From Sulfurifustis variabilis (GTDB lineage: Bacteria > Pseudomonadota > Gammaproteobacteria > Acidiferrobacterales > Sulfurifustaceae): a DNA stretch of 64,000 nt. The stretch is from the NCBI RefSeq assembly GCF_002355415.1, contig NZ_AP014936.1, positions 2,170,001 to 2,234,000 on the forward strand, in the 5' to 3' direction. Shown in pieces: positions 1 to 64,000 of this stretch; position 1 is the stretch's first letter; each line of letters opens with the position of its first letter. Position numbers and translations under genes: made by a program. The notes beneath the pieces are model-generated. The model did no database searches. It saw only the letters and a list, made by a program, of their open reading frames with translations, and was not told the DNA's origin.

Positions 1-1733
1 CCATCATGGTGCTGCTCGGCGTCAGCGGCCTCGTGGGCGCGAACGACACCTTCAGCGGCTTCGCCAGCAACGCGGTCGTCTCGATCATCGCGGTGATGAT
101 CCTCGGGGCCGGTCTCGACAAGACCGGCGCCATGAACCAGATCGCGCGGCCGATCATCCGCCTCGCCGGAAATACGGAAAGCCGGCTCATCGCCTTCATC
201 GCGGGCGCGGTGGGCATCATTTCGAGCTTCATGCAGAACATCGGCGCGGCGGCGCTGTTCCTGCCGGCGGTCAAGCGCATCTCCACGCGCACCGCCATCC
301 CGCTGTCGCGCCTGCTCATGCCCATGGGCTTCTGCGCGATCCTCGGCGGCACGGTCACGCTCGTGGGCTCCAGCCCCCTCATCCTCCTGAACGACCTCGT
401 GACCACCGCAAATCGCGCGCTCCCGGAGGGTGCGAGCCCGATCCCGGTGTTCGAGCTGTTCGAGGTGACGCCGATCGGGCTCATCCTGATCGCCACCGGC
501 ATTCTCTACTTCGTGCTGCTCGGCAAGCGCATCCTCCCGGCCACGAGCGGCGCGGAAGCCGACCTCCAGAGCACGATGGAGTACCTCGCCCGCCACTACA
601 ACCTCGAGGGCCAGCTGTTCGAGGTGACGGTGCCGCCCGAGAGCACGCTCGCCGGGGGGAACATCGATTTCGTGCGCGCGCAGTCGGGCTACCGCATCAG
701 CGTCGTGGCGCTCGCCCGCGACCGGGCGATCACCCTCGCGCCGGTCCGCGACACCGTGGTACAGCCCGGTGACGTCCTGGGCATGTTCGGCCACCGCGAG
801 CACGTCGCCCGCTTCGCCGAGACCTTCAAGCTCGACGTGAGCAGCAGCCTGCAACGATTCGACGAAGTGCTGTCCCCCGGGCAGTCGGGCCTCTCGGAGG
901 TGGTGATCGCGCCGCGCTCCTCGCTGACCGGAAAGACCATGCGCGAGATCAAGTTCCGGCTCAAATACCAGGCGACGATCCTTGCGCTGCACCGGGGCGG
1001 CGCCGTCATCACGGAGAAGCTCTCGGACGTCCCCTTTCAGCCGGGCGACACCCTGCTGCTGCATTCCAGCTGGGAGTCCCTCGCCCTGCTCGATCAGGAC
1101 CGGGACTTCATCGTCATCACCGACTACCCGCAGCAGGACCTGGGCATGCGCCCGGACAAGCTGAAGTACGCCGCGGTGTTCTTTCTCGTGTCCATCGGGC
1201 TCGTGCTGTTCACTGACCTGCGTCTCTCGACCGCCTTCATGACCGGCGCCATCGGGATGATCCTCACCGGCGTGCTGCGTATCGATGAGGCCTACCAGTC
1301 GATCGACTGGCGCACCGTGTTCCTGCTGGCGGGCCTCATACCGCTCGGCATCGCGGTGGAACAGTCCGGCACGGCCGCCTGGATCGCGCACAACATCCTC
1401 ATGCTCCTCGGGGAAGTACCGCAGTGGGTGCTGCTGACCGTGGTCGTGGTCCTGGCGACCGCCTTCTCGCTCGTGATGTCGAACGTGGGCGCGACCGTGC
1501 TGCTCGTTCCGCTGGCGATCAAGATCGCCCTCGGCGCCGGTTTCGACCCGCGACTCTTCGCGCTCGCCGTGGGACTCGCCACGTCGAACTCGTTCATCCT
1601 GCCTACCCATCAGGTGAACGCGCTGATCATGGGCGCGGGCGGCTACCGCAACAGGGATTTCCTCCGTGCCGGCGGGATCATGACCCTGATCTTCATCGTC
1701 GTCGTCGTGACGATGCTCTCGCTGTTCTACTGA
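1..1733 (+). CDS. SLC13-family permease with two RCK_C (TrkA-C) domains, 5' end cut by the window
   Basis: Inner-membrane permease of the SLC13/DASS (sodium-coupled anion) superfamily. The reading frame is open to the first base, and relatives carry a further N-terminal segment, so the true start lies upstream; the ATG at 6 is probably internal. Hydrophobic helices occupy about residues 1-175 and 385-575. Between them is a soluble block of about 200 residues containing two TrkA-C-like repeats, each ending in a 'QPGD' turn (near residues 253 and 347). This RCK_C pair is the usual regulatory insert of the SLC13-TrkA_C type. It is followed by a SulP transporter on the same strand, which suggests an anion-transport pair. 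The substrate (sulfate, dicarboxylate or another anion) cannot be read from the sequence. Confidence 0.85.
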   Translation, partial: IMVLLGVSGLVGANDTFSGFASNAVVSIIAVMILGAGLDKTGAMNQIARPIIRLAGNTESRLIAFIAGAVGIISSFMQNIGAAALFLPAVKRISTRTAIPLSRLLMPMGFCAILGGTVTLVGSSPLILLNDLVTTANRALPEGASPIPVFELFEVTPIGLILIATGILYFVLLGKRILPATSGAEADLQSTMEYLARHYNLEGQLFEVTVPPESTLAGGNIDFVRAQSGYRISVVALARDRAITLAPVRDTVVQPGDVLGMFGHREHVARFAETFKLDVSSSLQRFDEVLSPGQSGLSEVVIAPRSSLTGKTMREIKFRLKYQATILALHRGGAVITEKLSDVPFQPGDTLLLHSSWESLALLDQDRDFIVITDYPQQDLGMRPDKLKYAAVFFLVSIGLVLFTDLRLSTAFMTGAIGMILTGVLRIDEAYQSIDWRTVFLLAGLIPLGIAVEQSGTAAWIAHNILMLLGEVPQWVLLTVVVVLATAFSLVMSNVGATVLLVPLAIKIALGAGFDPRLFALAVGLATSNSFILPTHQVNALIMGAGGYRNRDFLRAGGIMTLIFIVVVVTMLSLFY

Positions 1734-1810
1734 CGTGCCCCGACGGCGGAAATGGATGAGCGCATCGTCGCTGATCGCTCCCAGGCGGGCGGCGACGTGA
1801 TCCGGCCCTC

Positions 1811-4003
1811 GTGAACCTCGACCGACGGCTGCGTGTGCCGGTCGCCGGGCCCTGGCTCCGGCGGCTGCTGCCGTTCGTCGCCTGGATGCCGGAGCTGCGC
1901 GACGGCCGCATCCTGCGCACCGACTTCGTGGCGGGTCTCACCGTCGCCCTCGTGCTGATACCGCAATCGATGGCGTACGCGCAGCTCGCCGGCCTCCCGC
2001 CCTACTACGGCCTCTACGCCGCCTTCCTGCCGCCGCTGGTCGCCGCGCTCTTCGGATCGTCGCGCCAGCTCGCCACCGGTCCTGTGGCGGTCGTCTCGCT
2101 GATGACCGCCGCCGCCCTCGAGCCGATCGCCGCCGCCGGCGGCCCGGGCTACATCGCCTACGCGATCACGCTCTCCCTCATCGTCGGCGTGTTCCAGTTC
2201 GCGCTCGGGCTGCTGCGGCTCGGCGTCCTGGTCAATTTTCTCTCGCACCCCGTCGTGGTCGGGTTCACGAACGCGGCGGCGATCATCATCGCCACCTCGC
2301 AGCTGGACAAGATCTTCGGCGTGCGCGTGGAGAAGGCCGCCCACCACTACGAGACGGTCTGGGCCACCGTGGTCGCGGCCGCGAGCTACATCCACTGGCC
2401 GACCTTCGTCATGGCCGTGGCGGCGTTCACGATCATGATCGTGCTCCGACGCGTCAATCGGCGGCTGCCCAACGTCCTGATTGCCGTCGGCGTCACCACC
2501 GTGCTGGCCTGGGCGACCGGATTCGAGAAGGTGCAGCAGGCCGCGCTCGATCAGTTCCCGGCCTCGGCCGTGCAGGAGGTGGTGGCCGACCAGCTGAGGC
2601 TCAGGGACGAGATCCCGCAGTTCGACGCCCGGCTGGCCGAGGCGCGTGCGCGTCTCGCCGAGACGGTCGCCCGCCATGGCTGGAACGATGCGCGCGCGCT
2701 CGCCGCGCAGCACGCGATCGACACGCTGAAGCTGCAGCGCGACCGGCGGGTGAAGACCGCCGCGGCCGACCTGAAGGAGCTGCGCGCGGTGCGCTTCCGT
2801 TATGTCCCCGGCGCCGAGGGCGCGCCCGGCCGCTATTATCTCCTCGCCAACCTCCCCGAGGGCGCGCACGACGACGGCAACATCTGGCGCATCCGCACCA
2901 TCGGCGAGGACGGGTCGCTGGAGATGAACGGCGGCGGCAACGTCGTGGGTGCGATTCCGCGCGGCGTACCCTCGCTCGCGCTGCCGAAGTTCGACCTGTC
3001 GGTCGTGCTGCAGCTCCTCTCCGCCGCGATCACGATCTCGCTGATCGGCTTCATGGAGGCGATCTCCATCGCCAAGGCGATGGCGACCAAGACGCGGCAG
3101 AAAGTCGACGCGAACCAGGAGTTGATCGGCCAGGGTCTGAGCAACGTCGTCGGCAGCCTGTTCCAGAGCTACCCCACTTCCGGTTCGTTCTCGCGCTCGG
3201 CGGTGAACATGGACGCCGGCGCGGTGACCGGCTTCTCTTCGGTCGTGACGAGCCTCATCGTCGTGGTGACGCTGCTGTGGCTCACGCCGCTCCTTTATCA
3301 CCTTCCCCAGGCGACGCTGGCCGCGGTAATCATGATGGCGGTGGTCGGCCTCATCAACGTGCGCGCGATCCGGCATGCCTGGCAGGCCCAGCGCCAGGAC
3401 GGCGTCGTCGCCGTCGTGACCTTCGCGCTGACGCTCGCGTTCGCGCCGCACCTCGACAAGGGGATCCTCGTCGGTGTCGGCCTCGCCCTGATCCTTTACC
3501 TGTACCGGACGATGCAGCCGCGCGTGGCGATCCTCGCGCGCCATCCCGACGGGACGCTGCGCGACGCCGAGGTGTTCGGTCTCAAGACCTGCGAGAACAT
3601 CTCGATGATCCGCTTCGACGGCTCGCTCTACTTCGCGAACACGAGCTACTTCGAGGACAAGGTCCAGGAGCGCGTCGCCGTCCGGCCGAACCTGCGCTAC
3701 GTGATCGTCGTCGGGGACGGCATCAACCAGATCGACGCCACCGGCGAGGAGATGCTCGCGCACCTCGCCGATCGGCTGGAGAAGGCCGGCATCCGGATGG
3801 TGTTCACGGGCCTGAAGAAACAGGTGATCGACGCGTTCCAGCGCACCGGCTTGTATCGCCGGCTGGGACCGGACCGGTTCTTCCGGACGGAGGAGCAGGC
3901 GCTCGACCAGGCGTGGAAGGAGCTCGGCGGCAATCACGAGGCGGACTGCCCGCTCAACGTCGTCTGCCCGATCGAGCTCACCCCCGGCGCCAGGGCCAGC
4001 TGA
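1811..4003 (+). CDS. SulP-family anion transporter with C-terminal STAS domain
   Basis: Inner-membrane SulP (SLC26-like) permease, probably for sulfate, bicarbonate or another anion. An in-frame stop at 1799 makes the GTG at 1811 the first possible start. The N-terminal core shows the SulP signature 'PQSMAYAQLAGLPPYYGLY' (about residues 50-70). A STAS domain occupies the C-terminal 150 residues or so. At 730 aa it is longer than a typical bacterial SulP (about 550-600). The excess is an insert at about residues 240-375: a charged, Arg/Ala/Glu-rich segment likely to form a coiled coil, then a soluble stretch ending just before the family motif 'GAIPRGVPSLALP'. The gene lies 77 bp after the SLC13 permease and may be co-transcribed with it. 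The family call is secure; the substrate is not known. Confidence 0.9.
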   Translation: MNLDRRLRVPVAGPWLRRLLPFVAWMPELRDGRILRTDFVAGLTVALVLIPQSMAYAQLAGLPPYYGLYAAFLPPLVAALFGSSRQLATGPVAVVSLMTAAALEPIAAAGGPGYIAYAITLSLIVGVFQFALGLLRLGVLVNFLSHPVVVGFTNAAAIIIATSQLDKIFGVRVEKAAHHYETVWATVVAAASYIHWPTFVMAVAAFTIMIVLRRVNRRLPNVLIAVGVTTVLAWATGFEKVQQAALDQFPASAVQEVVADQLRLRDEIPQFDARLAEARARLAETVARHGWNDARALAAQHAIDTLKLQRDRRVKTAAADLKELRAVRFRYVPGAEGAPGRYYLLANLPEGAHDDGNIWRIRTIGEDGSLEMNGGGNVVGAIPRGVPSLALPKFDLSVVLQLLSAAITISLIGFMEAISIAKAMATKTRQKVDANQELIGQGLSNVVGSLFQSYPTSGSFSRSAVNMDAGAVTGFSSVVTSLIVVVTLLWLTPLLYHLPQATLAAVIMMAVVGLINVRAIRHAWQAQRQDGVVAVVTFALTLAFAPHLDKGILVGVGLALILYLYRTMQPRVAILARHPDGTLRDAEVFGLKTCENISMIRFDGSLYFANTSYFEDKVQERVAVRPNLRYVIVVGDGINQIDATGEEMLAHLADRLEKAGIRMVFTGLKKQVIDAFQRTGLYRRLGPDRFFRTEEQALDQAWKELGGNHEADCPLNVVCPIELTPGARAS

Positions 4004-4038
4004 GTCGGCGGGCTGTCCCGACCGCTGGAAATCCCCGG

Positions 4039-4068
4039 TTCTGACCGGGACTCTCGCGGTGCTAGAAT
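4039..4068 (+). promoter_or_regulatory. Candidate sigma70 promoter for the CorB-like gene
   Basis: TTCTGA (4039-4044), an 18-bp spacer and TAGAAT (4063-4068), 33 bp before the TTG start at 4102. It is the only good -10 match in the 98-bp gap after the SulP gene. Pattern match only. Confidence 0.45.
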
Positions 4069-4101
4069 CCGGGCTTCGCCACACGGAGAGGCCCCCGGCC
4101 C

Positions 4102-5400
4102 TTGATCGACGTTCCCCTAGGTGCGCTCGTCGGCGCCCTCATCTTCCTCATCCTGCTCTCCGCCTTCTTCTCCGCCGCCGAGATCGGCCTGATGACACTG
4201 AACCGCTACCGGCTCCGGCACCTCGCCGAGTCGGGGCATCGCGGCGCGCGCATGGCGCACCGGCTTCTCGAGCGGCCGGACCGGTTGCTCGGCATCATTC
4301 TTCTCGGCAACAACTTCGCGAACATCGCCGCCTCCTCGGTCGCGACGCTGATCGCGCTCGAGGTCTACGGCGAGGCGGCCATCGGCATCGCCGCCGGCCT
4401 GCTCACGCTGATCGTGCTGATCTTCGCCGAGGTCGCGCCGAAAACGTTCGCCGCGCTGCACCCGGAGCGCACGGCCTTCCCCGCTTCCTTCCTGTTGCGG
4501 CCCCTGCTCGCGCTGTTCTACCCGCTGGTCTGGCTCGTCAACGTCATCGCGAACCGCTTCCTGCGCCTGGTCGGCGTGTCCGTCCAGTCGCGACCCCGGG
4601 AGCAGCTCACGGCCGAGGAGCTGCGCGCCATCGTGCTCGAGGCGGGCGCGCTCATGCCGGAATCCCATCAGGACATGCTGCTCGCGATCCTCGACCTCGA
4701 AAACGTGACGGTCGAGGACGTGATGGTGCCGCGCGGCAAGATCGAGGGGATCGACATCGACGGCGACTGGACCGACGTCGTCGGCCAGCTCACGACTGCG
4801 CGGCACACGCGCCTGCCGGTGTACCACGGCAGCCTGGACAACGTGTCGGGGATCATTCACCTGCGCAAGGTGCTGAACCTCATGCGCGAGGGCGAGCTCG
4901 ATCCGGAATCGTTCCGGCGTGGGCTGGTCGATGCCTACTTCGTTCCGCAGGGTACCTCGCTCACCAAGCAGTTGCTGAACTTCAAGGAGTCCGGCCGGCG
5001 CATCGGCCTCGTCGTCGACGAGTACGGCGACATTCAGGGGCTGGTGACGATCAACGACATTCTCGAGGAGATCGTCGGCGATTTCAGCCTCAAGACGTTC
5101 GGCCGTCCGGAGGACATCCGGTCGGAAGACGACGGCACCTACATCGTGCGCGGAACCGTGAGCCTGCGCGATCTCAATCGACGCCTCGGCTGGGGCCTGC
5201 CGACCGAGGAGTCCCGCACCCTGAACGGCCTGATCGTGGAGTACCTCGAGGACATCCCGGAGCCGGGCACGAGCCTCATGCTCAACGGCTACATGGTGGA
5301 GGTGTTGCGCACGCGCGGCACCGCGGTGGACGTCGCCCGCATCCGGCCGATGACGCCGGCGCCCGCCCCCGCGCCGCCCCCCGAGCAGACCTCCGCCTAG
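4102..5400 (+). CDS. CorB/HlyC-like membrane protein: DUF21, CBS pair, CorC_HlyC domain
   Basis: Member of the CNNM/CorB family (the E. coli YfjD/CorB group, annotated as 'hemolysin-related' or HlyC/CorC), linked to Mg2+/Co2+ transport or resistance. DUF21 membrane helices occupy about residues 1-175, opening with the family string 'LSAFFSAAEIGLMTLNRYR'. Two CBS domains follow (about 195-325; note 'VEDVMVPRGKIEGID' and 'VVDEYGDIQGLVTINDILEEIVGD'-type motifs). A C-terminal CorC_HlyC transporter-associated domain covers about 340-420. The 432-aa length is normal. The TTG at 4102 places the first hydrophobic helix correctly. Preceded by a promoter-like site, so probably its own unit. The direction of ion movement is uncertain for the family. 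Confidence 0.88.
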   Translation: MIDVPLGALVGALIFLILLSAFFSAAEIGLMTLNRYRLRHLAESGHRGARMAHRLLERPDRLLGIILLGNNFANIAASSVATLIALEVYGEAAIGIAAGLLTLIVLIFAEVAPKTFAALHPERTAFPASFLLRPLLALFYPLVWLVNVIANRFLRLVGVSVQSRPREQLTAEELRAIVLEAGALMPESHQDMLLAILDLENVTVEDVMVPRGKIEGIDIDGDWTDVVGQLTTARHTRLPVYHGSLDNVSGIIHLRKVLNLMREGELDPESFRRGLVDAYFVPQGTSLTKQLLNFKESGRRIGLVVDEYGDIQGLVTINDILEEIVGDFSLKTFGRPEDIRSEDDGTYIVRGTVSLRDLNRRLGWGLPTEESRTLNGLIVEYLEDIPEPGTSLMLNGYMVEVLRTRGTAVDVARIRPMTPAPAPAPPPEQTSA

Positions 5401-5404
5401 TCGC

Positions 5405-6058
5405 TCACCCCCGCCCGGCGGCCGCGCCCGGCTGCGCCCACGGCCCGAGCCCCAGACTCACGTTGCGCGCGGTCAGGAACCGCTGGCCGATGTCCTCCCA
5501 GTTCCAGATGTTCCACACCGCCTCGAAGAACTTCGCCTTGTCCGCGCGATACTGCAGGTAGTACGCGTGCTCCCAGGCATCGAGCACCATGATGGGCATG
5601 CTCGCCTGTGGGGTCTCCGACTGGTGATCGTGGATCTGCACGGCGATCAGCCGTCCGCCCGCCGGGTCCCAGGCGAGCGCGGCCCAGCCGGAGCCCATGA
5701 TGGTGGAGGCGGTGCGGATCATCTGCGTGCGGAAGGCGTCGAACGACCCGAAATCCCGGTCGATCTGCTCGGCGAGGGCGCCGTCCGGGCGGCCGCCGCC
5801 GTTCCGCCGAAGGTTCTGCCAGAAGAGCGAGTGCAGCACGTGACCGGAAACGTGGAACGCGAGCGCGCGCTCCAGCGGCGCGGTACGGGCGAAATCGTTC
5901 TTGCTCCTCGCTTCCGCGAGCTGCTCGATCGTCTGGTTCGCGCCGTCCACGTAGGCGCGGTGATGGCGGTCGTGATGCAGCTGCATGATCTCGCCCGAGA
6001 TGTGCGGCTCGAGCGCGCCATAGTCGTAAGGGAGATCGAGGAGGAAGTAGCGGTTCAT
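5405..6058 (-). CDS. Superoxide dismutase, Fe/Mn family
   Basis: Converts superoxide to O2 and H2O2. Metal ligands are visible: His in 'QLHHDRHHRAY', His in 'GHVLHSLFW', and Asp plus His in 'LDAWEHAYYLQY'. The 217-aa length is usual. Around the second ligand it has 'SGHVLH', with Gly where E. coli SodB has its signature Gln, so it looks Mn-like there. It also has 'HDHQSE' rather than the 'NQD' of E. coli SodA, recalling actinobacterial-type sequences, so metal preference cannot be assigned with confidence. ATG start at 6058 with AAGGAGC just upstream. Convergent with the CorB-like gene (4 bp apart) and preceded by a strong promoter-like sequence. Confidence 0.95.
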   Translation of the reverse strand: MNRYFLLDLPYDYGALEPHISGEIMQLHHDRHHRAYVDGANQTIEQLAEARSKNDFARTAPLERALAFHVSGHVLHSLFWQNLRRNGGGRPDGALAEQIDRDFGSFDAFRTQMIRTASTIMGSGWAALAWDPAGGRLIAVQIHDHQSETPQASMPIMVLDAWEHAYYLQYRADKAKFFEAVWNIWNWEDIGQRFLTARNVSLGLGPWAQPGAAAGRG

Positions 6059-6109
6059 GGCAAGGCTCCTTTTGCGCGTGGTTAAACCCTGTCCAAGGGC
6101 AAAGCGGGC

Positions 6110-6138
6110 ATGTTAGGAAAGCGCCCGGCGCGTGACAA
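6110..6138 (-). promoter_or_regulatory. Candidate sigma70 promoter for the superoxide dismutase gene
   Basis: Reading the minus strand: TTGTCA (6138-6133), a 17-bp spacer and TAACAT (6115-6110), about 50 bp before the ATG. Good consensus match with ideal spacing. Confidence 0.6.
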
Positions 6139-6169
6139 CGCCCACAGGCCTCCTTCCGCGCGCAGGTCC

Positions 6170-7297
6170 CTAATCCGCGGCCGCCTCGCCGTCGTCCGCC
6201 GGCACCTCGCACTCCCCGGTGTCTTCCTTGCCACGCCAGTCGCGATCGGGCCACTCGGCGCGCGGCACCCGCGGGGCGTCCGGGTCGACCGCCGCGCGCG
6301 CCCGCTCGACGCGTTCCGCGGTGACCGGATGACTCGAGAGGAACGACTGATTCGCCTTCTCGCGCTTGCCCGAGAGGCGCTCCATGAGGGCGGCGAACGA
6401 TTCCGGCGAACGCCCGCGCTCTTTCAGCAACTCGAAAGCGTAGGCATCCGCCTCGCTCTCGAAATCGCGCGAATATTTCGCGCGCGCGAGAACCACGGGC
6501 AGGCCGGCCACCGCGCCGCCGAGCGTCGCCGCGTCGGCGGTGAGCGTGGCGATGACGACGGCGAGCGCCGAATCCTGCACGAGGTGGCGAAGCGTATGGC
6601 GATGCTCGACGTGGCCGATCTCGTGGGCGAGCACCGCCAACACCTCGTCCGGCGACTCGCCGGCGCGCACCATGGCGTCCGTGACGACCACCACCCCGCC
6701 CGGGAGCGCGAAGGCGTTCGGGCCGACGAACGACTTGCGGAACTCGAGGCGCAAGTGCGGCTCCGTGGGCAGGCCCTGCTTGAGCTCGTCGAAGCCCCTG
6801 CTCACGATACCGCGGATGTCCTCGTCGAGCTCGGAGGCCTCGAACCACTCGTGCTCGTCGAGCCACGCGAGCGTCTTCTCGCCGAGCTCCCGCTCGGTCT
6901 CGATCGGCACGCGCGCGGCCACCTTTTCCGCGAGCACGGGCAGCCCGTAGACGTACCCGGACAGCAGGACGACGGCCGTGAGGGCGATGCTGGCGACCGT
7001 CACGGCGACGCGCTGCTCCAGCCAGGCGACCAGCCCCTCGGACGGAACCTCCTGGGGCAGGAGATCCAGGCGCGGATCGTCCGCGCACTCGAGCTGTCCG
7101 CCGTTGGGCAGCGCGATGAAGCGGTTCGAGCGCGCGACGCGCGGCGAGACGCGCAGCGTCGACCGTGCGAATCGCTCGGTCAGCCGCTCGCCGATGAGGA
7201 CCGCCTGGCGTCCCGCCACGAACAGCGTCGCGGGGACCGGCAGGGGCCGGCGACCGTCGTAGTACCGGCCCTCCAGCGTCAGGGCGCCGGCGCTCAC
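6170..7297 (-). CDS. M48-family zinc metallopeptidase, membrane-anchored
   Basis: Zinc protease of family M48 (HtpX/Oma1/BepA superfamily), 375 aa. The HEXXH motif is 'HEIGHVEHRHT' and the third ligand is Glu in 'DFESEADAYAFELL'. About 130 residues precede one clear transmembrane helix ('VAVTVASIALTAVVLLSGYVYG', about residues 95-117). The protease domain lies C-terminal to it. The GTG at 7297 overlaps the TGA of the upstream DUF898 gene (GTGA), which fixes the start; the frame stays open further upstream only by running through that gene. The DUF898-M48 pairing is common in Proteobacteria and suggests joint action in envelope proteostasis, though neither role is known in detail. Confidence 0.88.
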   Translation of the reverse strand: MSAGALTLEGRYYDGRRPLPVPATLFVAGRQAVLIGERLTERFARSTLRVSPRVARSNRFIALPNGGQLECADDPRLDLLPQEVPSEGLVAWLEQRVAVTVASIALTAVVLLSGYVYGLPVLAEKVAARVPIETERELGEKTLAWLDEHEWFEASELDEDIRGIVSRGFDELKQGLPTEPHLRLEFRKSFVGPNAFALPGGVVVVTDAMVRAGESPDEVLAVLAHEIGHVEHRHTLRHLVQDSALAVVIATLTADAATLGGAVAGLPVVLARAKYSRDFESEADAYAFELLKERGRSPESFAALMERLSGKREKANQSFLSSHPVTAERVERARAAVDPDAPRVPRAEWPDRDWRGKEDTGECEVPADDGEAAAD

Positions 7298-8427
7298 AGC
7301 GAAAGGTCCAGATCGAAGAACTCGCCGACCTCCGCGCCGGCCGCGCGCACGGCGCTCGCCGCTCCCGCATTGAACGCGTCGAGCTCGCCGTCCAGGAGCA
7401 CGCGCATGTTCTCGGCGCGGTACCGGAGCGTGCGGACGACCGCCCACGGGATGAGCAGGCCGAGCGTGCCCAGAATGCCGAGCGCGTTCGTGACGTAGAG
7501 TTTCGCGAGCCCGCGGGCCCTGAGCGTGGACTGGAACCGCAGCGGTCCCAGCCGCGTGTGGTTCCAGACCAGGTTCGCGAGATGCGCCTGCACGAACGCG
7601 AACGCGAGCACGTAACCGGCATAGGCGGGAAGCATCGCGAGCAGGAAGGCGTACGGGCGCGTGCCGGCGACCTGGGCGGACGCGGCGACGAGCAGGCCCG
7701 TCGCGAACGCGGCGCCCGCGATGATGAGCCCGGCCTTGAAGTACACCGCGAAGAACTGCCCGCCGGTCGCCGACAGTTCGCCGTGCTCGCCGCCGAAGCC
7801 GGTGTGGCTCACCAGAAAGTGCTTCAGACGTTTGATCCACCAGGGGAACGCGAGACTGAAGACGCCGAACGCCGCCACGCCGAACCAGGGGTTACCCCAC
7901 CAGTTGAACATGCTGCCGACGACGAGAACCGCAACGAGGCCCCAGGCGTAGATCGTCTTCGCCGCGTCGAGGTAGCGCGCGCCGAACTGAAACGTCATGT
8001 TGCGGAACGCCGAGTACCGGGCGTTGAACGCGGCGGAGCGGACGACCACCCACGGCGCGAGTGCCGCGCCGGCCGCGAGCACGTAGGGCATCACCGACGT
8101 GAAGTAGTGACTGGAGAGGTAATAAACGACGAACACGACGGCGGCGATGATGCGGCCCTTCAGGATCGGCAGCGGTTGCGCGAGATACTGGAACGGCGTG
8201 CCGACGAGCCTCGTGTGCGCGTAGAAGTAGCGCTTCTTGCGGACCTTCGCCCAGGCGGAAAAGACGCCGAGCGTGAGCAACGTCAGGCACAGGTTCACCG
8301 CCCAGACGCGGAAGTACTCGCGCGCCGAGCCGCTGAACTCGAGCGCGAGCACGCGCTCCGACGGCGCGCCGGCCGCGGCCGGCGCCGGCGGTACCGGCTC
8401 GACTGTCTGTTGGGATGCCCCTTGCAC
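7294..8427 (-). CDS. DUF898 (YjgN-family) polytopic membrane protein
   Basis: Integral membrane protein of the YjgN/DUF898 family, function unknown. A short Pro/Ala-rich N-terminus (about residues 1-25) precedes several helices, among them 'NLCLTLLTLGVFSAWAKVRKKRYFY', a typical family opening, and repeated 'ARYSAFRNMTFQFGARYLDAAKTIYAWG'-type segments. The GTG at 8427 is the chosen start. It is followed by, and overlaps by 4 bp with, the M48 protease gene; translational coupling is likely. Confidence 0.88.
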   Translation of the reverse strand: MQGASQQTVEPVPPAPAAAGAPSERVLALEFSGSAREYFRVWAVNLCLTLLTLGVFSAWAKVRKKRYFYAHTRLVGTPFQYLAQPLPILKGRIIAAVVFVVYYLSSHYFTSVMPYVLAAGAALAPWVVVRSAAFNARYSAFRNMTFQFGARYLDAAKTIYAWGLVAVLVVGSMFNWWGNPWFGVAAFGVFSLAFPWWIKRLKHFLVSHTGFGGEHGELSATGGQFFAVYFKAGLIIAGAAFATGLLVAASAQVAGTRPYAFLLAMLPAYAGYVLAFAFVQAHLANLVWNHTRLGPLRFQSTLRARGLAKLYVTNALGILGTLGLLIPWAVVRTLRYRAENMRVLLDGELDAFNAGAASAVRAAGAEVGEFFDLDLSL

Positions 8428-8482
8428 CCGCCCTCCCTGTCGCGTTCAAGGTGACGCGGGCGCGGCCGCCCGAGGACGACGC

Positions 8483-9166
8483 TCACTCGGTCCGGTCGCG
8501 AGGCCTCTGTTTGGCCGCCACCTCATCCCGAATGTAGACGGGAACCGCCTCATCTGCACGGACCGCGCGGCCGGCCGCCAGCGCGGGCACCGCGAGGCGC
8601 GCGAGATCCGCGGCGTGCGGAAAGGCGCCCGGCGTCCAGCCGGCGAGCCGGCCAGCGAGACGCGCGGTCAGCGTGTCGTGGTACTGATCCCACCCGGTAC
8701 CCGCCCCCTGCCACCCCTCGCCCTCCGGGAGCGGCACGTGCGCCGGCGCGATGACGCGCTCTTCCCCGCGGAGCGCCATCAGGCCCTGCGGCGAACGCTC
8801 GTACGCCCCCCAGTAAACCTGCTGCATCCGGGCGTCGAACGCCGCCAGAACGCGGTCCGCCTTCTGTCCCTGGGCCAGCGCGGCGAGCGAAGAGATCGGG
8901 ACGACCGGCCGGTCGATGCCGAAGGCGAGACCCTGCACCACGCCGGCACCGATACGCAATCCCGTGAACGAGCCGGGCCCGCGCCCGAAGGCGAACGCGT
9001 CGAGCTGAGCGAGCCCGACCCCGGCCTCCGCCAGGAGTTCGGACACCATGATCAGGATGCGCTCGGCATGACGCGTGCCGAGCTCGAAGCGCTCGAGGGT
9101 GCGGTCTTCGATCGACACCGCGACCGTACACGCCTCGGTGGAGGTATCGAGGGCGAGCAGTTTCAC
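8483..9166 (-). CDS. tsaB: tRNA threonylcarbamoyladenosine biosynthesis protein TsaB
   Basis: Partner of TsaD (with TsaE and TsaC) in making the t6A37 modification of ANN-decoding tRNAs; an ASKHA-fold protein without catalysis of its own. N-terminal 'LLALDTSTEACTVAV' and 'FGRGPGSFTGLRIG' (about residue 70) are family hallmarks. 227 aa is normal. The GTG at 9166 overlaps the stop of the DUF1499 gene (GTGA), giving a start exactly before 'KLLALDTSTE'. The open frame continues upstream to 9532, but that part belongs to the DUF1499 gene in another frame. Confidence 0.95.
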   Translation of the reverse strand: MKLLALDTSTEACTVAVSIEDRTLERFELGTRHAERILIMVSELLAEAGVGLAQLDAFAFGRGPGSFTGLRIGAGVVQGLAFGIDRPVVPISSLAALAQGQKADRVLAAFDARMQQVYWGAYERSPQGLMALRGEERVIAPAHVPLPEGEGWQGAGTGWDQYHDTLTARLAGRLAGWTPGAFPHAADLARLAVPALAAGRAVRADEAVPVYIRDEVAAKQRPRDRTE

Positions 9167-9594
9167 GTTTGCGGCAACGATGGGCCGTCGGATCGCGCCG
9201 ACTCGCCGAACCGGGCGCGTATCGCCTCGACCCGGCGACGGTTCACGCCGAAGTCGTACCGCCCCACGCGCGAGGCCGAGCGCACGTGCACCACCCGCGC
9301 GTCCGCGTCGACATGGAACTCGACGTCGTCCACGAAACGGAACACGAGACTCGTGAATTCCGTCTGCAACCGCGGGCCGTCCTCGCGCACGATCCGCGCG
9401 CGGGGAAAGCGCGCGATCACCTCTTTCAGGCGCGCGAGCGCCCGGTCCGCGGCGCCTTCGAACGCGATGGGATCGATCCGGTGCGCGTCGTCCACCGCCT
9501 GGCTGGAGACGCAGTTCGGCGAGTCGGGGCACGGTGCAAGCGCGGTGTCCACCGCGCTCGCCGGATCAGCCACGGCCACGAGCGGGAGCAGCAT
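9163..9594 (-). CDS. DUF1499 domain protein, probably exported
   Basis: Small protein of the DUF1499 family (unknown role). The family signature 'PCPDSPNCVSSQAVDD' follows a short hydrophobic N-terminus ending in an Ala-x-Ala-like 'PASAVD', so export is likely. The start is uncertain: the ATG at 9594 gives 143 aa but has no visible ribosome site. A CTG at 9624 (overlapping the previous TGA and preceded by GAGGGG) or the adjacent ATT would give a better signal peptide with a basic N-terminus. It sits between a small membrane protein gene and tsaB, overlapping tsaB by 4 bp. Confidence 0.8.
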   Translation of the reverse strand: MLLPLVAVADPASAVDTALAPCPDSPNCVSSQAVDDAHRIDPIAFEGAADRALARLKEVIARFPRARIVREDGPRLQTEFTSLVFRFVDDVEFHVDADARVVHVRSASRVGRYDFGVNRRRVEAIRARFGESARSDGPSLPQT

Positions 9595-9620
9595 GACGAG
9601 GCCCGAGATCCGGGGCGAAA

Positions 9621-9887
9621 TCAGACACCCCTCGGCCCGAGCGGCTCGTCGTCCCGCGCCTCGCACGCCGTGCAGCCCGGGCGAAAGACGGAAAAGTAGC
9701 GCACGTAAAGGAAAACCCAGACCGGCAGAAGAACGATCCACACCCAGTCGCCGAAGGCCGGCTGCGCGAGATCGCCCTTCCACCAGGCGAATGCCACGTC
9801 CAGCGACCGGATCAACACCGCGAAGAGAACGACCCACGTCGCCACCAGCAGGCCGGTGCGCACGTACGGCCGTCGCAGCGCCCTCAT
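9621..9887 (-). CDS. Small two-helix membrane protein, unknown function
   Basis: 88 aa. Two hydrophobic segments ('TGLLVATWVVLFAVLIRS', about residues 12-30, and 'WVWIVLLPVWVFLYVRYF', about 47-64) with basic flanks, then a short polar tail containing two Cys ('GCTACEARDDE'). The ATG overlaps the TGA of the HIT-family gene (ATGA), supporting that it is translated. No family recognised. Confidence 0.7.
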   Translation of the reverse strand: MRALRRPYVRTGLLVATWVVLFAVLIRSLDVAFAWWKGDLAQPAFGDWVWIVLLPVWVFLYVRYFSVFRPGCTACEARDDEPLGPRGV

Positions 9888-10300
9888 CCGAGGCGCTCCG
9901 TCAACGCCCGCTCGAGCGCGGCCCGGTCGACGCCATGAGACGCGCCGTTACGATGCCGGACGGCCCAGACGGGATCCGGGAAATGCGCGTCGTCGCCAAA
10001 GCGCGGGATCACGTGCCAATGAAGGTGCGAAACCTGGTTTCCGAGGGAAGCGAGGTTGATCTTGAGGGGCGAGAGCGTCGCGCGCAACGCCGCTTCCGTG
10101 GCGTACACCACCGACATCAGGCGATCGCGGTCCTCGGCCGCCAGATCCGTCATCTCCCGCACGTGCGCTCTCCAGATCACCCGGCAGAACCCGGGGTAGT
10201 CGGCGTCTCCCACCAGGATCACCCGGCAGCGGTCGTCGCGCCAAAGCGCCGTTTCGTCACGCGCCGCACAGAGCGGGCAACCGGACTCAGGCGACGGCAA
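9884..10300 (-). CDS. HIT-family protein (histidine-triad nucleotide hydrolase-like)
   Basis: 138 aa with the histidine triad '[10 protein letters not shown]' (about residues 91-100) and an N-terminal '[10 protein letters not shown]' that may bind zinc, as in some HIT proteins. Family members hydrolyse or transfer nucleoside phosphoramidates and dinucleotides; the substrate here is unknown. The TTG at 10300 lies inside the last codons of purT (14-bp overlap), consistent with coupling. Confidence 0.92.
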
Positions 10301-11489
10301 CCGGCTTCACCTTCGCCGCGGCGTCCTTGGCGCGTCTCCGCGCCTCGCCGACGTCCGGTCCGTTCGCCAGCGCCACGCCCATGCGCCGGCGCAGATGGGC
10401 CTCGGGCTTGCCGAAGAGCCGCACCTCGCTCTGCGGGACGCGCAACGCCTCGTCGATGCCCTCGTAGACCACGCCCTTTGCCTCGACGCCCCCGTAGATC
10501 ACGGCGCTCGCGCCCGGCGCCCGCGGCGCGACCGAGACGGGGAGACCGAGCACGGCACGCGCGTGCAGCTCGAACTCGCTCTGCACCTGCGACACCATCG
10601 TGACCATGCCGGTGTCGTGTGGCCTCGGGCTCACTTCGCTGAACCACACGTGGTCTCCCTTGACGAAGAGCTCGACGCCGAAGATGCCGCGCCCGCCCAG
10701 GCTGTCCGTCACGCGCTTGGCGATGGCGCGCGAGCGCTCGAGCGCGAGCGGCGACATGGGATGCGGCTGCCACGACTCGACGTAGTCGCCCTTCTCCTGC
10801 ACGTGCCCGATCGGCTCGCAGAAATGCGTCTCGACCGATCCCGACTCGCCGACGGCACGCACGGTGAGCTGCGTGATCTCGTAATCGAAGCGGATCATCT
10901 CCTCGACGATCACGCGCGTCTGCCGGACCCGTCCGCCGCTCATGGCGTAGTCCCAGGCGCGCGCCGCGTCCTCCGGCGCATTCACGGTGGACTGGCCCTT
11001 GCCCGAGGAGGACATCACCGGCTTGACGACGCACGGATAGCCGATCCCGCCGTCGATGGCCTGCTTGAGCTGGTTCAGGCTCTCGGCGAACGCGTAGCGC
11101 GAGGTCGGCAGCTCGAGCTCTTCGGCCACGAGCCGGCGGATACCCTCGCGGTTCATCGTGAGTCGCGCCGCGCGCGCGGTCGGGATCACCTCGGCCAGCC
11201 CCTCGCGCTCGATCTCGACGAGCGCGTCGGTCGCGATCGCCTCGATCTCGGGAACCACGAACTGCGGCCGCTCGCGCTCGACGAGGGCGCGCAGCGCCGC
11301 GGGATCGGTCATGTCGATCACGCGCGCGTGGTGCGCGACCTGGTGGCCCGGCGCGTCCGGATAGCGGTCGACGGCGATCACCTCCACGCCGAGGCGCTGC
11401 AGGGCGATGATCACTTCCTTGCCGAGCTCACCCGCGCCGAGCAGCATGATGCGGGTCGCGCCCGGCGCGAGCGGCGTGCCGATCCTCAT
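10287..11489 (-). CDS. purT: Formate-dependent phosphoribosylglycinamide formyltransferase PurT
   Basis: ATP-grasp enzyme that makes N-formyl-GAR from GAR, formate and ATP, the folate-independent version of purine step 3. N-terminal Rossmann-like '[21 protein letters not shown]', then the ATP-grasp domain ('[17 protein letters not shown]', about residue 155), with '[14 protein letters not shown]' and '[15 protein letters not shown]' near the catalytic end. 400 aa is normal. The ATG at 11489 overlaps the thiL stop (ATGA). Grouped with thiL and nusB in one minus-strand run. Confidence 0.97.
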
Positions 11490-12451
11490 GCGGGCGCGAA
11501 ATGATCGTGACCGAGGGCGCGCGGCCGGTAGGGCTTGCCGGCCGGATCGCGCACGTCGAGCTCGCGATCCTCGGTAATCTCGCCGATGCGCGTGATCACG
11601 AAGCGCCGCTCGGCGGCCATCCGTTCGAGGTCGGGGATGCGCTCGGGGGGTACGGTGAAGCACAGCTCGTAGTCGTCGCCGTTCGCGATGGCGCCCTCCC
11701 ACCCGATCTCGGCGAGCCGGGCGCGGTACACCGACGAGAGCGGCACTCGCGCGAGCTCGAGGCGCGCTCCGACGGCGCTGGCCTCGAGGACATGGCCGAG
11801 GTCGGCGAGCAGGCCGTCCGAGAGATCGATGGCACTGGACGCGATACCGCGCAGCGCCAGGCTCTCGTCGACGCGCGGCATGGGGCGGGCCAGGCGATCG
11901 GTGATCGCGGCGCTCTCGGCCACGGAGAGCTTGAGCTCGCCGCGATGCTGCATGAGCGAGAGCGCGGCGTCGCCGAGGTCGCCGGTGACGTAGATCTGGT
12001 CGCCCGGACGCGCGTCGGAGCGCAGGATGGCTCCACCCTCGGGCACGAGCCCGATGGCGGTGATGCCGATCGCCAGCGGGCCGCGCGACATGTCGCCACC
12101 GATGAGCTGCACGTTGAAGCGGCGCGCGACGCCGAACGCGCCCTCCGCGAAGCGCTGCACCCAGGGCACATCGACGGAGGGCATGGTGAGGTCCAGCAGG
12201 AACCACGCCGGCTCGGCGCCCATCGCGGCGAGATCGCTCAGGTTGACGGCGAGCGACTTGTGCCCGATCGAGACCGGATCGGCGTCGGCGAAGAAGTGCA
12301 CGCCGGCCACGAGCACGTCGCTCGTGATCGCCGTCTCCATGCCGCCCGGCACGCGGAACACCGCAGCGTCGTCGCCGATGCCGACGCGCACGTCCGGCCG
12401 CGAGACCGGCTGCGAGGCGAAGCAGGTGCGAATGAGCTCGAACTCGTTCAC
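11486..12451 (-). CDS. thiL: Thiamine-monophosphate kinase
   Basis: Phosphorylates thiamine monophosphate to thiamine diphosphate using ATP (last step of cofactor synthesis). AIRS/PurM-type fold: '[10 protein letters not shown]' (about residues 23-32), '[17 protein letters not shown]', and '[16 protein letters not shown]'-type motif in the second half. 321 aa. GTG start 4 bp after the nusB stop. The nusB-thiL order is classic for gammaproteobacteria; the usual downstream pgpA is replaced here by purT. Confidence 0.96.
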
Positions 12452-12455
12452 GGGC

Positions 12456-12911
12456 TCACGCCGGCTGCCCGCTCGTGCCGAGCTCGTGCGGCCGCAGCTC
12501 GATCGCGACGCGGTCCAGCACCCCGTTCACGTACTTGTGGCCGTGCTCGGCCCCGAAGGTCTTCGCCAGCTCCACGGCCTCGTTCAGGATCACGCGATAG
12601 GGAATCTCGGGGTGAAACTCGAGCTCGTACGCCCCGATGCGCAGGATGGCGCGCTCGACCGGATCGACGTCGCCGATCTCCCGATCCAGATGCGGAATGA
12701 TGTGGTCGTCCAGCTCGTGCAGGTGCAGCGGGATCTCGCGCACCAGGTGGTGAAAGTACTCCAAGTCGACGTCGCTCATCGCGTGGTCGAGAATGAAGTG
12801 CGTCTCGATGTCCTCAGGCGGCTGGTGCGTGAGCTGCCACTGGTAGATCGCCTGCACGGCGCAGCGCCTGGCCTTGTGACGGCTTCCCTTCGGCCCGGCC
12901 TTCGCGCCCAT
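12456..12911 (-). CDS. nusB: Transcription antitermination protein NusB
   Basis: RNA-binding partner of NusE (S10) in rRNA antitermination. 151 aa, all helical, with 'RHKARRCAVQAIYQWQLT' near the N-terminus and 'VDPVERAILRIGAYELEF' and 'YRVILNEAVELAKTFG' in the C-terminal half, all typical. Adjacent to ribH and thiL as in most gammaproteobacteria. Confidence 0.97.
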   Translation of the reverse strand: MGAKAGPKGSRHKARRCAVQAIYQWQLTHQPPEDIETHFILDHAMSDVDLEYFHHLVREIPLHLHELDDHIIPHLDREIGDVDPVERAILRIGAYELEFHPEIPYRVILNEAVELAKTFGAEHGHKYVNGVLDRVAIELRPHELGTSGQPA

Positions 12912-12920
12912 GAAACCTCC

Positions 12921-13397
12921 TCACCCGCGAAGCTTCTTCAGCAGGTTCACCATCTCGATCGCGGCCATCGCCGCGTCCGCGCCCTTGTTCCCGGCCTTGG
13001 TTCCGGCGCGCTCGATCGCCTGTTCGATCGTGTCGGTCGTGAGCACGCCGAACGACACCGGGATGTCGTGCTGCAGGCTCGCCTGCGCCACGCCCTTCGC
13101 GCACTCCCCCGCCACGTAGTCGAAGTGCGGGGTGGCACCGCGGATCACCGCGCCGAGGGCGATCAGCGCATCGAACCGGCCGCTCCCGGCGAGGGTCTTC
13201 AGCACGAGCGGCATCTCGAAGGCGCCCGGCACCCGCACCACCTCGATGTTGTTCGGATCGGTTCCGTGGCGCGCGAGCGCGTCGAGCGCGCCCGCGAGCA
13301 GCTGCTCCCCGATGAAGCCGTTGAAGCGCGCCAGCACGATCCCGAAGCGTGCGGAACGGGCGAGCAGGTCTCCCTCGATCTGTCTGGTGTTGTTCAT
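12921..13397 (-). CDS. ribH: 6,7-dimethyl-8-ribityllumazine synthase
   Basis: Condenses 5-amino-6-ribitylaminouracil with dihydroxybutanone phosphate in riboflavin synthesis. 158 aa. Family motifs: '[20 protein letters not shown]', '[13 protein letters not shown]', '[19 protein letters not shown]' and '[20 protein letters not shown]'. It lies between ribBA and nusB in one transcription unit. Confidence 0.97.
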
Positions 13398-13416
13398 GAA
13401 TTGCCCTTCTGCTGCG

Positions 13417-14583
13417 TCACTTCGCGCGGCGGCTTTCGCGGCTGGAGAAATCCTCGACGACGGCGCTGCCCGGCTCCTCGACGTACTCGATGATCTCCAG
13501 CCCGAAACCGGAGAGCGCCGGGGCCTTCATGGCGTGCCCGATCACGCGCATCTTGCCCACGCCGAGCTCGGCCAGAATCTGGCTGCCCAGCCCGTACGTG
13601 CGCATCTCCTCGCGACCGGCGGCCACCGGCGATTCTAAGGCGTCGCCGCGCCGCTGCAAACGCCGGATTCGCCCGATGAGCTCGCTCGCCGGCTCCGGCT
13701 GCTGCAGGATGACTACGATTCCGGCGCCTTCGCGCGCGACGCGCGCGAGCGCCGTCCGCAGCGACCACGTGGCGCCGGTGCGGTGCACGGCGGTGACGAG
13801 ATCGAGCAGGCTCTCCTGCATGTGCACGCGCACGAGCACCGGGCGATCGCGTGCGATCTCGCCGCGCACGAGCGCGAGATGCACCTGATCGCCGATGTCG
13901 TCGTGGTAAGCGATCGCGCGGAACTCGCCGAACTCGGTCGGCAGCACGGCCTCTGCCATCCGCTGCACGGTCGATTCGTTCTCCATGCGATAGCGGATGA
14001 GGTCGGCGATCGTGCCGATCTTGAGCCCGTGCTCCCGCGCGAACGTCTCGAGCTGCGGGAGCCGCGCCATCGTGCCGTCTTCGTTCATGATCTCGCAGAT
14101 CACGCTCGCCGGAACGAGCCCCGCGAGCCGGGGGAGATCGACGCCTGCCTCCGTGTGGCCGGCCCGGGCGAGGACCCCGCCCCGCTGCGCCATGAGCGGA
14201 AAAACGTGCCCGGGCGTCACGATGTCGCCCGGCTTGGCGTCGGGGCGGATGGCGGCCCGGATGGTCGTCGCCCGGTCGGCGGCCGAGATCCCGGTCGTTA
14301 CCCCCCGCGCGGCTTCGATCGAGACCGTGAAGTTCGTCGAGCGCCGGGCGTGCGTATCGCTCACCATGAGCGGGAGCTGAAGCTGCCGGCAGTGTTCCTG
14401 GGTGAGCGTGAGGCAGACCAGGCCCCGGCCGTGCTTCGCCATGAAGTTCACGTCCTCGGGGCGCACGTGCTCGGCCGCCATGAGGAGATCGCCTTCGTTC
14501 TCGCGGTCCTCGTCGTCCATGAGAACGACCATGCGGCCCTGACGGAGCTCATCGATGATCTCGCTGATCGGACTGATCGCCAT
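13417..14583 (-). CDS. ribB: 3,4-dihydroxy-2-butanone-4-phosphate synthase with degenerate GTP cyclohydrolase II domain
   Basis: N-terminal RibB domain (about residues 1-205), with the active-site acidic loop '[19 protein letters not shown]', makes the four-carbon precursor of riboflavin from ribulose 5-phosphate. The C-terminal part (about 210-370) is homologous to RibA, but the zinc-binding Cys cluster of true cyclohydrolases is absent. Where RibA has a 'CLTGDxFxSxxCxC'-type motif this protein reads '[18 protein letters not shown]'. It is therefore likely a RibB with a non-catalytic RibA-like domain, as in many gammaproteobacteria, and a separate RibA should exist elsewhere. 388 aa. Confidence 0.93.
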
Positions 14584-14778
14584 GATTTCGCGTTAAAAAC
14601 GTGAAGTAAGTGATTGATCTCGCTTTATAAAATAGAAAAGCGCTCCGGGGCCGTCCATCCGCTGACCGGCTGCTTCCATCCGCGCCCGCCTCCGCATCCC
14701 TTTCTTCCACCTATAGTTGGAAAGGGGCGCTGGCTGTTCAGAACTCCGCATTATATAGAGAAAAACCTTTTTTGCCGG
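14584..14778. promoter_or_regulatory. AT-richer divergent intergenic region between ribBA and the Ser/Thr kinase
   Basis: This 195-bp gap is distinctly AT-rich compared with its surroundings. It contains TATAAAATA-like sequence near 14622-14633 (toward either gene) and TTATATAG near 14752 close to the kinase start. Divergent promoters are the natural reading. I looked for an FMN riboswitch (RFN) core upstream of ribBA and did not see one. Confidence 0.4.
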
Positions 14779-16026
14779 ATGCGGACCAAACTCGGCAATA
14801 CCATCGACCTGAGCACGAAACTCCTGGAGCGCCGCACCACGCAGGCGACGGCGAGCGATCGGCCCGCGTCCGTCTCCCTCGAACCCGGCACCCAGGTCGA
14901 CCGCTACCTGATTGTCGAGCAGCTCGGCGGCGGCGGCATGGGCATGGTGTACCGGGCCCTGGACACGGAGCTCTCCCGCGACGTGGCGCTCAAGCTGCTC
15001 CCGCGCCGGCAGTGCCCGCCCGAGCAGCTCACGCGCTTCCGCGCCGAGGCCCAGGCCCAGGCGCGCCTGCGCAGCCCGCACATCGTCACGCTTTATTCGC
15101 TGCTCGAGCTTCCGCTCGGCTCCATACTCGTGCTCGAGTACGTCGAGGGCGAGACCCTGGAGGCGCGGATACGATTCAATGGCCCGCTCCCGGCGGACGA
15201 CGCGGTCCGGCTCTTCGACCAGATACTCAGGGGCGTCGAGCATATGCACCAGATGGGAGTGGTGCACCGCGACCTGAAGCCGAGCAACCTGGTGCTCACC
15301 AAGTCCGGTCACGTGAAGATCATGGACTTCAGCGTGGCCAAACTCCTGGATCAGGACGTCTACGCGCCGGGCACGATGCTCGGCACCCTGCTCTACATCC
15401 CCCCCGAGCAGATCAGCGGCCGTTCGAGCGATGCGCGCTCGGATATCTACACCCTGGGCATATCGCTGTACCAGGCGGTCACCGGCCGCCTTCCGTACGA
15501 GCGGCAGACCGACTACGAGCTCATGCACGCCCACGTGCAGGAAAGGCCGCCCGGGCCGCGCAGTCTTGCTCCTTCGCTGTCCAAGGAGATCGAGCGCGTC
15601 ATACTCAAGGCGATCGAGAAAGAACCGTCGCGGCGCTTTCAGACGGCCGCGGAGTTCCGCCACGCGCTGCTCCGCGCGGGACCCGGCGACGAGCATGGAG
15701 CCGCGGCGCTTCCGGCGAACGCCTTCGGCCCGGCCCTGCCCGCGACGCGTGTCCGGCCCGGCGGTCGCCGACTGATCGTCGGTTTCGCCCTCGACCTGCT
15801 GCTGGTCGCGAGCATCGCCGCCCTGCTCTACGGCCTCGGCCTCTACCCGGACGACAGCCAGACACCGGTCGAAGCGTCGCGGGCCGAGACCGCACCCGGA
15901 ACGCCGAAGACCGCGATGACGACCCAGCGACCCGCGCGCCTCGTCCCCGCGCCGAAGCCCGCGCCCAAGCCGAAGAAAACGAATCAAGATGCTTACGACG
16001 CCCTGCGCGAGGCCTGGGGCCAGTAG
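14779..16026 (+). CDS. Membrane-anchored Ser/Thr protein kinase (Hanks type)
   Basis: 415 aa. The kinase domain (about residues 45-310) shows all main motifs: glycine loop 'LGGGGMGMVYRA', 'VALKLL' Lys, catalytic 'HRDLKPSN' (about residue 164), 'DFSVAK' in place of DFG, 'GTLLYIPPEQISG', and 'DIYTLGISLYQAVTGRLPY'. A transmembrane helix follows (about 331-353), then a Pro/Lys/Ala-rich tail with no PASTA repeats. The metal-binding DFG reads DFS, a tolerated but uncommon change. The ATG at 14779 is chosen over an upstream TTG because upstream residues fall in AT-rich promoter-like DNA. The pair with the next lipoprotein gene is inserted, in opposite orientation, between ribE and ribBA. Confidence 0.9.
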   Translation: MRTKLGNTIDLSTKLLERRTTQATASDRPASVSLEPGTQVDRYLIVEQLGGGGMGMVYRALDTELSRDVALKLLPRRQCPPEQLTRFRAEAQAQARLRSPHIVTLYSLLELPLGSILVLEYVEGETLEARIRFNGPLPADDAVRLFDQILRGVEHMHQMGVVHRDLKPSNLVLTKSGHVKIMDFSVAKLLDQDVYAPGTMLGTLLYIPPEQISGRSSDARSDIYTLGISLYQAVTGRLPYERQTDYELMHAHVQERPPGPRSLAPSLSKEIERVILKAIEKEPSRRFQTAAEFRHALLRAGPGDEHGAAALPANAFGPALPATRVRPGGRRLIVGFALDLLLVASIAALLYGLGLYPDDSQTPVEASRAETAPGTPKTAMTTQRPARLVPAPKPAPKPKKTNQDAYDALREAWGQ

Positions 16027-16573
16027 GCCACGCGCGCGCCGCGGGCGCCTTGGCCTCGCTGTCGCGATGCTCGCCGTTCTGACCGGCTGCGCGACCGTCC
16101 ATCCCGACGTCTGCGCGCGCTTCGACGCCGCGCGCGCGTCCACTTCGTACGACACGGAGTACCGCTACTCCGAGGCCGATACCCGCAACGCAGTATGGAG
16201 CTTCAGGCCCCTCAAGCGAAAAGCACCGGCGGAGGTGCGCTGGTACACGCTTCGGATCAGCGCGGACGCGGTTGCGCGCTGCGAGCACCTCTATCTCTAC
16301 AAGGATCTCTACATCGAACGCGATTCGCGATCGATCCAGATCGAGGAACAGCGGGAGTTCTATACGTCCAGCGGCAAGCTGATCGCGGTCAAGAAGGAGA
16401 ACCTTAGCGCCCAGTTGCGGCGGGCCGGCTACTACAGCGCTTCGGTCCCGCTCCCCATCCCGGAAGCGGCACCCGCGGGCCGTTATCGCGTCGTCACGCG
16501 CATCGTATTGAAGGACGCGGGGCGCAAGGACAGGACCCTTGCGGCCGCGAGCGCCGAGTTCCGCGTACGCTGA
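15989..16573 (+). CDS. Putative lipoprotein of unknown function
   Basis: 194 aa. A basic N-terminus and hydrophobic stretch end in a lipobox, 'LAVLTGC' (Cys at about residue 34), so it is a likely lipid-anchored periplasmic protein. The body has no recognised family: a Tyr/Arg-rich segment followed by predicted beta-rich sequence, with 'YLYKDLYIERDSRSIQIEEQ'-like charged strands. The ATG at 15989 overlaps the kinase 3' end by 38 bp; an internal ATG at 16066 would leave too short a signal. Convergent with ribE, whose stop lies 1 bp away. Kinase-lipoprotein coupling suggests a shared envelope-signalling role (inference). Confidence 0.7.
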   Translation: MLTTPCARPGASRPRARRGRLGLAVAMLAVLTGCATVHPDVCARFDAARASTSYDTEYRYSEADTRNAVWSFRPLKRKAPAEVRWYTLRISADAVARCEHLYLYKDLYIERDSRSIQIEEQREFYTSSGKLIAVKKENLSAQLRRAGYYSASVPLPIPEAAPAGRYRVVTRIVLKDAGRKDRTLAAASAEFRVR

Positions 16574-16574
16574 A

Positions 16575-17231
16575 CTACTTCAGGAATCCCGCGCGCGCGA
16601 GCAGGCCGAGGGAGATGCCCGGGCCGGACGGGTCGGCCTCCGACCGGTGCAGCAATCGCTCGAGATAACGGGCGAGCAGATCCACCTCGAGGTTCACTGC
16701 GGCGCCCTCCCCGAGATCGCCGAGCGTGGTCGCCCCGAGGGTGTGGGGCACGATGTTGACCGTGAAGCGGTTTTCGTCCACGGCGTTCACGGTGAGACTC
16801 ACGCCGTCGACGCAGATCGAGCCCTTTTCCGCGATATAACGCGCGAGACCCGGGGGCGCTTCGATCGTGAACCGTTCGGAGCGTGCCGCCCGCTCCCGGG
16901 CCCGCACGCGGCCGACGCCGTCCACATGACCACTTACGAGGTGTCCGCCGAGCCGGTCCCCGAGCGCGAGGGCCTTTTCGAGGTTCACGCGGTCTCCTGC
17001 CTTGAGCCGTCCGAGCGTGGTGCGTCCGAGCGTCTCCGCCGAGGCGTCGGCGGCGAAGCCCTCGGGGCCGACGGCGATGGCGGTCAGGCAGACACCGTTC
17101 ACCGCGATGCTGTCCCCCTCCCGCACGTCCGCGAGATCGAGGGCGCCCGACTGTATGCGCAGGTGCGCGTCGCCGCCACGCGGTTCCAGCGCGCGAACGG
17201 AGCCGATCGCCTGGATGATGCCGGTGAACAT
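16575..17231 (-). CDS. ribE: Riboflavin synthase, alpha subunit
   Basis: Dismutates two 6,7-dimethyl-8-ribityllumazine molecules into riboflavin. Begins 'MFTGIIQAIGSVRAL', the family start. Two homologous lumazine-binding barrels (about residues 1-97 and 98-195) each hold an 'SIAVNGVCLT' or 'SICVDGVSLTVN' type motif. 218 aa. Starts 3 bp after the ribD stop, so part of the nrdR-ribD-ribE unit. Confidence 0.96.
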   Translation of the reverse strand: MFTGIIQAIGSVRALEPRGGDAHLRIQSGALDLADVREGDSIAVNGVCLTAIAVGPEGFAADASAETLGRTTLGRLKAGDRVNLEKALALGDRLGGHLVSGHVDGVGRVRARERAARSERFTIEAPPGLARYIAEKGSICVDGVSLTVNAVDENRFTVNIVPHTLGATTLGDLGEGAAVNLEVDLLARYLERLLHRSEADPSGPGISLGLLARAGFLK

Positions 17232-17234
17232 GTT

Positions 17235-18338
17235 TCAGGTCGGGTAGACGGGTTTGGCGACGATGCGCCAATCCTGGCCCACGGCGCGAACGTCTGCGAT
17301 ATCGAGCGCGATTCTATCAGACAGCCGCGCGATCCCGGGCAGATGAAACAACCCGCGCGCCCCGTCCCCGAGCAGATGAGGCGCAAAGTAGAGAACGAGC
17401 TCGTCGACCAGGCCGGCCTCGACCAGGCTTCCGCAAAGCGTTCTTCCTGCCTCCACCAGCACCTCGTTGATCTCGCGGTCCGCGAGCAACCGAAGGGCGC
17501 CGGCGAGCTCGACGCGCCCGCCGGCATCCGCAGCGGACAGGACCACCTCCGCGCCCGACCGCTCGATCGCACGACGCGCTTCCGGTTCGGCGGCGACCGC
17601 AATCAACCAGGTCTTTCCCGGAGGACGGAACAGCCGGGCCTGCGGCGGCGTGCGCAATCTCGAATCGAGCACGACCCGGATCGGCTGCCGGCCGATCTCG
17701 AACGCGCGCACGTTCAGCACAGGGTCGTCGGCGAGCACCGTATCGACGCCGGTGAGGATCGCGGAGCTGCGTGCCCGGAGGCGCTGCACGTCGGCCCGCG
17801 CCGCCTCGCCCGTGATCCAGCGGCTCTCCCCGCTCGCGAGCGCCGTGCGGCCGTCGAGGCTCGCCGCCAGCTTCACGCGCACGAAGGGGCGCCCGTGCGC
17901 CATGCGCAGCACGAATCCCGGGTTGAGCGCGCGCGCCTGGTCTTCGAGGAGGCCGACGGCCCAACGGATGCCGGCGCCCTGGAGGGCCGCGAAGCCGCCG
18001 CCGTCGACGCGCGGGTTGGGATCGCGCATGGCGGCGACCACGCGCGCGACGCGCGCCCCGATGAGCGCGTCGACGCAGGGCGGGGTCTTGCCATGGTGCG
18101 CGCAGGGCTCGAGCGTCAGATAAACGTCGGCACCGCGCGCGCGCTCGCCGGCCGCATGGAGCGCAACGACCTCCGCGTGCGCCTCTCCCGCCCGCGCGTG
18201 CCACCCTTCGCCGACCACCCGGCCGTCTCGCACGATGACACAGCCCACGCGCGGGTTGGGGTCCGTGGTGTAGAGTCCGCGCCGCGCGAGCTCCAGGGCG
18301 CGCGCCATGTGACGCGCGTCGGCGGCGTCGAAGCTCAT
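17235..18338 (-). CDS. ribD: Bifunctional riboflavin deaminase/reductase RibD
   Basis: Deaminates then reduces the pyrimidine intermediate of riboflavin synthesis. The N-terminal cytidine-deaminase-like domain has zinc ligands in 'HAEVVAL' and '[13 protein letters not shown]' (about residues 50-85). The C-terminal reductase (about 145-365) has '[22 protein letters not shown]' and '[23 protein letters not shown]' style motifs. 367 aa from the ATG at 18338, which overlaps the nrdR stop (ATGA); the frame stays open upstream only inside nrdR. Confidence 0.96.
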
Positions 18339-18895
18339 GATTTGCGCTCGGCCGGCCGGCGGCCGCGGGGCTTGGCAGGCTCGCCCTGAGGCCCACCCTC
18401 CTCCGGAAGGAGACGGAGCTGCTTGCGTCGCGATTCGGCGCTCGGCTCGCTTTGCAGCCGCTGCACCTCCTCGCGGAAGGCATCGACGTCCTGGAAACTG
18501 CGGTACACGGACGCGAAACGGACGTAGGCGACCGGGTCGATGTCCTTCAGCTCCTCCATGACCCATTCGCCGATCTGGCGCGAAGCGATCTCCCGCTCGC
18601 CGCTGCCGATCAGCTTGTGCCGGATCCGCCCGAGCATCGCCTCCACCTCCTCGGCGTCGACGGGCCGCTTCTCGAGCGCGCGCGACAGCCCGGCCCGCAG
18701 CTTGGCTTCGTTGAAAGTCTCCCTCCGGCCGTCCGACTTGATCACGGCGGGCAGCCGCAGCTCCGCGCGCTCGAAGGTCGTGAACCGCGCCCCGCAGACC
18801 TCGCACTCGCGCCGCCGGCGCACGGTATCGCCTTCCTCGGCCAGACGGGAATCGACCACGCGGGTCTCGTCAGCGGAACAGAAGGGACAGCGCAC
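18335..18895 (-). CDS. nrdR: Transcriptional repressor NrdR
   Basis: Represses ribonucleotide reductase genes in response to bound ATP/dATP. Zinc ribbon at the N-terminus ('CPFC' and 'CEVCGARF'), then an ATP-cone domain ('[20 protein letters not shown]'). 186 aa, longer than the usual 150-160 because of a basic, Pro/Gly/Glu-rich tail after about residue 150. GTG start. It heads nrdR-ribD-ribE, downstream of glyA. No NrdR box was sought successfully within the window. Confidence 0.96.
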
Positions 18896-19103
18896 GGGAA
18901 GCGGAAAGGGCCTCTGGCCTGTGAGCCGATAAACGTAATCGCCCCACGCTGAATCCGCAAGTAAGGCGGGGAAATAAGGGGTTACGGCGTGAAGCGCGGC
19001 GCGACATCGATCGGCGTTTCGGCGCCGGGGTGTCTCGCGGCCTGCCCATGGGTAAGAGTCAGGCCGGCCGGCCCGGTCGGCTGTGTCGCGGCCGCAATGG
19101 CCG

Positions 19104-20369
19104 CTAGGCGGCGGCGGTCTCGTAAACCGGATACCGACGGCAGATGCCGAGGACCTTCTCCCGCACGAGCGCCCGGACCGCGGGACCTTTCATGCCGTCG
19201 ACGATGTCGCAGATCCAGCCGGCCAGCTCGCGGCATTCGGCCTCCCGGAAGCCGCGGGTGGTGACCGCGGGCGTGCCGATGCGGATGCCGCTCGTGACGA
19301 AGGGCGACTGCGGGTCGTTCGGCACCGCGTTCTTGTTCACCGTGATATGGGCCTCACCGAGCGCCGCTTCGACATCCTTGCCGGTGATGCCCTTGGCGAT
19401 GAGCGACACCAGGAATAGGTGGTTGTCGGTGCCGCCCGACACCACGTCGTACCCGCGCTCGCGAATGACGGCCGCCATGGCTCGGCTGTTCGCGAGCACC
19501 TGTTTCTGATAGTCCTTGAATCCCGGCTCGAGCGCCTCCTTGAACGCGACCGCCTTCGCGGCGATGACGTGCATGAGCGGCCCGCCCTGGGTGCCGGGAA
19601 ACACGAGCGAGTTCAGTTTCTTCTCGATTTCGGGATTGCTCTTCGCGAGGATGATGCCGCCGCGCGGGCCGCGGAGCGTCTTGTGCGTCGTGGACGTGGT
19701 CACGTCCGCGATCGAGGTCGGGTTCGGATAGATGCCGGCGGCGACGAGCCCGGCGACATGCGCCATGTCCACGAACAGGTACGCGCCGATGGCGTCCGCG
19801 ATCTCGCGAAAGCGCTGCCAGTCGACGACGCGCGAGTAGGCGGAGAATCCGGCCACGATCATCTTCGGGCGGTGCTCCTTCGCCAGGCGCTCGACCTGGG
19901 CGTAGTCGATCAGCCCGGTCCTGTCGTCGACGCCGTACTGGATGGCGTTGAAGAGCTTCCCGGAGAAGTTGACCTTGGCCCCGTGCGTGAGATGACCGCC
20001 GTGGGCGAGGCTCATGCCGAGGATCGTATCCCCGGGGCTGAGCAGGGCCATGTACACGGCGGCATTCGCCTGCGAACCGGAGTGCGGCTGTACGTTCGCA
20101 TAGGCCGCGCCGAAAAGCTGCTTCACCCGCTCAATCGCCAGGCGTTCCGCCACGTCCACGTGCTCGCAGCCGCCGTAGTAGCGCTTGCCGGGGTACCCTT
20201 CCGCGTACTTGTTCGTGAGCACCGAGCCCTGCGCCTCGAGCACCCGCGGGCTCGCGTAGTTTTCCGAGGCGATGAGCTCGATGTGATCTTCCTGGCGGCG
20301 CTCCTCGGCGCGAATGGCGCCGGCCAGCTCGTCATCGAACCCGGCGATGGTCATGTTTTTGGCAAACAC
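19104..20369 (-). CDS. glyA: Serine hydroxymethyltransferase
   Basis: PLP enzyme interconverting serine and glycine with tetrahydrofolate; main one-carbon source. '[20 protein letters not shown]' near the start, the PLP lysine in '[12 protein letters not shown]' (about residue 230), and '[13 protein letters not shown]' are diagnostic. 421 aa. The GTG at 20369 is preceded by AGGAG about 8 bp upstream, favouring it over the ATG five codons later. 203 bp without a gene follow before nrdR; they hold GC-rich inverted sequence but no clear terminator with a T run. Confidence 0.97.
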
Positions 20370-20462
20370 GGCTCGACTCCTGCGAAACGGCGGGGCGGGG
20401 GGCCCCGGAAGGCCGCCTAGGATAGCCGATTCGCCCCGCGATGCCTATTTGAAACGCGGCCG

Positions 20463-21470
20463 CTACGGCTGGGCGTCCGCCGCCGCCTCTTTCTTGGGCG
20501 GCAGCATGTCCTCGCGGGTGATCCCGAGCGCAAGGGTGACGGGCGTGGCGATGAAGAGCGACGAGTAGGTGCCGACGAGCACGCCGAAGATCATCGCGAG
20601 CGCGAAGCCGCTCAGCACGTCGCCGCCGTACAGGTAGAGGGCGAGCATGGTCAGCAGCGTGGTGCCGCCCGTGATGATCGTGCGCGAGAGCGTCTCGTTC
20701 AGCGACGTGTTCATGATCTCGATCACGGCGTGCTTGCGCATCTTGCGGAAGTTCTCGCGCACGCGGTCGAAGATCACGATGGTGTCGTTGAGCGAGTAGC
20801 CGAGCACGGTCAGGATGGCGGCGAGCGACGTGAGCGAGAATTCGATCTGCGTCACGGCGTAGAAGCCGAAGAGCAGCAGCACGTCGTGCGCGCTGGCCGC
20901 GATGGCGCCGACGGCGAAGCGCCACTCGAAGCGGAAGATCACGTATACCAGGATGCCGAGGGCCGTCAGAATCAGCGCCAGCGCGCCCTTCTCCGCCAGC
21001 TCCCGCCCCACCTGCGGCCCGACGAACTCGATCCGCTTGACCTGCAGCGCGCAGGCTCGCGGTTCGCCGCCCCCCGCCGGTACGCATCGCTGCGCCTGTC
21101 CCGGCCGGCTTTCCACCTCGCGCTCGCCGAGCGATTCGCGCAACGCGGCGACGAGCCGGGCGCTGACCGCCGCGCTCTGACCCTCCGCGTGCACCGGCAG
21201 TCGCACCATGAGCTCCTTGGTGGTGCCGTAGCGCTGCACCACCGCGTCGCGGAACCCGCCCTCGGTCAGGGTCCGGCGCACCTGTTCGACGTCGGCCGGC
21301 TGCTCGTACGCGAGCTCGACGAGGGTGCCGCCCGTGAAGTCGAGCCCGAAGTTCAGGCCGGAGACGAAAAGCGCGATCAGCGTGAGCACGTTGAGCGCCA
21401 TCGAAACGGCGATCGCCGGGCGACGCCAGCCGATGAAGTCGATGTGCGTCTTGCGTCGAAAGACTTCCAT
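20463..21470 (-). CDS. secF: Protein translocase subunit SecF
   Basis: RND-like partner of SecD that uses proton motive force to finish protein translocation at SecYEG. 335 aa. A first helix near residue 25, a periplasmic domain, then five helices from about 140. Family motifs: 'LNFGLDFTGGTLVELAYE', 'TVLGYSLNDTIVIFDRVREN' and 'LYLYGGDVLSGFALAMIFGVLVGTYSS'. The central periplasmic region carries an unusual Cys-containing 'AQRCVPAGGGEPRACALQV' stretch (about residues 130-150). 3 bp after secD. Confidence 0.95.
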   Translation of the reverse strand: MEVFRRKTHIDFIGWRRPAIAVSMALNVLTLIALFVSGLNFGLDFTGGTLVELAYEQPADVEQVRRTLTEGGFRDAVVQRYGTTKELMVRLPVHAEGQSAAVSARLVAALRESLGEREVESRPGQAQRCVPAGGGEPRACALQVKRIEFVGPQVGRELAEKGALALILTALGILVYVIFRFEWRFAVGAIAASAHDVLLLFGFYAVTQIEFSLTSLAAILTVLGYSLNDTIVIFDRVRENFRKMRKHAVIEIMNTSLNETLSRTIITGGTTLLTMLALYLYGGDVLSGFALAMIFGVLVGTYSSLFIATPVTLALGITREDMLPPKKEAAADAQP

Positions 21471-21473
21471 GGG

Positions 21474-23351
21474 TCAGACCGGTACCGTCTTGAGCTTGCG
21501 CCCGCCGAAGGTGAGGTTCGTCATGGCGCGGGCGCACATGACGGCCGTGAACATGGTGGTCAGGATGCCGATCGAAAGCGTGACGGCGAAGCCCTTGATC
21601 GGCCCGGTACCGAAGTTGAACAGCATCATGGCCGCGATCAGCGTCGTCACGTTGCCGTCCAGGATCGCGCTGAACGCCTTTTCGTATCCGGCGTGGATGC
21701 TCGCCTGGGGCGTGTTGCCGTTGCGCAGCTCCTCGCGAATGCGCTCGTTGATGAGCACGTTTGCGTCCACGGCCATGCCGAGCGTCAGGAGGATGCCGGC
21801 GATGCCGGGCAGCGTGAGCGTCGCCTGGAACATCGACAGGACCGCGACGAGCAGCACCAGGTTCACGAGCAGGGCGAGGTCCGCGATCAGCCCGAAGACC
21901 TTGTAGTAGATCACCATGAAGATGACGACCGTGGCAAAACCGAGCAGCGTCGCCTTCACGCCCTGATCGATGTTCTCCTGGCCGAGGCTCGGGCCGACGG
22001 TCCGCTCCTCGATGATCTCGACGGGCGCCGCGAGCGCGCCGGCGCGGAGCAGCAGCGAGAGCTCGTTCGCCTCCTGCGTGCTGTCGAGCCCCTCGATCTG
22101 GAAGCGCTTGCCGAGCTGCTGCCGGATGACCGGCGCCGTGATCACCTCTTCGACGCGCCGGCTCACGCGCACCGGCCGGCCCTCCTCGTCGAGCACCGGC
22201 CTGCCCTGCTCGTCGAGTCGCGGCTCGGACTTGATCTCGATGTAGACGACGGCCATCCGGCGACCCACGTTCTCCCCGGTGACGCGCTGGTTGATGGAGG
22301 CGCCGCGCGCGTCGAGCGTGATGGAGACGATCGGGCGGCTGGTCTGGCTGTCGAAGCCGGGCGCGGAATCGACGATGTTGTCGCCGGAATAGATCACCCG
22401 GTTCTTGAGGACGATCGGCCGTCCGTCGCGCATCCGGTAGAGCTTCGAGCCCGGGGGCACGGTACTGGCGCCGGACGACATGGCCTCCTCGTCCACGAGC
22501 ATGATTTCGAGCGTGGCGGTGCGCCCGAGGATCTCCTTCGCCTTGGCCGTGTCCTGCACGCCGGGAAGCTGAACCACGATCCGGTCCGCGCCCTGCTGCT
22601 GGATGACGGGCTCGGCGACGCCGAGCTCGTTGACGCGATTCCGGAGCGCGGTCATGTTCTGCTCGAGCGCGAACCGGCGCTTCTCGGCGAGCGCCGTCTC
22701 GCTCAATCGCGCGATCAGGACATACTCGCTTCCGCGCTCGCTCTCCGCGACCTCGACGTCGCGCAGATCCTTGCGAACGAGCTCACGAGCGCGCTCGCGC
22801 TCGGCGGCCTCGCGGAAGACGGCCTCCACCGCCCCGCTCTCCAGCCGGTTGACGGCCGCGTAGCGTATCCGGCTCTCCCGGAACATGCGCCGCAGGTCGT
22901 CCGCCGTGCTCTCGGAAGCCTTGCGCAGGACCGCGCGGCTGTCGACCTGCATGAGGAAATGCACTCCGCCCCGGAGATCGAGCCCGAGGTACATGGGTTC
23001 CGCCCCGATGGCGCGGAGGAGCCCCGGGGTCGCCGGCAGCAGGTTCAGGGCGACGGTGTAGCCGTCGCCCAGCTCCTGCTGGACGAGGTCGCGTGCGCGG
23101 ATCTGCGTCTCGGTGTCGGCAAAGCGCACCTTGGCGCCGGTCTCGTCCAGAACGGTTCCGGTGAACTCGAGCTTCGCCTGGCCGAGGATCTGCTCGACCC
23201 GCGCGAGCGTTCCGGCGTCGACCTTCGTCGCACGCGTCGCCGAGATCTGGATGGCGGGGTCTTCGCCGAAGAGGTTGGGAATCGCGTAGAGCGCGCCGAG
23301 CGCGACCACGATCAGGACGATCAAATACTTCCAGAGAGGATACTTGTTCAT
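21474..23351 (-). CDS. secD: Protein translocase subunit SecD
   Basis: Six-helix inner-membrane protein with a large periplasmic domain, acting with SecF and YajC. 625 aa. N-terminal helix 'YLIVLIVVALGALYAIPNLFG'. 'YLGLDLRGGVHFLMQVD' and 'VIQQQGADRIVVQLPGVQD' lie in the periplasmic part; 'LPGIAGILLTLGMAVDANVLI' lies in the membrane part. The order yajC-secD-secF after tgt is the standard gammaproteobacterial one. Confidence 0.97.
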   Translation of the reverse strand: MNKYPLWKYLIVLIVVALGALYAIPNLFGEDPAIQISATRATKVDAGTLARVEQILGQAKLEFTGTVLDETGAKVRFADTETQIRARDLVQQELGDGYTVALNLLPATPGLLRAIGAEPMYLGLDLRGGVHFLMQVDSRAVLRKASESTADDLRRMFRESRIRYAAVNRLESGAVEAVFREAAERERARELVRKDLRDVEVAESERGSEYVLIARLSETALAEKRRFALEQNMTALRNRVNELGVAEPVIQQQGADRIVVQLPGVQDTAKAKEILGRTATLEIMLVDEEAMSSGASTVPPGSKLYRMRDGRPIVLKNRVIYSGDNIVDSAPGFDSQTSRPIVSITLDARGASINQRVTGENVGRRMAVVYIEIKSEPRLDEQGRPVLDEEGRPVRVSRRVEEVITAPVIRQQLGKRFQIEGLDSTQEANELSLLLRAGALAAPVEIIEERTVGPSLGQENIDQGVKATLLGFATVVIFMVIYYKVFGLIADLALLVNLVLLVAVLSMFQATLTLPGIAGILLTLGMAVDANVLINERIREELRNGNTPQASIHAGYEKAFSAILDGNVTTLIAAMMLFNFGTGPIKGFAVTLSIGILTTMFTAVMCARAMTNLTFGGRKLKTVPV

Positions 23352-23387
23352 GTCACCTGGGGAGGACCGGGCGGCGCCGGCCCGGGC

Positions 23388-23723
23388 CTAGCCTGCGGAC
23401 TTGATCGTGCCCTTGGGCAACACCGTCTGGATCGCCGGGCGCTGGACCCGGATCTCGACCTTGTCGGCGATCTCCACCGTCACGAAATTCTCGCCCACGT
23501 GCGTGATGCGTCCCAGGACACCGCCCGCGGTCACCACCTCGTCGCCCTTGGCGAGCGCGGCGACCATCGCCTTGTGTTCCTTGGCCCGCTTGGCCTGCGG
23601 GCGGATCAGGAGGAAATAGAAGATGGCGAACATCGCCCCCAGCATGATCAGCGTCACGTAGGGGCTGCCCTGCGCAGGGCCGGCCGGGGCCTGCGCCCAG
23701 GCGTCAGCAATGAACCAGTTCAT
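23388..23723 (-). CDS. yajC: Preprotein translocase subunit YajC
   Basis: Small single-helix accessory of SecDF. 111 aa, with helix 'LIMLGAMFAIFYFLLIRPQAKRAKEHK' (about residues 25-52) including the family 'FYFLLIRPQ' string, then 'GDEVVTAGGVLGRITHV'. 36 bp before secD. Confidence 0.95.
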   Translation of the reverse strand: MNWFIADAWAQAPAGPAQGSPYVTLIMLGAMFAIFYFLLIRPQAKRAKEHKAMVAALAKGDEVVTAGGVLGRITHVGENFVTVEIADKVEIRVQRPAIQTVLPKGTIKSAG

Positions 23724-23802
23724 GGCATGTCCTTAAAAGGATAGAAACAAGCGAGCTCAAACAGAGGCAAGCTGCCCGACATTCCGTCCGCCAGCGGCGC
23801 GG

Positions 23803-24936
<1,134 letters not shown>

Positions 24937-24946
24937 TTAGCGAAAA

Positions 24947-25981
24947 TCAGGCTGTCGCGCCGGTCCGCGGCTCGACGAACATGGCGTCGCCATAGCTGTA
25001 GAAGCGGTAGCGCTGCCGGACGGCGTGCCGATACGCCGCCAGCACCCGCTCCGTCCCGCCGAAGGCGCAAACCAGCATGAGCAGCGTCGACTCCGGCAGA
25101 TGGAAGTTCGTCAGCAGCGCGTCGACGACCCGGAAGCGAAAGCCGGGATAGATGAAGATGTCCGTCTCGCCGTCGAAGGCGCGCGCCCTTCCCTCGCGCG
25201 CGCTGGCCTCGAGCGCACGCACGACCGTCGTGCCCACCGCCACGACGCGGCGGCCCTCCCCTTTCGCGCGGTTCACCCGATCGGCCGCCTGCGCGCTGAC
25301 GACGACGCGTTCCGCGTGCAGGCGCTGTCCTTCGACCTCGTCGCCTCGCAGCGGCTGGAACGTGCCGCTCCCGACGTGCAGGGTCACGCACGCGCGCTCC
25401 GTGCCTGCGGCATCGAGCTGCGCGAGCAGGGCCTCGTCGAAGTGCAGGCCGGCCGTGGGAGCGGCCACGGCACCGGGCACGCGCGCGTAGACCGTCTGGT
25501 AGCGGGCATGGTCGCCGGGTTCGTCCGCGCGGTCGATGTACGGCGGCAGCGGGACGTGACCATGACGCTCGAGCGTCTCCAGCACCGGCCGGTCGAAGGC
25601 GAGATCGTAGAGCTCGCCGGTGCGCCGCTCCACCCGGCACGCGGCGCCGCCCTCGAGCGCGATCCGCTGTCCGGGCTTCGGCGGTTTCGACGCGCGCACG
25701 TGCGCGCTCGCGCGCCGTTCGCCGAGAACACGCTCGACGAGCAGTTCGACCCGACCGCCGGTATCCTTGGTGCCGTGAATCCGCGCGCGCAGCACGCGCG
25801 TATCGTTGAAGACGAGGAGGTCGCCGGCGCGGAGCAGGCGCGGAAGGTCGACGAACGTGCGATCGACCGGCACCGCCGATGCGCCATCGAGGTGCAGCAA
25901 CCGGGCGTGGGTGCGCTCGGACGGCGGATATTGCGCGATCAGGTCGGGCGGGAGCTCATAATAAAAGTCGGATTTGCGCAC
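24947..25981 (-). CDS. queA: S-adenosylmethionine:tRNA ribosyltransferase-isomerase
   Basis: Transfers and isomerises the ribosyl part of SAM onto preQ1-tRNA to make epoxyqueuosine. 344 aa. Family strings: 'YELPPDLIAQYPPSERTHARLL', 'LLVFNDTRVLRARIHGTKDTGG' and 'VAAPTAGLHFDEALL', and the C-terminal 'TNFHLPESTLLMLVCAFGG'. First gene of the queA-tgt-yajC-secDF unit. The queuosine gene queD occurs separately near 47.4 kb. Confidence 0.97.
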   Translation of the reverse strand: MRKSDFYYELPPDLIAQYPPSERTHARLLHLDGASAVPVDRTFVDLPRLLRAGDLLVFNDTRVLRARIHGTKDTGGRVELLVERVLGERRASAHVRASKPPKPGQRIALEGGAACRVERRTGELYDLAFDRPVLETLERHGHVPLPPYIDRADEPGDHARYQTVYARVPGAVAAPTAGLHFDEALLAQLDAAGTERACVTLHVGSGTFQPLRGDEVEGQRLHAERVVVSAQAADRVNRAKGEGRRVVAVGTTVVRALEASAREGRARAFDGETDIFIYPGFRFRVVDALLTNFHLPESTLLMLVCAFGGTERVLAAYRHAVRQRYRFYSYGDAMFVEPRTGATA

Positions 25982-26048
25982 GGCGCCGGCAAGGTTAACA
26001 AAACGCCACTTCGTCCGCGCGATCTGTTCTTCGACCCGGCGAAGCCGC

Positions 26049-26054
26049 TATACT
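26049..26054 (+). promoter_or_regulatory. Candidate -10 box upstream of glgP
   Basis: TATACT in the 227-bp divergent gap between queA and glgP, preceded 16 bp earlier by TTCTTC. It lies about 155 bp before the ATG, leaving a long GC-rich leader. No other feature recognised in this gap. Confidence 0.3.
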
Positions 26055-26208
26055 CGCCCGCGCGACAAGGGGACGCCTCTCCCGCGGAGCACGACGGCCG
26101 CGGGGATCGGCAGCGCGGCTGGAGGCGCGATGCGCGGCTCACCCGTGTGTCCCCGCCTTCGTACTGCGCCCCACCCGCGCCCTTCGACCGGTTGAGCTGC
26201 GAGTTTCC

Positions 26209-28770
26209 ATGAACGGTACGCGCTACACGCTTGAGGTCCAGCCCGTCCTGCCCGCGCGTTTGAAGCGCCTGGACGAGCTGGCGAACGATCTGCTCTACAG
26301 CTGGGACCGGCAGGTCCGCGGTCTCTACTACCGGCTCGATCCCACGCTCTGGGAGCTCTGCGGACACAACCCGAAGGTATTCCTTCGCCGGGTTTCGCAG
26401 CAGCGGCTCGAGCAGGCGGCCGCCGACCGCATCTTCATGGAGGACTACAACCGCGTCCTCTCGGCATACGACACTTATCATCAGGAGCCGATCAAGTCGG
26501 CGTGCAGCGAGCTCCTCGACGAGCGCGAGGACCTCATCGCGTACTTCTGCGCCGAGTTCGGCTTCCACGAAAGCTTCCAGATCTACTCCGGCGGCCTCGG
26601 CATTCTCGCCGGCGACCACTGCAAGGCGGCGAGCGATCTCGGGCTCCCGTTCGTCGCGGTCGGCATGCTCTACCGGCAGGGGTACTTCACGCAGACCATC
26701 GACGGCCAGGGCAACCAGATCGCGCACTACACGCCCACGCATTTCCGCGACCTGCCCATCGTGCCCGCGATGGACCGCGACGGCCGCGAGGTGCGCGTGC
26801 ACGTGAACCTCCCGGAGCGCCGCGTCCTGCTGCGCGTATGGCGGGCGAAGGCCGGGCGCATCTCGCTGTACCTGCTCGACAGCGACCTCGAGGAGAACGC
26901 CGAAGCGGACCGCCGCATCACCTACCAGCTCTACGGCGGGGACGTGAACACCCGCATGCAGCAGGAAATCGTGCTCGGCATCGGCGGGGTGCGTGCGCTG
27001 CGCGCGATCGGACTCCATCCGACCGTCTGGCACATCAACGAGGGGCACGCGGCCTTCCTCATTCTCGAGCGCTGTCGGGAGCTCGTCGCCGAGGGGCTCG
27101 ACTTCGACTCGGCGCTCGAGGTGACGGCGGCGAACACGGTCTTCACGACCCACACCCCCGTCCCCGCCGGCCACGACATCTTCAACGACCAGATCATGGC
27201 GAGCTACTTCACCGAGAAGGTGAAGGGCGTCGGCATCTCGCTCGAGCAGCTGCTCGAGCTGGGATCGAGCCCGACGGCGCAGGGCGGCTTCAACATGACG
27301 GCGCTCGCGCTGCGCGGATCCCGCTTCCGCAACGGCGTGTCGCGCATCCACGGCGGCGTCGCCTCGCGCATGGCCGCCTACGTCTGGCCGCAGATCTCGC
27401 CCGAGGAAAACCCGGTCGGCTACATCACCAACGGGGTCCACGTGCCGACCTTCCTCGCCCGCGAATGGGTCAACCTGTTCGACATGCGCATCGGGGGCGG
27501 CTGGCGTAACGAACTGCTGAACGAGTCCTACTGGGCGCAGATCGACAACATCCCCGACCACAGCTACTGGAGTCTCCGGCAGTCGCTGAAGACGGAGATG
27601 CTCGCCGACGTACGCCGGCGCGCGATCTTCCAGCACCGGCGCAACGGCTACAGCGAAGCGCTGATCGAGCGCCTTACCGACCGCCTGCGCCCGCAATCGA
27701 CCGAGACGCTCACCATCGGGTTCGCGCGCCGGTTCGCCACCTACAAGCGCGCGACGCTGATCTTCGCCGACCCCGCGCGGCTCGCGCGGCTGTTGAACGA
27801 CCCGCAGCGTCCCTGCATCCTGATCTTCGCGGGCAAGGCGCATCCGCACGACATTCCGGCGCAGAACCTGATCAAGGTGATCCACGAGTACTCGCTCAAG
27901 CCCGAGTTCCAGGGCCGGATCGTCCTGCTCGAGGGCTACGACCAGGCGCTCGCGCGCAAGCTCGTGACGGGCGTCGACGTGTGGCTCAACAACCCGGAGT
28001 ACCCGCTCGAGGCGAGCGGCACGTCCGGCGAGAAGGCGGGCATCAACGGCGTCATCAACCTGTCGGTCACGGACGGCTGGTGGGCCGAGGGATACAACGG
28101 CAGGAACGGCTGGGCGATCACGCCGCACGGGCCGGCGTACGACGCCGCCTACCGCGACCGCGAGGAGGCGCAGGAGCTGCTCGACATCCTCGAGCACCAG
28201 ATCATTCCGCTGTACTACGCGCGCAACGGCCACGGGTACTCCGAGGGCTGGGTGGGGATGTCGAAGGAGTCGATGAAATCGCTCATCGTCCGCTTCAACG
28301 CCCAGCGCATGGTGATGGACTACGTCGTGCGCTATTACAGCAACGCGCGCCGTCAGCGTCTCGTGATGGCGGGCAAGGACTACGCGCGCGCCAGGGAGGT
28401 CGCCGCCTGGCGCCGCGTCGTCGACCGCGCCTGGCCGCGCGTGCGCCTGCGGCGCATCGACAATCCGCTCGAGGAGATCCGCTCGGGCGAGGCGCTCGCG
28501 ATCCGCGTGGCCGCCTATCTCGACGAGCTCGCTCCGGACGACGTGCTGGTCGAGTGCCTCGTCGGCACCGAGTCCGAGAGCGGGGAGTTCGTGAAGCAGG
28601 ACACGCTGGTCTTCACCCCGGGCGCGCGCGATTCGCAGACCGGCGAGACGGAGTTCCGGCTCGATCTGCAGCCGCGCCTGCCGGGCCTGCAGTACTACAA
28701 GATCCGGATGCTGCCCTTCCATCCCTGCCTCAGCCACCGGCTGGAGCTGGGATACATGATCTGGCTCTAA
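26209..28770 (+). CDS. glgP: Alpha-glucan (glycogen) phosphorylase, DUF3417 type
   Basis: Releases glucose 1-phosphate from glycogen or maltodextrin with phosphate. 853 aa. An N-terminal DUF3417 helical domain (about residues 1-110, 'LANDLLYSWDRQVRGLYYRLDP') places it in the alpha-glucan phosphorylase subfamily rather than the E. coli GlgP/MalP one. 'EFGFHESFQIYSGGLGILAGDH' is near residue 120. The PLP-lysine region 'EASGTSGEKAGINGVINLSV' is near 605, where the commoner Met of 'TSGMK' is Glu. First of a glycogen gene block; convergent with the GH57 gene downstream. Confidence 0.95.
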   Translation: MNGTRYTLEVQPVLPARLKRLDELANDLLYSWDRQVRGLYYRLDPTLWELCGHNPKVFLRRVSQQRLEQAAADRIFMEDYNRVLSAYDTYHQEPIKSACSELLDEREDLIAYFCAEFGFHESFQIYSGGLGILAGDHCKAASDLGLPFVAVGMLYRQGYFTQTIDGQGNQIAHYTPTHFRDLPIVPAMDRDGREVRVHVNLPERRVLLRVWRAKAGRISLYLLDSDLEENAEADRRITYQLYGGDVNTRMQQEIVLGIGGVRALRAIGLHPTVWHINEGHAAFLILERCRELVAEGLDFDSALEVTAANTVFTTHTPVPAGHDIFNDQIMASYFTEKVKGVGISLEQLLELGSSPTAQGGFNMTALALRGSRFRNGVSRIHGGVASRMAAYVWPQISPEENPVGYITNGVHVPTFLAREWVNLFDMRIGGGWRNELLNESYWAQIDNIPDHSYWSLRQSLKTEMLADVRRRAIFQHRRNGYSEALIERLTDRLRPQSTETLTIGFARRFATYKRATLIFADPARLARLLNDPQRPCILIFAGKAHPHDIPAQNLIKVIHEYSLKPEFQGRIVLLEGYDQALARKLVTGVDVWLNNPEYPLEASGTSGEKAGINGVINLSVTDGWWAEGYNGRNGWAITPHGPAYDAAYRDREEAQELLDILEHQIIPLYYARNGHGYSEGWVGMSKESMKSLIVRFNAQRMVMDYVVRYYSNARRQRLVMAGKDYARAREVAAWRRVVDRAWPRVRLRRIDNPLEEIRSGEALAIRVAAYLDELAPDDVLVECLVGTESESGEFVKQDTLVFTPGARDSQTGETEFRLDLQPRLPGLQYYKIRMLPFHPCLSHRLELGYMIWL

Positions 28771-28774
28771 ATTC

Positions 28775-28864
28775 AGTGATAAGTGCTGAGTGATAAGTTC
28801 TAAGTTAATGATGCGCGCTTCGCGCGCTCATCAACTATTCACTTATCACTATGCACTTATCACT
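28775..28864. repeat. AT-rich 90-bp imperfect palindrome between convergent genes
   Basis: Starts 5 bp after the glgP stop and ends 6 bp before the GH57 stop. The arms (about 38 bp) contain AGTGATAAGTGC on the left and GCACTTATCACT on the right, each with an internal second copy of a TGATAAGT-type motif. The centre is a short GC hairpin, CGCGCTTCGCGCG. Much lower G+C than everything around it. It could act as a bidirectional terminator or be a MITE-like repeat. Confidence 0.8.
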
Positions 28865-28870
28865 TCGTTG

Positions 28871-30568
28871 TCACGCCGTCGGCTGGCCGGGGCGCATCGT
28901 CCCGCCGTGCACCGGCATGCCGCTTCCGCGCGTGAAGACGGCCGAGAGGTAGTCGGGCGGCTCGACGCCGATCAGCTGGTAGAGATTCGCCAGATGGTCG
29001 CGGTACAGCCGCTCGAAGTCGCTCACGGTGGCCGCCGGATTGTAGTCGCCGAACCACCAGAACCAGTCCGATCCCTCGCATACGGCGAGTTGCACCTCGG
29101 CGCGCGCCAGCGTCTCCGGCTTCAGCCGCGACCGCGCCGCCTGGAACGCGCGGGCCGCGTCGGTCAGCATGTCCCAGCCCCGGTTCTTGTCCCGGTCGCC
29201 GATCCAGGTCGAGAACGTCCCGTATACCCAGCTCCCGGCCACCAGCGGCGGGAGCGTCCGCGGCTCGAGCCCCAGGCAATCCTGGAACGTCGTGAGCCGG
29301 ATGCGCGGGTGCTCCGCCAGCCGGGCATAGAGCCCGTTCAGAAAGTAGTAGCCGTTCTCCGGGTAGTGCTCCCAGGCGTTTTCGCCGTCCAGGATGATCG
29401 AGACGACGCGCTCCGGGTGGTCCTTCGCGTGCTCGGCGATCGACTCGAGATGGTGCACGAGGTTCGCGACCGCGTCGTCGGCATGCCACGTCGCGTAGGT
29501 GAACCCGATGAGATCGGAGAGCCCGTCGTCGCGGAAGAAGGCGCTCACACCCTTGGCCGTGGCGTGTCGGCGGTATAGCCACCCGTCCTTCGCGCCGTGG
29601 ATGTTCTCGCCGGCGCGCGCGAGCGTGTGGCGCAGCACTCCCTCCCCCGTTGCCGCCCAGCGGAAACCGGACTCGGCGAGCAGGTCCAGCGCGGCGTCGC
29701 TCACGCCGCCTTCGGCCGGCCAGCAACCGGTGGGCGCGAAGCCGAAGTGCTGCGCGAAGGTGTCGATGCCGCGTCGCACGTGCCAGCGCGCGCGTTCGAC
29801 GCCGTCCGGATAACGTTCCAGCAGCGGAAGCGGGGCGTCCGGCTGGGCGTCATGCGCGCTCTTCAGATCCACGAGCAGCGGGAGGATCGGGTGCGCATAC
29901 GGCGTGGTGGAAAGCTCGACCTGCCCGCGCTCGGCCAACCGGCGATAGCGGCCGATCACGCCGGCAAGCAGCTCTCCGATCACCGTAAGCAGCTCGCGCC
30001 GGTCGTGAAGCGTGTAACCCCCGGCCTTCTCGATGAGCCGCCGCACGCGTGCATCCGAGCGCCGTACGGTCTCGCCGAGCCAGGCGAGGTGGTGCCATAC
30101 CACGAGATCGACGAGGAACTGCTCCGACAGATAGACCGAGGAGCTCGGATGCTCGATCAGCCACCGCGCCATCTCGGCGAGGTGCTGGTAGGCTGGAAAG
30201 CGCGCGATCATGCGCGTCTCGTTCGCGCGCAGGCAGGCCTTGATGAGCGGCAGTCGCGCCTCCGGATCGACCGGCAGCGCCACTTGCGTGAGCGCGCACA
30301 GGACGTCGTCGCGGATGGCGCGGCTGTTTTCGAGAAAGCCGGAGACCTGCGCCGCGTAGTCGGCGATCTGCTCGAGCAGGATGGGCGCGAAGTTCACGAC
30401 CGCCCTGGCGTTCGGGTGCGCCTCGAGGTGCGCGGCCATGTCCACGTAGTCCTTCAGCACGTGGAGGTAGACCCAGGGCAGCTGGTACTCCCCGCTGATG
30501 AGATCGCGGTACTGCGGCTGGTGCATGTGCCAGGCGAGGATTACCTTCAGTCGCTCACCGTCCGCCAT
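28871..30568 (-). CDS. Glycoside hydrolase family 57 alpha-amylase/glucanotransferase-like
   Basis: 565-aa GH57 enzyme acting on alpha-glucans. 'LAWHMHQPQYRD' is conserved motif 1. The putative nucleophile Glu is in 'GCWPAEGGVS' (about residue 280) and the acid/base Asp in 'IILDGENAWEHYPENG' (about 395). 'SDWFWWFGDYNPAA' is also a family string. Activity (amylase, 4-alpha-glucanotransferase or other) cannot be fixed. ATG at 30568 with GGGAGG 6 bp upstream. This start region is duplicated upstream by the repeat structure at 30544-30772. Transcribed in the same direction as glgC, which lies upstream. Confidence 0.9.
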   Translation of the reverse strand: MADGERLKVILAWHMHQPQYRDLISGEYQLPWVYLHVLKDYVDMAAHLEAHPNARAVVNFAPILLEQIADYAAQVSGFLENSRAIRDDVLCALTQVALPVDPEARLPLIKACLRANETRMIARFPAYQHLAEMARWLIEHPSSSVYLSEQFLVDLVVWHHLAWLGETVRRSDARVRRLIEKAGGYTLHDRRELLTVIGELLAGVIGRYRRLAERGQVELSTTPYAHPILPLLVDLKSAHDAQPDAPLPLLERYPDGVERARWHVRRGIDTFAQHFGFAPTGCWPAEGGVSDAALDLLAESGFRWAATGEGVLRHTLARAGENIHGAKDGWLYRRHATAKGVSAFFRDDGLSDLIGFTYATWHADDAVANLVHHLESIAEHAKDHPERVVSIILDGENAWEHYPENGYYFLNGLYARLAEHPRIRLTTFQDCLGLEPRTLPPLVAGSWVYGTFSTWIGDRDKNRGWDMLTDAARAFQAARSRLKPETLARAEVQLAVCEGSDWFWWFGDYNPAATVSDFERLYRDHLANLYQLIGVEPPDYLSAVFTRGSGMPVHGGTMRPGQPTA

Positions 30569-30710
30569 GCCTGCCCTCCCTGGCGTGACCGCATCGGTTT
30601 CGTCCGGCTCCGGCCCGCACTTCCGTGTGCGGGCGCTCGGCGGCGCGAAGACACGTTAAGTGTCTTCGCGAATGCCCCGCCTCGCCCTTCAGTCGCTCAC
30701 CGTCCGCCAT
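30555..30710 (-). CDS. Possible 51-aa leader ORF created by the duplication upstream of GH57
   Basis: The upstream duplicate carries the same ribosome site (GGGAGG) and ATG as the GH57 gene. From the ATG at 30710 it encodes MADGERLK, identical to the GH57 N-terminus, then reads through the hairpin element and stops at 30555, 14 bp inside GH57. Translation would thus end at the real start codon, allowing coupling or interference. Likely not a functional protein. The existence of the frame is certain; its use is not. Confidence 0.3.
   Translation of the reverse strand: MADGERLKGEAGHSRRHLTCLRAAERPHTEVRAGAGRNRCGHAREGRHGGR
30614..30685. repeat. 72-bp double-hairpin repeat element, copy 1
   Basis: First hairpin: CCCGCAC / GTGCGGG with a 6-nt loop. 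Second hairpin: CGCGAAGACAC / GTGTCTTCGCG (11 bp) around the loop GTTAA. It matches 44771-44842 at 64 of 72 positions. Two of the differences are compensatory pairs in the second stem. REP/BIME-like in design; no RAYT transposase gene is in the window. Confidence 0.85.
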
Positions 30711-30775
30711 GCCTGCCCTCCCTGGCGTGACCGCATCGGTTTCGTCCGGCTCCGGCCCGGACTTCCGTGTGCCGC

Positions 30776-32044
30776 TCAGCGGACATGGTGCAGCGACTGA
30801 CCGAGCATCTCCGGCGTGACGAGGACGATGCCGCGGGGGCTGATGAAGTAGCGCTTGGCGTCCTCCTCGGTGTTCTCTCCGATGACGGTGCCGGCGGGCA
30901 GACGGCATCCCTTGTCGATGACCGCGCGGCGGATGCGGCAGCCGCGCTCGATCTCGACGTTCGGCAGGACCACGGAATCGGTCACGCTCGCGTCGGAGTC
31001 GACGCGCACGTTCGAAAACAGCAGCGAGTGGCGCACGACGGCGCCGCAGATGATGCAACCTCCCGAGACCATCGAATTGACGGCGAGCCCCAGCCGGTCC
31101 TCCTCGTCGTATATGAACTTGGCCGGCGGGAGCTGCTCCTGATAGGTCCAGATCGGCCAGGCGGTATCGTAGAGGTTCAGGTCCGGAACCGCGTCGGCAA
31201 GCTCGAGGTTCGCGAGCCAGAAGGCGTCGACGGTGCCCACGTCGCGCCAATAGCCTCGCTGTCCGCTCTGCACGTCCCGGAACGGATACGCGATGACGCG
31301 GTACTTCTCGAGCGCCGCCGGAATGATGTCCTTGCCGAAGTCGTGCGCCGACTTCGGGTTGTCGGCGTCCTTGATGAGCTGCTCGATCAGGAACGCGGTG
31401 TTGAACACGTAGATGCCCATCGAGGCGAGCGCCAGCTCCTCGCTTCCCGGTATCGGCTTCGGGTGCTCGGGCTTCTCCTGGAACTCGACGATGCGCCCGC
31501 CTTCGCCCACGGCGACGATCCCGAAGTCGCGCCCCTCGTGCACCGGCACCTCGATGCAGCCGACGGTGAGATCGGCCTGACGCTCGACGTGGAACGCGAT
31601 CATCGGACCGTAGTCCATCTTGTAGATGTGGTCGCCCGCGAGTATCAGCACGAAATCGGGGCCGTGATTGCGGATGATGTCGAGGTTCTGGTAGACGGCA
31701 TCCGCCGTGCCGAGGTACCAGGACGGCTGAATTCGCTGCTGCGCGGGCATGAGCTCGACGAACTCGCCGAACTCGCCGCGCAGGAAACCCCAGCCCTTCT
31801 GGATGTGCTGGATGAGCGAGTGGGCCTTGTACTGCGTGAGCACGCCGATCCGGCGGATGCCGGAGTTGATGCAGTTCGAGAGGGGAAAGTCGATGATGCG
31901 GAACTTGCCGCCGAACGGGACGGCCGGCTTCGCGCGCCAGTTCGTGAGGTCCTTCAGACGCGAGCCGCGCCCGCCGGCGAGGATGAGCGCCAGCGTGTTG
32001 CGCGTGAGGCGGCTGACAAAGCGCTCGGTGTGCACTGTTTTCAC
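30776..32044 (-). CDS. glgC: Glucose-1-phosphate adenylyltransferase (ADP-glucose pyrophosphorylase)
   Basis: Makes ADP-glucose, the donor for glycogen synthesis; normally allosterically controlled. '[30 protein letters not shown]' region at the N-terminus (nucleotide and effector site), 'GTADAVYQN', '[12 protein letters not shown]', then a C-terminal left-handed beta-helix part ('[19 protein letters not shown]'). The GTG at 32044 has GGAGG 9 bp upstream and gives 422 aa, close to the E. coli 431. Upstream in-frame starts (32119, 32140) would add an Arg-rich stretch unlike the family. Divergent from glgA. Confidence 0.95.
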
Positions 32045-32157
32045 GCCATGCCCCCTCCGCCGTTCCGTCGATGCCCGCTTCCCGCGGCACTCGTTTGTCG
32101 CCGCTTTTGACTTTACCATAACGCGCCCGCAGCGAGACACCGGGCGATTCCCGACGC

Positions 32158-33624
32158 ATGCACAAGACTTTGTTCGTCACGAGCGAGGCCCACCCGCTTA
32201 TGAAGACCGGCGGGCTCGGCGACGTGTGCGGGAGCCTTCCGCGCGCGCTCCGTGCGATCGGCGTGGACGTCCGCCTGATGATGCCCGCATACCGCGACGC
32301 CAAGGCCGCCGCGGGCCGGCTGCGCCCCGTCGCGCGCGTCGCCGTGCCGCGTCTTCCGGAACCGGCGACCCTGCTCGAAGGCACGCTTCCCGGCACTCGC
32401 GTGCCGGTATGGCTCGTGGACTACCCGCCCGCCTTCGACCGGCCCGGCGACCCGTACCTCGACCCGCAGGGTCAACCGTGGTACGACAACGCGCCGCGCT
32501 TCGCGCTGCTCGCGCGCGTGGCCGTGGCCGTGGCGCGGGGCGAAGCGACGCTCCCGTGGAAACCGGACGTCGTGCACTGCCACGACTGGCAGACCGGTCT
32601 CGTGCCCGCGTTGCTCGCCCTCGAGCGCGAACGGCCCGCGTCGGTCTTCACCATTCACAACCTCGCGTACCAGGGGCTGTTCCCGGCCGACATGTTCGGT
32701 TCGCTCGGTCTGCCCGCGTCGCTCTGGTCCCTCGCCGGTCTCGAATTCCACGGCCAGATGTCGTTCATCAAAGGGGGGCTCGCCTACGCCGACCGCTTGA
32801 ACGCCGTGAGCCCCACCTACGCCCGCGAGATCCAGACGCCGGCGCTCGGCTGCGGCCTGGACGGCCTCTTGCGCCATCGCGCCGACCGGCTGTCCGGCAT
32901 TCTCAACGGCATCGACGTCAACGTGTGGAATCCGGCGCGCGATCCTCACATCGCCGCGCCGTACTCGCGCACGCGCTTCGACGGCAAGCGAATCAACAAG
33001 CGCGCGCTCCAGGAAATGTGCGGACTGCCAAACGAGCCGCTCACCCCCCTGCTCGGCATGGTCGGTCGGCTGGTCGAACAGAAGGGCGTGGATCTCGTGC
33101 TCGGCGCCTGGCCCGCGCTCGCGCGGCGCGGCTGCCAGCTCGTGGTGCTCGGAACGGGCGAATCCGCGTACGAGGACGCATGGCGTCGCGAGCGCGGGCG
33201 GCACCCTGCGCAGCTCGCCGTGAAGATCGGCTACGACGAGGCGCTCGCGCACCGCATCGAGGCCGGTGCGGACATCTTTCTCATGCCGTCGCGCTTCGAG
33301 CCATGCGGGCTCAATCAGATGTACAGCCTGCGCTACGGCACGCCGCCCGTGGTGCGGCGGATCGGCGGCCTCGCCGATACGGTCGAGGACGCGAACGAGG
33401 ACAACCTCGCGAGCGGGCGCGCCACCGGCTTCGTGTTCGACGAGGAGCGCCCGGAAGCGCTCGTCGCCGCCGTGGAACGGGCGCTCGCGCTGAGCAAGCA
33501 GCCTGACCGCTGGCGCCGGCTGGTGCACACGGGCATGCGGCAGGACTTCAGCTGGGAAAGGAGCGCGCGCGCGTACGTCCGCCTCTACGACATGGCGACG
33601 GAACAGCGGGACCGGTCGGTCTGA
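32158..33624 (+). CDS. glgA: Glycogen synthase (ADP-glucose type, GT5)
   Basis: Adds glucose from ADP-glucose to alpha-1,4-glucan ends. 488 aa. '[20 protein letters not shown]' has the substrate-binding KTGGL. '[16 protein letters not shown]', '[14 protein letters not shown]' and '[21 protein letters not shown]' (with the catalytic-site Glu) complete a normal GT5. ATG at 32158. The glgC/glgA gap (113 bp) should hold divergent promoters; a TTGACT at 32106 has no convincing partner. Confidence 0.97.
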
Positions 33625-33807
33625 GGCCCGGGACCGCCGCTGCACGGTCGCGGTGCGCGTCCCGGAAGACCGGGAACTCGAAATGGAATTACACGCACCA
33701 CCGTGGCGCCCCGGTGGACGCGGCATCGACCGCCATCGACGCCTTTATGCGCGCGTGTCCCGGCCTTACACTGGCACCCGAACGCAAAGGATGACCGCCG
33801 GCCACCG

Positions 33808-34704
33808 ATGAAGTCGAAAACCGTCAAGGCACTGCGCGCGCTCGCCAAGGAGCGCGGCATCAAGGGCTACTCGAAGCTCTCGAAAGAAGAGCTGCTGCGC
33901 CGCCTGCAGACCACCGAGCCACGCCCGTCTCCGGCCGCCGAGACGAAAGCGTACGCTGCCGGAACGGAGGCGACGCCTCCGCCGAAGAGCGAACGACCGG
34001 TCGCACGACCCGCGGCCGAGCGGTCCGAGGACACGGGTTATCGGAAGGAGACCCCGCCCTGGTGGGAGCCGTCCCAGCCGGCCGCGAGACAGACCGACAC
34101 CTTTTCTTCCGAGGAGGAACGGGTCGAGGGCGCGAAGTACACGCTGCCCCCGGGGAGCGCGGCGGGGACCGGTCCCGCCACCGATCTGGGCGAGGACATC
34201 GACCGCCTGCCCGCGTTGCGCGAACCCGTGCTGTGCCTCCTGCCGCAGAAACCCGGGATTCTTCACGCCTACTGGGTTCTCCCCGACGGGGCGCCGGCCG
34301 GCCGCGACCTCAAGCTTCGGCTGTGCCGCAGCGAGCGCGACCGCCTCGACGTGTGGGAGGAGCTGCCGCTGCCCGCCGAGCACGGGAGCTGGTACTTCCA
34401 CGTCCCGGACAGTCTTCAAAACCACGAGGTGGTGCTCCAGCTCGGCTACTACCGCGACCGCGACTTCGTGAGCGCCATCCATCGCGGCATCGCGCGCATC
34501 CCGAGCCTCTACGCATCGACGAGCACCGATCGCTGGTGGTGGATCGCGGAGGAGGATTTCCGGCGTCTGTACCTGAACGCCGGCGGCTTCGAAGCCGGTG
34601 TCCGCCGCTACGGCTGGGCGGCCTCTGTGGGAAGCCCCGGCGCCCCGCCACCGGGACCCGGCGAAGAACGGCTCGGCTGGCCCGGCGGCGTGAGCAGCCG
34701 GTAG
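33808..34704 (+). CDS. DUF4912 protein with N-terminal SAP/Rho-N-like helix pair
   Basis: 298 aa, soluble. Residues about 1-36 ('VKALRALAKERGIKGYSKLSKEELLRRL') form a LEM/SAP/Rho-N-like two-helix motif of the sort that often binds nucleic acid. About 90 Pro/Ala/Glu-rich residues follow as a linker. Then a DUF4912 domain (about 120-260: 'LCLLPQKPGILHAYWVLPDG', 'GSWYFHVPDSLQNHEVVLQLGYY'), an Ig-like fold often encoded beside GH57 enzymes. Here it precedes the GH57 branching-enzyme gene by 80 bp. ATG at 33808 is chosen over an upstream start at 33703. A role in glucan metabolism is inferred from position only. Confidence 0.8.
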   Translation: MKSKTVKALRALAKERGIKGYSKLSKEELLRRLQTTEPRPSPAAETKAYAAGTEATPPPKSERPVARPAAERSEDTGYRKETPPWWEPSQPAARQTDTFSSEEERVEGAKYTLPPGSAAGTGPATDLGEDIDRLPALREPVLCLLPQKPGILHAYWVLPDGAPAGRDLKLRLCRSERDRLDVWEELPLPAEHGSWYFHVPDSLQNHEVVLQLGYYRDRDFVSAIHRGIARIPSLYASTSTDRWWWIAEEDFRRLYLNAGGFEAGVRRYGWAASVGSPGAPPPGPGEERLGWPGGVSSR

Positions 34705-34784
34705 ACGAATGACGCCCTTCACGGTGCCCTCCACTCCCTCCGGCACGGCCTGAGGGAGGAAAACCGAACAGCCGTCTTCGCACA

Positions 34785-36380
34785 GTGGACCCCAAAGGCT
34801 ACTTCGCGCTCGTCCTGCACGCGCACCTGCCGTTCGTGCGGCATCCCGAGCACGAGCGCTTCCTGGAAGAAGACTGGCTCTTCGAGGCGCTGACCGAGAC
34901 GTACCTGCCGCTGCTCGACGTGTTCGAGGGGCTGGCGCGCCGCGGCATCCACTTCCGCGTGACGATGTCGCTCACGCCCACGCTCCTCTCGATGATGACG
35001 GATCCGCTGCTCCAGTCCCGGTATGTCCGCTACCTCGACGAGCGCCTCACGGCGCTCGAAGGCGAGCGCCGTCGCACCGAGAGCGACTCGTACTACCAGC
35101 CGGTCGTTCTCTTTTATGTGGACCGTTACGAGCGGCTGCGCAGGCGCTTCCTCGAGGAGGACCGGCTCGACCCGACGCGCGCCTTCCGCCGCCTCATGGA
35201 CGCGGGCTACCTCGAGATCGTCACCTGCGGCGCGACGCACGGCTACCTCCCGCTGCTCGCGGTGAACGAAGAGAGCCTTTACGCGCAGATCTCGATGGCC
35301 GTGCGCACCCACGAACGCATCCTCGGCCGCCGCCCGCGCGGCATCTGGCTCCCGGAATGCGGTTACAAGCCCGGCATCGAGCGCATCCTCGCGGAGTTCG
35401 GAATCGATTACTTCTTTCTCGATTCGCACGGAGTCCTAAACGCCGATCCGCGACCCAGGTATGGCGTCCACCGACCCGTGCGGACGCCGACCGGCGTCGC
35501 CGCGTTCGCGCGCGACTACGAATCGTCGAAACAGGTCTGGTCGGCCGACGAGGGTTACCCGGGCGACCCCACGTATCGCGAGTTCTATCGCGACGCCGGG
35601 TTCGACGTGCACGAGCCGCACATCGCGGCGCTCCATCACGCGGGCATTCCCGGCTTCACGGGGCTCAAGTACCACCGCATCACGGGCAAGACCGACTGGA
35701 AGGAGCCGTACCACCCGGGCTGGGCACAGGAACGGGCGGCAATGCATGCGGGGCACTTCATGTTCAACCGGCAGCTCCAGGTGAGCTGGCTGACCTCGTT
35801 CCTCGACCGCCCGCCGATCGTGGTGGCGCCCTACGACGCCGAGCTTTTCGGTCACTGGTGGTTCGAGGGGCCGCAGTGGATCGATTTCCTGCTGCGCAAG
35901 ATCGCGTTCGACCAGAACGACATCAAGACGATCACGCCGGCCGAGTACCTCGACCGCTTTTCCGATCTCCAGCCCGTCGCGCCGCCCGAGTGCAGCTGGG
36001 GCGCGGGCGGCTTCCACGAGGTGTGGCTGAACGGCTCGAACGACTGGATGTACCCGCACCTGCACCAGGCGGCCGAGCGCATGAGCGGGCTGGTGCGACG
36101 CTTCCAGCACGCCGACGGCGTGCTGCGCTGGACCCTCGACCAGGCGGCGCGCGAACTGCTGCTCGCGCAGGCGAGCGACTGGGCGTTCATCATGAAGACC
36201 GGGACCGCGGTCGACTACGCCGTGCGGCGGTTCAAGACGCACATTCACCGCTTCGACCGCCTGACCTCGATGGCGGAGCAGAACGGCTACGACGAGGGAT
36301 ATCTCCGGGCGGTCGCCGAGCGGGACACGATCTTCCCGGACATGGATTACCGCATCTTCCGGTCACGGCCGCTGCTCTGA
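34785..36380 (+). CDS. GH57 1,4-alpha-glucan branching enzyme (DUF1957 family)
   Basis: 531 aa. Probably introduces alpha-1,6 branches in glycogen, replacing the GH13 GlgB, which is not in the window. 'LVLHAHLPFVRHPE' is motif 1. The nucleophile Glu is in 'GIWLPECGYKPG' (about residue 191). Asp in 'APYDAELFGHWWFEG' (about 350) is the acid/base. The C-terminal helical region ('LLLAQASDWAFIMKTGTAVDYA') is typical of GH57 branching enzymes. GTG start. Part of the glgA-DUF4912-GH57 run. Confidence 0.9.
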   Translation: MDPKGYFALVLHAHLPFVRHPEHERFLEEDWLFEALTETYLPLLDVFEGLARRGIHFRVTMSLTPTLLSMMTDPLLQSRYVRYLDERLTALEGERRRTESDSYYQPVVLFYVDRYERLRRRFLEEDRLDPTRAFRRLMDAGYLEIVTCGATHGYLPLLAVNEESLYAQISMAVRTHERILGRRPRGIWLPECGYKPGIERILAEFGIDYFFLDSHGVLNADPRPRYGVHRPVRTPTGVAAFARDYESSKQVWSADEGYPGDPTYREFYRDAGFDVHEPHIAALHHAGIPGFTGLKYHRITGKTDWKEPYHPGWAQERAAMHAGHFMFNRQLQVSWLTSFLDRPPIVVAPYDAELFGHWWFEGPQWIDFLLRKIAFDQNDIKTITPAEYLDRFSDLQPVAPPECSWGAGGFHEVWLNGSNDWMYPHLHQAAERMSGLVRRFQHADGVLRWTLDQAARELLLAQASDWAFIMKTGTAVDYAVRRFKTHIHRFDRLTSMAEQNGYDEGYLRAVAERDTIFPDMDYRIFRSRPLL

Positions 36381-36406
36381 CGGCCGCGGCGCAAACCGCC
36401 CGCGAC

Positions 36407-37369
36407 TCACGCCGTCGCCTTCCGTCTTTTCGAACGTCGGCGTCCCTTCCGCGGAAGCACGGCCCCGCCATCCGGCGGGAGCCGCTTCTCGCCGCGGTTC
36501 TTCCCGCTCGCCGCGGCGTCCTCGATCTCCGCGTTGATCTCGCCGCCCACGAGCAGGAAGAAACCGCTCAGGTACATCCACGTCAGCAGCATGATGATCG
36601 CGCCGATCGATCCGTAGGTGCGGTTGTAATCGCCGAAGTGCTCGACGTACAGGCCGAACAGCAGCGACATCGGTATCCACGCGATGACGGCGAACACGGA
36701 GCCCGGGGTGATCCAGCGCCATGCCTGCTCCACGTCCGGCGCAAAATAGTAGATAAGCGCGGCGCCCAGGATCATGAGCAGCACGATGACGGGCCAGCGG
36801 ATCAGGTTCCACGCGACGTCGAAGGCGCCGCCCACGCCCAGGCGCTCGGCAAGGAGGCCGCCGAGCTCCGGACCGAAAATCAGCAGCGCCATCGACAGGA
36901 TGATCATGACCGCGAGTCCGACCGTCAGGACAATCGCCATTCCCCGGACCTTCCAGAAGGGCCGGCTCTCGGTCACCCCGTACGCCCGGTTGAGGCTGTT
37001 CGTGATCGCGGCGAACGCGCTGGACGCCATCCACAAGGCGAGCAGGATGCCGAAGGACAGCAGCCCGCCGCGCGGCTCGGCGAGAAGCTGCTCGAGGTTC
37101 TTTTGGATCACGGCGAGCACTTGCTCGGGCACCAGGCCGGCGAGCACCTCCAGGAGCTGTCCCATCAGATCGGGAATCGGGACATAGGCCAGCAGGGCCG
37201 TCAGAAAGATGAAGAAGGGAAAGATGGCGAACAGAAAATAGAACGCGAGCTGTGCCGCGTACCCCCAAACGTCGTCCTCGTTGATCTGCCGGTAAACGCG
37301 TACGGCGAGCTGGCGCGGGCTGAGACCGCCGAGCGTCCACACCTCCAGCAGGTCCGCCTTGAGCCCCAT
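36407..37369 (-). CDS. YihY/BrkB-family inner-membrane protein
   Basis: 320 aa, six hydrophobic segments between about residues 35 and 275, and a very basic C-terminus ('RKGRRRSKRRKATA'). Family strings 'AAQLAFYFLFAIFPFFIFL' and 'ITPGSVFAVIAWIPMSLLFGLYV' identify YihY (once misnamed ribonuclease BN). Function unknown. Immediately follows the AsmA/DUF748-like gene with no gap, so co-transcribed. Confidence 0.9.
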   Translation of the reverse strand: MGLKADLLEVWTLGGLSPRQLAVRVYRQINEDDVWGYAAQLAFYFLFAIFPFFIFLTALLAYVPIPDLMGQLLEVLAGLVPEQVLAVIQKNLEQLLAEPRGGLLSFGILLALWMASSAFAAITNSLNRAYGVTESRPFWKVRGMAIVLTVGLAVMIILSMALLIFGPELGGLLAERLGVGGAFDVAWNLIRWPVIVLLMILGAALIYYFAPDVEQAWRWITPGSVFAVIAWIPMSLLFGLYVEHFGDYNRTYGSIGAIIMLLTWMYLSGFFLLVGGEINAEIEDAAASGKNRGEKRLPPDGGAVLPRKGRRRSKRRKATA

Positions 37370-38569
37370 TCAGCGCTTCTCCTTGAGCGCTTCCTTCTCT
37401 CTTTCGGTGCGCTCCTCCTCCCGCTCCCCGCGCCCGTCGCCGGGAGACGCACCCTCCCTGATCCGCTTGGCGCGCCCGGGGGCGACGCTGCCTTCGAGTC
37501 CCGGCTGCAACGCCTGCACGAAGGCGTTGCGCAGGAAGGTCGTCACCGCCTCCCAGACGCTGGTCTCGGGATTCTCGAACTTCCCGGAAAACTCGATCCT
37601 GGTCGCGAGCTGCTCCCTGGGCTCGTTCTCGAACACGTTCGCGACCAGCTTCACGAAGAAACCCTTGATGGCCTCGCCGGCGGACTTCTCCTCCTTGATC
37701 CTGAGGACGTCCAGATCCTGGACGAACGGCTTCACGTAACCCCGAAAGCCGCCGTCCTTCGCCCGGGCTTCCGCGTAGAGCGACAGTCGTCCGTCGCGCG
37801 CCTCGACCGCCAGGTGATGGCGCAGGTAGCGGTTGAGCTCGGGCAGCCGCAGGGCCTTCAGCTCGAAGGCGAGGTCGAAGGTCGGTGCGGTCGCGAACGG
37901 ATCGAGGCGCATGTTGAGATCGAAACGTCCGCTCTGCATGGCTCGTCCGTCCGCGCTCAGCGTCGCCGCGAGGCTTTCCGAGATCCGTGCGCTGTTGTTC
38001 AGGTTGCGCGCGACGAGATTGATCTCATGCAGGTAGAGATCCACGTCGGGATCGGGCGCGTCGTCCCGGAAATGAAGGTCGCCGTCGACGATCGCGAAGC
38101 GGTTCACGCGAACCGGAAGCAGCTCGCGAAACCGCTCGACGATGTCGTCGGCCGCGCGCGTCTCGTCCTTCTTGACCGGTCCGGCGAGCACGTTGATCGA
38201 CGGCCGATCGAACTCGATCTGCCCGACGAGCGCGCCGCGCAGCAGCTCGCGCCACTCGAGCGACAGGTCGACCCGCTGCGCGCTTAGGACCGGGATGCGA
38301 CGCGTGCGCTCCACCCGTTCGATCGTCGCGCCGTGGATCGTGTACGCCCCGCGCCAGAGGTGCAGGTCGACGTCCTCGATCCGCGCCTCGTAGCCGGGGA
38401 TCTCGCCCAGCTTGCGGTTCGCGTAGTCGGTGACGATACCGGGAAGCGCCACCCGCGCGCCGACGAGAATCAGCGCAAGGATCGGCAGGGCCCAGAAAAT
38501 CGGCCGGCGGATCAGCCCGCGCGGCGTGACGGCGAGCGCCATGGGCTTCCCTTGCTGGCGGAGCGCCAT
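37370..38569 (-). CDS. DUF748 (AsmA-like) membrane-anchored envelope protein
   Basis: 399 aa. One N-terminal signal anchor ('PIFWALPILALILVGARVALPG', about residues 21-42), then a long beta-rich periplasmic region with 'IEDVDLHLWRGAYTIHGATI' typical of DUF748. The tail is highly charged (Glu/Lys/Arg). Related AsmA/TamB-type proteins bridge the envelope and affect lipid or outer-membrane assembly; the role here is unknown. ATG at 38569 is chosen; a second ATG nine codons on is possible. The frame is open upstream to 38842, but that segment overlaps glk in another frame. Confidence 0.82.
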   Translation of the reverse strand: MALRQQGKPMALAVTPRGLIRRPIFWALPILALILVGARVALPGIVTDYANRKLGEIPGYEARIEDVDLHLWRGAYTIHGATIERVERTRRIPVLSAQRVDLSLEWRELLRGALVGQIEFDRPSINVLAGPVKKDETRAADDIVERFRELLPVRVNRFAIVDGDLHFRDDAPDPDVDLYLHEINLVARNLNNSARISESLAATLSADGRAMQSGRFDLNMRLDPFATAPTFDLAFELKALRLPELNRYLRHHLAVEARDGRLSLYAEARAKDGGFRGYVKPFVQDLDVLRIKEEKSAGEAIKGFFVKLVANVFENEPREQLATRIEFSGKFENPETSVWEAVTTFLRNAFVQALQPGLEGSVAPGRAKRIREGASPGDGRGEREEERTEREKEALKEKR

Positions 38570-38619
38570 TCTGGTCTCCGTTTTCCGAAGACCACAAGGC
38601 GGGCAATCCCGCGCGCGGG

Positions 38620-39603
38620 CTAGGCAAGCCGGCTTGCGGCGAGTGCCGCTCCGATGAGCCCGACGCGCGGGTTCAATACGACGTCGACGGGAATCGTGGC
38701 GAGCAGGGCGCTCATGCGTCCCTTGTCGTTGAAGGCCCGGACGAAATCCCCCGTTTGCAGCGCCGGCAGGATCTTCGCGGCGATTCCCCCGGCGATGTAG
38801 ACGCCCCCGCTCGCCAGCACCGTGAGCGCGAGATTTCCGCACTGTGCGCCGTACACGCGTACGAACAACCGCAGCGCTTCGACCGACGCGGGATCGGCGC
38901 CGGCCAGAGCGGCCGCGGTAATCGCCGCCGGCGGGTCATCCGCGTTCAACAGCGCCGGATTTCCGGCGACCCCGCGCGCCTGGAAGAACCCGTACACATT
39001 CACGAGGCCCGGGCCGGACAGGATGCGCTCGTACGAGACGCGCCCGAAGCGAGCGCGCAGATAGCCGAGCAGGTCGATCTGCACCTCGTCGACGGGCGCG
39101 AAGTCCGCGTGGCCGCCCTCCGTCGCCACCGCCTCGTAATAGCCGTTCGCCCAGACCAGCAGTCCCTGCCCCAGCCCGGTGCCTGCACCGATCAGCGCGC
39201 ACGGCGCGCGCGGCTGACGGCGTCCCGGCTGCACCACCGCGAAGTCCTCGGGCCCCAGGGCGGCGATACCGTAGCCGACCGCCTGGAAATCGTTGATGAG
39301 CCGCACGCGCGGAATGCCGAGATCGCGCGCGAGCGCCTCGCTCTCGACTCGCCAGGGAAGGTTAGTGACGTTCGCTGCGGCGCCCTGCGCGGTCGGCCTC
39401 ACGGGGCCCGCGATACCGAAGCACGCCGCCCGCAGGTCGCGCGCTCGCGCGAGCCTCAGGAACTCTTCCGCGAGCGAGAGGAAGCTCGGATATTGCGCGC
39501 TCTCGTAGCGCGCCTCCGCTTCCACGCGGCAAGATGGACCGTCGACCTCGGCGACCTGCAGCAGCACTTTCGTTCCGCCGACGTCTCCGGCCAGCACGCG
39601 CAT
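38620..39603 (-). CDS. glk: Glucokinase
   Basis: Phosphorylates glucose with ATP. 327 aa, ROK-unrelated bacterial Glk type. 'LAGDVGGTKVLLQVAEV' (phosphate-binding), 'LINDFQAVGYGIAAL' with the catalytic Asp, 'IGAGTGLGQGLL' and 'EGGHADFAPVDEVQIDLL'. ATG at 39603 with GAGGA upstream. Closes the glycogen/glucose block and would feed freed glucose into glycolysis. Confidence 0.95.
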   Translation of the reverse strand: MRVLAGDVGGTKVLLQVAEVDGPSCRVEAEARYESAQYPSFLSLAEEFLRLARARDLRAACFGIAGPVRPTAQGAAANVTNLPWRVESEALARDLGIPRVRLINDFQAVGYGIAALGPEDFAVVQPGRRQPRAPCALIGAGTGLGQGLLVWANGYYEAVATEGGHADFAPVDEVQIDLLGYLRARFGRVSYERILSGPGLVNVYGFFQARGVAGNPALLNADDPPAAITAAALAGADPASVEALRLFVRVYGAQCGNLALTVLASGGVYIAGGIAAKILPALQTGDFVRAFNDKGRMSALLATIPVDVVLNPRVGLIGAALAASRLA

Positions 39604-39636
39604 GTGTTCGTTCCTCGGGCTTGCGGTGGATTCGCT

Positions 39637-39666
39637 TTGGTATGATGCGAGGCCCGTTGCTATACT
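39637..39666 (+). promoter_or_regulatory. Promoter of tRNA-Leu
   Basis: TTGGTA (39637-39642), 18-bp spacer, TATACT (39661-39666), with the mature tRNA 5' end at 39678. Confidence 0.5.
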
Positions 39667-39677
39667 GGCAAGCCCGT

Positions 39678-39764
39678 GCCGGGGTGGCGGAACTGGTAGA
39701 CGCGCCGGACTCAAAATCCGGTGGTGGCGACACCGTGTCGGTTCGACTCCGACCCTCGGTACCA
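39678..39764 (+). tRNA. tRNA-Leu (anticodon CAA)
   Basis: 87 nt including an encoded CCA. The acceptor GCCGGGG pairs with CCTCGGT (two G-U type pairs). Anticodon stem CCGGA/TCCGG with loop CTCAAAA places anticodon CAA at 39712-39714, reading UUG. The long variable arm is typical of class II leucine tRNAs. GGTTCGACTCC is the T-loop region. Confidence 0.95.
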
Positions 39765-39861
39765 CTCCTCGTGTTGCCACTGCATGCCGCCTCGCGAACG
39801 CCAATGCCCGGCGCCCCGCCGGGGTCGATGCAGGAGGAAGTCTTTCGGCGAGAGCTGCGGT

Positions 39862-40242
39862 CTAGGCGACCTGGACCGGTATGGCGTTGCGCGTGTGGGT
39901 GATGCGGTTGTGCGCGTCCACGTACACCAGGCGCGGCTCGAACGTGGAAAGCTCGCGCTCCTCCACCTCCGCGTAGGCGCAGATGATCACGATGTCGCCC
40001 GGGCTCGCCCGGTGGGCCGCCGCCCCGTTCACCGAGATGAGGCCGGAGCCGGCCTCCGCACGAATGGCGTAGGTCGCGAAGCGCTCGCCGTTGCGGAGGT
40101 TATACACCTCGACCCGCTCGTACTCGCGGATATCGGCCGCCTCGAGCAGACGGGCGTCGATCGCGACCGAGCCTTCGTAATCGAGCTCGGCGTGGGTCAC
40201 GCGCACGCGGTGCAGCTTCGACTTGAGCAGGGTCCGTCGCAT
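39862..40242 (-). CDS. panD: Aspartate 1-decarboxylase
   Basis: Makes beta-alanine for pantothenate. A pyruvoyl enzyme that self-cleaves between Gly and Ser in 'YEGSVAID' (Ser about residue 25). 126 aa, the same as E. coli PanD, starting '[20 protein letters not shown]' at 40242; an upstream in-frame start (40266) would add eight unneeded residues. Last gene of the pan unit, 31 bp after panC. Confidence 0.96.
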
Positions 40243-40273
40243 GCGGGCATTATCCGCCGTCGGCAAGGGGGAT

Positions 40274-41125
40274 TCAAACCGCCCGGCTGAACTCGATATT
40301 GTCGATCAGCCGCGTGCGACCGAGCCAGGCGGCGGCGAGCGCGACGAGCGCCGTGTCGCCCCGTTCAGGCGGCGCGAGGTCCCGCTGACGCCGGACACTC
40401 ACGTATTCCACCCGAAAGCCGGCCGCCGCGAGCGCTTCGATGGCCTCCGCTTCGGCCGGGGCGGTGGCCGCACCCGACGCCACGCGATCGCGGAGCGCGG
40501 TCAGCGCGGCATACAGCCGAGGCGCCGCCGCTCTTTCGCCGGCGGTCAGGTACCGATTGCGGGAGCTCATCGCCAGGCCGTCCGCTTCGCGCACGGTGTC
40601 GACTCCCGCGATCTCGATCGGGAGACCGAGGTCGGCCACCATCAGACGGATGACCAGGAGTTGCTGGTAATCCTTCTTGCCGAAGAGCGCGATATCGGGA
40701 TGAACGAGATTCAGCAGCCGGTTGACCACCGTCGCCACGCCCCGAAAGTGTCCGGGCCGAAACCAGCCGCACAGTATCTCGCTCACTACCGGGACCTCGA
40801 CCTTGGTCATGATCTCCGGTCCGCGCGGGTACATCACATCGTCACCGGGCATGAAAAGGAGATCCGCGCCGGCGCCGGCCAGCGCCGCGCGATCGGCGTC
40901 CGGTGTGCGCGGGTAAGTGGCGTAGTCCTCGTTCGGACCGAACTGCAGGGGATTGACGTAGAGGCTGGCGACCACGGCGTCGGCGCGCCGCCGCGCTTCC
41001 GCGACCAGGCTCAGGTGGCCTTCGTGCAGGTTGCCCATCGTCGGCACGAACGCAACACGCGCGCGCCTCGCACGCAGCGCCCGGACCTCGTCGCGCAGCG
41101 ACGCGACGGTCGCAACCTCGATCAT
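40274..41125 (-). CDS. panC: Pantothenate synthetase
   Basis: Joins pantoate and beta-alanine with ATP. 283 aa. '[16 protein letters not shown]' (His of the HxGH-like ATP site), '[19 protein letters not shown]', '[17 protein letters not shown]' and '[15 protein letters not shown]' (KMSKS equivalent). The ATG at 41125 overlaps the panB stop (ATGA). Confidence 0.97.
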
Positions 41126-41928
41126 GCCTGGCGGAAGGTGTGCTCGGGGCCCGGAAAGGCGCGCGACTTCACCGCGGCCACGTAGGCCTTCACCGCGTCC
41201 TCGATCGAGGCGCTGCCCGGCATGAAGTTGCGCGCGAACTTCGGCGTCGGCCGCGGGTAGATTCCGAGCATGTCGTAGAGCACGAGCACCTGTCCGTCGC
41301 AGTCGATGCCGGCGCCGATGCCGATCGTCGGGATCGCGAGATCCTGCGTGATCGCCGCCCCGAGCTCGGCCGGCACCGCCTCGAGCACGATCAGGCTCGC
41401 GCCGGCCTGCTCGAGGATCTTCGCCTCGCGCCGCATGCGCTCGGCCGCCTCCTCGCCGCGGCCCTGCACGCGGTAGCCGCCGAGCTGGTGTACCGACTGC
41501 GGCGTGAGGCCGAGGTGCGCGCACACCGGCACGCCGCGCTCGACGAGAAAATGCACCGTCTCGGCCATCGGCTCGCCGCCTTCGAGCTTCACGACGTGCG
41601 CCCCGCCGCGGCGCATGAGCCGCCCGGCGGTCGCGAGCGCCTGCTCGCGGCTCTGCTGATAGCTCATGAACGGCATGTCGACCACGAGCAGCGCCCGCTT
41701 CACGCCGCGCGCGACGCAGGCGTTGTGGTACGTCATTTCGGCCACGCTCACGGGCAGCGTGCTCTCGTGGCCCTGCACCACCATGCCGAGCGAGTCGCCC
41801 ACCATCACGAGGTCCACGCCCGCGCGGTCGAGGAGGCTCGCGAAGCTGTAGTCGTAGGCCGTGAGGCAGGCAATCTTCTCGCCCGCGCGCTTCATGTCCC
41901 GCAGGGTGAGGACGGTGACGGGCTTCAT
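41122..41928 (-). CDS. panB: 3-methyl-2-oxobutanoate hydroxymethyltransferase
   Basis: First committed step of pantothenate synthesis, using methylene-tetrahydrofolate. 268 aa. '[30 protein letters not shown]' region, '[13 protein letters not shown]', '[23 protein letters not shown]' region and '[21 protein letters not shown]'. Start overlaps the upstream kinase stop (ATGA). Confidence 0.97.
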
Positions 41929-42572
41929 GGCGCGACCAGCGGATTGAAGAAGTGGCGGCCGCTGCGCACGCGCGGAATGTACTCGAGCAGCGTCTGGAAA
42001 TCGGCCTCCCGGTCGACGAAGTTGATCTCGGTGGCGTTCACCACGAGCAGCGGCGCCGCGTAGTAATGATGGAAGAACTGCGTGTAGGCATCGACGAGCG
42101 TCTGCAGGTACGCGCGGTCGATGAGCGCTTCGTACGGGATGCCGCGCCGCCGGATCCGCTCCATCAGCACGTCGACCGAGGCCTGGAGAAAGATCACGAG
42201 GTCCGGCTGCGGCAGGTCGAGGCTCATCTGCTGGTAGACCTGCTCGTAGAGCCTGAGCTCGTCGTTATCCAAGTTCGCGCGCGCGAACAGGCGATCCTTG
42301 TCGAGAAGGAAATCGGCGACGAAGCCGGTGCTGAACATGTCGGCCTGCTTGAGCTCCTGGATCTGCCTGGCGCGCTGAAACAGGAAAAAGAGCTGGGTGG
42401 GAAGGGCGTAATGCTTGCGCGAGGCGTAGAACCGCTCGAGAAAGGGGTTCTCCTCCGGCCTCTCCAGCAGCGGTCGCGCGCCGAATATCTCGGCGAGCCG
42501 GCGTGCGAGGCTCGTCTTGCCGACGCCCACCGCGCCCTCCACGACGATGTATCCCGGAAACGTTTTCTGCAT
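41925..42572 (-). CDS. Deoxynucleoside kinase (deoxyadenosine/deoxyguanosine kinase family)
   Basis: 215 aa. P-loop '[16 protein letters not shown]' at the N-terminus, '[13 protein letters not shown]' with the catalytic Glu/Asp area, and '[19 protein letters not shown]' with the LID arginines. It salvages deoxynucleosides by phosphorylation; base preference is not readable. Such a gene next to folK and panBC is common in gammaproteobacteria. Overlaps panB by 4 bp and follows folK by 9 bp. Confidence 0.9.
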
Positions 42573-42581
42573 GTTCTTGAA

Positions 42582-43094
42582 TCAAGACGGCGGAACAGTG
42601 GGGCCCTGCACCCGGGACACGCGCTGGTCGGCACACGCACGCAGCAGCTCCTCGACGGCGCCGCGCCCGGGCACGACGAGACCGGGCGCAATTTCGGACA
42701 AAGGATACAGGACGAACGCGCGCTCGTGCAGTCGGGGATGGGGAAGCGCGAGCACGGCGTCGTCGCGACGTTCGTCGCCGTAGAGAAGCAGATCGAGATC
42801 GAGCGTGCGCGGTCCGCCCTTCCGACCGCTGCCGCGATCGCGACCGTGCTTTCGCTCGATTTCGAGCAGTCCCGCGAGCAGCCGCTCCGAAGACAACCCG
42901 GTATCGACGGAACACACGGCATTCACGAAGTCGGGCTGCGCGACCGGTCCGACGGGCGCGCTGCGGTAGAGGGAGGAGCAGCGGACGAGCGTCGTGTGCG
43001 GAAGCGTCCGGAGATCGGCCGTCCCGGTACGCGCTTGCCGTTCGGGATCGTCCATGTTGCTGCCGATCCCGATGTAGGCGCGAACCTGCTTCAT
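42582..43094 (-). CDS. folK: 2-amino-4-hydroxy-6-hydroxymethyldihydropteridine pyrophosphokinase
   Basis: Pyrophosphorylates the pterin precursor of folate. 170 aa. 'AYIGIGSNMDDPERQ' at the start, 'SLYRSAPVGPVAQPDFVNAV', and 'GPRTLDLDLLLYGD' (the metal-binding Asp pair) followed by 'LPHPRLHERAFVLYPL'. The ATG at 43094 overlaps the pcnB stop (ATGA). Confidence 0.96.
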   Translation of the reverse strand: MKQVRAYIGIGSNMDDPERQARTGTADLRTLPHTTLVRCSSLYRSAPVGPVAQPDFVNAVCSVDTGLSSERLLAGLLEIERKHGRDRGSGRKGGPRTLDLDLLLYGDERRDDAVLALPHPRLHERAFVLYPLSEIAPGLVVPGRGAVEELLRACADQRVSRVQGPTVPPS

Positions 43095-44449
43095 TGGGGC
43101 GTGGTGCGCGCCTCGGGCGGCCGCCGGCGCCCACGCCGGCGTCGTCGCCGCTTGCCGGGGCTCGGTGCCGTACCCGCTTCGGCGATCATTTCCCGGCGTC
43201 CGGCCTCGTCGCGCTCCTGGAACCGGGTCCACCAGGAGGCCAGCGCAGGATCCGCTTCGCCACAGTCGGCGCGCAGCACGAGAAAATCGTATGCCGCCCG
43301 GAAGCGCTTGTGCTCCAGCAGGCGAAACGGCTGGTTGCCCGAGCGGCGCTCGAAACGGCTCTGCATGGACCAGATCTCGCGCATCGGCGCGCTGAAGCGC
43401 TTCGGAATCGTGACGTGCTTGAGCTGCTCGCGGAGGACGCGCTCGGCGGCGCGCTCGAGCGCCTCGTTCGAGCGCATTCCGCGGGAGGCGAGCGTAGCCG
43501 TCTCCTGCCGGACCGGCTCCCACAGCAGCGCCGCGAACAGAAACGCGGGCGTCACGGGCTTGTCCTCCGCGACCCGCGCGTCCGTGTTCGCCAGCGCCTT
43601 GGGCACGAGTGTCAGCGGGAAGTGCTGCTCTTCGACCTCGAGGCTGCGCTCGGTGAGCGGGAACAGGAATCCGAAGAGGCCGTGCGTGCGCATCAGCTCG
43701 TATGTCTCGACCGCGTAGCCGCCCTGAAAGAGCTTCAGCACCTCCTCGAACATGCGCGCGGGCGGCACATTCAGAAGGAGCGGACCGAGGTCCCGGATCG
43801 GCGCCCCCGTGCGATCCTCCAGCCTGAAGCCGAGCTTCGCGGCGAAACGTATCGCGCGCAGCATCCGCACCGGATCCTCCCGGTAGCGCGTGACCGGGTC
43901 GCCGATCATGCGCAACACGCCCTTTTTGAGGTCGGCTACACCGCCCACGTAGTCGATAACACTGAAGTCGCGGATGTCGTAGTACAGCGCGTTCACCGTG
44001 AAGTCGCGCCGGCGCGCGTCCTCCTCCCGCGTACCGAAAACGTTGTGATCGTGCGTTTCCGCCGACTCACCCTCGAGGCCCGGCGGGGGCGCGGCGCGGA
44101 ACGTCGCGACTTCCACGATTTCGCGGCCGAAGCGCACGTGCGCCAGTCGGAATCGGCGACCGATCAGACGCGCATTACCGAACAGCTTCCTGATTTCTTC
44201 CGGGCGTGCGTCGGTGACGACGTCGAAGTCCTTCGGCTCGCGGCCGAGCATGAGGTCCCGCACGCAACCGCCCACGAGCAGGCTCGCGTAGCCCGCCTCC
44301 TTCAGCCGGTTCAGGACCTTGAGCGCGTTTTCGCTGATGAGCGCGCGGGAAATGGGATGTTCTGCGCGCGGAATGATGAAGGGCTCGCTAATTTTCGCCT
44401 TACCCTGTGCTGTGTTCGACCGTGCACGCCGGACCGACGGACCGGCCAT
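43091..44449 (-). CDS. pcnB: Poly(A) polymerase I
   Basis: Adds 3' A tails that promote RNA decay. 452 aa from the ATG at 44449. 'LLVGGCVRDLMLGREPKDFDVVTDA' region holds the class II nucleotidyltransferase GG...DxD site (about residues 55-80). 'RRDFTVNALYYDIRDFSVIDYVGG' and 'DPVRMLRAIRFAAKLGF' are standard. The C-terminus is very Arg-rich ('PGKRRRRRRGRRRP'), as in PcnB rather than CCA-adding enzymes. An alternative ATG at 44488 would add 13 residues. First gene of the folK-dNK-pan unit. Confidence 0.94.
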   Translation of the reverse strand: MAGPSVRRARSNTAQGKAKISEPFIIPRAEHPISRALISENALKVLNRLKEAGYASLLVGGCVRDLMLGREPKDFDVVTDARPEEIRKLFGNARLIGRRFRLAHVRFGREIVEVATFRAAPPPGLEGESAETHDHNVFGTREEDARRRDFTVNALYYDIRDFSVIDYVGGVADLKKGVLRMIGDPVTRYREDPVRMLRAIRFAAKLGFRLEDRTGAPIRDLGPLLLNVPPARMFEEVLKLFQGGYAVETYELMRTHGLFGFLFPLTERSLEVEEQHFPLTLVPKALANTDARVAEDKPVTPAFLFAALLWEPVRQETATLASRGMRSNEALERAAERVLREQLKHVTIPKRFSAPMREIWSMQSRFERRSGNQPFRLLEHKRFRAAYDFLVLRADCGEADPALASWWTRFQERDEAGRREMIAEAGTAPSPGKRRRRRRGRRRPPEARTTPQ

Positions 44450-44583
44450 GATGCCATCGCGGCAACGGGCGGAATCGATGCGACCCATGCCGTCGTACCC
44501 GAAAAACCGGCGTGCCTCCTCTTCCTTCGCGCCGCGCGACTCCGCGAACCGCAAAAACCCGCCTCGCTGCACGCGGTTCGCGG

Positions 44584-44611
44584 TTGTGAAATCCCGGGCG
44601 GCCCGTATAAT
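44584..44611 (+). promoter_or_regulatory. Promoter of tRNA-Glu
   Basis: TTGTGA (44584-44589), 16-bp spacer, perfect TATAAT (44606-44611), 40 bp before the tRNA 5' end. Confidence 0.7.
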
Positions 44612-44650
44612 AGCACCGCTTTCACACCGCCGTTTACGCGGGCATCCCGC

Positions 44651-44726
44651 GCTCCCTTCGTCTAGTGGCCTAGGACGCTGGCCTCTCACGCCGGTAACAG
44701 GGGTTCGAGTCCCCTAGGGAGCGCCA
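44651..44726 (+). tRNA. tRNA-Glu (anticodon CTC)
   Basis: 76 nt including CCA. The acceptor GCTCCCT pairs perfectly with AGGGAGC. Anticodon loop CCTCTCAC region gives CTC at 44685-44687, reading GAG. T-arm GGGTTCGAGTCCC. The last 16 bases are repeated at 44843-44858. Confidence 0.95.
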
Positions 44727-44902
44727 CCTCGCCGTCCATGGCGCCACCTTGCGACCTCGCTGAACTCCGGCCCGCACGTCCGTGTGCGGGCGCTCGGCGG
44801 CGCGGACACACGTTAAGTGTGTCCGCAAGCGCCCCGCCTCGCCCCCTAGGGAGCGCCACCTCGCCGTCCATGGCGCCACCTTGCGATCTCGCTGAACTCC
44901 GG
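44711..44902. repeat. Direct duplication of the tRNA-Glu 3' end and its downstream flank around a double-hairpin element
   Basis: 44711-44770 is repeated at 44843-44902 (60 bp, one mismatch, offset 132 bp). Each copy carries the last 16 bases of tRNA-Glu plus 44 bp of downstream DNA. The 72-bp element fills the space between them exactly. The remaining gap to the next gene (44903-45031) shows no gene; it has a T6 run near 45019. Confidence 0.9.
44771..44842. repeat. 72-bp double-hairpin repeat element, copy 2
   Basis: Same design as 30614-30685: CCCGCAC/GTGCGGG hairpin, then GCGGACACAC / GTGTGTCCGC (10 bp) with loop GTTAA. Relative to copy 1, an A-T pair has become G-C and a G-C pair C-G in the second stem, so pairing is preserved. 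Confidence 0.85.
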
Positions 44903-45031
44903 GCTCGGGGCAAGGGGGTGCCGTGGTCCGGGAGGAGCCAGGGATCACCGCGCTGCCTGCACGGCCTGCGACTTGAACCTGGCGGTCGTCAACCCCAGAT
45001 TCGCGCGTAACCCCAATTTTTTGAGCTCGCC

Positions 45032-45916
45032 ATGGCCGATTCGCCCTTCATCGCCGACGTCACCCAGTCCGATTTTGCTGCCCGCGTCGTGGAAAAATCG
45101 CACGAGGTGCCGGTATTGGTGGACTTCTGGGCAGCCTGGTGCGGCCCCTGTCAGATGCTGATGCCGGTGCTCGCCCGGCTGGCGGGCGAGTATCAAGGCA
45201 AGTTCCTGCTCGCGAAGGTGAATACCGACGTGGAGCAGGCGCTGGCCCTTGAGTACGGCGTGCGCAGCCTGCCGACGGTCAAACTCTTCCGGCACGGGCA
45301 AGTGGTCGGCGAATTCATGGGCGTCCAGCCGGAGTCGGCGATCCGGACCCTGATCGACCGGTTCGTTCCGCGCGAGGCGGACAGCGTCATCGAGCGCGCC
45401 GACGCGCTGGCTGCGCAGGGTCGCACCCGGGAAGGACTTGCTCTGCTGCGCGCGGGCCTTTCCGGGGACCCGCAGTACGCACCGATCCGGTTCGCGCTCG
45501 CCCGACTGCTGCTGACTCCGGACGACGCGGCCGGGCTGAGTGCGCGAATCGAGGAGGCGGAACAGGTGCTCGGCGGCCTCCCGCTCGATCGCGCAAGCGA
45601 TCCGGAAACCATCGGCTTGCGCGCCCGGCTCGACCTGCTTCGCGCCGTCGCGGACGCGCCGACTCCGGCCGAGCTCGAGAAAACGCTGGCCGACGACCCG
45701 GGCAATCAGGATGCCCGCTACCGGCTGAGCGCGTGGCGCGTATTGTCCGGAGACTACGAGCAGGCGATGGAAGGCTTATTGGAAATCGTCCGGCGGGATC
45801 GGACCTTCCGGGACGATGGCGCCCGAAAGACCCTGGTCTCCGTGTTCAACCTGCTCGGACAGCAGCATCCCCTGGTGCCCAAGTACCGGGCGCGACTCTC
45901 GAGCGCCCTTAATTAA
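45032..45916 (+). CDS. cnoX: CnoX (YbbN)-like thioredoxin-TPR protein
   Basis: 294 aa. Thioredoxin domain (about residues 1-112) with a complete redox site 'WAAWCGPCQML', then a TPR-like helical half (about 115-290, 'ALLRAGLSGDPQYAPIRFALARLLL'). Family members combine holdase chaperone and redox protection and hand clients to GroEL/DnaK. The E. coli protein has lost the first Cys of CxxC; this one keeps both, so it could also reduce disulfides. Transcribed alone after the repeat region. Confidence 0.88.
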   Translation: MADSPFIADVTQSDFAARVVEKSHEVPVLVDFWAAWCGPCQMLMPVLARLAGEYQGKFLLAKVNTDVEQALALEYGVRSLPTVKLFRHGQVVGEFMGVQPESAIRTLIDRFVPREADSVIERADALAAQGRTREGLALLRAGLSGDPQYAPIRFALARLLLTPDDAAGLSARIEEAEQVLGGLPLDRASDPETIGLRARLDLLRAVADAPTPAELEKTLADDPGNQDARYRLSAWRVLSGDYEQAMEGLLEIVRRDRTFRDDGARKTLVSVFNLLGQQHPLVPKYRARLSSALN

Positions 45917-45943
45917 TTAACTTGGGGAGCCGGGCGCACGCGC

Positions 45944-46591
45944 TCATTCGCGGGCGCCGGAGGCCTGAAGCATCTGCACGACGCGGGTGAAGCCGCCCCG
46001 CGTCGCCATGGCCAGCGCCGTCTCGCCGTTACGGTCCTTCATCGCGGGATCCGCCCCGTGGTCGAGCAGGATCTGCACGATGTCGCCGTACCCCTTGTAC
46101 GCCGCCGCCATGAGGGGCGTCTTCCCGGTCACGGTGCGCGTGTTGACGTTCACGCCCTGTTTGAGAAGCGTCTGAACGACCGGAATACGGCCCTTGAGGA
46201 TTGCCGTGAAAAGCGCCGCTGCGCCATGCGCGCTCGGCGAGCGGCCGGATCGGTCGAGACCGGCCGGAAGCTTCCAGATCCGGTTGCTGAGGGAGATCAC
46301 CACCATCGCGACCAGGCCGAGCAGCATGATCTGCGGATCGACGCCGAACTCTTTTGCGATTTCCTCCGGCAGGTTGGCCCCGATCGCGAGGAACACCACG
46401 ACGAGCAGCAAGGCGAACTTGAGGTAGCGCACGAGCGCCACGCCGACGACAGCGATCAGGCCTCCGAGGAAATAGCGGCTATCGAGGCTGAGCGCGTCGG
46501 TCCAGGCTGTCGGAAGATTGGCGCCGATGGCGAGCAGCGCCACGAGGGAAACGAGAATCCAGTCGCGCGAGCTTTCTTTCAGCAGGACCAT
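45944..46591 (-). CDS. Four-helix membrane protein with C-terminal ankyrin repeats
   Basis: 215 aa. Four hydrophobic segments within residues 10-105; 'LLAIGANLPTAW' and 'FLAIGANLPEEI' show that the two helix pairs are internally repeated. Three ankyrin repeats follow (about 118-215: 'GKTPLMAAAYKGYGDIVQILLDHGADP', 'GETALAMATRGGFTRVVQML'), presumably cytoplasmic and protein-binding. No known family for the combination. Tail-to-tail with cnoX. Confidence 0.82.
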   Translation of the reverse strand: MVLLKESSRDWILVSLVALLAIGANLPTAWTDALSLDSRYFLGGLIAVVGVALVRYLKFALLLVVVFLAIGANLPEEIAKEFGVDPQIMLLGLVAMVVISLSNRIWKLPAGLDRSGRSPSAHGAAALFTAILKGRIPVVQTLLKQGVNVNTRTVTGKTPLMAAAYKGYGDIVQILLDHGADPAMKDRNGETALAMATRGGFTRVVQMLQASGARE

Positions 46592-46671
46592 CGGCTCCCC
46601 CTACAGGCATGTTTCGGTGACGCGGACCGAGGTGGGTGAATTCTAACAGAGACAATCGGGGCATCGAATAC

Positions 46672-47352
46672 TCAAGCGAGGACGCGACCGAGGAACCGGC
46701 CTATGTCCCGGATCTCCTGGTAGCTGACGGTGTGTTCGATGTCGTAGGGATGCCACTCGAGCGCATATCCGTTCGCCCGCAGGGCGTCGCGCGCGAGCTC
46801 GCCCACGGCGAACGGCACGACCGGATCCCGCCGGCCGTGCGCGAGCAGCAGCGGCAGATCGCGGGTCGCCGGCGCTGCGCCGTGCAGGAGGTCGTCCATG
46901 AACGGCATGGGCGCGGACAGCGCGACCACACCCGCCGGTCGCGGGGCGTGGCGCAAGCCGGCGTGCAGCGCCACGGTTCCGCCCTGAGAAAAGCCGGCGA
47001 GGACGATACGGCCCATGGGAATACCGCGCTCCTCCTCGCGTGCGACGATCGCGTGGACCAGGTCCACGGACTCGCCGATGTGCGCCGCGTTCTGCGCGAA
47101 CCCGCGCGGGCCGAACCCCACGTCGTACCAGGCGCGCATCACGAAGCCGTTGTTGATCGTCACCGGACGGAAGGGGGCATGGGGGAAGACGAAACGCACG
47201 GCCGGGGACGCGGGCAGACCGAGCTCGGGCACGATGCCCTCGAAGTCGTGGCCGTCCGCGCCGAGCCCGTGGAGCCAGATGACCGCCGCCGAAGGATGCG
47301 GTCCGGTCTCGATCTCGACGGGCTCGTCCCCCTCCGTCGCGATGCCGCTCAT
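46672..47352 (-). CDS. Carboxylesterase/phospholipase (alpha/beta hydrolase, YpfH-like)
   Basis: 226 aa. 'AAVIWLHGLGADGHDFEGIVPEL' oxyanion region, nucleophile Ser in 'VLAGFSQGGTVAL' (about residue 118), Asp in 'LLAHGRRDPVVPFAVG' and His in 'YDIEHTVSYQE'. Catalytic triad complete; natural substrate unknown. Starts 4 bp after queD. Confidence 0.92.
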   Translation of the reverse strand: MSGIATEGDEPVEIETGPHPSAAVIWLHGLGADGHDFEGIVPELGLPASPAVRFVFPHAPFRPVTINNGFVMRAWYDVGFGPRGFAQNAAHIGESVDLVHAIVAREEERGIPMGRIVLAGFSQGGTVALHAGLRHAPRPAGVVALSAPMPFMDDLLHGAAPATRDLPLLLAHGRRDPVVPFAVGELARDALRANGYALEWHPYDIEHTVSYQEIRDIGRFLGRVLA

Positions 47353-47356
47353 GCGC

Positions 47357-47725
47357 TCACGAACCCTCGCGCTCGCCCCGGTAGACGCAACCTGCGGTGC
47401 AGGTCTCGCGAACCGTGATTTCCGCGAGGAGCGGCAGCGCCGGCTGCAAGCGATCCCAGATCCAGCGGGCGAGGTTCTCGCTCGTCGGGTTCTCGAGCCC
47501 CGGGATCTCGTTCAGGTAGTGGTGATCGAGCTGCTCGTAGATCGGCTGGAACGCGCGGCCGATGTCGGCGAAGTCCTGCACCCAGCCGGCCGCCGGATCG
47601 ACCGGCCCGCGCACGCGCACCTCGACCCGGAAAGAATGGCCGTGCAGACGGCGGCATTTGTGGTTCTCGGGGACGTGCGGCAGCCGGTGGGCGGCTTCGA
47701 GGGTGAAAAGCTTGTAGATTTCCAC
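47357..47725 (-). CDS. queD: 6-carboxy-5,6,7,8-tetrahydropterin synthase
   Basis: 122 aa, PTPS family; makes the pterin intermediate of queuosine. Zinc ligands His in 'EAAHRLP' and 'LHGHSF', catalytic Cys in '[12 protein letters not shown]', Asp-His pair 'LDHHYLNE', and Glu in the C-terminal '[14 protein letters not shown]'. Complements tgt and queA at 24-26 kb. Confidence 0.94.
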
Positions 47726-47826
47726 GTGCTGGGGCGAGGTTCGGCCGCGACGCAGTTTACTCCAAATCCCGGACCGTCACAGCCGCCGCACGACACGACC
47801 CTCCTGCGACCTCGCCTCTTCGGCGT

Positions 47827-47832
47827 TAGAAT
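47827..47832 (+). promoter_or_regulatory. Candidate -10 box for the rhodanese gene
   Basis: TAGAAT 28 bp before the ATG; CTGCGA 17 bp upstream is a weak -35. Confidence 0.35.
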
Positions 47833-47859
47833 GGTCGACTGTCCCTCCCCGAGAAACGA

Positions 47860-48675
47860 ATGACCCCGCCGCTGCTTCCGCGCCTCGTCGAACCGTTCGA
47901 ACTCCAGGCGCGCCTGGGCGAGGTCCGGCTGCTCATCGTGGACATGAGCCGGCGCGAAACCTACCTGGAGTCGCACATCCCGGGCGCGGTCAACCTCGAT
48001 TACGCGGCACTCGTCCGCGCCGAACCGCCGGCACAGGGACTGCTTCCCGACGAGTCCCGGCTGAGCGAGCTGTTCAGCGCGCTCGGCCTCACGCCGGACA
48101 GTCACGTGGTCGCTTACGACGAGGAAGGCGGATCGCGGGCAACACGGCTGGTCTGGACGCTCGACGTCCTGCGTCACCCGACCGCGTCGCTGCTGAACGG
48201 CGGACTGCTCGCCTGGGAGCACGAGGGACGTCCCCTCGAATCGGGGGAACGCGTGCCGCGGCGCTCGGACTACCGGGCCACGATCGAACCTTCGCTGCTC
48301 GCGGACAAAGAGTGGATCCTCGCGCATCTGCACGATCCGGAAATCGTGCTGCTCGACACGCGCAGCCCGGCGGAGCATCAGGGGACGGTGCTCCGGGCCG
48401 CCCGCGGCGGGCACATCCCGGGGGCCGTGAACTTCGATTACGTGAATGCGATGGACCGCGCCCGCGATCTGCGGTTGCGCGACGAGCACGCCCTCCGGCG
48501 TGAGCTGTCGGATCTGGGCGTGACGCCCGACAAGGAGGTCGTGGTGTACTGCCAGACGCACCACCGCTCGTCGCACACCTACTTCGTGCTCAAGCATCTG
48601 GGATTTCCGCGCGTGCGCGCCTACCCCGGGTCGTGGTCGGAATGGGGCAATCTTCCCGACACCCCTATCGAATGA
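47860..48675 (+). CDS. Two-domain rhodanese (thiosulfate/3-mercaptopyruvate sulfurtransferase)
   Basis: 271 aa. An inactive N-terminal rhodanese domain (about residues 1-130, 'DMSRRETYLESHIPGAVNLDY') and an active C-terminal one ('DTRSPAEHQG', 'GGHIPGAVNFDYV', then the catalytic loop 'VVYCQTHHRSSHTY' with Cys about residue 231). The loop CQTHHRS resembles neither the classic CRxGx[R/T] nor CG[S/T]GVT exactly, so the donor is uncertain. ATG at 47860. Confidence 0.92.
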   Translation: MTPPLLPRLVEPFELQARLGEVRLLIVDMSRRETYLESHIPGAVNLDYAALVRAEPPAQGLLPDESRLSELFSALGLTPDSHVVAYDEEGGSRATRLVWTLDVLRHPTASLLNGGLLAWEHEGRPLESGERVPRRSDYRATIEPSLLADKEWILAHLHDPEIVLLDTRSPAEHQGTVLRAARGGHIPGAVNFDYVNAMDRARDLRLRDEHALRRELSDLGVTPDKEVVVYCQTHHRSSHTYFVLKHLGFPRVRAYPGSWSEWGNLPDTPIE

Positions 48676-48871
48676 AAGGCCAGACGCTCCGGCTGTCGCC
48701 GTGGGATTCCGCCGTCGGGACGGCGGCCGTGTCATGGGTTACCAACAGCGCGTAGACGTCGCCCACGTACACCATGGCCGCCGCCTGCCGCATGCCGGCG
48801 TCCGTTTCGGCACATTCCGTTTCCGCTTGCCGGATGAGGTCCAGAGCGAAATCGAGTAGACCGGATTGCAT
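48665..48871 (-). CDS. Small protein of unknown function (68 aa)
   Basis: ATG at 48871 with GGAGG 7 bp upstream, which strongly supports translation. Mostly helical at the N-terminus ('LLDFALDLIRQAETECAE'), no membrane segment, no family recognised. Its end overlaps the rhodanese 3' end by 11 bp, tail to tail. Confidence 0.55.
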   Translation of the reverse strand: MQSGLLDFALDLIRQAETECAETDAGMRQAAAMVYVGDVYALLVTHDTAAVPTAESHGDSRSVWPFIR

Positions 48872-48965
48872 CGCGCCACCTCCGCGCCGCGACGGGCTGC
48901 GCTGATTTCTCTGTACATGGAGGGCAGCAAGGAGCGTGCCACCCGCCGGAGCGCTTGCGTCGCGC

Positions 48966-48974
48966 TGGTATGAT
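48966..48974 (+). promoter_or_regulatory. Extended -10 promoter element upstream of the host-attachment-family gene
   Basis: TGGTATGAT (TGn plus TATGAT), 36 bp before the ATG at 49011; no strong -35. Confidence 0.4.
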
Positions 48975-49010
48975 GCAATGTCGGTACGGAAAACACAGAC
49001 GGGGACAGCG

Positions 49011-49454
49011 ATGGACAGAACCTGGATAGTGGTCGCGCACCGCGGCGGAGCGCGTATCTTCGCCGCGGGCCAGTCCGGCAAGGGGATGGATCTGGTGACG
49101 GAGCTGGAGCACCCGGCCGGCAAGCTCAAGAACCAGGACATCGACAGCGACAAGCAGGGTCGGGCATTCGAACGGCGGGGCGCGGGGCGCCATGCCTATA
49201 CGCGCGAGCAGGAACCGACGGAGCACGTCGCGGCGCAGTTCGCGAAACAGATCGCGACCGTCCTGGAGGACGCTCGCACGGCACGGACGTACGAGCGGCT
49301 GGCGCTGGTTGCCGAACCGCGCTTCCTCGGCATGCTCCGCGCGGCGCTGAGTCCTTCGGTCGCCGCGCTGGTAACCGCGACGCTCGACAAGGACCTTGGC
49401 GGCATCGAGGAACGGGACCTGCCTCGGCACCTCACCGAGATCCTGTCCCCGTAA
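49011..49454 (+). CDS. Host_attach-domain protein
   Basis: 147 aa, matching the proteobacterial 'protein required for attachment to host cells' family, which belongs to the eRF1/baeRF-like fold group. Strings: 'WIVVAHRGGARIF', 'LVTELEHPAGKLKNQDIDSD' and 'RLALVAEPRFLGMLRAAL'. The name is historical; in a free-living organism it may be a stress or ribosome-related protein. The ATG at 49011 is preceded by GGGGACA; the frame extends upstream without a good start. Confidence 0.82.
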   Translation: MDRTWIVVAHRGGARIFAAGQSGKGMDLVTELEHPAGKLKNQDIDSDKQGRAFERRGAGRHAYTREQEPTEHVAAQFAKQIATVLEDARTARTYERLALVAEPRFLGMLRAALSPSVAALVTATLDKDLGGIEERDLPRHLTEILSP

Positions 49455-49550
49455 TCAGGGAGCGAGCGCCGGACCGGAGCGTGGCGAACAGCGCTTCCGG
49501 ACATGGAGCGCGAAATCGAGCGTCATCGGGGACTCCTCGGCCCGGCGCCT

Positions 49551-50720
49551 TCAGGGGCGGGCGGGCCTGTCTTCGAGGTACGCCTTCAACCGCCGCACCG
49601 CCTCCTCGAGGTTCTCGAGGGTGTTCGCGTACGAGAATCGCACGTGGCGTCGAGCGGCATGCTCGCCGAAGTCGATGCCGGGCGTGATCGCTACTCCCGT
49701 CGCCGTCAAGACTTCGCGAGCGAACGCCTCGCTGTCGTCCGTGAAGCGACTGCAGTCGGCGTACACATAGAACGCGCCCTCCGGCGACGCCGGAACGCCG
49801 AATCCCAGATCGCACAACGCGGGCACCAGGTAGTCGCGCCGCTCCCTGAATACGCCGCGCCGCCGCTCCAGTTCCACCTTCACTTCGGGCTCGAAGGCCG
49901 CGAGTGCGGCGTACTGCGCCGGGGTGTTGACGGAGATGTAGAGATTCTGGGCGAGGCGCTCGAGCGCAGGCACGTACTCCGCCGGAGCGACGAGCCAGCC
50001 GATCCTCCAGCCGGTCATGCCGTAATACTTCGAGAAGCTGTTGACGACGAAGATGTCCGGCCCGAGCGCGAGGGCGCTCTCGGCGTCGATCCCGTACGTG
50101 AGTCCGTGGTAGATCTCGTCGACGACGAGCGCGCCGCCCAGAGCGGAAACCGTCCGTGCGATTCGCGCCATCTCCCCGCGCGCGACCATCGTCCCCGTAG
50201 GGTTCGCCGGCGACGCCACGAGGGCGGCGACGGTACGGTCGGTCCAGCGCGATCGCAACTGCTCCGCGCTCGCCTGGTAGTTCGTTTCGGGGCCGACCGG
50301 CACGGGCCGCGGATCGCCCTCGAACAATCGCACGAAGTGGCGATTGCAGGGATAGCCGGGATCGGACAGCAGCACCCCGTCGCCGGGATTCACGAGCGCG
50401 CCGAGCGCGAGCAACAGCGCACCCGACGCGCCGGGCGTGACCACGATGCGCGACGGATCGGGCCGATGCGCCGCCGGGTAGCTCGCCGCAATCGCTTCCC
50501 GCAGCGCATCGAGTCCGAGCGCCGGCAGGTACGACGTGCGCCCCGCCGCAAGGGCGCGGACGCCGGCCTGCACGATGCCGTCCGCCGTGGGAAAGTCCGG
50601 TTCGCCGATCTCGAGATGAATGACGGAGCGCCCCTGCGCCTCGAGCGACCGGGCCCGGGCGAGGACCTCCATCACCCGGAAGGGCGCGATGCGGTCGAGG
50701 CGGGCGGCGGGCCGAGTCAC
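49551..50720 (-). CDS. PLP-dependent aminotransferase, class I
   Basis: 389 aa, fold type I. 'LEIGEPDFPTADGIV', 'SYLPALGLDALREAIA', 'GALLLALGALVNPGDGVLL', 'VASPANPTGTMV', Asp-containing 'LVVDEIYHGLTY', PLP Lys in 'NSFSKYYGMTGWRIGWLV' (about residue 230) and Arg in 'HVRFSYAN'. Aspartate/aromatic/alanine aminotransferase-like; substrate not determinable. The GTG at 50720 overlaps the cbbY stop (GTGA), fixing the start; the long frame upstream is a shadow. Confidence 0.92.
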   Translation of the reverse strand: MTRPAARLDRIAPFRVMEVLARARSLEAQGRSVIHLEIGEPDFPTADGIVQAGVRALAAGRTSYLPALGLDALREAIAASYPAAHRPDPSRIVVTPGASGALLLALGALVNPGDGVLLSDPGYPCNRHFVRLFEGDPRPVPVGPETNYQASAEQLRSRWTDRTVAALVASPANPTGTMVARGEMARIARTVSALGGALVVDEIYHGLTYGIDAESALALGPDIFVVNSFSKYYGMTGWRIGWLVAPAEYVPALERLAQNLYISVNTPAQYAALAAFEPEVKVELERRRGVFRERRDYLVPALCDLGFGVPASPEGAFYVYADCSRFTDDSEAFAREVLTATGVAITPGIDFGEHAARRHVRFSYANTLENLEEAVRRLKAYLEDRPARP

Positions 50721-51502
50721 GGTCCGGCGTGCAGCCGGCGCAACGCCGGGACATCGACCAGATCGAAGCCGTTCAGGCCGGGCGGGGCCAGCACACGACA
50801 GGGCCGGTCGCGATCGCCCAGGTGATCGAGGACGGCGAGGGCGTCGCGGAAGTCGTGATCCCGGCTGTAGTCGGTCGGCGTCACGATCGTGGGGAGACCT
50901 GCCGCGGTCGCCGCGCGCAGCCCGTTCTCGGAGTCCTCGAAGGCGAGGCAGGCCTCGGCGGGGAGCCCGAGGCGTTCGAGTACATAATAGTAGATATCGG
51001 GCGCCGGCTTTTTCGCGGGGACCACATCGCCCGCTCCGATCACCGCGAACCAGGATTCGGCATCGCGGCCGAAACCGGCCGCGAGCAGCGCCGTCACGTT
51101 TGCCGGCGTAGTGGTGGTGGCGATCGCGAGCCGGAGGCCCTCCGCCCTCGCCTCTTCGATGAGGCGCCGCACGCCATGGCGGAACGGAATGCCGGGGTCC
51201 GCGAGGAGCGCGGTGTAGTGCCGGGTCTTCGCCGCGTGGAGGCGAGCGATCAGCGCATCGGGCGCAGGCAACCGCGACAATTCCTCCGGTCGATGACGCT
51301 CGAGATAATGACGGATGCGTTCCTTGCCCCCGGTCACCGCCAGCAGGTCCCCGTAGAGCGCCGGATCCCACGCCCAGTCGAGCCCTGCCTCCGCGAAGGC
51401 GCGATTGAAGGCGAGCCGGTGCCCGTCGCGCTCGGTATCGGCGAGCGTTCCGTCGACGTCGAAGATCAGGGCCCGGAGCGGCGGGCGTGTATGCGGAGCC
51501 AT
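50717..51502 (-). CDS. cbbY: CbbY-type HAD phosphatase
   Basis: 261 aa. HAD motif I 'LIFDVDGTLADTERDGHRLAFN' (nucleophile and acid Asp), cap-domain 'LLAVTGGKERIRHYL' which is specific to CbbY, motif II Thr in 'IATTTTP', motif III Lys in 'PAKKPAPDIYYYVLERLG' and motif IV 'LAFEDSENGLRAATAAGLP'. In Calvin-cycle bacteria CbbY removes xylulose 1,5-bisphosphate, a Rubisco inhibitor. No Rubisco gene is in the window, so autotrophy is inferred. Confidence 0.88.
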   Translation of the reverse strand: MAPHTRPPLRALIFDVDGTLADTERDGHRLAFNRAFAEAGLDWAWDPALYGDLLAVTGGKERIRHYLERHRPEELSRLPAPDALIARLHAAKTRHYTALLADPGIPFRHGVRRLIEEARAEGLRLAIATTTTPANVTALLAAGFGRDAESWFAVIGAGDVVPAKKPAPDIYYYVLERLGLPAEACLAFEDSENGLRAATAAGLPTIVTPTDYSRDHDFRDALAVLDHLGDRDRPCRVLAPPGLNGFDLVDVPALRRLHAGP

Positions 51503-51567
51503 AAAATCCGTGCCGGCAATCGGCGATTAGCGTGCCCTGCCGGAGGCCGGCCGGGGCGGTTTTCCGG

Positions 51568-51596
51568 TTGCGACCCCTACCCCTTTCTGGTATAGA
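51568..51596 (+). promoter_or_regulatory. dksA promoter
   Basis: TTGCGA (51568-51573), 17-bp spacer, TATAGA (51591-51596), 60 bp before the dksA ATG. Good match. AGGAG precedes the ATG by 7 bp. Confidence 0.65.
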
Positions 51597-51656
51597 TTCG
51601 CGCTCATTTTTTCGGCCCGGTCGCGATTTTGGGCCCATTATCGCAGGAGTAGACGA

Positions 51657-52100
51657 ATGCCGGCCACCCGGAAAAGAAAGGAACCCGTTGCCGTCGCCTC
51701 GGGCATCAAGGCCTACGCGGCGAAGAAGGGCGAGAAGTACATGAACAAGAAGCAGCTCGAGCACTTCCGCGCGAAGCTGCTGGCGTGGCGCAAGGAGCTC
51801 CTCGACGAGCTCACCCGGACCGTGCACCAGATGCGCGACGAGCCGGAGAATCCGCCCGACCCGAACGATCGCGCGAGCCAGGAGACCGACATGTCCCTCG
51901 AGCTCCGCTCCCGCGACCGCGAGCGCAAGCTCATCAAGAAAATCGACGAGGCCATCCAGCGCATGGATGCGGGCGATTACGGCTACTGCGAGGTTTGCGG
52001 CGTCGAGATCGGTCTCGAGCGCCTCGAGGCGCGCCCCACCGCCGAGCTGTGCATCGACTGCAAGACGCTGGACGAGATCCGCGAGAAGCAGATGGGCTGA
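51657..52100 (+). CDS. dksA: RNA polymerase-binding transcription factor DksA
   Basis: Works with ppGpp on RNA polymerase through the secondary channel. 147 aa. Coiled-coil region (about residues 30-105) carrying the tip acidic residues in 'DPNDRASQETDMSLELRSRDRE'-like sequence, then a four-Cys zinc finger ('CEVCGVEIG', 'CIDCK'). Normal length. Confidence 0.96.
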   Translation: MPATRKRKEPVAVASGIKAYAAKKGEKYMNKKQLEHFRAKLLAWRKELLDELTRTVHQMRDEPENPPDPNDRASQETDMSLELRSRDRERKLIKKIDEAIQRMDAGDYGYCEVCGVEIGLERLEARPTAELCIDCKTLDEIREKQMG

Positions 52101-52128
52101 GCGCCCTTCGGCGCGCGGGGCGATCCGT

Positions 52129-53460
52129 TTGTCGAGCCTACTGATCCGGAACGCCCGCATCGCGCGCGAGGACGGCTCGACGCTCGCGGGTGACGTCTAT
52201 TGCGAGTCGGGCCTCATCCGCCGGATCGACTCGCACCTCTCCGTCAACGCCGACGAAACCATCGACGCGGCGGGTCACCTCCTCCTGCCCGGCGTCATCG
52301 ATCCCCACGTTCACTTTCGTGAACCCGGCAAGGAGTACAAGGAGGACCTGGCCAGCGGCTCGCGCGCGGCGGCGCGCGGCGGCGTCACGAGCTTCCTCGA
52401 AATGCCGAACACCACGCCCGCCACCGTCGATCAGGTCACGCTCGACGACAAGCTGGCGCGTGCGGCCCGCGCCTCCGTCGTCAATTACGGCTTCTTCATC
52501 GGCGCCACCCCGCGCAACCTCGAAGCGCTGAACGACGCCGGGCCGGCCTGCGGCATCAAGATCTTCATGGGCTGCTCCACCGGCGACCTGCTCGTCTCGG
52601 CCGACGAGGACCTCGAGCGCATCTTCGCCAACGGCACCCGTCCGATAGGCGTGCACGCCGAGGACGACGCCCGCCTGCACGAGCGCCGGAAACGCTTTTC
52701 CGGGCGCACCGATCCCGCGGTGCATTCCGAGATCCGCGACAACGAGTCGGCCGTGATCGCGACGCGCAAGGCGCTCGCGCTCTCGAAGAAGTACCGGCGC
52801 CGGCTGCACATTCTCCACATGTCGACGCGCGAGGAAGTCGAGCTGCTGCGGCGCGAGAAGCCGGCCTGGGTGCGGGCGGAGGTGATTCCCAATCACCTGC
52901 TGCTCGACACCAGCGAATACGCGCGCCAGGGCGCGCGCGTCCAGATGAATCCGCCCATCCGGAGTCGGGAGGACAACGAAGCGCTCTGGCAGGCGCTGCG
53001 CGACGGCATCATCGATTTTCTCGCGACGGACCACGCACCGCACACGCTGGCCGAAAAGGATCGCCCCTACCCCGAGGCGCCGTCCGGCATGCCGGGCGTC
53101 GAGACCGCGCTGCCGCTCATGCTCACGCAGGTGCGCGCCGGGCGCTGCACGCTCGCCGACATCCAGAAGTGGATGTGCCGGGGACCGGCCGAGGCCTACG
53201 GCATCGCGAACAAGGGCCGGATCGCGATCGGCTACGACGCCGATCTCGCGCTGGTCGACGTCGACACCCATCGACCGGTGCGGAACGACGAGCTCTACAC
53301 CCGCGCCGCGTGGTCGCCCTACGAGGGCCAAGAGCTCATTGGCTGGCCGCTCTGCACCATCGTGGGCGGCCGCATCGTCTACGAAGGCGGACGAATAAGG
53401 GAAGGGGTACGCGGACAGGCGCTGCGTTTCGGGCCGACGTCCGATCGGCCGGCCGCATGA
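52129..53460 (+). CDS. pyrC: Dihydroorotase (class I amidohydrolase type)
   Basis: Cyclises carbamoyl aspartate in pyrimidine synthesis. 443 aa. Metal site 'DPHVHFREPGKEYKEDLASG', Lys in 'GIKIFMGCSTGDLLV' (candidate carboxylated lysine), 'GVHAEDDARLHERRK', 'LHILHMSTREEVELL' and Asp-His in 'FLATDHAPHTLAEKDRPYP'. The TTG at 52129 is chosen because 'SSLLIRNARIAREDG' then aligns with the family start; it is 28 bp after dksA. It overlaps uppP (ATGA). Another cyclic amidohydrolase (for example allantoinase) is less likely, given the 'STGD' and 'MNPPIR' strings. Confidence 0.88.
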   Translation: MSSLLIRNARIAREDGSTLAGDVYCESGLIRRIDSHLSVNADETIDAAGHLLLPGVIDPHVHFREPGKEYKEDLASGSRAAARGGVTSFLEMPNTTPATVDQVTLDDKLARAARASVVNYGFFIGATPRNLEALNDAGPACGIKIFMGCSTGDLLVSADEDLERIFANGTRPIGVHAEDDARLHERRKRFSGRTDPAVHSEIRDNESAVIATRKALALSKKYRRRLHILHMSTREEVELLRREKPAWVRAEVIPNHLLLDTSEYARQGARVQMNPPIRSREDNEALWQALRDGIIDFLATDHAPHTLAEKDRPYPEAPSGMPGVETALPLMLTQVRAGRCTLADIQKWMCRGPAEAYGIANKGRIAIGYDADLALVDVDTHRPVRNDELYTRAAWSPYEGQELIGWPLCTIVGGRIVYEGGRIREGVRGQALRFGPTSDRPAA

Positions 53461-54251
53461 CCGCCTGGCTCGTGGTCCAGGCCGTGATCCTCGGCATCGT
53501 CGAGGGTCTGACCGAGTTCCTGCCGGTCTCCTCCACCGGTCACCTGATCATCGTCGGCGACGCGATGGGATTCACCGGCGAGCGCGCGAAGACCTTCGAG
53601 ATCTTCATCCAGCTCGGCTCCATCTTCGGCGTCATGTGGCACTACCGGACGAGGCTCGCGGATCTCGCGCTGCGGATCCACCGGCCGCCCGAGCGCCGCT
53701 TCGTGCTCAATCTGCTGCTCGCGTTCCTCCCGGCCGCGCTCGTCGGCCTGCTGCTCCACGGCGCGATCAAGGAGCACCTGTTCAATCCGTTCACCGTGGC
53801 GGGCGCGCTCGTCGCCGGCGGCGTCGTGATCCTGCTCATCGAGCGCCTTCCCCGCCGGGAGCGTGTCGCCACGCTCGACGCCATCCGCCCGATCGACGCG
53901 CTCAAGATCGGGATGGCGCAGACGCTCGCCCTGTTTCCCGGCGTCTCCCGGTCGGGGGCCACGATCATGGGGGGACTCGTCGCGGGGCTGTCGCGCAAGG
54001 CGGCGACCGAGTTCTCGTTCTTCCTCGCCATGCCGACCATGTTCGCCGCCACGCTCTACGCGCTTTACAAGGACCTCGGGCACCTCACCGGCGACCATCT
54101 CCTGCTGTTCGCGGCCGGTTTCGTCACGGCCTTTTTCAGCGCCCTGGTGGTCGTCCGCGCCTTTCTCGCTTATGTGGCGCGGCACACCTTCGTGCCCTTC
54201 GCGTACTACCGGATCGGCTTCGGCCTCCTGGTTCTCGCTTATTTCTGGTAG
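53457..54251 (+). CDS. uppP: Undecaprenyl-diphosphate phosphatase UppP (BacA)
   Basis: Recycles the cell-wall lipid carrier and gives bacitracin resistance. 264 aa, polytopic. The two inverted-repeat signature motifs are present: 'EGLTEFLPVSSTGHL' (about residues 17-31) and 'FPGVSRSGATIMGGL' (about 160). Start overlaps the dihydroorotase stop. Confidence 0.96.
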   Translation: MTAWLVVQAVILGIVEGLTEFLPVSSTGHLIIVGDAMGFTGERAKTFEIFIQLGSIFGVMWHYRTRLADLALRIHRPPERRFVLNLLLAFLPAALVGLLLHGAIKEHLFNPFTVAGALVAGGVVILLIERLPRRERVATLDAIRPIDALKIGMAQTLALFPGVSRSGATIMGGLVAGLSRKAATEFSFFLAMPTMFAATLYALYKDLGHLTGDHLLLFAAGFVTAFFSALVVVRAFLAYVARHTFVPFAYYRIGFGLLVLAYFW

Positions 54252-54344
54252 GGTTGCTTTGTATGTCCCCGGCCCTTGGGCTATGTTTCGAGGACGGGGT
54301 GCCCATCGATGTTTCAGAACGTCTCCGCCTACCGGGGGATCGCC

Positions 54345-55505
54345 ATGCCCGGTGACGCTGCCGTCGCCAGCAAGCCATGCGTGCTCGTCGTGGACGATTC
54401 GCGCGTCATTCGCCGCGCGGTCCAGAAGGTCCTGGCCGACGAGTTCCTCCTGATCGAGGCCGAGGACGGCGAGGCGGGCTGGAAGCATCTCCTCACCGAC
54501 GAACGCATCCAGGTGGTGATCAGCGACGTCGAGATGCCCAAGCTCGACGGGTACGCGCTCATCTGCCGCATTCGCGCCGCCGAGCAGACGCGCATGCGCG
54601 AGGTGCCGGTCATCATCATCACCGGCGCGGACGACGAGCAGACGCGCCAGCGCGCCTTCGCCTGCGGTGCGACCGATTTCGTCAGCAAGCCCATCGACGG
54701 CGTGCAGCTCCTCGCCCGCGCCCGGGCCCACGCCCGGCTCGATCAGACCATCCGCCGCCTCGAGGAAACCACCCGCACGCTCGAGGACGTGACGGCGGTC
54801 GACCCGCTCACCGAGCTCTACAGCCGGCGATATTTCCTTCAACGCGCCGAGCAGGACCTCGCCTACGCTCGGCGGCACAGGGAGCAGCTCTCCCTGATCC
54901 GCGTCGACATCGACGACTTCCGCAACATCTACAAGTCGCTCGGCGACGAGGCGACCGATCGGCTGCTCGTGTGGCTCGCCGGGATCCTGCGCTCGACGCT
55001 CCGGACCGAGGACACGATCGCCCGAATCCGCGCGGCCGAGTTCGCGATCCTCGCGCCGTCGACGGGACGCGACGCGGGCACGGCGCTTTGCGAACGCCTC
55101 CGGGCGGCCGCGGCGGAACGGCCGTTCGTCGAGGACCCGCATGCGCTCGCCATCACTCTGAGTCTCGGGCTCGTCACCGCAGGTCACGACGCGGCCGACG
55201 GACTCGAGGAGCTGCTGGCGCGCGCGGAAGAACGCCTCACGCTCGCCAAGGCGGCCGGCGGCAACCGGCTGAGCGTGGGTCACGAGGAAACGGTACCGCC
55301 GCCCGAGGAGGCGGTGATGGAAGTGCCCGATCTCGAGACGGCGTTGCGGATGCTCTGCGACGGCGAATCGGGAAAACTCGCCCCTTTTCTGCCGGACCTG
55401 CTCGCCCGCCTGATCCCCCTGCTCGAGTACGGTGACCGTCAGCTCGACCTCGACGCCGGCCCCGCGATCGAAGCCCTTCGGGAACGGCTCGGCGCTGTGA
55501 AATAA
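54345..55505 (+). CDS. Response regulator with degenerate GGDEF domain (PleD-like)
   Basis: 386 aa. Receiver domain (about residues 10-130): acidic pair 'LVVDDSRVIRR', phospho-acceptor Asp in 'VVISDVEMPKLDGYAL', Thr and Lys in 'IIITGADD' and 'FVSKPIDG'. GGDEF-fold domain (about 150-310, 'DPLTELYSRRYFLQRAEQ', 'DIDDFRNIYKSLGDEATDRLL'), but the active-site motif reads RAAEF instead of GGDEF, so diguanylate cyclase activity is unlikely. Helical tail of about 75 residues. Start at ATG 54345 with GGGGGA upstream; ATG 54309 is an alternative. Confidence 0.85.
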   Translation: MPGDAAVASKPCVLVVDDSRVIRRAVQKVLADEFLLIEAEDGEAGWKHLLTDERIQVVISDVEMPKLDGYALICRIRAAEQTRMREVPVIIITGADDEQTRQRAFACGATDFVSKPIDGVQLLARARAHARLDQTIRRLEETTRTLEDVTAVDPLTELYSRRYFLQRAEQDLAYARRHREQLSLIRVDIDDFRNIYKSLGDEATDRLLVWLAGILRSTLRTEDTIARIRAAEFAILAPSTGRDAGTALCERLRAAAAERPFVEDPHALAITLSLGLVTAGHDAADGLEELLARAEERLTLAKAAGGNRLSVGHEETVPPPEEAVMEVPDLETALRMLCDGESGKLAPFLPDLLARLIPLLEYGDRQLDLDAGPAIEALRERLGAVK

Positions 55506-55513
55506 TCGCGGCC

Positions 55514-55951
55514 ATGATCGGCGCCCCGACGTTCTACACGGCCCTCCAGGGCCGCTTCAGCGGCATCCTGCATTGGGAGGAACTGACCTCGTTCTGGGCG
55601 CTCCTGCGCGAACGCGCGGACAACGGCTGGTACATCTACGCCGTCGGCGAATCCGTTCCGGCCCGGCCGCGCTCCGGCGACGAGGTGAGGCGGTTCATCG
55701 ACGCGGTCGACGCCCTGCTGCGCGAGGACCATCGCGAGGACTACTGCGGCATCGTGTACACGGACAGCCGCGACGAACCGACGATCGTCAAGGTCTTCGA
55801 TCCGCACCACCTCGGGGTCTCGTGCGGCTTCAGCAAGAACCCGCCGCTGCCGGGGTGGATTCTTTCCCGCATCCCGCCGCTCCCGGTGAACGACAAGCGC
55901 GTGCTGCCCGAAGGCCGGCGCCGCTGGTGGCGCGCGCTCTGGTCGGACTGA
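55514..55951 (+). CDS. Conserved-looking protein of unknown function (145 aa)
   Basis: 8 bp after the response-regulator gene. Soluble, mixed alpha/beta, rich in Trp and aromatic residues ('HWEELTSFWALLRERADNGWYIY', 'CGIVYTDSRDEPTIVKVFDPHHLG'), ending in a basic 'RRRWWRALWSD'. The pattern of invariant-looking Cys, Gly and His suggests a real family, but I cannot name it. Followed 4 bp later by the YheT-like hydrolase. Confidence 0.75.
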   Translation: MIGAPTFYTALQGRFSGILHWEELTSFWALLRERADNGWYIYAVGESVPARPRSGDEVRRFIDAVDALLREDHREDYCGIVYTDSRDEPTIVKVFDPHHLGVSCGFSKNPPLPGWILSRIPPLPVNDKRVLPEGRRRWWRALWSD

Positions 55952-55955
55952 CCGC

Positions 55956-57029
55956 TTGGACGCGCCGTTCGAGCCCGCGTGGTGGTGCCGCGGCGCGCAC
56001 CTGCAGACGGTCTGGCCGACCTGCTTCCGTCGCACGCCGCGCCCGCCGCTCGCCCGCGAGCGACTCGAGCTTCCGGACGGCGACTTCCTCGACATCGACT
56101 GGGCGTTCCGCATGCCATCGGCGGGACGGCCGACCGTGCTGGTGCTGCACGGCCTCGCCGGTTCCTCGCGTTCGCCCTACGCGCGCGGTCTGCTCGCCGC
56201 CCTGGCACGCGAGGGCTGGAATGCCGGCCTCATGCACTTTCGCGGCTGCAGCGGCGAGCCCAATCGCCTTGCGCGCAGTTACCACTCGGGCGAAACCGGC
56301 GATCTCGAGCAGGTTGTCGCGGTGCTGCACGAGCGCGCGGGCGATACGCCGCTCGCGCTCGTCGGGATTTCGCTCGGCGGGAACGTGCTGCTCAAATGGC
56401 TCGGCGAGCGCGGCGCCTCCGCTCCGGTCCGGGCCGCCGTCGCGGTCTCCGTGCCGTTCGTGCTCGCGCGTGCCGCCGATCGTCTCGAAGTCGGCCCGTC
56501 TCGTTTGTACCAGTGGTACCTGCTGCGCTGCCTGCGTCGCTCGCTCGAGATCAAGCGCCGGCGGGTGAACGTGCCGCTCGCGGTCGAGAACCTCGCGCGA
56601 CTCAGACGTTTTCGCGATTTCGACGAGCACGTGACCGCGCCGCTGCACGGATTCCGCGGGGCCGAGCATTACTACGCGGCGGCAAGCTCGCGCCCGTTTC
56701 TCTCCCGGATCGCGGTACCGACGCTCATCATTCAGGCGCGCGACGATCCCTTCCTGTCGCCCGACGCGATCCCCGACGCCCGCGAGCTGCCCGACGGCGT
56801 GAAGCTCGAGCTGTACGCCAACGGCGGTCACGCCGGTTTCATCGCCGGCGGTTGGCCCTGGCGCGCGCGCTACTGGCTCGACGAGCGTGTTCCCGCCTAT
56901 CTTCGGGCACGCGTCGCGCCGAGCGGGGCTCGCCCCGCTTCGCCTAGCCCCGCCGACGCGCCGGCCGCGCGGTCGGAAGCGCGGTCAATGGATCGTCCGG
57001 CCACGGGTGCTTGGGATAGCGCCCCTTGA
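55956..57029 (+). CDS. YheT-like alpha/beta hydrolase
   Basis: 357 aa. N-terminal 'WCRGAHLQTVWPTCFRR' and 'LPDGDFLDIDWA' are typical of the YheT (UPF0017, ABHD1/3-like) family. Oxyanion 'VLVLHGLAGSSRSPYARGLL', nucleophile Ser in 'VGISLGGNVLLKWLGE' (about residue 145), Asp in 'IIQARDDPFLSP' and His in 'NGGHAGFI'. TTG start at 55956. The C-terminal 40 residues or so are low-complexity Pro/Ala/Arg and overlap the 3' end of hrpB by 86 bp (opposite strand). Substrate unknown, possibly lipids. Confidence 0.88.
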   Translation: MDAPFEPAWWCRGAHLQTVWPTCFRRTPRPPLARERLELPDGDFLDIDWAFRMPSAGRPTVLVLHGLAGSSRSPYARGLLAALAREGWNAGLMHFRGCSGEPNRLARSYHSGETGDLEQVVAVLHERAGDTPLALVGISLGGNVLLKWLGERGASAPVRAAVAVSVPFVLARAADRLEVGPSRLYQWYLLRCLRRSLEIKRRRVNVPLAVENLARLRRFRDFDEHVTAPLHGFRGAEHYYAAASSRPFLSRIAVPTLIIQARDDPFLSPDAIPDARELPDGVKLELYANGGHAGFIAGGWPWRARYWLDERVPAYLRARVAPSGARPASPSPADAPAARSEARSMDRPATGAWDSAP

Positions 57030-59433
57030 GCTCCTTGCGCACCTCGGGATAGGTGCGCTCCCAGAAACCTCGCAAGTCCTGCGTGACCTGAATCGGGCGC
57101 TGCGCCGGCGAGAGCAGGTGCAGCGTCACCGGCACCCTCCCCCCGGCCACGCGGGGCGTGTCCGTCTGACCGAACATCTCCTGCAGCTTGACCGCGAGCA
57201 CCGGTGATTCGCCGGCGCGGTACTGGAGCCGCACGCGGGAGCCGCTCGGCACGCGCACGTGGGTGGGCGCGTGCTCGTCGAGCCGCCGCGCCTGCGCGGG
57301 GTCGAGCAGCGTGTTCAGGATCGCCGTGAGATCGAGCCGCGCCAGATGCGCTCGCCGCGTGATCCCGTCGAGCCAGGGACCGAGCCAAGTCTCGAGACGG
57401 GCGGCGAGCGCCGCATCCGCGACGTCGGGCCAGCCCTCGTCCGGGAACCAGGCGCGCAGGGACAGGACGCGCGCCTGCCATTCGCGCGCTGCGCCGCTCC
57501 AGGGCAGCGCCCCGATCCCGAGGCGGCGGATGCCATCGAGCATGGCGCCCCTCACCTGTTCGCCGTCGGTGTCGGGCGTCGTCTTCGAGGCGAGCAGCAG
57601 GTCGCCGAGGCGCTCCTCCCGCCGCGCGAGAACGGACTCGCTGGCCTCGTCCCAGCCCACGACGTCCGCGACGCGGATGCTGTCGACTCGCATCCGACGC
57701 AATTCGGCGAGATCGACCGCGGCCGCCAGATGAATGACTCCCTCGGCTTCCCCGGCGTCGACCACCGGCGCCACCAGCCACGGCGGAGAGAGGCGCGACT
57801 CGTACGCGGGAAGGCGCGCTCCGCGGCCGCTGGCAAGCAGGTACCGCGGCTCTCCCGGCGCCCGTTGCATGCCGATCCGGTCCGGATACGCGAGCGCGAG
57901 CAGCAGGCCCGCGTCGTGGGGACCGCGATCCGGTTTTGCGTGCAGCGCGTGACGGAACTGTGCCGCCGCCTGAACCGCGCGGGCGCACGCGCCCGGATCG
58001 GCGCCGTGATTCCGGGCGCCCCGGTGACCCTCGCGCCGCGCCGCTTCGAGCGCCTCGAGTCGCGGGATCAGGTCGACGGTCCGGCGCGTGCCGGCGTAGA
58101 CATCGCGCTCGCTCACGAGCGCCGCGAGGTCGCAGGCGAGGTACGCGGCGCCCCGTTCCGCGGCGACGCGCAGCATGTGGGCGAGTCGGGGATGCACCGG
58201 GAGATCTGCCATGGCGCGGCCGCTCGCCGTGATCGCGCCTGCCTCGTCGATGGCCCCGAGCATGGCGAGCAGGCCGCGGGCCTGGGCGAGCGCCGCGGGC
58301 GGCGGCGAATCGAGCCAGGTGAGCGCGGCGGGGTCGGTGCCCCAGGCGGCGAGCTCGAGCGCAAACGACGCGAGATCCGCGGACTTGATCTCGGGCGTCG
58401 GTTGCGCCGCGAGACCGCGGTGCGTGCTCTCCGTCCAGAGACGATAACAGACACCGGGACCCAGCCGGCCGGCGCGCCCGGCCCTCTGATCGGCAGAGGC
58501 GCGCGAGATGCGCGCCGTGACGAGGCGCGTCAGGCCGCTGCGCGGATCGAACTCCGGCACCCGCGCGTACCCCGAATCGACCACGACCCGCACACCCTCG
58601 ATGGTCAGGCTCGTCTCCGCGATCGGTGTCGCGAGCACCACCTTGCGGTGCGCGCCGCCCGGCCGGAGCGCGCGCGCCTGGTCCTCCCACGACAGGTCGC
58701 CGTAAAGCGGCAGCACGTCCGCTTCGCCGGTCGTGCCCAACAGCTCCCGGGCGCGGCGAATCTCTCCGGCGCCGGGCAGGAATGCAAGCACGTCGCCCTC
58801 GTCGCGCGCGAGCGCCGCGCGTACCGCCGTCGCGACGCGTTCGGCGAGCGGCGCCTCGGGCTCGCGCGGCAAATAGTGAATCGCGACCGGATGCGCCCTG
58901 CCCGCGCTCTCCACCAGCGGCGCCTCGAGCACCCGCGCGATGCCCTGTCCGTCGAGTGTCGCGGACATGACGAGAATCTTCAGGTCCGGCCGCAGCAGGC
59001 GCTGGCTGTCGCGCGCGAGGGCGAGCGCCAGGTCGGTGTGGAGGTGACGCTCGTGAAACTCGTCGAAGATAACGAGCCCGGCGTCTTCGAGGCCCGGATC
59101 GCTCTGGAGGCGGCGGGTGAGTATGCCTTCGGTCAGGACTTCGATGCGCGTGCGAGGCCCGATCCGGGACTCGAAGCGCACGCGATATCCGACCGTCTGG
59201 CCGATCGGCTCTCCGCGAAGCTCGCTCATGCGGGCCGCGGCGGCGCGCGCGGCCAGCCGGCGGGGCTCGAGCACGAGGATCCGGCGGCCGGCGAGCCAGG
59301 GCGCATCGAGCAGCGCCAGCGGCACGAGCGTCGTCTTGCCCGCCCCGGGCGGCGCCTGCAGCACGACGGCCGGCCGCCGGGCGAGCGCGTCGCCCAGCGC
59401 GGGCAGGACTTCCGAGATGGGCAGATCGTTCAT
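56944..59433 (-). CDS. hrpB: ATP-dependent RNA helicase-like protein HrpB
   Basis: 829 aa, DEAH-box (DExH) family. Walker A 'LQAPPGAGKTTLVPLALL', 'LEPRRLAARAAAARMS', box 'VIFDEFHERHLHTDLALAL', 'VMSATLDG', then motifs V/VI 'ATPIAETSLTIEGVRVVVDSGY' and 'QRAGRAGRLGPGVCYRLW'. The long C-terminal HrpB-specific region is present. Cellular role is poorly known. Confidence 0.95.
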   Translation of the reverse strand: MNDLPISEVLPALGDALARRPAVVLQAPPGAGKTTLVPLALLDAPWLAGRRILVLEPRRLAARAAAARMSELRGEPIGQTVGYRVRFESRIGPRTRIEVLTEGILTRRLQSDPGLEDAGLVIFDEFHERHLHTDLALALARDSQRLLRPDLKILVMSATLDGQGIARVLEAPLVESAGRAHPVAIHYLPREPEAPLAERVATAVRAALARDEGDVLAFLPGAGEIRRARELLGTTGEADVLPLYGDLSWEDQARALRPGGAHRKVVLATPIAETSLTIEGVRVVVDSGYARVPEFDPRSGLTRLVTARISRASADQRAGRAGRLGPGVCYRLWTESTHRGLAAQPTPEIKSADLASFALELAAWGTDPAALTWLDSPPPAALAQARGLLAMLGAIDEAGAITASGRAMADLPVHPRLAHMLRVAAERGAAYLACDLAALVSERDVYAGTRRTVDLIPRLEALEAARREGHRGARNHGADPGACARAVQAAAQFRHALHAKPDRGPHDAGLLLALAYPDRIGMQRAPGEPRYLLASGRGARLPAYESRLSPPWLVAPVVDAGEAEGVIHLAAAVDLAELRRMRVDSIRVADVVGWDEASESVLARREERLGDLLLASKTTPDTDGEQVRGAMLDGIRRLGIGALPWSGAAREWQARVLSLRAWFPDEGWPDVADAALAARLETWLGPWLDGITRRAHLARLDLTAILNTLLDPAQARRLDEHAPTHVRVPSGSRVRLQYRAGESPVLAVKLQEMFGQTDTPRVAGGRVPVTLHLLSPAQRPIQVTQDLRGFWERTYPEVRKELKGRYPKHPWPDDPLTALPTARPARRRG

Positions 59434-59527
59434 CGCGATGGCGCGCCGGGCTTCCGGGCGCGAAGGGGAGTCAGTACCATTCCGGTTCTTTTCGGCGTCG
59501 ATCTTAACAGATCAGGAAGGCCCGACC

Positions 59528-59719
59528 GTGCGGGACCCGGAGTCGCCTCGCCGCCAGTGCGGCGCAAGCATCCTCATCGAGGCGGAGCAGAACGACATGG
59601 CGCAGCGCTTCGGCCCGCTCGATCCGTCGCCGTCGCACGGGAAGGACACGGACGGCAACCTGTGCGGGCTACGTCGCGACCTCGCGCGCCTGCGGGTCGA
59701 GCTCCGCAAGACCGCGTAG
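59528..59719 (+). CDS. Possible small protein (63 aa), doubtful
   Basis: GTG at 59528, in the 301-bp gap between hrpB and the next hydrolase; a shorter version would start at ATG 59597. It contains 'GASILIEAEQNDMAQRF' and a basic end 'LRRDLARLRVELRKTA'. No family, no clear ribosome site. If not coding, the gap holds the divergent promoters only. Confidence 0.3.
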   Translation: MRDPESPRRQCGASILIEAEQNDMAQRFGPLDPSPSHGKDTDGNLCGLRRDLARLRVELRKTA

Positions 59720-59734
59720 CCACGGTCCGCCGAC

Positions 59735-60631
59735 ATGGACATGTCCAAGGCATGCGTGCTGCCCGACGGCGCGGTGCTCCACTACCGTGTCTGGCGGGCC
59801 GCACGGTCGCGGGGGCGGGTCGTGCTGCTCCACGGGCTCGCGAGCAACCTCACGCGCTGGTCGGAGTTCGTCGAGCACACGTGTCTGAAGGACCGGTGGG
59901 ATCTGCTTCGTCCCGACCTGCGCGGCCACGGCGGCTCGTTCACGCGGGGCCGCCTGAGCATGGAAATCTGGAGCGACGACCTGCGCGCGCTGCTCGACGC
60001 CGAAGGATGCGAGCGCGCGGTGTTCGTCGGACACAGTCTCGGCGCGCACGTGGCGCTGCACTTCGCCGCGCGGCATCGGGAAAGCGTGCTCGGTCTCGCA
60101 TTGATCGACCCGGCGTTTCCGGAGGCGTTGCGCGGCAGAATGCGCTGGCTGCGTCCGTTCGCACCGGCACTGCGCGCCGCCGGCGCGCTCCTCGGGTTTC
60201 TCAACCGCCTCGGACTGCGGCGCAAGGTCCTCCCGCAGCGCGACCTGCGCGCACTGGACGAGCGCGTGCGCGCGGATCTGCTCGCGCACGGGCGCACGGA
60301 GGATTTCATCCGCCGCTACTCCTCCGTCCGCGCCGATCTCAAGTACTTTCCGCCCGCGCACTACCTGACCGAGCTCGCGGAGATGCTGAGACCCCTGCCG
60401 TCCCTTGCCGGTCTCGATCTGCCCGCGCTCGTCCTGTTGTCGAAGGGGCTCACCTACACCGACCCGGAGCGGACGAGGCGTCTCCTGGCCGGCGCACCGC
60501 TCGTGGAGAGTGTCACGGTGGACGCGTTCCACTGGCCGCTGACCGAGAGCCCGGCGGCCGTGCGCGGGGAGATCGAGGCGTGGACGGAGCGCCGCTTTTC
60601 CGACCGGGCTCAGTCCACGACGCCCGCATAG
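59735..60631 (+). CDS. Alpha/beta-fold hydrolase
   Basis: 298 aa. 'VVLLHGLASNLTRWSEF' with the oxyanion His-Gly, 'RPDLRGHGGS', nucleophile Ser in 'VFVGHSLGAHVALHFA' (about residue 98) and a C-terminal 'VTVDAFHWPLTES' with the catalytic His. Substrate unknown. Ends 22 bp inside the 3' end of the convergent reductase gene. Confidence 0.88.
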   Translation: MDMSKACVLPDGAVLHYRVWRAARSRGRVVLLHGLASNLTRWSEFVEHTCLKDRWDLLRPDLRGHGGSFTRGRLSMEIWSDDLRALLDAEGCERAVFVGHSLGAHVALHFAARHRESVLGLALIDPAFPEALRGRMRWLRPFAPALRAAGALLGFLNRLGLRRKVLPQRDLRALDERVRADLLAHGRTEDFIRRYSSVRADLKYFPPAHYLTELAEMLRPLPSLAGLDLPALVLLSKGLTYTDPERTRRLLAGAPLVESVTVDAFHWPLTESPAAVRGEIEAWTERRFSDRAQSTTPA

Positions 60632-62058
60632 AGTTGCGATGGCGCGAGACCGCGGGCGATAAGCTCGGGAGCGACGGCTTCCAGAAACCAGGCGGGGCCG
60701 GCGACATAGGCGTCGTAGGCGGCAAGCGCCGCCGCTTCCGTGCCGAGCGAGGCGAGCCATTTTCGCACGCCGGGGCCCGGCGCGCCGGAGGGAACGGCAG
60801 GCGTATAGGTGAAATTGTCGAAGGCGTCGGCCCAGGCGCGGCAGAGGTTGTGCAGGTAATGGCCGCCCTCCGTCCGGACACCCCACCACAGGTGCATCGC
60901 CTCCGCCGCATCGAGGGCCATCGCCTGCTCGATCAGTCCCTTGACCGGCGCAAAGCCGGTGTCCCAGGCGAGGAACAGAACCGGATTCGCCGATTCGGCG
61001 CGCAGCACGAATCGTCCCTCGGGACCGACGACGGAGACGACGTCGCCGTAGCGCAGTCCGTCGAACAGGTGCGCCGAGAACGCGTCGGTGCCCCGGCGCA
61101 CGTGGAACTGCAGACCGCCCTCTTCGCACGGGCAGCTCGCTATCGGATAGTCGCGGATCAGCCGTTCACCCAGGGCCAGCGTGACCGACTGCCCCGCCAG
61201 GAACCGCAGCCGGTTGGCCGGCGCCGTCTGGAGACCCAGCAGCATCACGTCCTCGGCGACGCGTTTCATCGACCTCACCCAGCCGACGAGATGCTGGCGC
61301 TCGATGTCGGCCGGACCGCGCGCCTCCGGCGACTCCAGCACGACGTCGGTCACGGCGGTGTGCAGGCAGAGTCGAACGCCATCCCGGCCTTCCGGGCGGG
61401 ACGCGTCCGCCCCGCCGTCCACGGCCCGCACGTCGCCGGCGACGACGCGCGCGCGGCAGCGGCCGCAGCTCCCGTCGGTGCACCCGTAGGGGAGCGCGAG
61501 CCCCGTACGGAGCGCGGCGGCGAGGATGGATTCGTTGCCCTCGACGAAGAACTCGTGACCGCTGGGCTGCACGCGCACGTGGGCCGCAATGATGCGGAGG
61601 ACCCCGTCCTCGACCGCCAGCGGCGCGACCGCCGGCGCCCCCGCGCGCAGCTCGCGGCGCAGCCATGCGTGCAGCTCCGCGGCCGCCGCGTCCGCGCCGC
61701 TCGCCCGCTCGCGCAGACGCTGTTCGAGCACGTCGACCAGGCTCCGGTAGCGGGAGAGCTGCGCGCGCAGCTCCGCCTGCTCCCGGCTCAGCGCCGTCAC
61801 GCGCGCGGCGAGCACCGAGGCGTCGGGCAGGACGCGCTCGCGCACGCGCCGGGTGTACGCCTCGTCCTTGATGCGGGCGAAGCGCTCGAAGACGCTGTTA
61901 TCTTCGAGCCTCGCCTCGGGATACAGGCGCAACAGGTCGTCGGAGCGGACGAGCCCTTCGAAGGTCGCCAGTTCACCGGTCTTGATGCGCTTTTGCAGCG
62001 CGCCGCGGGGAACGCCGACGAGCCGGGCGGCGCGGGTCAAGGTGAGAAATCGGTCCAT
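60610..62058 (-). CDS. Fusion protein: HTH-like domain, coiled coil, [2Fe-2S] ferredoxin, flavin/NAD(P)H reductase
   Basis: 482 aa. Residues about 1-50 resemble a MerR/excisionase-type helix-turn-helix ('LTRAARLVGVPRGALQKRIKTGELATFEG'). Residues about 80-120 form a coiled coil ('ARVTALSREQAELRAQLSRYRSLVDVLEQRL'). A plant-type [2Fe-2S] domain has ligands in 'YGCTDGSCGRCRARV' (Cys near 191, 196, 199) and 'RLCLHTAV' (near 232). The rest is a ferredoxin-NADP-reductase fold: FAD site 'RDYPIASCP', then 'PVLFLAWDTGFAPVKGLIEQA' and terminal 'AYVAGPAWFLEAVAPEL'. The reductase half resembles CDP-glucoseen reductase/oxygenase reductases. Whether the N-terminus binds DNA is unproven. Confidence 0.85.
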   Translation of the reverse strand: MDRFLTLTRAARLVGVPRGALQKRIKTGELATFEGLVRSDDLLRLYPEARLEDNSVFERFARIKDEAYTRRVRERVLPDASVLAARVTALSREQAELRAQLSRYRSLVDVLEQRLRERASGADAAAAELHAWLRRELRAGAPAVAPLAVEDGVLRIIAAHVRVQPSGHEFFVEGNESILAAALRTGLALPYGCTDGSCGRCRARVVAGDVRAVDGGADASRPEGRDGVRLCLHTAVTDVVLESPEARGPADIERQHLVGWVRSMKRVAEDVMLLGLQTAPANRLRFLAGQSVTLALGERLIRDYPIASCPCEEGGLQFHVRRGTDAFSAHLFDGLRYGDVVSVVGPEGRFVLRAESANPVLFLAWDTGFAPVKGLIEQAMALDAAEAMHLWWGVRTEGGHYLHNLCRAWADAFDNFTYTPAVPSGAPGPGVRKWLASLGTEAAALAAYDAYVAGPAWFLEAVAPELIARGLAPSQLYAGVVD

Positions 62059-62145
62059 TTTCGATAGCCGGCGCCCGAGGGGGCGGGCCTCGACGATAAC
62101 TCCGGGTCCGCGGTCGGTCCAGACGACCGCGCGCCCGGCTGCCCG

Positions 62146-64000
62146 TCAGCCCCGGCCCGGCTCCTCGCCCGATCGGGACGCGCGCGCCGCCAGCGGCCGG
62201 ACGTCGCGCAGACGGCGCAGCCGATCCGAGCGGAAGAAACCGGGATCGGGCAGGGCCTCGGCCGGCCGGGCGATGAAGTAGCCCTGCGCGAAATCCGCAC
62301 CGATGTCCGATAACAGCTGGAACGTACGCCGATCCTCGACCGACTCGGCGATGGTCTGCTTCCCGAGCGCCTGCGCGATCTGGACGATGGATCGCACCAT
62401 GACCTGATCCAGAGCGTCGGCCGATGCCTTCTCGACGAAGGCACCCGATATCTTGATGAACGAGACCGGCAGGTGCTTGAGATAATTCAGCGAGCTGAAC
62501 CCCGAACCGAAGTCGTCGAGCGCGAACCGGCAGCCGAGCCGGCCGAGGTCTTCCATCACCCGCCGCGCCTGCTCCACGTGGCGCACGGCCACCTGCTCGG
62601 TGATCTCGAACACGAGCGCGGCGCCGGGAACGCGCTGCTGCTTGAGATTGTCGGCGACGACGCGCAGCAGCGCCTCGCCGTCGTCGAACGCCTGGCCCGA
62701 GAGGTTCACGAAGAAGGTGGCCTCGCGCCCGGTCGCGCGCAGGCCCGCGTGCATGGCGCAGGCCTGCCGGATCACCCAGTGGTCGAGCTCGAGGAGCATG
62801 CCGAAGCGGTTGGCGAGCGGCAGGAACGCCGAGGGCGCCATCAGCTCCCCGTCGGCGCCCGCGAGCCGCAGCAGCAGCTCGTAGCGCTCGCCGCTCGCGT
62901 CGTTCAGGCTCACGATGGGCTGTGAGACCAGCTTGAGCGAGTTGTCGCGGATGGCGCCCGCCAGCTGATCCGACCATTCCGGCTCGTGCTGCCGCCGCTC
63001 GCCCTGCGCCTCGTCCGGCTCATCGATCCAGTAGCGGTTGCCGCCGCGCGCCTTGGCCTGCTCGCACGCCGTCTGAGCCCGGTCGAGCGCCTGCTCGATC
63101 GAGCGCGTGCCGTCGAGAACGGCGATGCCGATGCTCGCCGCGATGCCGAACGATTCCTCGCGCTCCACGAAGTGGAAGTCCTGGATGACCTGATTGATCG
63201 AGCGCGCGACCTTGATGGCGCCTTCGCGATTGACCCGGCGCACGAGCGCGACGAACTCGTCGCCGCCGACGCGCGCGAGCAGGTCGTTCTCGCGAATGTG
63301 CGCGCGCAGGATGCCGGCGATCTGCCCCAGCAACCGGTCTCCCGCGCCGTGGCCCAGCGCGTCGTTGATCCGCCTGAAACCGTCGAGATCGATGTACAGC
63401 ACCGCGTGCGCCCCACCCTCCCTGCCCAGTCGCCCGCGCTCGAGCTCGAGCTGGCGCCCGAGGTAGCGTCGATTCGCGAGCCCGGTCAGGGAATCGCACT
63501 CCGCGCGCCGGAGCGCCTGCTCGCGCTGCCGCAGCAGGCCGATCGTCGCGCTCAGCGCCTCGCGAATGGCCGCGATCTCGCGGTCGCCGCCGTCGCCCAT
63601 GTGCACCTCGGTCTCGCCGCGCGCCAGCCGCGCGAGCGGCTCCTGGAGGGCGATAAGGGGGGCAAGCGCCTTGCGGATCATGTGTCGGCCCATGAACAGC
63701 GCGAGGAGGAAAACGGCGGCCAGCGCGACGCTGCCCGCGATCAGGCTCTTGAGGAACGCCGCGCGCTCGTGCCCGGGATCGAGGCCGAAGTCGATGTAGC
63801 CGATCACCCGGACGGCCTCGGCACGCGCACCCTGCTGCAGATCCCGCAGCCCGACGGCCGGGAGCGCGCGGATGCGAACCGGCGCGATGATCCGCACGAT
63901 GCCGACATGGTTTCCGGCCCCCTGCACGAGGAAGGGTGCGTCCTGGGTCGCGACCTCGTTCGCCGCCTGCGTTTCTTCGGGCGTCAGCTCCGCGGGCGCG
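62146..64000 (-). CDS. GGDEF-EAL membrane protein, 5' end cut by the window
   Basis: The frame is open to the right edge, so the N-terminus is missing; the GTG at 63927 is probably internal. One transmembrane helix ('LIAGSVALAAVFLLALFMG') precedes a HAMP-like linker. The GGDEF domain is intact ('DSLTGLANRRYL', 'RVGGDEFVALVRR'). The EAL domain has 'YELLLRLAG' in place of EALLR, but keeps 'FEITEQV', 'LDDFGSGFSSLNYL', 'IKISGAFV' and 'IAESVED'. It could make, degrade or sense cyclic di-GMP. The visible upstream part is probably the end of a periplasmic sensor domain. Confidence 0.92.
   Translation of the reverse strand, partial: APAELTPEETQAANEVATQDAPFLVQGAGNHVGIVRIIAPVRIRALPAVGLRDLQQGARAEAVRVIGYIDFGLDPGHERAAFLKSLIAGSVALAAVFLLALFMGRHMIRKALAPLIALQEPLARLARGETEVHMGDGGDREIAAIREALSATIGLLRQREQALRRAECDSLTGLANRRYLGRQLELERGRLGREGGAHAVLYIDLDGFRRINDALGHGAGDRLLGQIAGILRAHIRENDLLARVGGDEFVALVRRVNREGAIKVARSINQVIQDFHFVEREESFGIAASIGIAVLDGTRSIEQALDRAQTACEQAKARGGNRYWIDEPDEAQGERRQHEPEWSDQLAGAIRDNSLKLVSQPIVSLNDASGERYELLLRLAGADGELMAPSAFLPLANRFGMLLELDHWVIRQACAMHAGLRATGREATFFVNLSGQAFDDGEALLRVVADNLKQQRVPGAALVFEITEQVAVRHVEQARRVMEDLGRLGCRFALDDFGSGFSSLNYLKHLPVSFIKISGAFVEKASADALDQVMVRSIVQIAQALGKQTIAESVEDRRTFQLLSDIGADFAQGYFIARPAEALPDPGFFRSDRLRRLRDVRPLAARASRSGEEPGRG

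Follow-up and report, generated by a model that had tools for sequence, protein, structure and literature searches.

The window, a 64,000-nucleotide stretch of the Sulfurifustis variabilis genome (contig NZ_AP014936.1), encodes a fusion protein in which a predicted HTH and coiled coil precede a [2Fe-2S] ferredoxin and an FNR-like tail (Table 1). The open reading frame begins with ATG and ends with a stop codon at 60610-60612, exactly as a sequence-only reading of the same DNA had placed it, and Pfam together with AlphaFold2 recovers the four parts in the order given there. Within this single protein, the Pfam matches above cut-off are Fer2 (162-231), FAD_binding_6 (262-350) and NAD_binding_1 (367-462). 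That reading had also proposed a search for the same architecture: the layout recurs in 72 distinct full-length homologues and is therefore not a product of chance. Conservation counts below refer to these 72, drawn from 74 loci whose matches start at or before residue 5 and end at or after residue 450; the alignments comprise the window protein with 50 of 52 eligible loci (A1), the window protein with 43 of 52 (A2) and 15 chosen rows (A3). The absence of an adjacent oxygenase, likewise noted earlier, holds for both flanking genes by Pfam; the convergent hydrolase gene overlaps the 3' end of the fusion gene by 22 bp.

Table 1. Features of the fusion locus (window coordinates)
Feature	Position	Strand	Basis
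Whole gene, 482 aa, HTH / coiled coil / [2Fe-2S] / FNR-like fusion	60610..62058	-	ORF, Pfam, homologues
Predicted winged HTH, MerR/excisionase (HTH_17) type, residues 1-48	61915..62058	-	Homologues, HTH_17, AlphaFold2, structure matches
Long helices, predicted coiled coil, probable dimerization rod, residues 54-140	61639..61899	-	Model secondary structure
Plant-type [2Fe-2S] ferredoxin domain, residues 162-250	61309..61575	-	Pfam, conserved Cys
FAD-binding-6-like barrel, eroded RxYS motif, residues 262-350	61009..61275	-	Pfam, alignment, Foldseek
Cys-Pro-Cys (CPC), residues 309-311	61126..61134	-	Alignment of 72 fused homologues, paralogue
NAD-binding-1-like domain, altered glycine loop (AWDTGFAP), residues 367-462	60673..60960	-	Pfam, alignment
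GGDEF-EAL gene, upstream neighbor	62146-63927	-	ORF, Pfam
Alpha/beta hydrolase gene, convergent neighbor	59735-60631	+	ORF, Pfam
8-bp inverted repeat, 7-bp loop, between GGDEF-EAL gene and fusion start codon; candidate operator or terminator only	62109..62131	-	

The N-terminal HTH and coiled coil

The N-terminus is predicted to be a winged HTH of the MerR-like superfamily (HTH_17/MerR/excisionase). HTH_17 matches residues 4-35 of the window protein alone with E 0.13, below the Pfam cut-off. With homologues included, 31 of the 51 sequences in the N-terminal alignment match it at E of 1 or lower (best 3e-6); the N-terminal profile retrieves no significant match among PDB sequences (best E 0.13). 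The AlphaFold2 model comprises a strand at residues 4-6, helices at 7-14 and 18-27, a strand at 36-38 and a helix at 39-45. A DNA-binding N-terminus had been proposed from the letters alone, and the model agrees in placing a recognition helix at residues 18-27; the accompanying suggestion, a comparison with MerR and Xis folds, yields a winged HTH resembling BldC, Xis and SoxR. By VIA-align, residues 2-48 best match BldC (6ama, Z 6.2) and the Pukovnik Xis (4j2n, Z 6.1); SoxR (2zhh/2zhg) is also matched, over 46 residues with Z 4.8 and rmsd 1.8. Only this 48-residue match was used, because Z for the N-terminal model does not exceed 6.2. Foldseek E-values for the model are weak (best 0.019), and its structural matches include CbpM, whose structure has been solved in complex with a J-domain.

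Conservation in this region is high. R9, L13, R18, Q22, G35, L42 and P47 are invariant in 72/72 homologues, R18 and Q22 lying on the predicted recognition helix. Mean column entropy is 1.19 bits for the HTH (residues 1-50), 1.05 for the ferredoxin, 1.50 for the FAD and 1.74 for the NAD part, so that the HTH is almost as conserved as the ferredoxin, the most conserved part of the protein. The wing (ATFEGLV) is short, shorter than that of BldC, and contains no basic residue; all 72 homologues have D or E at position 34, and the median net charge of the HTH across fused rows is only +1. The fusion thus shares a small winged HTH with BldC and the excisionases (HTH_17, Xis, AlpA) and differs from them by a long coiled coil, an added reductase and a wing that is acidic, not basic; in BldC, the available part of PMC5859096 describes a basic wing (His46, Arg47, Arg48) docked in the minor groove. 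The base-contact positions of BldC correspond to the variable positions 19 and 23 of the fused proteins.

The coiled coil of the sequence-only reading agrees with the AlphaFold2 monomer model, in which the winged HTH leads into long coiled-coil-like helices (55-74, 80-120 and 124-140, with low confidence at residues 51-80); they probably form a dimerization rod, as does the coiled-coil helix behind the winged HTH of classical MerR proteins. The predicted arrangement recalls SoxR, which combines a MerR-type HTH, a coiled coil and a [2Fe-2S] cluster in one protein and whose winged HTH is matched structurally by that of the fusion. Unlike SoxR, which carries its own small cluster loop, the fusion holds its cluster in a plant-type ferredoxin domain joined to an FNR-like fold.

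A reductase fold with eroded cofactor motifs

The tail shares its Fer2-FAD-NAD domain order and fold with BenC/GcoB-type reductases, the [2Fe-2S]-FAD-NAD enzymes of class IB. Among solved structures it is closest to reductases of P450s and dioxygenases (5ogx, E 1e-22; BenC 1krh, 8e-16), and Foldseek matches the reductase fold to 7c3a, 5ogx and 1krh at 1e-24 to 5e-23. The ferredoxin domain retains the cluster-ligand pattern C-x4-C-x2-C-xn-C: C193, C198 and C201 are present in 72/72 homologues and C231 in 71/72, the remaining residue being X. Class IB NAD(P)H oxygenase reductases of the BenC type are marked by an RxY(S/T) FAD motif and a GGxGxxP NAD loop, both of which are seen in a canonical S. 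variabilis paralogue (genome positions 493320-494303). In the fused family, the FAD-pyrophosphate arginine (R302) is kept in only 3/72 homologues, the window protein included; the other RxYS remnants are Y304 (59/72) and S305 (1/72), and the NAD glycine loop reads AWDTGFAP in the window protein versus GGTGFAP in the paralogue. The CPC motif, by contrast absent from the paralogue, is invariant in all 72. Unlike BenC/GcoB-type enzymes, then, the fusion carries CPC and an HTH-coiled coil, lacks the RxYS arginine in most homologues and the GGTG loop, and at the window locus has no adjoining oxygenase.

The earlier description of a 'complete' NAD(P)H reductase is therefore too strong: the cluster cysteines are conserved, but the FAD and NAD motifs are degenerate. 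An FNR-fold protein bearing a CPC motif was probably re-purposed here.

Free-standing modules and the reverse Dsr pathway

The HTH module also occurs as a separate protein of ~145 residues, and at 7 loci its gene immediately precedes a gene for a separate CPC-type reductase. Sorted by reading frame and match positions, the 67 module-bearing genomes comprise 34 with the fusion, 7 with the adjacent pair only, 25 with the module alone (counting the divergent outlier G392) and one weak partial match (G338); G308 has both a fused copy and a pair, and the pair of G254 is deduced from match positions. A CPC-type reductase also occurs, away from the module, in 16/25 standalone-module genomes versus 18/302 module-less genomes (Fisher p 5e-12, kinship ignored), at a threshold of 310 bits set by eye, with G342 (motif seen) and G121 (fused) added by hand below it. 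Nine of the 25 standalone-module genomes have no CPC-type reductase, and in the 18 reductase-only genomes no module was detected. The motif is exactly ASCPC in 14 of the 16 reductases (exceptions G190 and G278) and in 13 of the 18; four of the latter have another xxCPC (G088, G144, G260, G314) and G417 has none. A tree of 42 fused, 7 split and 25 alone rows is weakly resolved, 28 of its 70 inner branches being open. The module thus exists independently and is linked to the CPC-type reductase by adjacency and co-occurrence.

Both parts are strongly linked to reverse Dsr sulfur oxidation, a main sulfur-oxidation route in chemolithoautotrophs. Co-occurrence with dsrAB was gauged by dsrA matches, a few of them partial and counted without sorting oxidative from reductive type: dsrA is present in 60/67 module genomes versus 61/302 without the module (p 5e-27), and in 69/75 CPC-reductase genomes versus 52/294 without the reductase (p 4e-34), kinship being ignored in both. 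Autotrophy was rejected as the explaining trait; RuBisCO is found in 58/67 versus 134/302 genomes overall, but the difference vanishes within dsrA-positive genomes (53/60 with the module, 54/61 without) and is weak within dsrA-negative ones (5/7 versus 80/241, p 0.048).

Genomic neighborhoods point the same way. In four genomes, selected for having both matches on the same contig with under 17 kb between them and hence not a random sample, a separate CPC reductase is the last gene of the dsr operon, following dsrN-dsrR and a DsrS-like gene. The MoxR-AAA and VWA genes of two such operons recur behind the fused gene in Rhodocyclaceae, and five lineages (L021/L081, L094, L144, L216 and L217/L218/L221; 146 anchored loci, duplicates included) have members with a DsrC-family gene no more than 600 bp away. 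With relatives of its tail among sulfur-oxidation genes, the fusion protein may therefore sense or serve that pathway. The window gene itself lies outside the dsr operon, ~240 kb from the main S. variabilis dsr cluster. Standalone modules lie 15-22 kb from dsrA in G158, G271, G358 and G364, and are not operonic at the loci inspected (L229, L234); in G291, a CPC reductase and dsrA share a contig ~9 kb apart but do not share an operon (L235). The available part of PMC10892978 gives the gene order dsrABEFHCMKLJOPNRS and that of PMC5024460 describes the S. variabilis dsr genes; none of the dsr genes that those parts name corresponds to the CPC reductase or the HTH module. The Dsr link, the separate HTH module and the invariant CPC motif all go beyond the sequence-only reading.

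A candidate redox-responsive regulator and its alternatives

Upstream DNA offers a candidate operator in one group. In seven of the 12 Thiobacillus-group genomes searched (12 of 13 loci), the fused gene is preceded by a dyad, CAGAATC-N12-GATTCTG, at -56 to -31. Each of those seven contains the core pattern of the dyad a single time, and a reversed-pattern control gives 0 matches. With up to 3 mismatches there are 50-96 sites per genome against 6-14 for the reversed control, an excess that was not interpreted because the base steps of the control are a poor match. An operator shared with dsr was rejected: among all 50 sites inspected in G426 (≤3 mismatches), none lies near dsrA. The inverted repeat of the window is absent from the relatives aligned, and the listed parts of the upstream alignments for the window's own group, up to but excluding the end of the 'hydro' block, contain no conserved operator.

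The reading preferred here, at a probability of about 0.47, is that the fusion is a putative dimeric, Dsr-linked, redox-responsive DNA-binding regulator. It would be a two-part system of sulfur-oxidizing Pseudomonadota using the reverse Dsr pathway, joining a MerR/excisionase-type winged HTH and coiled coil to a [2Fe-2S]/FNR-like protein of the 'CPC' subfamily, some separate relatives of which close dsr operons. The ferredoxin/CPC half would act as a reporter of the pathway's state, in electrons or sulfane sulfur, through the reduced or oxidized [2Fe-2S] cluster, possibly through a CPC dithiol; the coiled coil would relay the signal, DNA binding by the HTH would change, and the protein's own promoter would be one target. 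This reading draws on the winged HTH fold, the HTH_17 similarity, the low HTH entropy and invariant R18/Q22, on the module standing alone or accompanying a CPC reductase, on the dsrA co-occurrence, dsr-operon reductases and shared MoxR-AAA/VWA genes, and on the Thiobacillus-group dyad. Counted against it are the short acidic wing, the HTH charge, variable positions 19 and 23, the weak Foldseek values and the CbpM match, the confinement of the dyad to one group with none near dsrA in G426, the modules and reductases that occur without each other, and the distance of the window gene from dsr. Of the earlier proposal, a redox- or NAD(P)H-responsive regulator carrying its own electron source, the redox-responsive regulator survives as the most likely mechanism; the NAD(P)H source is doubtful, since the motifs for binding NAD(P)H are eroded.

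The main alternative, which is possible, is a reverse Dsr electron-transfer protein. Its [2Fe-2S]/flavin half would exchange electrons with a Dsr partner (DsrAB, DsrC, DsrL or the DsrMKJOP side) at one end and with NAD(P)+ or a different carrier at the other, and its HTH-coiled coil would serve for oligomerization and partner docking. The CPC reductases behind the DsrS-like gene of structural dsr operons, the nearby DsrC-family genes, the four retained cluster cysteines, the frequent Y304 and the 18 reductase genomes with no detected module would all suit such a protein, as would CbpM, which has the same fold and binds a J-domain; the scarcity of the FAD arginine and the altered NAD loop are unlike an ordinary NADH reductase, and a free module in 25 genomes, nine of them lacking a CPC-type reductase, as well as the dyad at the gene's own promoter in one group, argue against it. 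A DNA-binding regulator whose reductase half is redox-inactive, binding a ligand or serving structurally, would account for eroded FAD and NAD motifs beside a conserved HTH, but is improbable given strictly conserved [2Fe-2S] ligands and CPC, the ferredoxin being the most conserved part of the protein.

Least credible by far is an ordinary reductase of an oxygenase whose N-terminal extension would be incidental, despite the P450 and dioxygenase reductases among the closest solved relatives: the N-terminus is conserved over 72 sequences and also exists as a free protein, and the association is with dsr. An oxygenase partner was sought and rejected, none being found beside the window gene or among the ten named neighbor clusters of relatives (78 loci, most clusters unnamed; recJ at 40, DEAD helicase at 9, S9 peptidase at 9, ParA-like at 8), in a scan run without WIN, L044, L077, L079, L081, L086 and L106-L108 (duplicates, paralogues, partial).

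A more specific form of the regulator reading is rather unlikely: a dedicated reverse Dsr sensor-regulator with a SoxR-like HTH-coiled coil, whose FNR-derived [2Fe-2S] unit with CPC would have given up ordinary NADH oxidase duty to sense either sulfane sulfur or the load of electrons on DsrAB/DsrC, and which would have arisen when a free DNA-binding protein fused to a dsr-closing reductase. No dedicated transcription factor for reverse Dsr was found in the available portions of the open-access literature searched; DsrR, an IscA-like protein, is said in the available part of PMC11406059 to take part in Dsr regulation. A conserved HTH protein tied to a dsr-terminal redox protein by fusion, adjacency and co-occurrence is a concrete and testable candidate for a Dsr regulator, and in some dsr operons the CPC reductase is an additional gene that apparently has no name. 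In four genomes the reverse Dsr gene set ends with a separate CPC reductase; the fused gene of S. variabilis lies apart from that set.

Conservation of the fused layout and its altered reductase

The open reading frame proposed by the sequence-only reading was recovered at its position, encoding a 482-residue protein in which Fer2, FAD_binding_6 and NAD_binding_1 exceed their Pfam cut-offs and HTH_17 matches weakly. A search for the same architecture, an HTH head and coiled coil preceding a [2Fe-2S] ferredoxin and FNR-like tail, returned 72 distinct full-length sequences. Full-length homologues share about 39-53% identity and occur in relatives and in other records labeled Thiobacillus, Hydrogenophilus, Tepidiphilus, Rhodocyclaceae, Gallionellaceae, Thiohalophilus, Thiotrichales and Acidiferrobacterales; the fused gene is also present in genome G004. 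In a phylum-wide sample, 11 of 397 genomes gave matches: six had frames long enough for the fusion (five of the same class, counting the window, plus G639 from outside that class), and the remaining five matches were weak or short. Averaged over alignment columns, entropy among the 72 sequences is 1.19 bits at residues 1-50, 1.52 at 51-70, 1.78 at 71-125, 2.01 at 126-158, 1.05 at 159-250, 1.50 at 251-350 and 1.74 at 351-482; R9, L13, R18, Q22, G35, L42, P47, A67, P78, L83 and R86 are invariant.

Foldseek assigns the tail a [2Fe-2S]-FAD-NAD reductase fold, matching carbazole-dioxygenase reductase, GcoB and BenC at 1e-24 to 5e-23 with large rmsd, perhaps because domain placement differs. Among the 72 homologues, the cluster cysteines are kept (one row has an X at C231) and C309-P310-C311 is invariant; R302 occurs in three, S305 in one and Y304 in 59. 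Most rows have A-x-x-x-GFAP as their NAD loop. Residue 453, the position of the CGP-motif cysteine in classical enzymes, is alanine in 63 and cysteine in two. The S. variabilis genome also encodes two separate paralogues, one canonical and one carrying the Cys-Pro-Cys motif (CPC type).

Coordinates of the fused gene, its neighbors and related loci (G000, S. variabilis genome; L numbers, gene loci)
Feature	Sequence	Position	Strand	Remarks
Fused gene	window	60610-62058	minus	482 aa
Alpha/beta hydrolase gene	window	59735-60631		convergent with fused gene, 22 bp overlap at its 3' end
GGDEF-EAL gene	window	62146-63927		upstream of fused gene
Canonical reductase paralogue	G000	493320-494303		motifs RRSFSLAN and AGGTGFAP
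CPC paralogue	G000; L106	269728-270687; 8129-9094		without HTH
GGDEF-EAL gene	L106	9118-11526		downstream of CPC paralogue
Second dsrA	G000	266102-267289
DsrS homologue	G000	2965834-2966937
CPC reductase	L077	7971-9020
Standalone HTH module	L077	13165-13608		~4 kb from CPC reductase, same contig
dsr operons	L227, L228, L230, L233			ending in DsrS-like gene and CPC-type ferredoxin reductase

The N-terminal module as an independent protein

The HTH and coiled coil form a module found in 67 of 369 genomes of the class: fused in 34, only as an adjacent pair in seven, alone (∼145 residues) in 25, and as a weak partial match in one. At seven inspected loci, a CPC-type reductase gene comes immediately downstream of the standalone module gene. 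Two loci (L140 in G375, L147 in G136) hold module and reductase in the same reading frame, separated by a stop codon, so the split and fused states differ little. The three states cluster on the module tree: separating fused from other takes two changes (24.4 on average when shuffled), split takes three (6.8) and alone four (21.1). This pattern fits a small number of fusions or fissions, in either direction.

Association with reverse dsr genes

Very probably, the fused protein and module family is associated with the reverse dissimilatory sulfite reductase (Dsr) system. CPC-type reductases were called at 310 bits or more with a profile of 15 chosen rows, plus G342, and dsrA by TIGR02064 at E up to 1e-60; several sampled genomes are incomplete. 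With genomes carrying the fused gene or adjacent pair excluded, a CPC-type reductase occurs in 16/25 free-module genomes versus 18/302 without the module (Fisher p 5e-12, kinship ignored). dsrA was matched in 121 of the 369 genomes (116 over cut-off, the rest partial) and in no control genome. It occurs in 60/67 module genomes versus 61/302 others (p 5e-27) and in 69/75 CPC-reductase genomes versus 52/294 others (p 4e-34), kinship again being ignored; 45 dsrA genomes have neither. RuBisCO is associated overall and not inside dsrA-positive genomes; the dsrA association holds inside both RuBisCO classes. By hand count from family codes, the module occurs in 36 families, 33 of which contain a genome carrying both module and dsrA; dsrA in the absence of the module is seen in 24 more families.

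Genomic neighborhoods point the same way. In four genomes picked for closeness of dsrA and CPC reductase on one contig (G096, G140, G069, G232), the last genes of the dsr cluster are dsrN, dsrR, a DsrS-like gene and finally the CPC reductase, all on one strand; the DsrS label follows position and the published order dsrABEFHCMKLJOPNRS (PMC10892978) and is confirmed by no model, the other labels following order and length. At one locus scanned with NCBIfam (L230), dsrA, dsrB and CobB-type dsrN exceed cut-offs, and IscA-like dsrR and DsrP fall below. MoxR-type AAA and VWA (DUF2201) genes lie inside the dsr operons of G096 and G232 (L227, L233). Five Rhodocyclaceae loci (L025, L026, L027, L029, L037) have a homologue of the AAA gene immediately after the fused gene, and in four of them the VWA gene lies past that homologue. 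At L026 and L094, DsrS-like genes are found 4-6 kb away from the fused gene. DsrC-family genes occur within 600 bp of L021, L094, L144, L216 and L217/L218/L221; genomes hold 5-11 DsrC matches (nine counted), so this nearness is supporting evidence only.

S. variabilis skN76T is a sulfur-oxidizing gammaproteobacterium with a dsrAB pair outside its main dsr cluster and dsrS as SVA_2921, according to PMC5024460. Its CPC paralogue starts ∼2.4 kb past the end of the second dsrA, which is consistent with being that outlying pair; the DsrS homologue is likewise consistent with SVA_2921. A dsrB-like gene lies ∼1.2 kb upstream of the CPC paralogue.

Regulator or docked electron carrier

The best reading, with a probability of just under one half, is that the protein acts as a dimer, binding DNA to regulate the reverse Dsr regulon in response to redox state or sulfur. 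The main rival, a serious though doubtful one, is an electron-transfer protein of the reverse Dsr pathway whose HTH serves as a docking module. For the head, the sequence-only reading proposed comparison with MerR, Xis and AlpA folds. It is predicted to fold as a winged HTH (helices 7-14, 18-27 and 39-45, a short wing, then long helices), and residues 2-48 match BldC (Z 6.2), phage Xis (6.1), CvkR (4.9), SoxR (4.8) and CbpM (4.6, its structure being a complex with a J-domain), values of middling size. HTH_17 matches 31 of 51 N-terminal alignment members (best 3e-6); below NCBIfam cut-offs, a 'plasmid replication DNA-binding protein' model matches three of four scanned standalone modules (1e-5 to 4e-4) and an 'excise' model two (7e-4 and 0.003). 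BldC contacts bases through Lys26 and Arg30 and the minor groove through basic wing residues (PMC5859096), whereas the aligned helices place the base contacts on variable positions 19 and 23 of the fused protein, whose wing lacks basic residues. On these grounds, DNA binding by the predicted head is plausible.

For the regulator, seven Thiobacillus-group genomes, all matched for dsrA (six over cut-off), carry a 26-bp dyad, CAGAATC-N12-GATTCTG, at -56 to -31 relative to the fused gene. Its core occurs once per genome in these seven, with the sequence found upstream of the fused gene; among five other group genomes it is absent from four and marks a different site in G433, and a reversed control pattern gave no match in all 12. 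The dyad fits autoregulation; relatedness of the genomes or another regulator would be the alternative account, and no dyad-type site was found at dsr in G426, the one genome with a complete list of sites. A search of open-access literature, which takes in few subscription journals, turned up no description of an HTH/ferredoxin-reductase fusion, of a ferredoxin-reductase gene after dsrS, or of a dedicated transcription factor for reverse dsr genes, a result that does not prove absence for any of the three. DsrR has been shown to share in the regulation of sulfur oxidation (PMC11406059).

In many loci of Thiobacillus, Hydrogenophilus and Gallionellaceae type, -10-like hexamers (TATTAT, TACCAT, TAACAT) stop some 6-7 bases short of the ATG; fused-gene transcripts made from them would be leaderless and would run divergently from recJ. 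GGDEF-EAL genes stand beside several family members, including upstream of a reductase-only gene in L222 (also L223), which could be due simply to the general abundance of GGDEF-EAL genes. A homologue of the window's alpha/beta hydrolase occupies the same place in L089 and lies one gene further in L021.
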